Origin: a virus
Direction: 5' to 3' (one strand)
IMG/VR virus record: IMGVR_UViG_3300033143_003373
Coordinates: 1-25,324 of that record
Length of the DNA: 25,324 nt
The notes below the pieces were generated by a model. It ran no database searches and was not told the origin of the DNA. It saw only the letters and a program-made list of their open reading frames with translations. How positions within the stretch are numbered: position 1 is the first letter of the stretch; every line of letters begins with the position of its first letter. Shown one piece after another: positions 1 through 25,324 of the stretch. The position numbers and the translations under genes are program-made.

Positions 1-894
1 GTGATCGTTGTGTGCCCTCTTGCCAACCGGGAACGTGTTCCGGCCTTCGTTTTCAAGGTCCCCCAGGATGGAGGGGTCCTTTTGGTTCATCTGCGCCTGA
101 ACACGGAAATAACGTCTGCGGAAAACCCGAGGCCCCCAGCCGAATAAGTATCGACTTTTGAATAAATGCCAGCAGGCCAGGGCGTAAAAAATCCTGCCAA
201 TGGTAGGCTGAATGCGAGGCAGGCAGATCAAGCCTAGAGCGAAAAACAGGGTGATCCCGATGGGCATCACTTCCGGGTAAAGAAAAGAATCCAAGACCGC
301 CAGTCCGATCGTGACGGAACACCAGGCCGCTCGGCATCGGCTCCAAACGATGGCTATTCCCACCGGAACCAGGCCGACAAACCACCAAGCGGAGCCAGTC
401 AGGGCCAGATGAAAGCCGATGAAAAATTGAGGAGCCAGGTATGCCGCCGTATAGTTACTGTTCCCCAGCCAGGAATAAAGGCGTGTTTTCTTGCGCCTGG
501 TCCGTAAAAACTCAGCGGTTTCCTCGTGGATCGGGTCAATGGCGAGCCATTGGTGCATCAGGCCATAGATCGCCACAAAAGGAGCGGGCAGGAATAACGC
601 CCGCAAGACAAGTTCTATCGGCGCGAGGCTGCAACAGAAGGCAAAAAGCAACACCCCCCACCACCGGGTCAAATCCTCTAAGGCTCCTCGGGGATCATCA
701 CACCAGAACAGGCTTGCGGTAAGATAGGCCACGAACAGCCCCAGGTATAACATGGGGCCGTCCGTGGTCAGCGGAAGGAACGGAAGCAAGGCTAAAAAAG
801 CCAGGCAAGAGAGCAGGACAAAAATCCTGTCCTTGAATTCCGTCCATCCGTAGTGGCCCCGGCCCCGAACAATCGGGACCAGGGCACCCCTTGG
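1..894 (-). CDS. O-antigen ligase/polymerase-like membrane protein (WaaL/Wzy superfamily), 3' end cut by window edge
   Basis: This frame is open for 298 codons, from just after the stop at 895-897 to the window edge, so the C-terminus is missing. It is a multi-pass membrane protein with hydrophobic stretches around codons 23-42, 50-64, 80-97, 152-165, 171-184, 192-205 and 209-225. It carries the landmarks of the O-antigen ligase/Wzy polymerase superfamily in the right order: LGNSNYTAAYL near codon 143, WSRCRAAW near 184 (the SRxA element), FGWGPRVF near 251, and AHNDH near 294 at the start of the periplasmic loop histidine motif. Family members join or polymerise lipid-linked glycans on the outer face of the inner membrane. 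The start is unclear: the first in-frame ATG is at 753, inside the hydrophobic region, and no good ribosome site is seen upstream. It lies downstream of the capsid genes on the same strand. Its role is inferred to be surface-glycan modification of the host. Confidence 0.72.
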
Positions 895-1188
895 TTAGCT
901 AAATCGCGGTTGTGCGATGATCACGCTCGCGCCGTTCGAATCCCAATCACTCGGGACATACCCAATACAAGGAGTCCCGGAATTGGAAGCGGGAGCAATG
1001 ATAAAGAAATCCCCGGCCAGGGCCTTCATTCCGTGGTTGCTGTACGCCGTGCTGAAGTATGTCGTGTTCGGCGTAGTACCCGCCACGGAGGCCACATTGT
1101 CGCCGTTGACATCGCAGTAATGCCACAGCGAATTGCCGCCCTCCCCGCCGAGGTGGATTCGGTTGAGATAGGTTCGATCAAAACTCAT
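895..1188 (-). CDS. Small virion-operon protein, unknown function (97 aa)
   Basis: I do not recognise the family. The product is 97 residues, rich in Gly, Ser, Asn and Thr, with several aromatic residues and no membrane segment or coiled coil. This composition suits a beta-rich structural protein. A strong AAGGGAGG ribosome site lies 8-9 bases before the ATG. It follows the major capsid gene with a 54-base gap containing a stem-loop, a position often taken by capsid decoration or head-completion proteins, but that is only a guess from context. Its TAA stop directly abuts the ligase-like reading frame, which continues in the same frame. Confidence 0.7.
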   Translation of the reverse strand: MSFDRTYLNRIHLGGEGGNSLWHYCDVNGDNVASVAGTTPNTTYFSTAYSNHGMKALAGDFFIIAPASNSGTPCIGYVPSDWDSNGASVIIAQPRFS

Positions 1189-1210
1189 TTTTTGGATCCT
1201 CCCTTGAGGT

Positions 1211-1234
1211 CAGGCCCAGGGGTTCCCAGGCCTG
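1211..1234 (-). other. Stem-loop between major capsid gene and next gene
   Basis: A six-base arm (CAGGCC/GGCCTG) encloses an inner GGG/CCC pairing. On the minus strand no T-run follows, so it is not a classic terminator. It could stabilise the capsid mRNA end or lower expression of the downstream gene. Confidence 0.35.
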
Positions 1235-1242
1235 TCCCTCGG

Positions 1243-2076
1243 TTAATTGTCTTCGCAGTAGAATTCCACCACGCCTTGATCATCGACCCGGATCGCCCCG
1301 GCACTCATCATTGAGTCAACGAGGAATGCCGCCTTTTCGGCTACCCAATCGATTGATGTCTTGATCGCGGCGTTTTCGCCGAGGCCGATTGCCGACCGAT
1401 GCCAAGCCAGGCAAATCAAACTCGATCCACTGGAAGGCAGGCCGGTATGAGGCACCCACATCATGTTGAGCCACCGTTTGGCCTGAGTCCCAGTCAGCCA
1501 GGGATGATTACCCTGCCCGACATAATCGGCGTCGGCAAACTCCTGAATGCCCAGGAGGTCATTCCACCCGGCGGGCGGGACAAACACTACCCGGTCGCCA
1601 TCATCGGGAACATCGTTGTCATTGAGTTTTTTGAAAACAGCTTTCGCGTAGTCTTTGGTGATGGTTCCGGAATAGGTATCCGCGATTTTCTGCGCGGCAG
1701 GCAATGACGCTCGGGCAGCGGAAAACACCAGGTCGTCAATCTTCCGCCCGAGAGCATAACCACCACTGCGGGCGTATGCCTGTCTTTCGTCAATGTTGGT
1801 TTTAAGTTCGTCGAGCTTGTCGACGTAGTCAGCAGCGTACCAGTCTTCCATAATGGCTTCCACGTAGGAATGCGCCAGGTTCATGACGGGAACGTTGCCG
1901 TTCCGGCTCTTCTGCCCAGCGGCACCCTTCCCCAGCTTAGGGAACCGCACCGTGGACGCGCCCTTTGCATCCTTCACTCTCACCGTGGATCGGGTCTTTG
2001 ATCCCTGCCTTTGGTACGCCAGCTTTACCTCAGATTCAAACTGGGTCACGAAGGCATTGTCAATAGTCGTTGTCAT
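1243..2076 (-). CDS. Major capsid protein (277 aa)
   Basis: This is the probable HK97-fold major head protein that assembles the procapsid on the scaffold. The length (277 aa), the acidic/aromatic composition and the place directly after the scaffold gene all fit. The N-terminal part (MTTTIDNAFVTQFESEV) and the middle segment around IDERQAYARSGGYALGRKID resemble phage capsid proteins of podovirus-like genomes. The start was chosen at the ATG at 2076 because GGAGGATGGAGAT immediately precedes it. A TTG five codons upstream would overlap that ribosome site. A 122-base gap separates it from the scaffold, the largest gap in the head operon. I saw no clear promoter there. The assignment rests on synteny and general resemblance rather than on a catalytic motif. 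Confidence 0.8.
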   Translation of the reverse strand: MTTTIDNAFVTQFESEVKLAYQRQGSKTRSTVRVKDAKGASTVRFPKLGKGAAGQKSRNGNVPVMNLAHSYVEAIMEDWYAADYVDKLDELKTNIDERQAYARSGGYALGRKIDDLVFSAARASLPAAQKIADTYSGTITKDYAKAVFKKLNDNDVPDDGDRVVFVPPAGWNDLLGIQEFADADYVGQGNHPWLTGTQAKRWLNMMWVPHTGLPSSGSSLICLAWHRSAIGLGENAAIKTSIDWVAEKAAFLVDSMMSAGAIRVDDQGVVEFYCEDN

Positions 2077-2198
2077 ATCTCCATCCTCCAAGGGTAATAT
2101 CAGGGGTTAGCGTTTGTCCGGGTGTCCTCTGCGGGGTTCCTGGGGTGTCCAATGCTGGGGCCAGGTCCCGACCGCTTCGGGGCGGAGATCCTCTATCC

Positions 2199-3062
2199 TT
2201 AAGCATTGCCCGCCAGTTGCTTGAACCCTTCCTCGACCTTGCGGACAAGGGCAGGGTCGCGCCTGGCAGGATCGTAATACTCAGGTCTTGACATCAGTTC
2301 TTCAAGTTCTTCCCGAGTCATCGGGCTATGCGCCGCGCCACCTTCGCCGATGCCCTTGAGTTTATCCTCTCCGACAACTTGGGACAGCTTAACGAATCCC
2401 CTCACAATGTCGGGATCAACGTGCAGGCCTGCGTCAGCCAGTTTCTTGGCCGCCTCCTCCCCGAATACTTGACGAAGGGCCTTGTCAGCGGCGGTGATGT
2501 TGGCCTCATAGTTCTGCCCGTACTCCTGCTTGAGCATTTTTTCCGTTTCGGCCTTCACCTGTTCGATGGTTTGCTCTTGGGTCTGTTCCCATTCTTTGGC
2601 GTAATTCGCCAAGAAGAGCCTGATTCCATCGGCTTGGTTCGGGGTCAGACCGTACTTGTGGGCAGTTTCGGCAAACGCTTTGTCCATTTCGGGGTTGCCT
2701 TCCATGCCCTCAACCTCAGTAAACTGATATTTGTCCGGAGATTCAGGCCGCCCAATGGCTTTATAGAAGTTCGCCCATTCCTCGTCCGATGCGTTCGGGC
2801 CGGGAACGGTGATCGGGTTTTCCCCGAGCTTCTTTCTCGCTTCAACGTGGGCCTTTAACTGCTCCTCGGGGGTTTTATACCGCCCGAGAATATTGAGCGC
2901 CTCCTCGCTTTTAAGGGTCTCATCCTCGTACCCCTGAAGCCACTCAGGAATCTCCGGGGTCCCCGGTTCGCCACCCGCACCTTTTTCATCGGGTGGGGTT
3001 TCGGATGGATTCCCAGGGGTTCCTTTGGATTTGTCGTCAACATGATCATCCATCAAAGTCAT
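2199..3062 (-). CDS. Scaffolding protein (287 aa)
   Basis: This is a highly charged, mostly helical protein with no Cys and a disordered acidic/Pro-rich N-terminus (about residues 1-45). The segment around residues 90-115 (SDEEWANFYKAIGRPESPDKY) is typical of phage scaffold proteins, followed by a long helical region (about 130-215) likely to form coiled coils. Scaffolds guide capsid assembly and are released or degraded before packaging. The ATG overlaps the stop of the Bbp19-like gene by ATGA, with a GGAGGGA ribosome site 5-6 bases upstream, so translation is coupled. The major capsid gene follows. Confidence 0.82.
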   Translation of the reverse strand: MTLMDDHVDDKSKGTPGNPSETPPDEKGAGGEPGTPEIPEWLQGYEDETLKSEEALNILGRYKTPEEQLKAHVEARKKLGENPITVPGPNASDEEWANFYKAIGRPESPDKYQFTEVEGMEGNPEMDKAFAETAHKYGLTPNQADGIRLFLANYAKEWEQTQEQTIEQVKAETEKMLKQEYGQNYEANITAADKALRQVFGEEAAKKLADAGLHVDPDIVRGFVKLSQVVGEDKLKGIGEGGAAHSPMTREELEELMSRPEYYDPARRDPALVRKVEEGFKQLAGNA

Positions 3063-3355
3063 TCGTCTCCCTCCGCTGTTTGAGGTTTTGGTTGCGGCGG
3101 TTTCACTCGGGTCTTTGCCAATGCCCGAGCGATCGCCTCGTAATCCTGAGTGATGCCCATGCAGTCCAAAATGTAGAGCACCACGTCACGCCTGCCTGCC
3201 ATGAAGTCTTGCCCTCGGGGGTCCGGCTCCATGCCGGCGTCAAGGACCATGGCATAACTCATCAGGTCCCCCAGTACCCGAGGTCCCAGTGTTCCTGATG
3301 CGAATACCCGGCGGTAAATCCTTTGTCTTTCACTATCCTCTAGCAGCTCTGGCAC
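3059..3355 (-). CDS. Bbp19-like phage protein (98 aa)
   Basis: The product resembles the small Bbp19-type family found next to portal and scaffold genes in podoviruses. The pattern RRVFASGTLGPRVLGDLM at about residues 15-32, followed by GRRDVVLYILDCMGI near 54-68, matches the usual layout (RRVF, GxxVL, GRRDV). The function is not established. The position between portal and scaffold suggests a head-assembly role. The start is GTG, chosen because GGGGAGGAGG lies about 6 bases before it. The gene overlaps the end of the portal gene by 23 bases and the scaffold start by 4. Confidence 0.68.
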   Translation of the reverse strand: MPELLEDSERQRIYRRVFASGTLGPRVLGDLMSYAMVLDAGMEPDPRGQDFMAGRRDVVLYILDCMGITQDYEAIARALAKTRVKPPQPKPQTAEGDE

Positions 3356-4949
3356 TCTCAGCCTCCTCCCCAGTTTTTTCCACCGCCGCCCCTTGTGCGG
3401 CCATCTGCAACATCATTTGCAGTTGCGCCAGCTTGGCGCGTTCTTGCTCGATCATGGCAACCTCTTCCTCGCTCCGCAATGCCTCAGTCGGCGCGCCGTA
3501 AAGGTCCCATGCACGCCGGATCGCCTTCTTTGCGTCGAACACCACAGCGGCGTCAGGATCCAGTTGCAAGAACGGAACGGCGAATTGCATGGCGTTTTGA
3601 GTCGCCCGGCCCTCCAGGGCCTTCAGGGCTTTCGCAAGCGGGCTTATATAGTCCACAGTCAGGGCCTCACCTTCAAGGGCTTGCGGGGGATCCGGGAACA
3701 TGCCCGCCCGAGACATGATGTTGAATCCCCGCTCAATCGCAGGCCCCAGGGCCTCGGAATGCAGCCGCCCGATTGCAGGTCCCAGGATCATCAGCCGTTC
3801 CTGTACCCGCTCAACAACCTCGGTTGCGGTCATCCCGGTGGTCTGTTGGGAAAGCATCAAGAAGACATCCACGAAGAACGCCTGTTTAACAAGGTTGCGG
3901 GTGTCTTGCGTCATCTCCATTCCGAAGGGAACGTTGCCCAGGATCTCGCCCAGGGCCTCGGGTTTCTCCCGCCCGTGGTCCCGCCTGAAATAATTGATTG
4001 CGTTCGGGCTTGTACGTAATCGACCGGCAAAGGATGCAGGCACCCACAGGGGCGGTTCAACGATCTTCTGCCCGGCCAGAAGGTCCGAACGGCGTTGTTT
4101 GTGCAGAGTTTTAATATCTGGCATGGCGTCTATGCCAGGACCTCGCCCGTACACCTCCCTCGAAGTCTTCCGCCACCGGGCCGTGTGCCAGGGATCTTCC
4201 CAATATCCGCCCTCGTGGAGGAGGTGCCGGGTGTCTTTTTCGTAGTAGATACTTGCAAACGGCTTTCCTTCCCTGTCAATCCGTCCGGGTATCCAGTTTT
4301 CACGCGGGGTTGTGACATGTACAACCGTGATTTTCTTATCGGGCTCCTTTTCCAGGGCGTCCCGCGCCTCCCTTGAAAGGCTCTCCGCCCCAAATTCGCG
4401 GGCCAGGTTCCTCAACGTTTGCTTGTATTCCCGGTAATGAGTGTCCACTACCCCCCGCTCGTTCTCCGCAATGCACACCTCACGCGGCGGGAAGACGTAA
4501 AATCGCGATATTTCCTCATCATCCTCCGCTTGGAAGAGATGAGCGGTGCCGAACCCGCATAAATCTTCGTAAAATTCCAAGATAACTTGGTAAAAATTGG
4601 TTTTCCCCAGGCTTTCAACGTGGATCCGGGTAACATCTTCGAGCCATTCCCGTACATCCGGCTCGTCGATAAGTTGGGTATTGACAAGGCGATACTGAAA
4701 CCATGGCGCCGCTTCAGAAGTAAGGTGCCCCAGGAGACCGGCGGATAGGATATTGAGCGATTGGCTCGGGGTTGAATCGTAAACCTTGTCGGTCCGCTTT
4801 TCCCCGGCCTGGGATTCGCTCGTGACGTACTCCTTCCAGGGCATCAAGTAAGTAACCACATCTTCCCAGCGTTGTTCCCATAGAGTTCGGCTTGTCAGCA
4901 GGGCATCGTGGCGTGCGGCATGATATTTGATAATGTCGTCGGTTCTCAT
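3333..4949 (-). CDS. Portal protein, head-to-tail connector (538 aa)
   Basis: This is the dodecameric portal of the T7 gp8 / head-to-tail connecting protein family, the channel through which DNA is packaged and ejected. The N-terminal helical region (RTLWEQRWEDVVTYLMPWK) followed by SQSLNILSAGLLGHLTS near residue 62 is typical. The length of 538 residues matches T7-like portals. The stretch QQTTGMTATEVVERVQERL at about 366-384 corresponds to the MTATEV motif of this family. The C-terminus is a charged helix (about 490-538). The ATG overlaps the preceding stop by one base (TAATG), with CGGAGG 8 bases upstream. This family is the main evidence for a podovirus-type virion. Confidence 0.92.
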   Translation of the reverse strand: MRTDDIIKYHAARHDALLTSRTLWEQRWEDVVTYLMPWKEYVTSESQAGEKRTDKVYDSTPSQSLNILSAGLLGHLTSEAAPWFQYRLVNTQLIDEPDVREWLEDVTRIHVESLGKTNFYQVILEFYEDLCGFGTAHLFQAEDDEEISRFYVFPPREVCIAENERGVVDTHYREYKQTLRNLAREFGAESLSREARDALEKEPDKKITVVHVTTPRENWIPGRIDREGKPFASIYYEKDTRHLLHEGGYWEDPWHTARWRKTSREVYGRGPGIDAMPDIKTLHKQRRSDLLAGQKIVEPPLWVPASFAGRLRTSPNAINYFRRDHGREKPEALGEILGNVPFGMEMTQDTRNLVKQAFFVDVFLMLSQQTTGMTATEVVERVQERLMILGPAIGRLHSEALGPAIERGFNIMSRAGMFPDPPQALEGEALTVDYISPLAKALKALEGRATQNAMQFAVPFLQLDPDAAVVFDAKKAIRRAWDLYGAPTEALRSEEEVAMIEQERAKLAQLQMMLQMAAQGAAVEKTGEEAESARAARG

Positions 4950-5212
4950 TATTTCGGCCTCCGAAATGTAGCGGGCAGGTCTTTATTCTCCACGACACCA
5001 TGATCGCATAGCAATCGGCAATAATGCGCAATTGCGGACGTCACTATTTCGTGCAAATTGAGCGAAATATCCGCAACCTCGTATTCTTCCCAGTCTAAGC
5101 GGCATCGAGCCTCGTAATCTGCAAGGCCGACCTCAAACCGGATCGGGGCACCGATAATCTTACTGGTTGTGTCTTTAATCTCAAGGCTTACTCGCCTGCC
5201 TGGTACGATCAT
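4949..5212 (-). CDS. Small virion-operon protein, unknown function (87 aa)
   Basis: I do not recognise a family. The 87-residue product is mixed alpha/beta in appearance: a beta-like N-terminal half (IVPGRRVSLEIKD) is followed by a helix-rich half (LHEIVTSAIAHYCRLL). It has no signal or membrane segment. The start at 5212 is supported by AAGGCGGGTGA just upstream and overlaps the previous stop by ATGA. It is coupled to the portal gene, so it may help head or connector assembly, but nothing shows this directly. Confidence 0.68.
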   Translation of the reverse strand: MIVPGRRVSLEIKDTTSKIIGAPIRFEVGLADYEARCRLDWEEYEVADISLNLHEIVTSAIAHYCRLLCDHGVVENKDLPATFRRPK

Positions 5213-6003
5213 TTCACCCGCCTTGCTCTATGGCTCATAAGCATCCGTTCCCGCCCCTTAGCGGTTAGGGCCTTGGGCTCCTTGGATGCCAATTCAGTGT
5301 GCACCAGGGGAATGCGCCCCACCATCTCCCTCCGTTTTGGGGCCAGTTCCGCCCGCTTTTTTTCAATCGCTTCCAGCTCAATCCCCAGCTTACGAATCTG
5401 CTCCTGGATTGCCTGGATCTGCCTTTGAGCACCAAGATACTCTTTTGTTTCGGTATACCTGGCAGGCAACGACACCGATTCTTCCGGGGCTCCGAAACTT
5501 TGTGACGATCTCACCGCCCGGACCTTGGCGAGCCGCTCCGCCCCTCCGTCGATACCGGGGAGAGACATCGTGCCTCCGGTCCCAGGGGATAACTCGCTCA
5601 ACGCTTTGGCGTGCCCGTAGATGCCCCAGCCAGTCTTGGCGAAACTAGAAAGAGAAATCCCTTGCAGCCCCATCGTGGCCACGCCCGTGACCAGCCCGAG
5701 AGCATGCCCGGCCAGGAGACCACGGGCCACGTCACTTTGGGATCCGAACATCCTGGCTTGCCGCTGCGCTCGCTCCTCGCCCCATCCAGACAGCGCACGG
5801 GCCAAACCGCCCCAAAATCCGATAGGCTTATCAAGCGCACTGCCGTATATGCCGAAGGCTCCTAAACCTTCCGGGCCTCTGCCTGCCCGGTCTCCGCCTG
5901 ATGAGACACCGAACGCATCCGCAAAGGCTCCGAAAGCTCCCAGGTCCGCCCCGGCTCCTCCGGATCCGCTTGTCTCCGCTCTGCCACCGTAGGCATCAAG
6001 CAT
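5209..6003 (-). CDS. Glycine-rich/coiled-coil putative virion protein (264 aa)
   Basis: There are three visible parts. Residues 1-60 are very rich in Gly/Ala/Ser and probably disordered. Residues about 95-135 are hydrophobic and Gly-rich (HALGLVTGVATMGLQGISL), perhaps membrane-interacting. Residues about 190-235 form a predicted coiled coil (charged heptads around QIQAIQEQIRKLGIELEAI), followed by a basic tail. This plan is like small internal virion or ejection proteins of podoviruses, but I see no family signature. The ribosome site GAGGTAAGCA precedes the ATG. The stop overlaps the next start by ATGA. Confidence 0.7.
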   Translation of the reverse strand: MLDAYGGRAETSGSGGAGADLGAFGAFADAFGVSSGGDRAGRGPEGLGAFGIYGSALDKPIGFWGGLARALSGWGEERAQRQARMFGSQSDVARGLLAGHALGLVTGVATMGLQGISLSSFAKTGWGIYGHAKALSELSPGTGGTMSLPGIDGGAERLAKVRAVRSSQSFGAPEESVSLPARYTETKEYLGAQRQIQAIQEQIRKLGIELEAIEKKRAELAPKRREMVGRIPLVHTELASKEPKALTAKGRERMLMSHRARRVK

Positions 6004-6011
6004 TGCTTACC

Positions 6012-6146
6012 TCACTTCTTTTTCCGGCCCTTGCCCTTCGATGCACGGTATCCGCGATATGCCTTTTCTGCTGACTTACGGCTCTTGTACATACACTTCC
6101 CACTTCCGATGCGATATTTTTTATTGGAACACTTGCGCACTGGCAT
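6012..6146 (-). CDS. Very basic small protein (44 aa)
   Basis: The true start is the internal ATG at 6146, which has a perfect AGGAGG five bases upstream. The 44-residue product is about one third Lys/Arg, with two Cys and the patterns KYRIGSGKCMY and KSAEKAYRGYRASKGKG, ending in RKKK. Similar tiny basic proteins occur between terminase and portal genes in several podovirus-type genomes. Binding of packaged DNA is plausible from charge but not shown. Confidence 0.72.
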   Translation of the reverse strand: MPVRKCSNKKYRIGSGKCMYKSRKSAEKAYRGYRASKGKGRKKK

Positions 6147-6148
6147 AC

Positions 6149-6565
6149 TTATCCTCCTAGAGTGCTCGATAGTTGCGGGCTCGATGCGGTCTTGCGGATC
6201 AGCGGCGCGGCACCGTACCAAACGTCTTTGGTCGTATGCACCAGGCTCCGCCTCTGCCGCTTTTTCTCCTGGGCCTGGAGGGCCTGCACCCGCTTGGTTT
6301 TCTCTTCCCGCTGCTTGAGCAGGGCCTGAAGGGCCGCTGTCTGCTTGGCAAGGGCCGTTTTGCGCTGTTCCGCCGCTGCCTTTGCCGATGCCATCAGGAT
6401 TTGTTGTTGCGACCGTGCGCGCTCATTAGCAGCCCTGATCGCTTCCACTTGCGCCTTTGCCGCTTTGGTTTGTTGTCTTGCGGCGTAGATAGTTGCCCCT
6501 GCCTGGATTATCGGCGCGGCGATTCGTGCCGCTCTTGCAATCCCCGCAAAGATTGATCCCCACAT
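6149..6565 (-). CDS. Putative minor virion/DNA-ejection protein, coiled coil (138 aa)
   Basis: A short amphipathic or hydrophobic N-terminus (residues 1-28, WGSIFAGIARAARIAAPII) is followed by a long Ala/Gln/Lys-rich coiled coil (about 30-108) and a polar tail. This is the usual architecture of small internal virion proteins that enter the cell with DNA, though no specific family is recognised. It starts 10 bases after the terminase stop with GAGAGG before the ATG. Its stop lies within the ribosome-site region of the 44-residue gene, so the genes are tightly coupled. Confidence 0.72.
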   Translation of the reverse strand: MWGSIFAGIARAARIAAPIIQAGATIYAARQQTKAAKAQVEAIRAANERARSQQQILMASAKAAAEQRKTALAKQTAALQALLKQREEKTKRVQALQAQEKKRQRRSLVHTTKDVWYGAAPLIRKTASSPQLSSTLGG

Positions 6566-6574
6566 AATAACCTC

Positions 6575-7945
6575 TCAGTTAAGTATTGCCGCCTCATCCA
6601 CCTCGGCGTATTCCTGGCGCACAATGCCCCGCGCCAAGGCAACTTTTGGCCGGTCGAGCAAATCATAGCCGACGGCGAACGTCCGAAACGCATCCGCACC
6701 GTGCGATGACCAGTCGTGCACTGGTCTGACACCTAGACGTTTGAGTTTCTCGTCGTAGTCGCTCCGGTAGTTCTCAAGGCACATGAGCCCCTGTGCACAT
6801 TTGTCCTCATCAAACCAACAACGTTGGAGCACCGTCCTGCAGGCCGGGATATGCACGTTGATGATGACATCCATGTTGCGGGCCCTCGGCACGGTGATGA
6901 TCGGCTTGATGCCCAAATTCTCGGCCATCTCCGCCCGAGACTTGGCGATCTCCCCGCTCCCCAGCTCCCGGACCTCGGCATCATGCGGCATGTAGTGATT
7001 GCCGTACACATACGGCTTGCCCTTGAGCACCTTGGCGTAATGATCCAGGCCGTAGCCGCTGGCCTCGTAGTAGTCCACGAAATGGAAGGCGTCCCCTACC
7101 GGCTGCATGAACCAAATCGACATACTATCGTCAACGCCGAGATCCCAGAACGTGTCAACCTCGATCTCGGGCCTCCACGGCACCTTGGTGATTCGCCCGT
7201 CGTTACGGGCCTCAACAATTTGCCGGGCGTAATATGCGCCAGGGACCGCGCCCTCCCAGGAGCAATAATACTCCTGCGCAAACAGGGCCTCCCCCAGCTC
7301 GTCACCAAAGATTTGGCGATACTCGCGCCTGATCCCGTCAAGCTGCTTGCGAGAGAAAACCGGGGTGTCATCCGCTGTCAACCGTTGGGCGAACCATCCC
7401 TCGGTTACTCGTGCGGTCTCATAGGTTTGCCGCCCGTGGTTGTTGCCCCTCGAAGTATAGATAAAGATTGCCCAGCCGTCGTTCTCCTCCAAAATTGGAG
7501 CGAGATACGCCCAGGCCATCGGGTTCGCAAGAGCCCACTCGGACAGGACGATCCCCCGAGGTGGGCTCCCAACATATGCGTCATAGTTGTCCGACCCTAC
7601 CAGCTGCCACTGAGACCCGTTGACAAACTCGATCGACATTTCGTTACGTCTCGTTTTCGCCCGGATTTCGGGCGGAAACGCCTCATCAATTCGCCTTTTG
7701 CCCGTCCTGGGATTGACGGCGTCCCAAATGACCTTGCGAGCTTGGTTGTAACGTGGGAGCATATGCCAGTAATTTCCGGGGCATTGCATCAATGCCGTTG
7801 CCGTGTAGTGGAGCGCAACGTCATCTTTGCCCCATCGCCGGTGAGCGACCTCGACCGCCCGCTTGCCGCCTCGCTCCAAGTAAGTCCAAAGCGGCATTTG
7901 GTCCGGTCGTGGTCGCCAGTTGTTAGGCAGCGTTATCGTCGCCAT
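6575..7945 (-). CDS. terL: Terminase large subunit (456 aa)
   Basis: This is the packaging motor ATPase and nuclease. Residues 34-42 hold a Walker A-like element (AHRRWGKDD). Residues 131-136 (GIVLSE) form Walker B with the catalytic Glu, and residues 162-167 (IYTSRG) act as the coupling motif. The C-terminal nuclease has D268 in FWDLG, D322 in MPHDAEV and D418 in HGADAFRTFAVGY. The start is placed at 7945 because the N-terminal residues after it begin the conserved region and an upstream extension would lie inside the small-terminase frame. An AGGAGG lies about 15 bases upstream. It overlaps the preceding gene by 23 bases, the normal TerS-TerL order. Confidence 0.92.
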   Translation of the reverse strand: MATITLPNNWRPRPDQMPLWTYLERGGKRAVEVAHRRWGKDDVALHYTATALMQCPGNYWHMLPRYNQARKVIWDAVNPRTGKRRIDEAFPPEIRAKTRRNEMSIEFVNGSQWQLVGSDNYDAYVGSPPRGIVLSEWALANPMAWAYLAPILEENDGWAIFIYTSRGNNHGRQTYETARVTEGWFAQRLTADDTPVFSRKQLDGIRREYRQIFGDELGEALFAQEYYCSWEGAVPGAYYARQIVEARNDGRITKVPWRPEIEVDTFWDLGVDDSMSIWFMQPVGDAFHFVDYYEASGYGLDHYAKVLKGKPYVYGNHYMPHDAEVRELGSGEIAKSRAEMAENLGIKPIITVPRARNMDVIINVHIPACRTVLQRCWFDEDKCAQGLMCLENYRSDYDEKLKRLGVRPVHDWSSHGADAFRTFAVGYDLLDRPKVALARGIVRQEYAEVDEAAILN

Positions 7946-8315
7946 CGTCGCTCTTGTCGCCCTCCTGATCACCAAAGCGCACGATGTTGATGTTAAGGTC
8001 TCCGCTTGCCTCCAGGTCCAGCCGGTCCGCCGGCAGGACATCCAGGACCCTCATAGCGAGGTCAACGTACTTGGCCCTGGTAGCGTAGTCGATCATTGGC
8101 TTGGAGTACGTCCATCCTCCCCGCTCCCCGCAATAAGGCGACCACTTGGCCTTGACCACTTTGGCACTGAGGCCCTGGTGCAACCTCAACACTGCCCGAT
8201 CCAGGCTCTTGCGGCGCTCGAGAGCCTGGATAAACCGGGCTCTTGCAATCTGCCCGGCCTCCCTTCCCGCTCTCTCCTTGTCTCTCTCTCTGGTGTCCTT
8301 GCTGTCCTCAACCAT
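7923..8315 (-). CDS. Putative terminase small subunit (130 aa)
   Basis: It is identified mainly by position: it is the first gene of the head operon, overlaps terL and has a suitable size. The N-terminus is strongly charged and helical (residues 1-60), which could bind DNA. The C-terminus is very acidic (GDKSDDGDDNAA). A small terminase would recognise the packaging site and recruit TerL. GGAGATGAGCT precedes the ATG, and a good promoter lies 55 bases upstream of the start. I see no clear helix-turn-helix signature, so another regulator is possible. Confidence 0.6.
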   Translation of the reverse strand: MVEDSKDTRERDKERAGREAGQIARARFIQALERRKSLDRAVLRLHQGLSAKVVKAKWSPYCGERGGWTYSKPMIDYATRAKYVDLAMRVLDVLPADRLDLEASGDLNINIVRFGDQEGDKSDDGDDNAA

Positions 8316-8369
8316 AGCTCATCTCCTCTCTCACTGGGTCGTCATGCCCCCCGTTGTCGGTGTAAATAT

Positions 8370-8399
8370 CTAATAACAGACGGTATATTTTGATGTCAA
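8370..8399 (-). promoter_or_regulatory. Sigma70-like promoter for the head operon
   Basis: On the minus strand a perfect TTGACA (8394-8399) is followed after 18 bases by TATTAG (8370-8375, 4 of 6 to consensus). It lies upstream of the small terminase gene and downstream of the terminator at 8480-8514, so it probably starts the late packaging/head transcript by host RNA polymerase. Confidence 0.65.
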
Positions 8400-8479
8400 G
8401 TTTAAGAGAGGCCGGAGAGGGTATGAAAATCAAAGAAAAAAACTTCTCAGGGTAGGAAAATCATAGGAAAATTCAAGAC

Positions 8480-8514
8480 AAAAAAATCCCCGGATAAGAG
8501 ACCTCATCCGGGGA
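8480..8514 (-). terminator. Rho-independent terminator
   Basis: Read on the minus strand, a perfect 9-bp stem (TCCCCGGAT/ATCCGGGGA) with a 10-base loop is followed directly by seven T residues. It ends the transcript of the 8535-9014 gene and insulates the head-operon promoter. Confidence 0.9.
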
Positions 8515-8534
8515 ATTTGGGGCTGGGAGAAAGA

Positions 8535-9014
8535 TTATTTAAGTTTGAAGCATTGCCCCGATTTAAGGGGCTTTGTTATCTCTGCAATCACTCTGACGGG
8601 CTGCCAAAGGAACCATCTTCCATCTTTCAATACTTCTAGTTCAAGATCGCTTGTTTCAGGCAAGTCAGGTAGGCCATCTTCGGCATCGCCCGAGTGAATT
8701 ATTCTTTTTCTCTCTGCAAGATAGAGTTTTTCATCTTGCATGAAGATGTAAAGATCTTCGTCAAGAGAAGAAGGATCTTTCAATTCTCTTGTGGATCCGA
8801 CTTCCACCCATTCCGGATATTCATCCAATGCCCGGGTGGCATAGTCTTGCGCCACTGTCTTTCCAAAGACTTTGAAAAAACAATTTGGACATCTTACGCT
8901 GATAATCACCGCATCGTCGCAACTGGACGGACATTGTCCATCCAGAACGCGAATTATGTCGGCGATGAGCGTGCTAATCTCATGATGACACCTTGGACAC
9001 TTCATTTTCTCCAT
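8535..9014 (-). CDS. Zinc-ribbon protein, unknown function (159 aa)
   Basis: Two Cys pairs near the N-terminus (MKCPRCHHE at 4-12 and RCPNC at about 41-45) make a likely zinc ribbon. The rest is acidic with no recognised family. AAGGAG lies just before the first ATG at 9014. A second ATG at 9005 is also possible. It is the last gene before the terminator at 8480-8514. Several short inverted repeats occur inside it (for example around 8858-8871), as in the two genes upstream. Zinc-ribbon phage proteins of this size often bind nucleic acid or host polymerase; this is not shown here. Confidence 0.72.
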   Translation of the reverse strand: MEKMKCPRCHHEISTLIADIIRVLDGQCPSSCDDAVIISVRCPNCFFKVFGKTVAQDYATRALDEYPEWVEVGSTRELKDPSSLDEDLYIFMQDEKLYLAERKRIIHSGDAEDGLPDLPETSDLELEVLKDGRWFLWQPVRVIAEITKPLKSGQCFKLK

Positions 9015-9046
9015 TTTCTCCTTCCTTCCCCCGACTTGGGGGCGGT

Positions 9047-9205
9047 TTATGCGTCCAGGTTGACGATGCTTAAAATCTGGCGGTTGAACGCCCCTGCCAG
9101 TTGAATGGCCTCAAACTCATGCCGCGCCATGACTTCGCGAATAATCTCGCGACCGTCATGGTCGATGAAAGTCACGACATAGGTGTAGATGTGGGTGTGT
9201 TCCAT
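9047..9205 (-). CDS. Small acidic/hydrophobic protein, unknown (52 aa)
   Basis: The start at 9205 has AAGGAGGG five bases upstream. A longer frame beginning further upstream would run through the neighbour gene and is unlikely. The product begins MEHTHIYTYVVTFIDHDG and looks like a small alpha/beta domain with a following helix (ARHEFEAIQLAGAFNRQ). No family is recognised. An inverted repeat (CATGAC/GTCATG with inner CGCGA/TCGCG) lies at 9128-9160 within the gene. Confidence 0.7.
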   Translation of the reverse strand: MEHTHIYTYVVTFIDHDGREIIREVMARHEFEAIQLAGAFNRQILSIVNLDA

Positions 9206-9249
9206 TTTTCCCTCCTTATGAAAAGCTGTTTGAGATTTCCGGGGTACGT

Positions 9250-9447
9250 TTAGGCGGTAATCCCACCTCTCGTGCGGCCATAAAGAGCGGCCGCACGAGC
9301 AACAAACTTCCGCCCCTTCTCCGTGTCTGGAAACCAAACACGGAGAAAAGACCCTTCCAGAGGGTCGTTGAACTTCTGGAAAATTAGTTCGTGCCTTTTT
9401 GCAAAGGCACGAACTTTCGGGAGATTTCTATAATCACGATATATCAT
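9250..9447 (-). CDS. Small basic protein encoded by hairpin-rich sequence (65 aa)
   Basis: The start at 9447 is supported by AAAGGAG six or seven bases upstream. The product is basic and includes LRVWFPDTEKGRKFVAR; no family is recognised. What stands out is the DNA: almost the whole gene consists of successive inverted repeats (described separately at 9269-9415). A promoter at 9480-9508 drives it together with the two following genes. It could be a structured RNA with a short frame, but the ribosome site and the sensible protein favour a real gene. Confidence 0.68.
   Translation of the reverse strand: MIYRDYRNLPKVRAFAKRHELIFQKFNDPLEGSFLRVWFPDTEKGRKFVARAAALYGRTRGGITA
9269..9415 (-). repeat. 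Chain of inverted repeats inside a coding sequence
   Basis: Perfect arms are seen at 9386-9398/9403-9415 (13 bp, 4-base loop), 9317-9326/9338-9347 (10 bp) and 9269-9279/9289-9299 (11 bp, 9-base loop). Between them, 9355-9361/9375-9381 (7 bp) and 9350-9355/9361-9366 (6 bp) overlap and are mutually exclusive. No T-run follows, so these are not terminators. The mRNA would fold into a string of stable hairpins. Confidence 0.8.
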
Positions 9448-9479
9448 TTTTCTCTCCTTTCCTCGATGATGTTGCTTAT

Positions 9480-9508
9480 AATTTAACACCTCCCTCGTGG
9501 ATTGTCAA
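9480..9508 (-). promoter_or_regulatory. Sigma70-like promoter for the 9447-8535 gene group
   Basis: Minus-strand TTGACA (9503-9508) and TAAATT (9480-9485, 4 of 6) are separated by 17 bases. They lie 33 bases before the ATG of the 65-residue gene, in a markedly AT-rich gap. Confidence 0.6.
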
Positions 9509-9564
9509 GAAAAAATTTACTTTTTTCACAAAAAAAATATTCTCCCAATAAAATCAGATAGTTA

Positions 9565-9825
9565 TCATTCATCATCAAGAACCGAACTGGCTTGATTGCG
9601 GTACTCGATAAAGTCGAATTGTCCTCGATTGGCGGTCAAGCGGGTATACTCAATCAACCACTGATCCAGTTGCTCCGGTATGGCAACCGGACCGCCGCCA
9701 GGGTCTCGCAATATAGGCATGCCGTAGCGCTTTGTCCACTTGCGGCAGGTATCAGCGCACTTGCCGACGTAATCCGAGATTTGCTTCCATCCTGTTAACC
9801 ACCCTCCGGACCGTTCCCTGGTCAT
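9565..9825 (-). CDS. Helix-turn-helix DNA-binding protein, MerR/excisionase-like (86 aa)
   Basis: Residues about 10-45 (LTGWKQISDYVGKCADTCRK then KRYGMPILRDPGGGPVAI) fit a MerR-type or excisionase-like winged helix-turn-helix: a helix that tests the DNA, a second recognition helix with WTKRYG, and a short beta hairpin. A helix ending in QLDQWLIEY follows. Such proteins act as small regulators, excisionases or packaging factors. The ribosome site AGGGGGG is 10-11 bases before the ATG. The gene follows the VRR-NUC nuclease on the same strand. No integrase is seen, so an excisionase role is not supported. Confidence 0.68.
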   Translation of the reverse strand: MTRERSGGWLTGWKQISDYVGKCADTCRKWTKRYGMPILRDPGGGPVAIPEQLDQWLIEYTRLTANRGQFDFIEYRNQASSVLDDE

Positions 9826-9875
9826 AGTAATCTTGCCCCCCTGGGATAACTGACCTTATGATTCCCGTCCTTGGA

Positions 9876-10268
9876 TCATTTCTCTCCCTCCTTCCTTTTG
9901 GATTTCCCAGGAGGGCAAGACAGCATAATCTCGACGAATCGTTTGTAACTGCGCACTTCGTATATCTCATGTCCGAGATACATGAGCGCCTGTCTCATTT
10001 TAACCTGGTCCGGGGTAAGTCTCCCCCGCTTAGATTTTAGCTCAATCAGGACCACGCGGCCAGGTAAAAAACAGATAAGGTCCGGGATTCCTGGTCGGTT
10101 GCGGCCCCTGCTCCGGTCGTGGATGTACGGATACCCTCGATCCCGCAGCCACCGTTCGCATTTCGCTTGCAATCGAGACTCCGGGCCGGGATCGGCCTCG
10201 TGGTCATCCGCCAGGCTTTGCCGGCGTCGTACGAGATAATCTTCAAGCTGTTCCCGTGTCCAGCGCAT
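9876..10268 (-). CDS. VRR-NUC domain nuclease (130 aa)
   Basis: This is a stand-alone VRR-NUC nuclease of the PD-(D/E)XK fold, a family that cuts branched DNA such as Holliday junctions. The visible core is E30 in PESRLQAKCERWL, D63 in RPGIPDLICF, E76 and K78 in VVLIELKSKRG, and Q89 in PDQVKMRQ. Together these are the expected E...D...ExK catalytic set, followed by GHEIYEVRSYKRF. Small phage VRR-NUC proteins of about this length probably resolve recombination or replication intermediates before packaging. The ribosome site is weak. It sits in the replication region, downstream of the two paralogues. Confidence 0.87.
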   Translation of the reverse strand: MRWTREQLEDYLVRRRQSLADDHEADPGPESRLQAKCERWLRDRGYPYIHDRSRGRNRPGIPDLICFLPGRVVLIELKSKRGRLTPDQVKMRQALMYLGHEIYEVRSYKRFVEIMLSCPPGKSKRKEGEK

Positions 10269-10304
10269 GTTCTGCTCTATATATCGGCGGGCTTGACTCT
10301 TCCC

Positions 10305-10535
10305 TTATATAGTGGTTCGTATACTGCCAGTTACGCACGAGCTCTTGGTCAAAATGACCTTGTCAATCGCTGCCACTAGCTTTACCCTGATAATGTTTAA
10401 GTCAAGGCAAGGTTGGCTTATTTTAACTTCTACAGTAACCGGGCAATCTAGTCCTTGCCCATAGGTTCTCGTATAGGATTGTAAAATTTCGGAAACCATT
10501 CTTGACGTTTCCCGTATTGTCGAATTTTCTAGCAT
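10305..10535 (-). CDS. Small protein, paralogue of the next gene upstream (76 aa)
   Basis: The ATG at 10535 has AAAGGAGGGA four bases upstream. It shares a pattern with the neighbouring 92-residue product: NSTI near the start, an amphipathic helix ending in a Tyr-rich stretch (EILQSYTRTY), then an alternating beta strand (VTVEVKI). The family is unknown to me. The likely relation is an old tandem duplication with divergence. Confidence 0.66.
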   Translation of the reverse strand: MLENSTIRETSRMVSEILQSYTRTYGQGLDCPVTVEVKISQPCLDLNIIRVKLVAAIDKVILTKSSCVTGSIRTTI

Positions 10536-10553
10536 TTTATCCCTCCTTTTTGT

Positions 10554-10832
10554 TTATATCTCTGCGGTCTCAGGGCCCTCAAAAAGATTCTGCTGGTCCT
10601 CGTCCGCGAAACCTGACGCCACGTCCTTGATTTTCTCTGCGACAAAAGAGATCCCTACCGAGACCGCATTTTGCCCAGGGTCCACGCCGGGTTTAATTTT
10701 AACGGACAGGCTTACCGTTAAGTCTCCCTCGCTTTTGCGGTATGCCCGGTCAAGATCCTGCTCGTAATCATACAGGACGCCTTCGATCAAGTTGATGATT
10801 TTAGTGATGGTCGAATTTCCGATTTTTGTCAT
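10554..10832 (-). CDS. Small protein, paralogue of the following gene (92 aa)
   Basis: GGGAGGGAGCAAA precedes the ATG. The 92-residue product contains NSTITKIINLIEGVLYDYEQ, then LTVSLSVKIKPG, then a strand (AVSVGISFVAEKI) and an acidic tail (DEDQQNLFEGPETAEI). The acidic tail recalls small phage DNA-binding partner proteins, but this is weak. It is separated from the replication genes by a 137-base gap in which I see no clear promoter or terminator. Confidence 0.68.
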   Translation of the reverse strand: MTKIGNSTITKIINLIEGVLYDYEQDLDRAYRKSEGDLTVSLSVKIKPGVDPGQNAVSVGISFVAEKIKDVASGFADEDQQNLFEGPETAEI

Positions 10833-10969
10833 TTTGCTCCCTCCCCCTTTTACTGGTTCCTTTTCTCGTTCGCAAAATTACCCTTAATTTAAGAGATCTC
10901 CCTTCGGCCTATACCTAAGCATGGGTTTATTTTTTTCGTCGATTCTGGGGCCATTTTCGAGCCTCTGGG

Positions 10970-11524
10970 TTAAAACGGTATCGCTATGTCTTCCGCCATT
11001 TCGTCAACCGAATTCCAGGAACGAGATGGTGGGGGATTTGTTTTGGGGTTTTCTAATATATACCCAGCATCCAAAAGAGCTTGCCGGGTCCAATACTTGA
11101 TGGGTTTTAACGGCCCCGAACGGGGAAAGGCCCCCTTCCAATTTTGGCACTGCGAACATGGAACAATCGTTGAGTACCACATTTCCCGCGCCCGGCCATC
11201 CACCACGTAGCCCTTGATGCGGGGGTCCTGGTACCATATCCGATGGTATCCTTTCCCCTCACAATCGTCGCACCAGGTCTGTTCGTATCTCTGCGCTGAT
11301 CGTTCCGGGTGCTCGCGGAGCCAATCGCTGAAGAGCCCTTTGACGCGCTCCGGGGTAGGAAAAAATTTGTCGGCGTCAATGATGGTATCTACAATCCACC
11401 GCCATGCTTCCAATGGCAGATGGGAGATCCGTTTATACCAAAGCAAAATCTGATCATCGTCTAGCTTTTTGCGATACCAGGTCGTCAGGGTTCGCAGGTT
11501 CGCCTCAAATTCCTCAAACTTCAT
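10970..11524 (-). CDS. Zinc-binding replication protein, helicase-loader-like (184 aa)
   Basis: The first 70 residues are helical (FEEFEANLRTLTTWYRKK ... FPTPERVKGLFSDWL), like the N-terminal helical part of phage helicase loaders and DnaB-partner proteins. Residues 85-88 (CDDC) and 123-126 (CSQC) form a probable zinc site. The start at 11524 is chosen because GGAAGGA lies about 7 bases before it. This start overlaps the end of the initiator gene by 11 bases, the common initiator-loader arrangement. A loader would deliver host DnaB helicase to the origin. The role is inferred from order and shape and not from a known family signature. Confidence 0.66.
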   Translation of the reverse strand: MKFEEFEANLRTLTTWYRKKLDDDQILLWYKRISHLPLEAWRWIVDTIIDADKFFPTPERVKGLFSDWLREHPERSAQRYEQTWCDDCEGKGYHRIWYQDPRIKGYVVDGRAREMWYSTIVPCSQCQNWKGAFPRSGPLKPIKYWTRQALLDAGYILENPKTNPPPSRSWNSVDEMAEDIAIPF

Positions 11525-12434
11525 CGCCGTATCCTTCCGATTCAAGTTTTTCCTTGGCCCGACGGGCCGCTTCATTGAAATCATCGCTGAAAGTTTTTCC
11601 GTATGGTGAGGCCCTCGCTCTGTCTTGGGCTTTCGTTAGCCATGTAGTGAGATGCCGCAAAATTCCCCGCTCAGTTTTTCGCCGCGTTGGATTAGCCAGG
11701 CTCCATGCTCTGGCTTTCCGCAGCTCGTCCATCACGTCAATCCCAGGAAACAGGTCTCGCCATTCATCAACCATTGCCTGAGTGATGGGGTACTCTTTCG
11801 GTTTACCGTCACCGTTTTTGTGAACAAGGGGAATTTTTATCACTGGAGGAGGAAGGGGGGTAGCCATTTGTCGGTCCGGTGCGATTTTATCGCGCTGGAC
11901 AAAAGAAGATTCTTTAGAATCTTCTTTATTATTAACTGAAGATGAAGATGAAGATGAAGAAAGGGGGGGGGACATTTCGGGGACACTATTGGGACGTTCC
12001 TTTTTTGCCCGCTGCTTTCTCTTTTTTAACTTCTCGTTTTCCTTATGTTTATAGTCATTATACATGCGTCTGTTTTTGATGGAGACATAAACGGTACAAA
12101 ATTGGGACAGGTCGGGACATTTAGGGGACAAGTTACAAAAAAAATCAGCGGCCTCCTGAACAAGGCCCCTGCAATTATCATCCCGGTAGGTGACATCTGC
12201 GATGCCGTTCACGTCTAATTCGCGGATGATATAACATGCTTCCGGGATGTCGATTCGCCACGTTTGAGCAAACCCTTTGACGTGTGTCTCAATACGGCCT
12301 TGTGGGGTCTCGTCCCACATTATCATGAGCAATTCAGCCCATGCCCCACGGACCGAAAGATCCACACGTTTCAACCCCGGTTCCCTAAACCAATCCCCAG
12401 GGTAAAATTGAAAGGCCGGGGCCTTGTGAGCCAT
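11514..12434 (-). CDS. Replication initiator (DUF1376-like N-terminus, 306 aa)
   Basis: Residues 6-40 (PAFQFYPGDWFREPG then SVRGAWAELLMIMWDE) match the DUF1376-type start of phage replication proteins, with NRRMYNDY near 121. A highly basic stretch (135-147, KLKKRKQRAKK) and a Ser8 run (159-166) form a flexible linker. Residues 222-270 (VDEWRDLFPGIDV then RRKTERGILRHLTTWL) are the C-terminal domain typical of these initiators. It probably binds the origin and recruits the helicase through the next gene. The ATG at 12434 has GGAGGG four bases upstream and overlaps the repressor stop (TGATG). The linker DNA has AT-rich repeats that may be the origin. Confidence 0.78.
   Translation of the reverse strand: MAHKAPAFQFYPGDWFREPGLKRVDLSVRGAWAELLMIMWDETPQGRIETHVKGFAQTWRIDIPEACYIIRELDVNGIADVTYRDDNCRGLVQEAADFFCNLSPKCPDLSQFCTVYVSIKNRRMYNDYKHKENEKLKKRKQRAKKERPNSVPEMSPPLSSSSSSSSVNNKEDSKESSFVQRDKIAPDRQMATPLPPPVIKIPLVHKNGDGKPKEYPITQAMVDEWRDLFPGIDVMDELRKARAWSLANPTRRKTERGILRHLTTWLTKAQDRARASPYGKTFSDDFNEAARRAKEKLESEGYGDEV
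11890..11970. other. Candidate replication origin in the initiator gene
   Basis: The linker-coding DNA holds a near-perfect palindrome (11902-11927; 12-base arms AAAGAAGATTCT/AGAATCTTCTTT with two bases between), an AT-rich stretch (11924-11938) and four to five six-base repeats GAAGAT/GATGAA (11937-11962). In lambdoid phages the origin lies inside the initiator gene, so the place is right. The repeats are short for iterons, so the call is weak. Confidence 0.3.
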
Positions 12435-12622
12435 CAATCCCTCCAAAGGTCTTCCAGGCGGACCTCACCGTCGGTCCATTTGACGATCTTGATCGCCATT
12501 TTCCGACCGGCGGGCTGTCGCCCAGAGATGATCTCATGGATCCACTGGCGGGTGCAGCCTAGTTGTTTGGCTGCTTCCGTGATTCCTATCCCATTGAGCT
12601 TTAAATAGGTTTGTAGTTTCAT
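12434..12622 (-). CDS. Cro/XRE-type helix-turn-helix regulator (62 aa)
   Basis: Residues 14-35 (ITEAAKQLGCTRQWIHEIIS) form a clear lambda-Cro-like helix-turn-helix, with GRQPAGRKMAIKIVKWTDG completing the small fold. At 62 residues it is the size of Cro proteins. It would bind operators in the 12620-12740 switch and repress one or both promoters. The ATG at 12622 follows a TATAAT box by only 7 bases and has no ribosome site, so the mRNA is probably leaderless. It is the first gene of the replication operon and its stop overlaps the initiator start. Confidence 0.82.
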   Translation of the reverse strand: MKLQTYLKLNGIGITEAAKQLGCTRQWIHEIISGRQPAGRKMAIKIVKWTDGEVRLEDLWRD

Positions 12623-12629
12623 GCCCGCA

Positions 12630-12657
12630 ATTATAGTATATTTCAAGTGTCTGTCAA
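12630..12657 (-). promoter_or_regulatory. Near-consensus promoter for the repressor and replication operon
   Basis: Minus-strand TTGACA (12652-12657) and TATAAT (12630-12635) are both perfect, with a 16-base spacer. Transcription should begin at or within a base or two of the ATG at 12622. Confidence 0.85.
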
Positions 12658-12673
12658 GAGAAAATTTTCTTTT
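12656..12673. promoter_or_regulatory. Candidate operator palindrome
   Basis: An 18-base near-palindrome centred on AGAAAATTTTCT, with one mismatched pair, overlaps the upstream edge of the leftward -35 box. It lies between the two divergent promoters, where a Cro-like protein would act. The AT-rich core is a caution. Confidence 0.35.
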
Positions 12674-12705
12674 GTGTTTTTTCTCGATCTAATGTAACTT
12701 TTTGC

Positions 12706-12734
12706 TTGACATCGGGCAAACCCCTTGATAGAGT
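12706..12734 (+). promoter_or_regulatory. Rightward early promoter
   Basis: TTGACA (12706-12711), a 17-base spacer and TAGAGT (12729-12734, 4 of 6) drive the plus-strand genes. It is divergent from the repressor promoter, with 48 bases between the two -35 boxes. Confidence 0.72.
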
Positions 12735-12740
12735 GAGGAC

Positions 12741-12876
12741 AACAAGCTGGGCGAGGGGCTACATACCTCCCCGGGTAAAGTGCCGAGGCCAGGGGGTAGG
12801 GTCCCTGGCCGGCCCCAAGCCTGGCTTGTTCCCGAAAACCCCCTAACGGGTCGCCGGGTGCCCGTTACCCGCCCGG
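12741..12876 (+). ncRNA. Structured 5' leader RNA of the early transcript
   Basis: Directly after the early promoter the transcript folds strongly. A 12-pair helix joins 12741-12752 and 12819-12830 (two G-U pairs). It encloses a short hairpin (GGGG 12755-12758 with CCCC 12769-12772) and a hairpin of 8 perfect pairs (12787-12794/12803-12810) extended by GCC/GGC across a two-base bulge. After the multibranch unit, TAACGGG (12844-12850) pairs with CCCGTTA (12861-12867), with a competing CCGGG/CCCGG pairing (12854-12858/12872-12876) just before the ribosome site at 12881-12886. No T-run follows. The layout recalls antitermination leader RNAs such as HK022 put, or a cis regulator, but I recognise no known class. 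Confidence 0.5.
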
Positions 12877-12895
12877 TAGAAAGGAGAAAAGAAAG

Positions 12896-13180
12896 ATGGA
12901 AGGATACTACATTGTACGGACTTATTCAGCGGGAGTGTTCGCGGGTGAAATTGAGTCCCGCGATGGTAAGGAAGTCGTGATGAGAAATGCTCGCCGCCTC
13001 TGGTACTGGGATGGGGCGGCGTCTTTGTCTCAACTCGCTATGGAAGGAGTAAGTAAACCCCAAAATTGCAAGTTCCCCTGTGAGGTCAAAAGGATCATCC
13101 TCACAGAGGTTATAGAAATTTTGGAATGCACTCCAGAGGCAAAAGCCTCAATTGAGGAGGTGCCAGTATGGAGTGCATAA
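12896..13180 (+). CDS. DUF6948-like phage protein (94 aa)
   Basis: The sequence VRTYSAGVFAGEIESRDGKE near residues 7-26 and ARRLWYWDGAASLSQLAMEG near 32-51 are hallmarks of the small DUF6948-type family seen in many phages and mobile elements. Its function is not known to me. The product is 94 residues and close to full length, ending in VPVWSA. AAAGGAG lies before the ATG, and it is the first gene after the structured leader. The last 13 bases also contain the start codon of the glycine-repeat gene in another frame, so the two are translationally linked. Confidence 0.82.
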   Translation: MEGYYIVRTYSAGVFAGEIESRDGKEVVMRNARRLWYWDGAASLSQLAMEGVSKPQNCKFPCEVKRIILTEVIEILECTPEAKASIEEVPVWSA

Positions 13181-13413
13181 ATTTTGGCTACGGCGACGGC
13201 TTCGGCGACGGCTTCGGCGACGGCGATAGCTCCGGCTCCAGCTCCAGCTACGGCTCCGGCTACGGTTCCGGCTACGGTTCTGGCTTCGGCGACGGCTTCG
13301 GCGATGGCGATGGCTCTGGATCCGGCTCCGGCAATGGCAATGGCAATGGCAACGGCAATGGCAATGGCTACGGCGACGGCTTCGGCGACGGCTTCGGCGA
13401 CGGCTTCGGCTAG
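13168..13413 (+). CDS. Gly-X dipeptide-repeat protein, copy 1 (81 aa)
   Basis: After the leader MECINF, every second residue is Gly with few exceptions, and the partner is Tyr, Phe, Asp, Ser or Asn (for example GYGDGFGDGFGDGD, later GNGNGNGNGNGNGY). GAGGAGG lies 7 bases before the ATG, which is inside the end of the DUF6948-like gene. In an extended strand all side chains would lie on one face and all glycines on the other, as in silk-like or amyloid-forming repeats. The protein could self-assemble, bind nucleic acid or metal (Asp-rich), or form condensates; none of this is shown. Repeat DNA keeps other frames open, so strand and frame were chosen by ribosome site and coupling. Confidence 0.68.
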   Translation: MECINFGYGDGFGDGFGDGDSSGSSSSYGSGYGSGYGSGFGDGFGDGDGSGSGSGNGNGNGNGNGNGYGDGFGDGFGDGFG

Positions 13414-13421
13414 GTGCCAGT

Positions 13422-13577
13422 ATGGAGTGCATAAATTTTAGCTCCGGATCCGCCTCCGGCGAGAGCAACGGCTCCGGCGATAGCAACGGCTACGGTTCTG
13501 GCTTCGGCGACGGCTTCGGCGATGGCGATGGCTCTGGCAATGGCTACGGCGGCGGATCCGGCTCCGGCTACGGCTAA
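13422..13577 (+). CDS. Gly-X dipeptide-repeat protein, copy 2 (51 aa)
   Basis: This shorter second copy begins with the same MECINF leader and then SSGSASGESNGSGDSNGYGS, followed by the same Gly-Asp/Phe/Tyr repeats and a TAA stop. Its upstream 28 bases are identical to copy 1, but the ribosome site is reduced to TAGG because the duplicated segment lacks the GAG part, so translation may be weaker. The middle is less regular, with Glu and Ala, which suggests either decay or separate selection. It lies nine bases after the TAG stop of copy 1. Confidence 0.6.
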   Translation: MECINFSSGSASGESNGSGDSNGYGSGFGDGFGDGDGSGNGYGGGSGSGYG

Positions 13578-13611
13578 GCGGTGAATACTTCGGTAGAAAG
13601 GAGGAATGCGT

Positions 13612-14118
13612 ATGCAATTCATCAAGGTTGATATTGACGGCACTGGAAAGAAGTGGCGACTTGCCGTTCTGCGTGAGCAAGGAACTACGTTTTATTTCCC
13701 GGAGGAAGATTTCGAAGATCTGGTTGAAAATTACGAGGACTGCGAAAAAAGGCCAGTACCACGTCCCGACATGGTATCCATCCTTGCTGATGAAACGGCC
13801 GAAACGATTGGCCGTATTGTTGATGGCGAAGTGTGGGCCGGGCGTGTTTGGTGTCGCACCTGTGCTCATGAATGGGTTGCGTGCGCTCCATTTGGTACTG
13901 CTACATTTGAGTGCCCGGAATGCGGGAGAATGGACGGCAAGAAAAAATTTAATTGTGCAGAGGAGGCGGCAGAGAGGATAGCCGTTGCCCTGATTGATGT
14001 GCTCGGTATTCCCGCCAAAGATGCGCTTGCCGTGATGGAAAATTTCATCATGCAGATTATCCCCGAGAATAATGTCAAACGTGGATGGTGGAAAAAGGCT
14101 TTGAACTCTCTTATCTGA
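13612..14118 (+). CDS. Zinc-ribbon protein, unknown function (168 aa)
   Basis: The start at the second ATG (13612) is preferred because AAAGGAGG lies 7 bases before it; the ATG at 13606 is too close. The N-terminal 75 residues are an acidic alpha/beta segment with PEEDFEDLVENYEDCE. Residues about 80-105 hold two Cys pairs (WCRTC and ECPEC) of a zinc ribbon. A helical C-terminus (AEEAAERIAVALIDVLG) follows. The family is unknown; binding of nucleic acid or a partner protein is likely from the ribbon. Confidence 0.74.
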   Translation: MQFIKVDIDGTGKKWRLAVLREQGTTFYFPEEDFEDLVENYEDCEKRPVPRPDMVSILADETAETIGRIVDGEVWAGRVWCRTCAHEWVACAPFGTATFECPECGRMDGKKKFNCAEEAAERIAVALIDVLGIPAKDALAVMENFIMQIIPENNVKRGWWKKALNSLI

Positions 14119-14169
14119 AGACTAACGACTGAACTAAACCGCCACCCATAAAATAGAAAGAAGTACCGC

Positions 14170-14361
14170 ATGCGAGATTTGAAGTTTTTGAAACCGACAA
14201 AGAAAGTTGCAATCCGGCTGTCCCGGGCAAAATTATGCCTCGACTGTGAGGTTATTTACGAAGGGATCATTTGCCCCGTTTGCGGCCGGGGAAATTGCTG
14301 GCCGGTGGACAACTGGCTATCTACCAACCCAAAAATATTACAGGAGATAACACATGGGTAG
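14170..14361 (+). CDS. Small zinc-ribbon protein (63 aa)
   Basis: A basic N-terminus (RDLKFLKPTKKVAIRL) is followed by CLDC and CPVCGRGNCW, a compact zinc ribbon at residues 23-43. A purine-rich GAAAGAAG lies upstream of the ATG. The stop overlaps the start of the RecB-like nuclease by eight bases, so the two are coupled. It may be a nuclease partner or regulator; no family is recognised. Confidence 0.7.
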   Translation: MRDLKFLKPTKKVAIRLSRAKLCLDCEVIYEGIICPVCGRGNCWPVDNWLSTNPKILQEITHG

Positions 14362-15082
14362 GATCTACAAAAAAGACGGAAAAAGCTATCCGTCCTCGAC
14401 GACAATAACGGGCCAGCTTGACAAGAGCGGGCCCCTTACATGGTGGGCCGCCGGATGCGCGGCCGACTACGTGATTAAAAAAATCAACGAGGCCAAGACT
14501 CAGACTTTTAAAGCAGCCACCGTTATCCAATTCGCCGAACTTGCTCGAAAGCAATTCCGGGCTGTCTCCAGCCAAGCGGCTGATGTCGGCACGGCCGTCC
14601 ACAAGGCAATAGAGCACTATCTGAAAACCGGCAGGGAACCCAAGGTTGAAGATGATGAGGTTCTTGCTGGTTTTTTGGCTTTCCTGGAGTGGGCCGACAA
14701 ACATGAACTCAAGCCTATTGAAACAGAAGTTACTTTATATGGCGAAAACTACGCCGGCACCTGCGATCTTATCTGCACCCTGGATGGCAGGCCCTACGTC
14801 ATTGATTTCAAAACCTCCAAGGCCCCGAAAAACGGCAAGCCCTATGAAGAATGGGGCTACCAGCTCGCGTCATACAGACATGCCGCCGAGCTTGCCAACC
14901 TGGTCCCCGAAGACGCCGGCCATGGCGTCCTGCGCCTCGATAAAGAAACAGGATACCCTGATTGGCACGACATAACTGATCAGTATGAACGAGACCTGGC
15001 GATCTTTCAGGCTCTCACCAAAATATGGTGGCTCCGTCATCCGCAGTATGCGGCGGACTGGGAAGGAACTCTTGGTATATGA
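14354..15082 (+). CDS. RecB/Cas4-like PD-(D/E)XK nuclease (242 aa)
   Basis: This is a DNA exonuclease of the PD-(D/E)XK superfamily. The pieces are in the expected order: GTAVHKAIEHYL (79-90) with the motif His 83, E124, D138 in AGTCDLICT, then VIDFKTSK (149-156) with D151 and K153, and YQLASYRHA (169-177), the Q-Y motif. AGGAGATAACAC precedes the ATG. In phages such a nuclease resects ends to expose single strands for a partner annealing protein, and the next gene is a good candidate partner. It lacks the Cys cluster of true Cas4. Confidence 0.85.
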   Translation: MGRIYKKDGKSYPSSTTITGQLDKSGPLTWWAAGCAADYVIKKINEAKTQTFKAATVIQFAELARKQFRAVSSQAADVGTAVHKAIEHYLKTGREPKVEDDEVLAGFLAFLEWADKHELKPIETEVTLYGENYAGTCDLICTLDGRPYVIDFKTSKAPKNGKPYEEWGYQLASYRHAAELANLVPEDAGHGVLRLDKETGYPDWHDITDQYERDLAIFQALTKIWWLRHPQYAADWEGTLGI

Positions 15083-15095
15083 AAGGAGGAAAAAT

Positions 15096-16331
15096 ATGGA
15101 AATGAACAGCAGCCCAGAGCTCAATTTTGACAAAGCCGAGGCCTCTCAAACAACCCCGGCCCAGGTCCCGGCTCCAGTTGCCCAGGAAATTACCCCGCGA
15201 ATAGTCAACATTGAAGACTACGCCATGAGCGCGCAAGGGTTGATCAAGCAGGTTCATCTTATCCAAGAGGTAATGCGCGAGGTCATGCAAGAGGGGGAAC
15301 ATTACGGGACCATCCCCGGAACACAAAAACCTACCTTGTACCAGCCTGGCGCCCAAAAATTGGCAATGACGTTTCGTCTTGATCCCCGCTTTACCATCGT
15401 CCGGGAAATCCATCAAGAGCGATTCATTGCATATTGGGTCCGTTGCGATCTTTACCATATTATCTCGTGGGTTCATGTCAGTTCGGGTATGGGGTCTTGC
15501 AACAGCAGGGAAGAAAAGTATCGCTGGAGATACAAAGAAACTCTTACTGATAAGCCTGTTCCCAAAGAATACTGGAACCTTCGCAACAAGAAAAACCTAA
15601 CCGAAGATGACCGAAAAAAGATGCTCCGTTTAGTTCCCAAAGAATATGCCACCAGGAAAAACGACGAAGGCAAGTGGGTCCTTGCCAAAAAGGAGCGGAT
15701 CGAAAATGACAATCCCTGGGACCTTGATAATACCCTACTCAAAATGGCCTGCAAGCGGGCCTTTGTGATGTCGGTTCTGAATGGGACCGCCGCATCCGAT
15801 ATTTTCACGCAGGACGTGGAAGATTTGCCAGCCGATTATCTAAATGCGGAAACCCCGCCCCCTCCAAACCAAAAACCTTCACAAAGCAAGCCAAAAAAAT
15901 CGAATAGTAGCTTTAAGAAGTTCCTTGATAGCATGGCCAACCTAAAAGCCGAACTCAATAAACTCACCGGCAATGATAATACTTATTATGGCGTACTGGG
16001 GTCCCACGGGTTTGAAAAATCGAATCAAATCAAAGACCGAAAAACTCAGATCGAAGTTTATACTGACATGCTGAAAAAGCTGGAGGCCCTTAAGAACACA
16101 GCCGAGCCCGCCGAGGATGCCTTCACGGCAGAGGTGAAAAAACTCGCCGAGGCAGAGGTGAAAAAACTTGCCGAGGCAGAGGTGAAAAAACTTGCCGAAA
16201 GGATCCCCGGCGATGTGTACCAGGGGATCCTCGAAGTATACGACATTGAAGACCCCGCCGACCTCGCTGAAGACGCCAGGGAAGGGTTCCTGGAAGATAT
16301 GCAGAAGGCGGTGGAGATGTACGACAAATGA
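15096..16331 (+). CDS. Putative recombination/single-strand annealing-type protein (411 aa)
   Basis: The core region has GEHYGTIPGT (67-76), LYQPGAQKLAMTF (81-93), GMGSCNSREEKYRWRY (131-146) and NTLLKMACKRAFVMSVLNGT (212-231) followed by DIFTQDVEDL. I know this pattern from uncharacterised phage and mobile-element proteins encoded beside RecB-like nucleases, so an annealing or recombination-mediator role is inferred. A Pro/Ser linker (252-275) leads to a helical tail with three copies of AEVKKLAE (345-368). The start at 15096 is supported by AAAGGAGGAAAAAT; a longer frame would overlap the nuclease gene. The stop overlaps the methyltransferase start by ATGA. Confidence 0.68.
   Translation: MEMNSSPELNFDKAEASQTTPAQVPAPVAQEITPRIVNIEDYAMSAQGLIKQVHLIQEVMREVMQEGEHYGTIPGTQKPTLYQPGAQKLAMTFRLDPRFTIVREIHQERFIAYWVRCDLYHIISWVHVSSGMGSCNSREEKYRWRYKETLTDKPVPKEYWNLRNKKNLTEDDRKKMLRLVPKEYATRKNDEGKWVLAKKERIENDNPWDLDNTLLKMACKRAFVMSVLNGTAASDIFTQDVEDLPADYLNAETPPPPNQKPSQSKPKKSNSSFKKFLDSMANLKAELNKLTGNDNTYYGVLGSHGFEKSNQIKDRKTQIEVYTDMLKKLEALKNTAEPAEDAFTAEVKKLAEAEVKKLAEAEVKKLAERIPGDVYQGILEVYDIEDPADLAEDAREGFLEDMQKAVEMYDK
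16128..16199 (+). repeat. Three tandem 24-bp units in the annealing-type gene
   Basis: Units at 16128-16151, 16152-16175 and 16176-16199 differ by one or two bases each and encode AEVKKLAE three times in a coiled-coil tail. Copy number could vary without breaking the frame. Confidence 0.92.
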
Positions 16332-17131
16332 GGGTTGGTTCCCTTTTCAGTGGTTGCGGCGGTTTTGACCTGGGGCTTGAGCGCGCGGGGATGAAAATTG
16401 AGTGGCAATGTGAAATCAACAGGCAATGCCGCCAATTGCTGAAACGCCATTGGCCCAATGTTCCAATCTTCGAAGATATAACGAAACAAAATGGTTACAC
16501 ACCAGTTGAACTTATCTGCGGAGGCGATCCGTGCCCGATTCGGAGTAGTGCCAGGGGAGCTTGGGAAACAAAAATTCCCGACCTCTCCGGATACTTCCTT
16601 GCCGTGGTCGGCAGATTGCGGCCCCGGTGGGTGGTCCGCGAAAATGTTCCTGCATCAGATGATGTCGATTTCGTTGCCTGCCTGGAAATGCTCGGATACA
16701 GAACTGTTATTATCTCAACAAACGCCGCTATGCTTACGGCTCAAAACAGAGAACGGGATTTCATTGTGGGATGTTATCCGGAAAACTACCGATCCTTCAT
16801 CCAGGCGATACCTGTCTCCCAAAATGATAAAAGGTATGCTGAGACGAAATATCAAAAGACGCCGGCCTATCCTGTTCTTACTACCCACCCATGCAGGTGG
16901 GATTCTCGGGACGGTTACGTTTGGGACGGATTCGGCCTCAGGGTTGCGGATAGTGAAGAAAGACGCCAGCTTACAGGGTTCCCAAGTGGATGGTTTGATG
17001 GATTATCTAAAACGGCAGTGGCGAGAATGACGGGCAATGCAGTTGTGGTGCCCGTTGCGGAAGCAATCGGCAAAATTATAATGAAAGCTATGACAAATAA
17101 AACCCGCCCGGAGCCTTCGGGTTCCGGGTAA
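16328..17131 (+). CDS. DNA cytosine-5 methyltransferase (267 aa)
   Basis: It transfers methyl groups from S-adenosylmethionine to cytosine C5. The motifs are in order: motif I LFSGCGGFDLGL (6-17), CEIN (28-31), catalytic Cys69 in GGDPCP (motif IV), RENV (104-107, motif VI), AQNRERDF (138-145, motif VIII), a short target region, RRQLTGFPSGW (212-222, motif IX) and TGNAVVVP (235-242, motif X). At 267 residues it is at the short end for the family but has all core motifs. There is no cognate restriction gene nearby, so it is probably a phage self-protection enzyme. The start overlaps the previous stop (ATGA). Confidence 0.93.
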   Translation: MRVGSLFSGCGGFDLGLERAGMKIEWQCEINRQCRQLLKRHWPNVPIFEDITKQNGYTPVELICGGDPCPIRSSARGAWETKIPDLSGYFLAVVGRLRPRWVVRENVPASDDVDFVACLEMLGYRTVIISTNAAMLTAQNRERDFIVGCYPENYRSFIQAIPVSQNDKRYAETKYQKTPAYPVLTTHPCRWDSRDGYVWDGFGLRVADSEERRQLTGFPSGWFDGLSKTAVARMTGNAVVVPVAEAIGKIIMKAMTNKTRPEPSGSG

Positions 17132-17157
17132 AATAAAAGAATAGAGGGGCAAGAATC

Positions 17158-17343
17158 GTGAGTTACTACCGCATAACAGCTTACAATTGGCACGGTGAAA
17201 AAGAGATTATCACCGAAGATAATGATGATGACAGCATATTGGAGGTGGCTGAATCCTGTCTCCAGGATCTTTTCAGCGGGGCAATAAAAAGCCTTGTTGT
17301 CAGCAGGATCACCGGCAAAACAGGGATGAGAGATAATCTTTAA
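17158..17343 (+). CDS. Small acidic protein, unknown (61 aa)
   Basis: The start is GTG at 17158, with GAGGGG about 8 bases upstream. It begins SYYRITAYNWHGEKEIITED, a beta-like stretch, then an Asp-rich turn and a helix (DSILEVAESCLQDLFSG). No family is recognised. It is part of the run of small early genes after the methyltransferase. Confidence 0.65.
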   Translation: MSYYRITAYNWHGEKEIITEDNDDDSILEVAESCLQDLFSGAIKSLVVSRITGKTGMRDNL

Positions 17344-17359
17344 CGAAGGAGGATCAAAC

Positions 17360-17593
17360 ATGACAAAAGCAGAAAAATTTGTGGTTCACATGCTCAAACG
17401 AGTTAGGGATGATGGGCGTTTGGCATACTTAATGGGGCCTTTAACCGAGGCATATGATTTGATGACCGAGGCCTATGCGGACATGAAAGGCCTTGATGTG
17501 AAAGGTTTCCGTAAGGAATACGAAGAAATTTTGGCCGCGCACGCATTGAAAAGGGAAGCTGAAAGGCATGACCAAACTCAAAAGAGGATATGA
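17360..17593 (+). CDS. Small helical protein, unknown (77 aa)
   Basis: GAAGGAGG lies 7-8 bases before the ATG. The product is nearly all helix (AEKFVVHMLKRVRDDGRLAY, later KGFRKEYEEILAAHALKREA). No family is recognised. Its 3' end overlaps the next frame by 26 bases. Confidence 0.68.
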   Translation: MTKAEKFVVHMLKRVRDDGRLAYLMGPLTEAYDLMTEAYADMKGLDVKGFRKEYEEILAAHALKREAERHDQTQKRI

Positions 17594-17789
17594 ACATCCC
17601 TGCTTTGAGCTTGATTGGGATAATTATGCCCAGGTTGATGATTGTCTCGAAAGAACAGAAGATGAGCCCGATTGCACCCATCTCTTCCGAGGTAATACAT
17701 GGGAAACATGCCCTTCTGGAAAATTGCATCCCACCTTTGAATCCTACCGGAAATGGACTCAAACGGAATTCGTTGAGTTCGTTTCGTGA
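17568..17789 (+). CDS. Small Cys/Trp-rich protein, unknown (73 aa)
   Basis: The gene begins inside the end of the previous one, with AAAGG just before the ATG. The product has three Cys and many aromatic residues (HPCFELDWDNYAQ, WETCPSGKLHPTFESYRKW). No known family. The stop TGA overlaps the next ATG (TGATG), which supports translation in this frame. Confidence 0.58.
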   Translation: MTKLKRGYEHPCFELDWDNYAQVDDCLERTEDEPDCTHLFRGNTWETCPSGKLHPTFESYRKWTQTEFVEFVS

Positions 17790-17884
17790 TGCAAGATTGG
17801 TTCAACGGGAAAGGCGGCGACTTGTATCCGGAAGAGACCGTCAATAATGCTTTGGCTGCTCTTGCATGGGAGGAAGATGAATAA
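17789..17884 (+). CDS. Tiny coupled ORF (31 aa)
   Basis: A 31-codon frame (MQDWFNGKGGDLYPEETVNN then ALAALAWEEDE) starts in a TGATG overlap with the preceding stop and ends two bases before the next ATG. No separate ribosome site is seen, so it would depend on coupling. The product is acidic; the function is unknown. Confidence 0.45.
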   Translation: MQDWFNGKGGDLYPEETVNNALAALAWEEDE

Positions 17885-17886
17885 CC

Positions 17887-18060
17887 ATGAGTTTCTTGTC
17901 TAAAATCAGCCGCATAATAGGCGACCTTGATGACACGGATCGCGCCATGGCTCGGGCGATTTTGGTCAATAAGATGGAAGAATGTTTAACCAAAGAGGAG
18001 AAAAAAGAAATTCTCCAATATATTGAGGAATTTTGCGCTACTTGTAAAAGGGCGGCGTGA
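17887..18060 (+). CDS. Small helical protein, unknown (57 aa)
   Basis: GGGAGGAA lies about 11 bases before the ATG. The product is helical (SFLSKISRIIGDLDDTDRAM, then KEEKKEILQYIEEFCATCKR) and ends with a CxxC. No family is recognised. It precedes the 91-residue Cys-rich gene with a 35-base gap. Confidence 0.6.
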   Translation: MSFLSKISRIIGDLDDTDRAMARAILVNKMEECLTKEEKKEILQYIEEFCATCKRAA

Positions 18061-18095
18061 GAAAAAATGGGCTACGCAATAAAGGAGGCCCTCAA

Positions 18096-18371
18096 ATGGG
18101 ACGGAGAACTTTGAAGACGTTGGGCATGGATAAAATCGGGCTCAATGAGGGAGAAAAAAGAGCAGTAAAAAAGTGGCTCAAACAACCGCCAGAGATCCAG
18201 CGTCGTAAATGTCCTTTTCCTTTGAATCCAAGCCTTGGATTCGGGGCGAGTGTCCAGTGCAATGTTTGCTTTTCATGGTTCCCAAGATCTAAAAAACTTG
18301 AATCTTGTCCTTGCGTGGTTTACCAACTGCGAACCGTAAAGAAAAGGGCAAGGGAGATGTTGGAGTATTAA
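18096..18371 (+). CDS. Cys-rich, probable zinc-binding protein (91 aa)
   Basis: AAAGGAGG seven bases before the ATG at 18096 decides the start; an upstream GTG at 18057 lacks one. Residues about 40-75 have RRKCPFPLNPSLGF, VQCNVCFSWFP and ESCPC, giving five Cys likely to bind zinc. A basic helix flanks it. No family is recognised. Confidence 0.7.
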   Translation: MGRRTLKTLGMDKIGLNEGEKRAVKKWLKQPPEIQRRKCPFPLNPSLGFGASVQCNVCFSWFPRSKKLESCPCVVYQLRTVKKRAREMLEY

Positions 18372-18394
18372 CTTTCTTCAGAAAGGGAATTAAA

Positions 18395-18634
18395 ATGGAA
18401 ACTATAATAATCGGCGGAGAAGAATTTCCTACTGAGTGCCCAAAAGATTGCCCAGGCAAAAAAGAATCTCCCCTCCAAGGTGGTTTATGTCATAGGTGTC
18501 CTATCTTTAATTGTTATGATGAGAACCCGGAAATGGTTTTACTTCATCCTTCCGAATATCGCCCTGATTGGGCAAGGGCCTGGAAAGAGTGGTTCGAGAG
18601 AGGGATGAAAAGTTATCCTGATCTGAGGTTCTAA
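18395..18634 (+). CDS. Cys-rich small protein (79 aa)
   Basis: AAAGGGA lies before the ATG at 18395. Five Cys occur within the first 40 residues (ECPKDCPG, LCHRCPIFNCYD), a likely metal site, followed by an amphipathic part (YRPDWARAWKEWFERGMKS). No family is recognised. It is the last plus-strand gene and is followed by a ribosome site with no gene behind it. Confidence 0.68.
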   Translation: METIIIGGEEFPTECPKDCPGKKESPLQGGLCHRCPIFNCYDENPEMVLLHPSEYRPDWARAWKEWFERGMKSYPDLRF

Positions 18635-18636
18635 AA

Positions 18637-18643
18637 AAGGAGG
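18637..18643 (+). promoter_or_regulatory. Orphan ribosome-binding site
   Basis: A full AAGGAGG directly follows the last early gene, but no ATG, GTG or TTG is placed to use it, and the convergent holin gene ends at 18658. It looks like the leftover of a lost gene. Confidence 0.5.
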
Positions 18644-18657
18644 AAAACACAATAGTT

Positions 18658-19074
18658 TCAAACATCCTTCTTAAAAATCTTCTCCGCCGATCGGCCCGCC
18701 ACGTATCCGCCAACCCCCACGTTAAGCAACGCCCATAAACCCCCAGGCAAGTCCAGGATAAGGGATTTGCCTGGGAGGAAAAGGGCGATGTAAGGCGCAA
18801 TCACGTAATTGTTGGCGATTATCAAGATCACTATCAGCATCAACAGGGGTCTCCAATTCCGCTGTAGCCACCCGCCCCGAGCCTCCGCCAGGATGATCTT
18901 TGTTTGGCTTTCCAGGGCCGCCGCCAGTTCCTCATGCTGGTTGATCAAGACTTCCCGTTGGATCATTGCCTTGAGCTCATTGGCCTTATCCTTATCCTCA
19001 ACGTATTTGTCGATGAGGGAGAGGCCCTTATCAAGGATCTTGCCTATCACCGGGATCATTGCTAAAATGTTCAT
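18658..19074 (-). CDS. Holin, 3TM/GTA type (138 aa)
   Basis: The protein has an amphipathic N-terminus (residues 1-25), a charged helix, then GGWLQRNWRPLLMLIVILII (67-86), the signature of the 3TM holin family, and a second hydrophobic segment (111-126). It would form membrane lesions that release or activate the endolysin. GAGGGG precedes the ATG, one base after the endolysin stop. It is the last gene of the late operon and converges on the early genes with no clear terminator between. Confidence 0.86.
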   Translation of the reverse strand: MNILAMIPVIGKILDKGLSLIDKYVEDKDKANELKAMIQREVLINQHEELAAALESQTKIILAEARGGWLQRNWRPLLMLIVILIIANNYVIAPYIALFLPGKSLILDLPGGLWALLNVGVGGYVAGRSAEKIFKKDV

Positions 19075-19075
19075 T

Positions 19076-19504
19076 TTATCCCCTCACAAGGTAAAGGTAT
19101 TTACCGTTACGCCTTGTCCACACTTGATAACGAGCATGGGGCCTCGTGTCAGTGTGGAACCCCACCGGGATGCCCCAGTCGAAGTATATCCCGGTGCCCC
19201 CAAATCCGAACCGAAGGACCTCCCGGATCTGTATCCTGACCGGGGCGTCGGTTTCAAAATGCCAATCCGCCGCCCGAGCGCCCATAGCCAGTAAATGATA
19301 AGAGGCTGGTGAGTGCCCGTGCGTTCCTCCTACGTCTACCCCTCCGCCGGCCTCCCGGTGGATCCGGATAGGCCACCCGGTTTGATGCCGGAGCCGGTCC
19401 AGGGCAAAGAGGAGGGTGCCGTCGATTTGCTCCCCGGAACCGGGAAAGTCCGGATCGTCGAACTCATAGGGCCGGAAGTATCGAACATGCTTCCAGTTGA
19501 CCAT
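19076..19504 (-). CDS. Endolysin, M15-type peptidase (142 aa)
   Basis: This is a small zinc peptidase that cuts cell-wall peptides. The metal-binding pattern is visible as H70 in SYHLLAMGARAADWHF with D80 (the SxHxxGxAxD element in variant form), and H117 in GFHTDTRP. There is no signal peptide, so it needs the holin. Its length is normal for a single-domain M15 lysin. GAAGGGG lies about 7 bases before the ATG. Confidence 0.8.
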   Translation of the reverse strand: MVNWKHVRYFRPYEFDDPDFPGSGEQIDGTLLFALDRLRHQTGWPIRIHREAGGGVDVGGTHGHSPASYHLLAMGARAADWHFETDAPVRIQIREVLRFGFGGTGIYFDWGIPVGFHTDTRPHARYQVWTRRNGKYLYLVRG

Positions 19505-19508
19505 TGCT

Positions 19509-19679
19509 TTACCCCTTCATAAGCAGGGCAAGGACTCCGATTCCTATATTTACCGCCAGCATTACCAGGATTGACCATAGTTTGCCTTCTAAACTTTTCA
19601 CCTTGGCCCACACCTCCGAAAACTCTTTATCTATTCTTTGGTGCCTCTCATCGCACCATTCTTTGAGGTAATTATTCAT
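19509..19679 (-). CDS. XhlA-like small membrane protein of the lysis cassette (56 aa)
   Basis: A 56-codon frame has a coiled-coil N-terminal half (RHQRIDKEFSEVWAKVKSLE, about residues 12-31) and one C-terminal membrane segment (LWSILVMLAVNIGIGVLALL, 34-53). This is the plan of XhlA-type haemolysin/holin-associated proteins. GGAAGG lies before the ATG. It sits directly upstream of the endolysin and holin, so it may serve as a second holin or an anchor for the lysis proteins. No two-part spanin is seen. Confidence 0.72.
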   Translation of the reverse strand: MNNYLKEWCDERHQRIDKEFSEVWAKVKSLEGKLWSILVMLAVNIGIGVLALLMKG

Positions 19680-19690
19680 CGCCCGCCTTC

Positions 19691-20122
19691 CTATTTTGCG
19701 GTTACGATTTCTGCCGTTTCTTTTTCCGGTATCACGGGCCTTTTATCGGCATCCAGAGTGGTTCCCTCCGGTAAGCCAACCTCCTGGATCAAATCGTTTA
19801 ACGCCTCGTCATCGGTCCTGGCAACCGGGGCGTGTTCTGATAGGTCATATTCTCGTGTCACTTTCGGGCTTGCCTTATAGAAACCCTTCCCCTTCATCGG
19901 AATAACTGCGGCTGGATCGTCAACTAACAACATCAAAGTCTTGCCACGTTCATGCCAGCTATGGATTGAAACACTAAGTAAATCAGGGTAAACCTTTCCC
20001 CCGCCTTCAAAGGGGTCCACCCTGGGCCTGTTCTTACGACCCTCAATATCGGGCAAGATTACACCCGTTCGAGGGTCGTAGAAAGGTTTTTTCTTGAGTT
20101 TAAACTTTATCCATTGAGGCAT
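19691..20122 (-). CDS. Late-operon protein, unknown (143 aa)
   Basis: The product has a basic start (MPQWIKFKLKKKPFYDPRTG) and an acidic end, without membrane segments. The middle has beta-like strands (KTLMLLVDDPAAVIPMKGKG). No family is recognised. The ribosome site is weak (GAAG). It lies between the tail genes and the lysis cassette and may be a minor tail or fibre-associated protein. Confidence 0.65.
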   Translation of the reverse strand: MPQWIKFKLKKKPFYDPRTGVILPDIEGRKNRPRVDPFEGGGKVYPDLLSVSIHSWHERGKTLMLLVDDPAAVIPMKGKGFYKASPKVTREYDLSEHAPVARTDDEALNDLIQEVGLPEGTTLDADKRPVIPEKETAEIVTAK

Positions 20123-20127
20123 CTTCT

Positions 20128-20919
20128 TCAGGGTCCTATCAAGGCAGTCTTAGCCAAGACAACGTAATATGCCGCTCCACGAATAGCCGAGACATTCCCG
20201 TTGTCATAGAAGAGATAATTTTCGCTACCATCATAAGGACTAAACTGAGCAGTTCCAGAATAGGTCAATTTGTTTCCTGCTGGTATAGCAGAAAGGCTTG
20301 TTGGCTTGGAGTTGTGAAAACCAAAAACAACCTCTGAACCATCACACTGACCAAAGAACCAAACATCACCAGTCGTATTCCATGCATTCGTTGTAACCTC
20401 AAAATTGATAAGAGTCGTGGTACCTTCGCGTAAAAATACTTTCAATTTTTCATCGGTTCCACTAGAGCGCATGTAAATACTGTCATTGTCTCCAGCAGAC
20501 TTAATCCTTAAAATACCAGCTTCCGCCGTTTCTGCCCAAGCATCTTTCAGTTTCGTGATGAACGTCCATGTGGTGGTTCCTGCCAAAACGCTCATCATTT
20601 CGTTTGGCATAGTGAAGTATTGGGAATTATCGCCAAGATCCCGGGTGGGCGGACTACCTGTCGCTCCTGCCACATTTCCAACTTGGCTAATTATAAGATC
20701 ACTTCCAGTTAAATCACCGCCCCTTCCGGTCTCATCCCCACCAGCATTCGTATTTTCGAAGAAACAAATAAAGGTATCCTCGTTGCCGTCCCCGTCCTGG
20801 TCAACGTCAAGTGTAGATTCTGATTGCTCATCCCAACCAGCCCAGGAACCGGGAGCGGCTGCCGCTCCCGCCCGAAGAATCCGCCTCCGGTGCGGTACTA
20901 TAATCCGTCCACCTACCAT
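20128..20919 (-). CDS. Tail/receptor-type beta-rich protein (263 aa)
   Basis: The start at 20919 is set by AGGAGGG seven bases before the ATG and overlaps the fibre stop. A short basic N-terminus (RIIVPHRRRILRAG) leads to LDVDQDGDGNEDT (about 37-49), an EF-hand/dockerin-like calcium loop, and then a long beta-rich region with TTWTFITKLKDAW and TNAWNTTGDVWFFGQ, as in LamG/concanavalin-type carbohydrate-binding folds. By place after the tail fibre it is a likely receptor-binding or adhesin component. The family assignment is tentative. Confidence 0.6.
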   Translation of the reverse strand: MVGGRIIVPHRRRILRAGAAAAPGSWAGWDEQSESTLDVDQDGDGNEDTFICFFENTNAGGDETGRGGDLTGSDLIISQVGNVAGATGSPPTRDLGDNSQYFTMPNEMMSVLAGTTTWTFITKLKDAWAETAEAGILRIKSAGDNDSIYMRSSGTDEKLKVFLREGTTTLINFEVTTNAWNTTGDVWFFGQCDGSEVVFGFHNSKPTSLSAIPAGNKLTYSGTAQFSPYDGSENYLFYDNGNVSAIRGAAYYVVLAKTALIGP

Positions 20920-22109
20920 CCGCGACCCTCCTGGTTGATCCGATATTGGAGCCACACACCCGTCACCCAAACCGGAGCCGTGGCGTTGTTGGAGATCGTA
21001 TTGTCTCTTGTGAGCCGTATCTGTAAGGTGTTTTCGCCCGAGCCCGGAGGGGCCGTGGCGAAGTTACCCGTTGCTTTGGTCCGGTGCTCCGTGGCCGTCG
21101 CTTCGTTGATTGCCGTATCTGTTACGTAAGCCGGTGGCGTTGAGAGGTTACTGTCAAACGATACCCCGGAGAGCATAGGCCTAGCTTGGAGCCCGAACTG
21201 GACAGCAGATCCCGCCGTTATGGCAGTACCATAATCCGGCATCCACTCAACCTTCGCTTTGAGTGTTTCCTGGTCCCATTGGTTGGGCAGACCCACCCGT
21301 ACTTCGAGGCCGCACCAATCACCACCAGGGGAGAAATACCCGTAATCTATCGAAACCCCGGCGGCAGGGTATGTTTGGTTGTTCACCGTTGCCGTATTGC
21401 TGGCAAGCTCCATGAACGCACCCATGGGAATAAATGCGGTCTCGAACCCTAACAAAGATTTAAGGCCCGCCGGCGTTACAACCTTGTTTTCATCACTTCC
21501 TGTTGCAACCTCGGCAGTAGTTGCCAGCAGAACCGGCCCCGTGACGGTATTGCTCGCATACCACCCCCCGGATTGATGGGGAGTCGCCGCATTGTCATGG
21601 GCGTTCAGATCCGCATAAGCCACCAGATCAGCGTTTTCCAAAGCATCAGCCGAGGAGTTCCATTTTAGATATTGGTTCGCCTCCGGGTCCGGGATTTCCA
21701 GCTCGGAAAAAGGGCTTGTGACCGCCAGTTTTATCGCCCTTCCCAGTTCTTCGTAAAGCTGTTGGGCAATCATCACCAGCCGGTCAAGCGCGCTTTCGTG
21801 AGAATCCGCCGGGAAACTGTCCCCGGTGATGTAGTCGGTTTCCTGGGTAAGAGGGAGAACCCGCCGAATTACCAGCGTATAGTCGCTTGAATAGGCGCTT
21901 ACCGTGGTAACGTTTCCGCCCGAATCTTCACCCGCCCCGCTCACGGTATAGTCGGTCGTAAGCGCAAGCGTGGTTTCGGCGCCGGTGGAATTATTCCGCA
22001 GAATCACCTCAAGATCGGTGTCCTCAAAAATCTTGAAGGTATACGGAAAAACTACGGTTGTCCCATCGCAAGCGTAGGAAACCCGGTTCGTGGTGGTTGA
22101 TACTGTCAT
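20913..22109 (-). CDS. Tail fibre protein with T7-type N-terminal domain (398 aa)
   Basis: Residues 8-130 match the T7 tail-fibre N-terminal module that docks the fibre to the tail: NRVSYACDGTTVVFPYTFKI, then TDYTVSGAG, RRVLPLTQETDYITGDSFPA and SALDRLVMIAQQLYEELGRA. The middle is a Ser/Thr/Ala-rich linker with NKVVTPAGLKS, a repeat often found in fibres. The C-terminal 180 residues are beta-rich and should reach the receptor. AAGGAGAT precedes the ATG. It overlaps the next gene by seven bases. Confidence 0.86.
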   Translation of the reverse strand: MTVSTTTNRVSYACDGTTVVFPYTFKIFEDTDLEVILRNNSTGAETTLALTTDYTVSGAGEDSGGNVTTVSAYSSDYTLVIRRVLPLTQETDYITGDSFPADSHESALDRLVMIAQQLYEELGRAIKLAVTSPFSELEIPDPEANQYLKWNSSADALENADLVAYADLNAHDNAATPHQSGGWYASNTVTGPVLLATTAEVATGSDENKVVTPAGLKSLLGFETAFIPMGAFMELASNTATVNNQTYPAAGVSIDYGYFSPGGDWCGLEVRVGLPNQWDQETLKAKVEWMPDYGTAITAGSAVQFGLQARPMLSGVSFDSNLSTPPAYVTDTAINEATATEHRTKATGNFATAPPGSGENTLQIRLTRDNTISNNATAPVWVTGVWLQYRINQEGRGW

Positions 22110-22121
22110 GGTGCGATCTCC

Positions 22122-25106
22122 TTAAAAATTCGGGGTCATGGCCTGTTGCCTTTCCCGTTCAGCGGCCTCAACCGCATCCCGCAAAGATGGAGTTTCGGCC
22201 AAAAGCATCTCTCGCGCCAGCCGCCGGTATTGATAGATTACCTTTTTAATCATGTGGGCCTTGCCGCCATCCGGACCGTCATCCAGCCGCCGGTAAAAAT
22301 CCGACCGGAATAATTGCGAAAGAGCATCCCGGAGGGTCATTCCGTCAATCCGGGCCTCTTTCCCCGCCAGCGTTACGTATCTATGGTACTCCCAGGGTTC
22401 CAATTTTACGCCCATGATGCTTTTCGCCGGCATCCCGATCTTTGCCCCTACCTTTAGGATTTCCTCCGATATGGGGGCGTTTTTCGCCCTTGAATGATAG
22501 AAGGGGTTTACCAGGTCATACCAGCCCACTTCCAGGACAACCGGCTCTCCCCAGATGTTTACGCGGGGAGGCAGGTCCTTCGAGAACCCCGGAATGTTGG
22601 CTTTGTACTGATCCATAAGGGAATCAACATAGCGGATCTCGGGGTCCGTGATTCGCTCAACCGCCCGGACCAAGGAAGAATACGGCACGAACGATGCCAG
22701 TGAACGCCTTATATAATTCTCCCCGTAACGCTCGGGGTCCGATATGGCATTGATGAGTTCGGTGAACCCTCTCAGGTATGTCTTGCTGGTTATGTTTTTC
22801 GATATGCTCAGAAGGGCCGCCGTTGCCAGGTCCTCCGCGTCCTCATCTTCCATCTGCCCAAGGATTTCGGCCATGTCGGCCCCCAGACCGATGAGCCCGC
22901 CCAGGGGGTCAAGACGGCTGTATGAATAATATGTGTCCCCGATTTTGATACTGTACGGTTGCCAGCCGGTATCCTCTTTAAGTTTTCTCATTCGAGGGTC
23001 GGCAGGGCCTCCGCCGGTGATGATCCCCTCGCTCACGAGTTCGGCTATCGTAAGCATAGTAAGGGTCCCCAACGCCATACGCGCAAGGGCCAGGCTTCGT
23101 TGCGGCCCGCCTGCCTGAAGCATCGCCCTTGTCTCCCCTGCCAGGAAGGCGAGGGGAGTTCGTCTTGCGATGAATTTGGCAATGTTAATGGGGGTTCGCC
23201 TGAAGGGCGCAACATAGCGAAGGCCAGGGACTGATTTCACGAACCGATTAAGGGATTGCCCCGCCGGGCCTAGTTGTTCGGTCCAGGTCATTTCGCGGCC
23301 GAACTTGACAGCCTCCCGGACCATGTCAGGGTCAGGGTCCCGCTTGAATCGCTCAACCGCTTCGGCCAGAGCGTCACCCGTCAATCCTTCGGCTCGGGCC
23401 TTTCGTACCGCTTGAGCGTTCAGCTCCATGCGGTAAGCAATCGCCTTCATCAGTTCATCACCCGCGATAAGGACCCGGCTTTGTCCCCTCACCACATACT
23501 CGCCCAGGAAATCGACCGCCCGTCCGACATCAATTCCGAAAACCTGCTTGCCGTCCAGGCCCAGGTTTCTCGCAGTGATTGCCCGAGAACGTAAGGCGGG
23601 CTCCTTGACGTAAACATCGGAAGGTTCCCCGGTTTTTAACGCCCTATGCGCCAGCCGGAGACCATCCTTGAATCCTTCCACCATGCCGTACAGCATAGCG
23701 GAGGCCTCCCCGTGCTCGACCCCTTCGCCAAGTTGTTCGGCCACGAATCGCTCGGGAATGGAGTAAAAAAGAGCAGCCGCTGAACCCGTAATGTTGACCA
23801 CGTGGGTCGTTGGATTCGTCAGAAGGCCGTTGATCCAACCCTCAAAAATCATATCAAAAACCGTGGCCTTGTTAATGGCCCTTGTAGTGGTATTGACCTC
23901 GGCCAGGGTTTCAAGGCCCTGCATTTTCTTTGCAATCTCGGTCGCCAATTCAGGGGCCTCGGTGCCTTCAAGATACTCCTTGATGTTGGCGTCTACCGTG
24001 GCCCCCTTGAGACCCTTCACGGCCCGCATGATCTGAAGCGCCCGGCCGGCCTCGGCAATGGCCCCGCTTACGTGCTCCTGGATCGCTATATGCTGTTTGA
24101 ACGCGACAAGAAACTGAAACCTGTCTCGGTCCGTTGCGTCAACGGAAAGCACCCTGTCTCTTAATTTGCAAAGTTTCTTCGCACTGTCCAACATCAGCCA
24201 GATGGAGGCCATTATCTCATGTGCATTGAACGCCTGGCCTCTTTTCCTGGAGAGCAGGTCCGCAGTCGTATACCCGAGCTTTTTTGCCAACAATTTGGTT
24301 GCGTTGTTGGAAACAACACCCCGTCTTGCGTCATGTATGCGATCAGGGAAGGCAGCCGCTACCGTTCGGATGACATCGTGGATTCGTTGGGGGGCGTCTA
24401 GTTTGGCGTGATTGATGTTGATGGAGAAGGGCAGCTCAACCGGGGGCTCTTCTTCCAGGTAACGGCTGACATCTTCCCGGGTCTTTTTGACAAATTCCAC
24501 CAAGGGTTTTGAAAGGTTTTCCATGCTGGGGAGATAGGGATCTTCGGTTTCCATCACTCTGAAGGTCTTGGGTGCGGCTTTGATCTCCAGGAGGGAATCC
24601 ATCAGCCGCTCATTTGCGCCCAGTAATTGCTCAAAGGTGCTGACCACGCTGGTTCCTTCCAATTGCGCCACCGCATCCCGGACAACCTGCTTTTCCACCA
24701 TCCCCGACATAGCTTCAATGTCAGCGGGGCTTTCGGCGTATATGAACGTTGATGTTGCCCCAACCTGATTGGCCTGGTTTTTCAAGTATCCTTCAGCTTG
24801 AGCGGTCTTTAGAAATGAGACCGGGACCTCCTGGATCATCCGCACCTTGCCAGACGGCCCAGAGGTGAAAAAGACAATCGCCCCACCTTCCCGCGCCAGG
24901 TTTCGGCCCATTTCTGCTATGTCCTCGGGGATCCCGATGCGCCGATTAAGAAACGGGTGAGGGATGGAGGGCTCCAAGATGGGGTCCGACCATTCGGGCA
25001 GAAAGCCAGGCAGGGGCTTATTTTCATACGGAATTATGGGGGTTTCCTTATCCCCGAGGAGCAGCCTTATCCCCGAGGAGCAGAGCACTGTATGTGCCGG
25101 AATCAA
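22122..25106 (-). CDS. Large internal-virion/polyvalent-type protein, main part (up to 994 aa), separated from its JAB N-terminus by a frameshifting duplication
   Basis: This long helical protein is of the kind injected with DNA by podoviruses. Residues about 415-450 (FEGWINGLLTNPTTHVVNIT) start a segment common in very large phage virion proteins, with further helices around 530-700 and a charged C-terminus. Residues 60-145 (GGAIVFFTSGPSGKVRMIQE ... GATSTFIYAESP) resemble a degenerate MPN/JAB-like unit without the metal ligands. The only available start here is a TTG at 25106 with no ribosome site, lying inside the JAB frame. Removing one 19-base repeat unit joins it smoothly to the JAB segment. 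No lysozyme motif was seen. Confidence 0.72.
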   Translation of the reverse strand: MIPAHTVLCSSGIRLLLGDKETPIIPYENKPLPGFLPEWSDPILEPSIPHPFLNRRIGIPEDIAEMGRNLAREGGAIVFFTSGPSGKVRMIQEVPVSFLKTAQAEGYLKNQANQVGATSTFIYAESPADIEAMSGMVEKQVVRDAVAQLEGTSVVSTFEQLLGANERLMDSLLEIKAAPKTFRVMETEDPYLPSMENLSKPLVEFVKKTREDVSRYLEEEPPVELPFSININHAKLDAPQRIHDVIRTVAAAFPDRIHDARRGVVSNNATKLLAKKLGYTTADLLSRKRGQAFNAHEIMASIWLMLDSAKKLCKLRDRVLSVDATDRDRFQFLVAFKQHIAIQEHVSGAIAEAGRALQIMRAVKGLKGATVDANIKEYLEGTEAPELATEIAKKMQGLETLAEVNTTTRAINKATVFDMIFEGWINGLLTNPTTHVVNITGSAAALFYSIPERFVAEQLGEGVEHGEASAMLYGMVEGFKDGLRLAHRALKTGEPSDVYVKEPALRSRAITARNLGLDGKQVFGIDVGRAVDFLGEYVVRGQSRVLIAGDELMKAIAYRMELNAQAVRKARAEGLTGDALAEAVERFKRDPDPDMVREAVKFGREMTWTEQLGPAGQSLNRFVKSVPGLRYVAPFRRTPINIAKFIARRTPLAFLAGETRAMLQAGGPQRSLALARMALGTLTMLTIAELVSEGIITGGGPADPRMRKLKEDTGWQPYSIKIGDTYYSYSRLDPLGGLIGLGADMAEILGQMEDEDAEDLATAALLSISKNITSKTYLRGFTELINAISDPERYGENYIRRSLASFVPYSSLVRAVERITDPEIRYVDSLMDQYKANIPGFSKDLPPRVNIWGEPVVLEVGWYDLVNPFYHSRAKNAPISEEILKVGAKIGMPAKSIMGVKLEPWEYHRYVTLAGKEARIDGMTLRDALSQLFRSDFYRRLDDGPDGGKAHMIKKVIYQYRRLAREMLLAETPSLRDAVEAAERERQQAMTPNF
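25046..25083 (-). repeat. 19-bp tandem duplication causing a frameshift
   Basis: The same 19 bases occur at 25046-25064 and 25065-25083. Each copy encodes LLLGDK in the matching frame. As 19 is not a multiple of 3, the JAB frame meets TAA at 25048-25050, while the large frame continues. Confidence 0.95.
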
Positions 25107-25324
25107 TTATTACATGCCCCTTGAGTTTTGGGACCTTTTCCGCGAGACTGAGCGTAAACGACCTGTCATGCTCGGATGATACTGGGTTGCCCGAAGGATG
25201 ATTGTGAAGCACCCATACCTCATCAGCACCCAAGCGGTCGGCCCTCGAATTGACCCCCTGGATAAACCGGGCGGGGCCGTGCTTTCCGGTGAGTTTCACT
25301 TGCCCCGCCATTTTAGATGAAACG
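25048..25324 (-). CDS. JAB/MPN (RadC-like) metalloprotease domain, 5' part of the large virion protein, cut by window edge
   Basis: The frame is open to the window edge, so the true start lies outside. It carries a complete JAMM zinc motif, HNHPSG then ten residues and Asp (HxH-x10-D in VLHNHPSGNPVSSEHD), as in RadC-like and JAB peptidases. It ends KGHVIIDSGTYSALLLGDK and then a few out-of-frame residues. JAB domains cleave isopeptide or peptide bonds. In large phage polyvalent proteins they may process the protein itself or act on host defence proteins after injection. It is fused to, or was once fused to, the 22122-25106 frame. Confidence 0.75.
   Translation of the reverse strand, partial: VSSKMAGQVKLTGKHGPARFIQGVNSRADRLGADEVWVLHNHPSGNPVSSEHDRSFTLSLAEKVPKLKGHVIIDSGTYSALLLGDKAAPRG

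Follow-up and report, generated by a model that had tools for sequence, protein, structure and literature searches.

Phages of many groups share a two-gene unit, in which a gene of the DUF6948 family (PF22253) is followed by a gene for a protein with glycine at almost every second position (Gly-X), whose start codon is nested in the upstream gene; the pairing is nearly universal, the Gly-X sequence is constrained at the protein level and its composition is matched to the clade of the DUF6948 partner. A structure model and the analogy with bacterial Hfq tentatively suggest that this unit may provide an early phage Sm-fold core and, in trans, a disordered Gly-X partner, which would act as a detached Hfq-like tail or as a condensate scaffold.

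The DUF6948/Gly-X Locus

The window analysed is the whole 25,324-base IMG/VR record IMGVR_UViG_3300033143_003373, and its relevant features are the following:

12706..12734 (+): promoter-like site upstream of DUF6948, from a consensus scan only (10/12 matches)
12896..13180 (+): DUF6948 gene, 94 aa, PF22253, predicted Sm/LSm-type five-stranded barrel
13158..13185 (+): direct repeat, copy A, covering the DUF6948 end and the start of Gly-X 1 (blast, 100% over 28 nt)
13168..13413 (+): Gly-X repeat ORF1, 81 aa, with its ATG within the last 13 nt of DUF6948
13186..13412 (+): hexanucleotide array (GGC NNY)n of ORF1 (TRF, period 6, 37.8 copies)
13412..13439 (+): direct repeat, copy B, at the start of Gly-X 2, an exact 28-nt duplicate of copy A
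13422..13577 (+): Gly-X repeat ORF2, 51 aa, a tandem copy located 8 nt past the ORF1 stop
13468..13576 (+): hexanucleotide array of ORF2 (TRF, period 6, 18.2 copies)

The initial annotation had reported a DUF6948-like gene with two successive Gly-X ORFs, the first of which starts inside the upstream gene, and this description was confirmed together with the ORF coordinates: the window gene matches PF22253 with an E value of 5e-33 and 113.5 bits, above the curated cut-off of 27, and the start of ORF1 overlaps the DUF6948 ORF by 13 nt. The MECINF sequence that had been noticed at the beginning of both proteins is indeed present, but it does not represent independent evidence, since the two ORFs share it because of the exact 28-nt duplication of the start region, and residues 2 and 4 (a codon starting with G and I/L/V, respectively) are dictated by the TGG and stop codons of the upstream gene, which the start region overlaps. 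ORF2 is possibly translated by re-initiation. The Gly-X start of the window can form a hairpin of 10 bp (z -1.5); masking of the start by a hairpin was discarded as a general mechanism, the homologous starts being slightly more open than control windows.

The promoter-like site that precedes DUF6948 is divergent from the repressor promoter-like site; the small HTH/YdaS-like gene at 12434-12646 on the minus strand has a perfect 12/12 sigma-70-like site at 12630-12657, in divergent orientation to that of DUF6948. Between the promoter-like site and DUF6948, a GC-rich, strongly structured early leader is found (12738-12895; MFE -72.5 kcal/mol, z -1.7), with an outer stem of 12 bp and an inner stem of 9 bp, which has no match in Rfam and is absent from the other loci checked. 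Elsewhere in the window, the ORF at 14985-16331 (phrog_10048) contains three near-perfect 24-nt tandem repeats coding for AEVKKLAE (16127-16198).

Linkage of DUF6948 and Gly-X in Phages

The search for Gly-X proteins beside DUF6948 in other phages, which had been proposed as a check, was performed on 80 related virus loci and 31 loci from bacterial or archaeal assemblies, retrieved with the window DUF6948 as query, and on a further 87 loci from more divergent queries. Using a strict rule (tract start at -40 to +300 nt from the DUF6948 stop, tract length of 12 residues or more), a Gly-X tract was found right after DUF6948 in 144 of the 157 distinct loci having at least 100 nt downstream; in most of the 13 exceptions the Gly-X ORF is short or irregular, or the contig ends within the array, and one is a fragment. 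Outside this position, the same loci contain two Gly-X tracts in 1.06 Mb, and the Gly alternation described initially is thus far beyond chance, although it is imperfect, as in ORF1 Ser replaces Gly at several positions (GGC to AGC, e.g., “DSSGSSSSY”).

The 13-nt overlap between DUF6948 and the Gly-X start is exact in most canonical loci, with a 17-nt overlap being common in the Pectobacterium-type clade, and tandem Gly-X ORFs are also present in L018, L047, L049, L065 and L266. The pairing is kept in divergent groups, comprising Pectobacterium-type, RcapNL-type and Barba phages and Eggerthella PMBT5, whose upstream gene resembles DUF6948 by fold only; among cultured phages, the same arrangement occurs in those of Pectobacterium, Dickeya, Vibrio, Iodobacter, Rhodobacter, Rheinheimera and Eggerthella. 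The other window genes that were tested recur in at most two other loci and, in L083, which accounts for one of the two outlying tracts, the whole pair is duplicated in tandem; these findings indicate that DUF6948 and Gly-X are inherited as a unit, which moves as a cassette, since the neighbouring genes differ. A census of the neighbouring families identified replication, recombination, terminase and HNH genes, none of them being a constant neighbour, and the position of the DUF6948 gene also differs between phages. In a survey of bacterial genomes, DUF6948 was detected in 0/397 and 1/397, apart from two genomes picked for carrying it, a rarity indicating that it is mainly a phage gene.

No in-frame fusion of DUF6948 to a Gly-X tract was found among about 170 loci, unlike Hfq, whose acidic C-terminal tail is covalent. 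A candidate fusion, phrog_18306, was rejected, being only a weak low-complexity match, with genome scans free of any fusion; weak Gly-X DNA matches in Microbacterium Zeta1847 and Gordonia VanLee proved to be the antisense of Pro-Glu repeats. The Gly-X gene is labelled “lamprin” in two Manatee Spring phage records of GenBank (MW202613.1 and MW202748.1), which is probably a low-complexity misannotation.

A literature search, with subscription journals mostly outside its range, returned no paper naming DUF6948, and within the same range the reports on Gly-rich phage proteins and on phage Sm-like proteins contain nothing describing this pair, which seems to be undescribed. The suggestion of a small, undescribed system linked to DUF6948 is thus strongly supported by the near-universal linkage in many phage groups and by this literature; its designation as “early” derives entirely from gene position and promoter-like sites.

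Predicted Fold of DUF6948

PF22253, to which the window gene clearly belongs, is a family without assigned function, the Gly-X partner lying outside the family model. DUF6948 is predicted to fold as an Sm/LSm-type barrel, a feature that was not among the points of the initial annotation. The AF2 monomer model, built from 55 sequences, has a pLDDT of 95.7 and a pTM of 0.86, and its leading Foldseek matches in the PDB are nearly all Sm/LSm proteins (E from 3e-3 upwards, probability 1.00), two of the top eight rows being the designed TIP60 nanoparticle. When aligned with VIA-align to the rings of Sm proteins from archaea and LSm proteins from eukaryotes, the model gave Z scores of 7.5–6.6, with rmsd values mostly of 1.5–2.9 Å over about 60 residues; the tool rates Z values near 7 as middling and such a value, alone, could perhaps indicate a common arrangement, yet a single family makes up most of the match list. 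PDB 3by7, which ranks with the best Foldseek hits, is an environmental Sm/LSm-like protein having the Sm fold but lying outside the cellular Sm families; its identity to DUF6948 is 13–19% and, to our knowledge, it has no Gly-X partner. In a library of viral structures, the matches of the model include the upstream-type proteins of two cultured phages, Rheinheimera phage Barba, with an E of 1e-4, and Eggerthella PMBT5, with a weak E of 0.08; neither protein has a Pfam match, and both are followed by Gly-X.

At the sequence level, the LSM, Hfq and Rof Pfam profiles gave no match at E ≤ 1 with the 55 DUF6948 members, one other member showing weak matches to SM-ATX (0.05) and LSM14 (0.15); a PDB sequence search with DUF6948 gave no significant match and the loop motifs typical of RNA-binding Sm proteins are not apparent. 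Given fold matches without profile matches, the protein is designated here as “Sm-fold”, and not as a member of the Sm, LSm or Hfq sequence families; if the model is correct, DUF6948 would add a new branch to a fold that is already known. Conserved elements include an RRLWYWDG loop, with YWDG invariant, a C-terminal W and other aromatics; the median net charge is +2, and the window copy is slightly acidic (-3).

Composition and Constraint of the Gly-X Proteins

The Gly-X set comprises 165 distinct proteins; closed ORFs of less than 180 residues have a median length of about 84 residues and a median net charge of -7, with 96% of them being negative. The X positions are occupied by S (35%), Y (28%), D (20%), N (9%) and F (2%), K and R together representing less than 1%. 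A plain nucleic-acid-binding peptide, one of the roles that had been considered for the alternating chain, is disfavoured by a tract that is acidic and almost devoid of K and R.

Several findings indicate selection on the protein. Across locus GC contents of 25–65%, no trend is seen for the fractions of S, D and N, and weak ones are seen for Y and F. Third bases that change the residue are depleted (GAR and TTR 2.5%, compared to 9.2% for Ser TCR; p 2e-6); in a larger pooled set the contrast between Ser and Asp holds (6.3% vs. 1.8%), while TTR is at 10%, on small numbers. Near-identical prophage alleles and Barba isolates differ mainly by gain or loss of whole hexamers and by changes of X, with the frame kept. 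Conserved DNA with a broken frame, the case that had been named as the refutation of a selected protein, is represented by a single frameshifted allele (L279) out of about twenty prophage alleles; another one, L271, has a different 3′-end. Gly-X composition is therefore held at the protein level, while array length changes in frame.

The composition also follows the partner. In the divergent Sm clade, which includes RcapNL, Barba, Eggerthella and their relatives, the mean Ser fraction is 0.00, compared to 0.39 and 0.34 elsewhere, and these Ser-free tracts span a GC content of 38–65%; this clade is the best sign that Gly-X is matched to its own Sm-fold partner. Aromatic residues account for 13% of Gly-X, and the gaps between them are more even than in shuffled sequences in 91 of 127 tracts; S, D and N are likewise evenly spaced, so that the spacing is compatible with a sticker-and-spacer chain, but it is not specific to aromatics.

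Gly-X Tracts Joined to Other Domains

In gut phages a different architecture occurs, in which a short N-terminal segment is followed by the Gly-X tract and by a C-terminal folded domain, some 150 residues long, containing FAHG and WHHxLTGSC motifs (L102:6498-6959; about 167 IMG/VR loci); in many of these loci the DUF6948 motif was detected upstream. The C-terminal domain almost always has a Gly-X tract before its start; its AF2 model has a pLDDT of 94.5, and Foldseek and VIA-align found no clear PDB match, hence no functional clue. In L126 (about 2800-3592), a DUF7666 domain (E 7e-28) precedes Gly-X and the same C-terminal domain. Fusion to an unrelated folded domain suggests that Gly-X may be a general-purpose linker, and it counts against the proposal of a tail acting in trans.

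Possible Roles of the Pair

According to the proposal that is tentatively preferred here, DUF6948 and Gly-X would be translationally coupled, and the Sm-fold protein would assemble into a ring whose targets would be RNA, of the phage or of the host, or ssDNA, at an early stage of infection; Gly-X, being acidic and aromatic, would serve this core as a low-complexity tail supplied in trans. The missing Sm-type sequence profiles, the slightly acidic charge of the window DUF6948 and the lack of DUF6948-Gly-X fusions in the loci scanned count against this proposal. Two options can be envisaged: Gly-X could vie with nucleic acid for binding to the core, in the manner of the acidic Hfq tail, or it could condense the core via dispersed Tyr and Phe. 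By mimicking nucleic acid, the acidic tail of Hfq binds to the Sm core, as found using a CTD peptide (PMC5606850), the tail of Acinetobacter Hfq is Gly-rich, with GGFGGQ repeats (PMC11617691), and lambda Red recombination is affected by Hfq and by its tail (PMC10392684). As to the second option, prion-like domains such as those of FUS and hnRNPA1 are also rich in Gly, Ser and Tyr, and keep their composition and dispersed aromatics as the sequence drifts (PMC9748015); unlike them, Gly-X is strictly Gly-alternating, acidic and stand-alone, and has fewer aromatics (15–20% in prion-like domains). A bolder version, in which the Sm-fold ring of phages from many bacterial phyla binds and the partner-tuned, fast-evolving dipeptide-repeat polymer forms a condensate around early phage nucleic acid, appears rather unlikely.

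Alternatively, the roles could be reversed, with the Sm-fold protein being a reader or chaperone of Gly-X, whose Tyr-Gly repeats would be bound by the W/Y/F-rich barrel loop, and Gly-X being the effector, as a decoy or scaffold for a host factor. The invariant YWDG and the other conserved aromatics, the shift of Gly-X composition with the Sm clade and the strict coupling of the two genes are in agreement with this possibility, which is made unlikely by the occurrence of Gly-X tracts next to other folded domains.

Rho is a known phage target, and a role in antitermination of the early operon was also considered, whereby DUF6948, as an Sm-fold protein, would inhibit the Rho factor of the host or a different RNA-handling machine, with Gly-X helping by occupying the RNA site. 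Rof (YaeO), a small Sm-like protein, indeed prevents Rho from binding RNA (PMC11018626), and in the window DUF6948 is the first gene past the divergent promoter-like pair; however, the 55 members have no sequence match to Rof and the gene is differently located in other phages, which makes this explanation improbable.

Array Turnover and Codon Use

The nucleotide pattern of the arrays bears on whether the repeat itself is what is maintained. Within a tract, third positions are near-uniform (0.25 and 0.24 bits), compared to about 1 bit for each of the first two X positions, while between tracts third positions vary (1.02 and 1.18 bits). Gly codon use is bimodal, most tracts being almost pure GGC and some pure GGT, GGA or GGG; GGC dominates even where the adjacent DUF6948 gene avoids GC-ending Gly codons and, over 165 tracts, this preference is independent of genome GC, which is instead tracked by the third base of X. 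A general excess of GGC has been reported for low-complexity regions of prokaryotes (PMC6821194). The simplest reading is a fast turnover of whole hexamers combined with selection on X identity. Two identical units follow each other less often than they do after shuffling of the tracts (ratio 0.86, z -6.9), whereas simple slippage would have the reverse effect. A diversity-generating retroelement, considered in view of the NNY X codons, is disfavoured, as T positions vary as well as A.

These data make it improbable that Gly-X is a passive spacer or remnant, i.e., slippage-prone filler behind DUF6948, which stays open since (GGY NNY)n seldom yields stops: repeats do grow and shrink quickly, and L068, L097 and L110 have a few units only, but a filler would not explain the depletion of identical neighbours, the narrow set of residues, and the presence beside almost every DUF6948 and almost nowhere else. 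Selection of the hexanucleotide array as DNA or RNA (a replication, recombination or pausing element), with the peptide as a by-product, would fit the uniform third positions and the preference for GGC at any GC, but it is very improbable in view of the pure GGT, GGA and GGG tracts, the synonymous freedom with depletion of amino-acid changes, the conserved frame and overlap, and the composition that tracks the partner clade.

Relation to Known Systems and Significance

The pair resembles Hfq and the bacterial and archaeal Sm proteins in having a short protein, predicted to be an Sm barrel, associated with an acidic or Gly-rich disordered segment; it differs from them in that DUF6948 has no Sm/Hfq profile and contains an extra loop-helix insertion, the disordered part is coded by a separate gene, and the unit is phage-borne. 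We know of no system that combines an Sm-fold protein with a separate dipeptide-repeat protein.

These findings give a domain of no assigned function a predicted Sm fold and a partner that is almost obligatory, and make its function testable in cultured phages, e.g., Rheinheimera Barba. The Gly-X proteins constitute a natural series of minimal polymers, which differ in length and composition but retain the same partner and position, and they provide a data set on the selection of low-complexity proteins. Should the two proteins act in trans, the pair would represent an Sm core with its tail encoded by a gene of its own.

Follow-up and report, generated by a model that had tools for sequence, protein, structure and literature searches.

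Does the 19-bp exact tandem duplication between a JAB-domain frame and a large virion protein frame belong to the working genome of this virus, or is it a lesion or an assembly error? The window, meaning the whole stretch of DNA analysed, is a complete linear virus record of 25,324 bp. The features that bear on the question are the following.

22122–25106, minus strand: 994-aa open frame as a gene finder would predict it, with a TTG start at 25106
22122–24510, minus strand: conserved C-terminal region, approximately residues 200–994, of a probable polyvalent virion protein of the T7 gp16-like type (internal virion protein D)
24624–24962, minus strand: JAB-associated C-terminal partner domain, approximately residues 49–161 of the 994-aa frame; no Pfam family
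25046–25083, no strand: 19-bp tandem repeat, in the linker that joins the JAB domain to its C-terminal partner domain
25048–25323, minus strand: 3' part of the JAB (RadC clade) frame, 91 codons; its 5' end is removed by the contig end

The repeat and the two frames

The sequence CCTTATCCCCGAGGAGCAG (+ strand) is present twice, head to tail, at 25046–25064 and 25065–25083. The copies are 100% identical, exactly as the initial annotation had described, and there is no longer array at 25046–25083, only two perfect copies. First-order/dinucleotide simulations of the window (n = 200) give a chance expectation of 0.055 exact tandem duplications (period 10–80) per window, and the longest in the 200 simulated windows was at most 14 bp. 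The 19-bp exact repeat is well beyond chance.

A unit of 19 is 1 mod 3, so the reading frame is moved by one. The same codons are thus read twice, from copy 1 by the JAB frame and from copy 2 by the other: the JAB side ends with SALLLGDK in copy 1, and LLLGDKETPIIPYENK opens the other side in copy 2. The JAB frame meets its stop, TAA at 25048–25050, in the second copy to be read. Across both copies the 994-aa frame is open. The motif HNHPSGNPVSSEHD in the JAB frame is an intact HxH-x10-D metal-site motif. Direct reading thus confirmed the earlier statements that this motif is intact, that the TAA falls in the second unit and that the large frame stays open through both.

The JAB frame matches the RadC-like JAB family PF04002 with 30.7 bits (cut-off 22.1) at model positions 57–109 of 121. 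The match starts only at model position 57 because the contig ends there; the upstream half of the JAB domain, with its conserved acidic residue, lies beyond the contig end at 25324. So the JAB frame extends further upstream in the real genome and is not a separate small gene. Cellular RadC models NF000642 and TIGR00608 score 30.1 and 23.8 bits, below their NCBIfam cut-offs (180 and 133.85); truncation of the frame accounts for part of the shortfall. A search by sequence for solved structures similar to the JAB piece found none.

Residues 423–988 of the 994-aa frame match phrog_6651 (internal virion protein; E 5e-53), and the same region matches internal virion protein D of Desulfovibrio phage ProddE and of Roseobacter and Pelagibacter podophages. 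The same contig encodes a portal, a major head protein, a T7-type scaffold protein (PF05396) and a terminase, and a tail fibre gene lies directly downstream of the internal virion protein gene. Both the profile match and the place beside the tail fibre in a T7-like morphogenesis cluster assign the protein to the T7 gp16-like group. It resembles T7 gp16 and phrog_6651 in the match at residues ~420–988, in the order internal virion protein–tail fibre and in the accompanying T7-like scaffold and portal. It differs from T7 gp16 in its unrelated N-terminal region, and the lytic transglycosylase domain of T7 gp16 was not seen in the 994-aa frame.

Repeats also occur elsewhere in the window. A 24-bp unit is present three times in frame (AEVKKLAE) at 16127–16198 (+), inside a 448-aa frame at 14985–16331. 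A C-5 cytosine DNA methylase (PF00145) is encoded at 16328–17131 (+) and overlaps the preceding frame by 4 bp. A long degenerate hexanucleotide repeat (GGCTAC-like) at 13168–13576, with Gly/Asp/Ser-rich frames, adjoins a change of coding strand.

A single-frame family and the question of a second start

The two frames of the window are found together in one frame in other proteins. The JAB protein WP_107787995 (368 aa) of the Nitrosomonas plasmid NZ_CP133084 aligns with the whole length of the JAB frame (42%) and, further downstream, matches residues 45–182 of the 994-aa frame (E 2e-7; BLASTP, direct comparison). RadC/JAB and the partner share a single frame in 10 proteins that we found: six to eight are stand-alone proteins of ~370–400 aa, and two lie inside giant polyvalent proteins, in frames of 3808 and 2994 aa. 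Beyond WP_107787995, more of these members came from one bacterial order. WP_107787995 and its relatives have the RadC/JAB domain and the same C-terminal partner, collinear with the two frames of the window; they differ in joining them in one frame of ~370–400 aa and in having no virion tail. WP_107787995 itself is on a conjugative plasmid, where it adjoins an ArdC-N/metallopeptidase protein.

We built a JAB + partner profile from the ten single-frame proteins and ran it against 366 frames of the window. It matched only two, in collinear order: the JAB frame at profile positions 116–197 (E 1e-20 among the 366 frames) and the 994-aa frame at positions 223–337 (E 5e-8 among the 366 frames). At about 27%, the partner domain has weak identity to its family; its match scores 28.8 bits against 6.2 for the best of 3000 shuffled decoys. 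Pfam and NCBIfam models gave no named match to the partner domain.

Judging from these alignments, the JAB frame and the 994-aa frame very likely descend from a single-frame ancestor, and the initial annotation, which had proposed an ancestral fusion of the two, is supported by ten single-frame proteins that match them consecutively. This homology evidence is independent of the LLLGDK that both frames share. Since the frames are consecutive in a single-frame family, the interruption is derived. The window departs from the family in having its two domains in separate frames, broken by the 19-bp duplication, and the repeat junction lands in the short variable linker of the family.

The JAB protein and the large virion protein might instead be a functional split, made as two products of adjacent genes, and both frames are indeed open over long stretches. 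We consider this very unlikely. The stop separates JAB from a partner that accompanies it in all other members found, and the downstream frame would need a start. The first ~20 codons of the 994-aa frame are an out-of-frame reading of the end of JAB, and the TTG at 25106 is unlikely to be its real start. None of the first 19 candidate starts (first 203 codons) has a Shine-Dalgarno match of more than 4 bases, compared with five or six for the portal, scaffold, fibre and several neighbours. The better candidates, those with a non-trivial ribosome site, all fall inside the partner domain (residues 66–154). An own start for the 994-aa frame was thus scored and rejected, as no candidate equals the ribosome sites of neighbouring structural genes; the scoring supports the earlier claim that the large protein has no sound start of its own.

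Exchangeable cargo on a conserved tail

Closer relatives of the tail were reached in IMG/VR with a two-sequence alignment. L124 has 45% identity over window residues 200–994, and L125, L126 and L133 have 37–39% identity to the tail region. In each of these four closest tail relatives, one frame runs through an N-terminal part of its own, and these parts differ. Those of L124 (about 250 residues) and L125 (about 460) are without known domains. L126 (1312–8250) has a 2313-aa frame with the polyvalent Pfam domains InPase and ART-PolyVal, and L133 (1–8202) has a frame of at least 2734 aa with DNA methylase-like and Strawberry-notch helicase domains. A JAB domain was found in none of the four. Comparison with related phages, which the initial annotation had put forward as a check, gave four tail relatives that are single-frame through their own cargo.

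Since the relatives share the tail and differ in their N-terminal parts, the alignments indicate a conserved tail whose cargo is exchanged, the pattern of polyvalent proteins. The window protein shows one cargo enzyme domain (JAB), with the rest of its N-terminal part beyond the contig end; the tail relatives L126 and L133 carry at least two disparate domains. The initial annotation was right about a virion protein and a JAB domain but missed both the probable polyvalent type with exchangeable cargo and the continuation of JAB beyond the contig end.

The giant frames that carry RadC/JAB and the partner are in L144 (2142–13565, 3808 aa) and L145 (3173–12154, 2994 aa). Their other domains include InPase, LPD38, LPD37, LPD1 or ddrB-ParB, and L144 has InPase, RadC and LPD38 together in one frame. 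Both have JAB and the partner in a phage-type polyvalent protein, as the window probably does; unlike it, they have no BLASTP similarity to the window virion tail region.

In a survey of polyvalent proteins, RadC/JAB cargo is listed for conjugative elements only (Iyer et al., 2017; PMC5512222). The window protein resembles the phage-type polyvalent proteins of that survey: it is a virion protein of large size whose N-terminal enzyme domains are exchangeable, as its tail relatives show. It differs in its RadC/JAB + partner cargo, its broken frame and an N-terminal part that lies outside the contig. By domain content, RadC cargo in phage-type polyvalent proteins does not fit the 2017 survey, which divides polyvalent domains into phage and conjugative types, and L144 is a clearer case than the window. 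This suggests that phage and conjugative invaders share RadC/JAB cargo. RadC/JAB + partner as cargo of a phage virion protein is a more lasting point than the duplication, and the partner domain, outside all Pfam models, is worth describing.

Close relatives of the JAB-to-tail region were not found in IMG/VR with the whole 994-aa frame, the JAB frame, an exact 20-mer beside the repeat or a two-sequence JAB–partner alignment. The JAB query against one genome per species returned only one ordinary chromosomal RadC. Neither the tail nor the JAB module was present in the records from which 46 terminase or recombination-protein relatives come, many of them fragments, and the tail query had no match in 369 genomes of the class of G108. 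A relative of 1776 aa, in L022, has an HExxH stretch by eye; Pfam gives no match there, and we claim no peptidase.

Origin of the duplication

The closest relative of the window is L013 (IMGVR_UViG_3300033153_008761), which covers window positions 1–3793 only, with about 94.6% DNA identity. L013 has a 22-bp exact tandem duplication, TTAAAAGCGAGGAGGCGCTCAA, at 880–924 in its T7-type scaffold gene. It moves the frame by one and brings in a TAA; the window has a single copy there (near 2893–2914). Extra homology at the ends of the 19-bp and 22-bp duplications is 0 and 1 bp, which is not meaningful.

A scan for exact tandem duplications of 13–80 bp covered the window, 84 IMG/VR loci (899 kb) and 8 GenBank phage loci (89 kb). 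Only the 19-bp duplication of the window and the 22-bp duplication of L013 break a long frame; every other one is a multiple of three in length or falls outside any long frame. No frame-breaking exact duplication was found in the other 83 IMG/VR and 8 GenBank phage loci (about 0.98 Mb). Taking these as the base rate, L013 (4.1 kb) would contain such a duplication with a probability of 0.004 to 0.013, a rough, post hoc estimate. So something about the virus or its assembly favours such lesions.

Between the window and L013, the portal part has 24 synonymous and 0 non-synonymous codon differences, and the head protein has 12 synonymous and 3 non-synonymous. These codon counts point to strong purifying selection on the structural genes and to a functional lineage. 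With such selection on structural genes, broken scaffold and virion proteins are not an old state, and the lesions must be recent.

The main rival to a real duplication is an artefact of assembly or library preparation, with a one-copy true genome and an intact gene. We regard it as a serious possibility, though less probable than a real event. The repeat is only ~240 bases from the contig end, where assembly is weakest, which also counts against a real duplication. The break would strike a protein that is intact in the relatives, and a pair of lethal-looking lesions in two contigs, one of them in the essential scaffold gene of L013, is more readily put down to bad assembly of this virus than to biology. 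Against an artefact, the junction between the copies does not exist in a one-copy genome and must come from some molecule or from blind joining of contigs, and the window has no N run to mark a contig joint. Nor is a general fault of the collection indicated, given the ~0.98 Mb of other loci free of such duplications. Literature on assembly duplications and slippage held nothing specific to such a case.

Since the new copy junction needs a source and there is no N run, we lean towards a real, recent 19-bp duplication in the sampled DNA, which we favour over an artefact with middling confidence. The locus would encode a single internal virion protein, polyvalent in type, in a T7-like podophage: N-terminal cargo that includes RadC/JAB and its partner comes first, and the conserved gp16-like tail after it. 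The analogy of T7 gp16 and of polyvalent proteins suggests that this protein is packaged in the head and injected with the DNA. Replication slippage would have produced the tandem duplication in the linker between JAB and the partner, shifting the frame by one so that translation ends in the second copy. The product would be a truncated JAB protein that lacks the partner domain and the virion tail, and a genome with the lesion would be defective or rescued by intact genomes. The duplication in L013 adds support, as it shows that the lineage yields such duplications, and not old ones. An internal virion protein is normally required for infection; a genome with the lesion should therefore be rare, yet it is the assembled form. 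The lesion would be segregating or confined to defective genomes rather than acting as a regulated device.

Beside a fixed mutation and an assembly error, the initial annotation had raised a slippage-driven on/off switch, in which one or two copies toggle the full-length protein. In its favour, slippage can also remove a 19-bp exact direct repeat. We found no positive evidence for a switch and hold it to be very improbable: there are two copies and no array, no relative has the repeat or a variable copy number at this site, the duplication in the sister contig L013 sits in another gene, and in the off state the protein would lose its conserved virion tail region.

We think it least probable of all that recoding gives the fusion, with ribosomes hopping one copy or slipping at CGG GGA TAA. 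Each codon of copy 1 does recur unchanged 19 nt further on, in the other frame, and a run of four Gs precedes the stop. Bypassing in T4 gene 60 uses matching take-off and landing codons (PMC5009743), and the window has a formal match of this kind. Of the conserved site and stimulatory RNA structure that mark T4 gene 60, neither was seen in the window. Local RNA stability does not exceed that of shuffled sequence (z 0.34), the site has no conserved counterpart, and L013 has no duplication in common with the window. Programmed bypassing found no support. Equally remote is the broader notion that the lineage tolerates frame-breaking duplications in genes for essential virion proteins (19 bp here, 22 bp in the L013 scaffold gene) by hopping or slipping and that intact proteins would still be made at some level.

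Taken as a feature of the genome, the duplication probably represents either an ordinary lesion or an error. It also illustrates that frame lesions in metagenomic virus contigs can be recognised from a conserved domain pair that has been split.

A further frame differs between the two contigs. Downstream of the head protein gene, window 1–890 and L013 2938–3803 hold a frame for a multi-span membrane protein with a weak IctB/O-antigen ligase-like match. The window is without about 43 bp that hold the ATG of L013. L013 is 58 bp shorter near window 225–299, at 17-bp direct repeats, and its frame is lost there. The membrane protein gene looks to be in decay in both.
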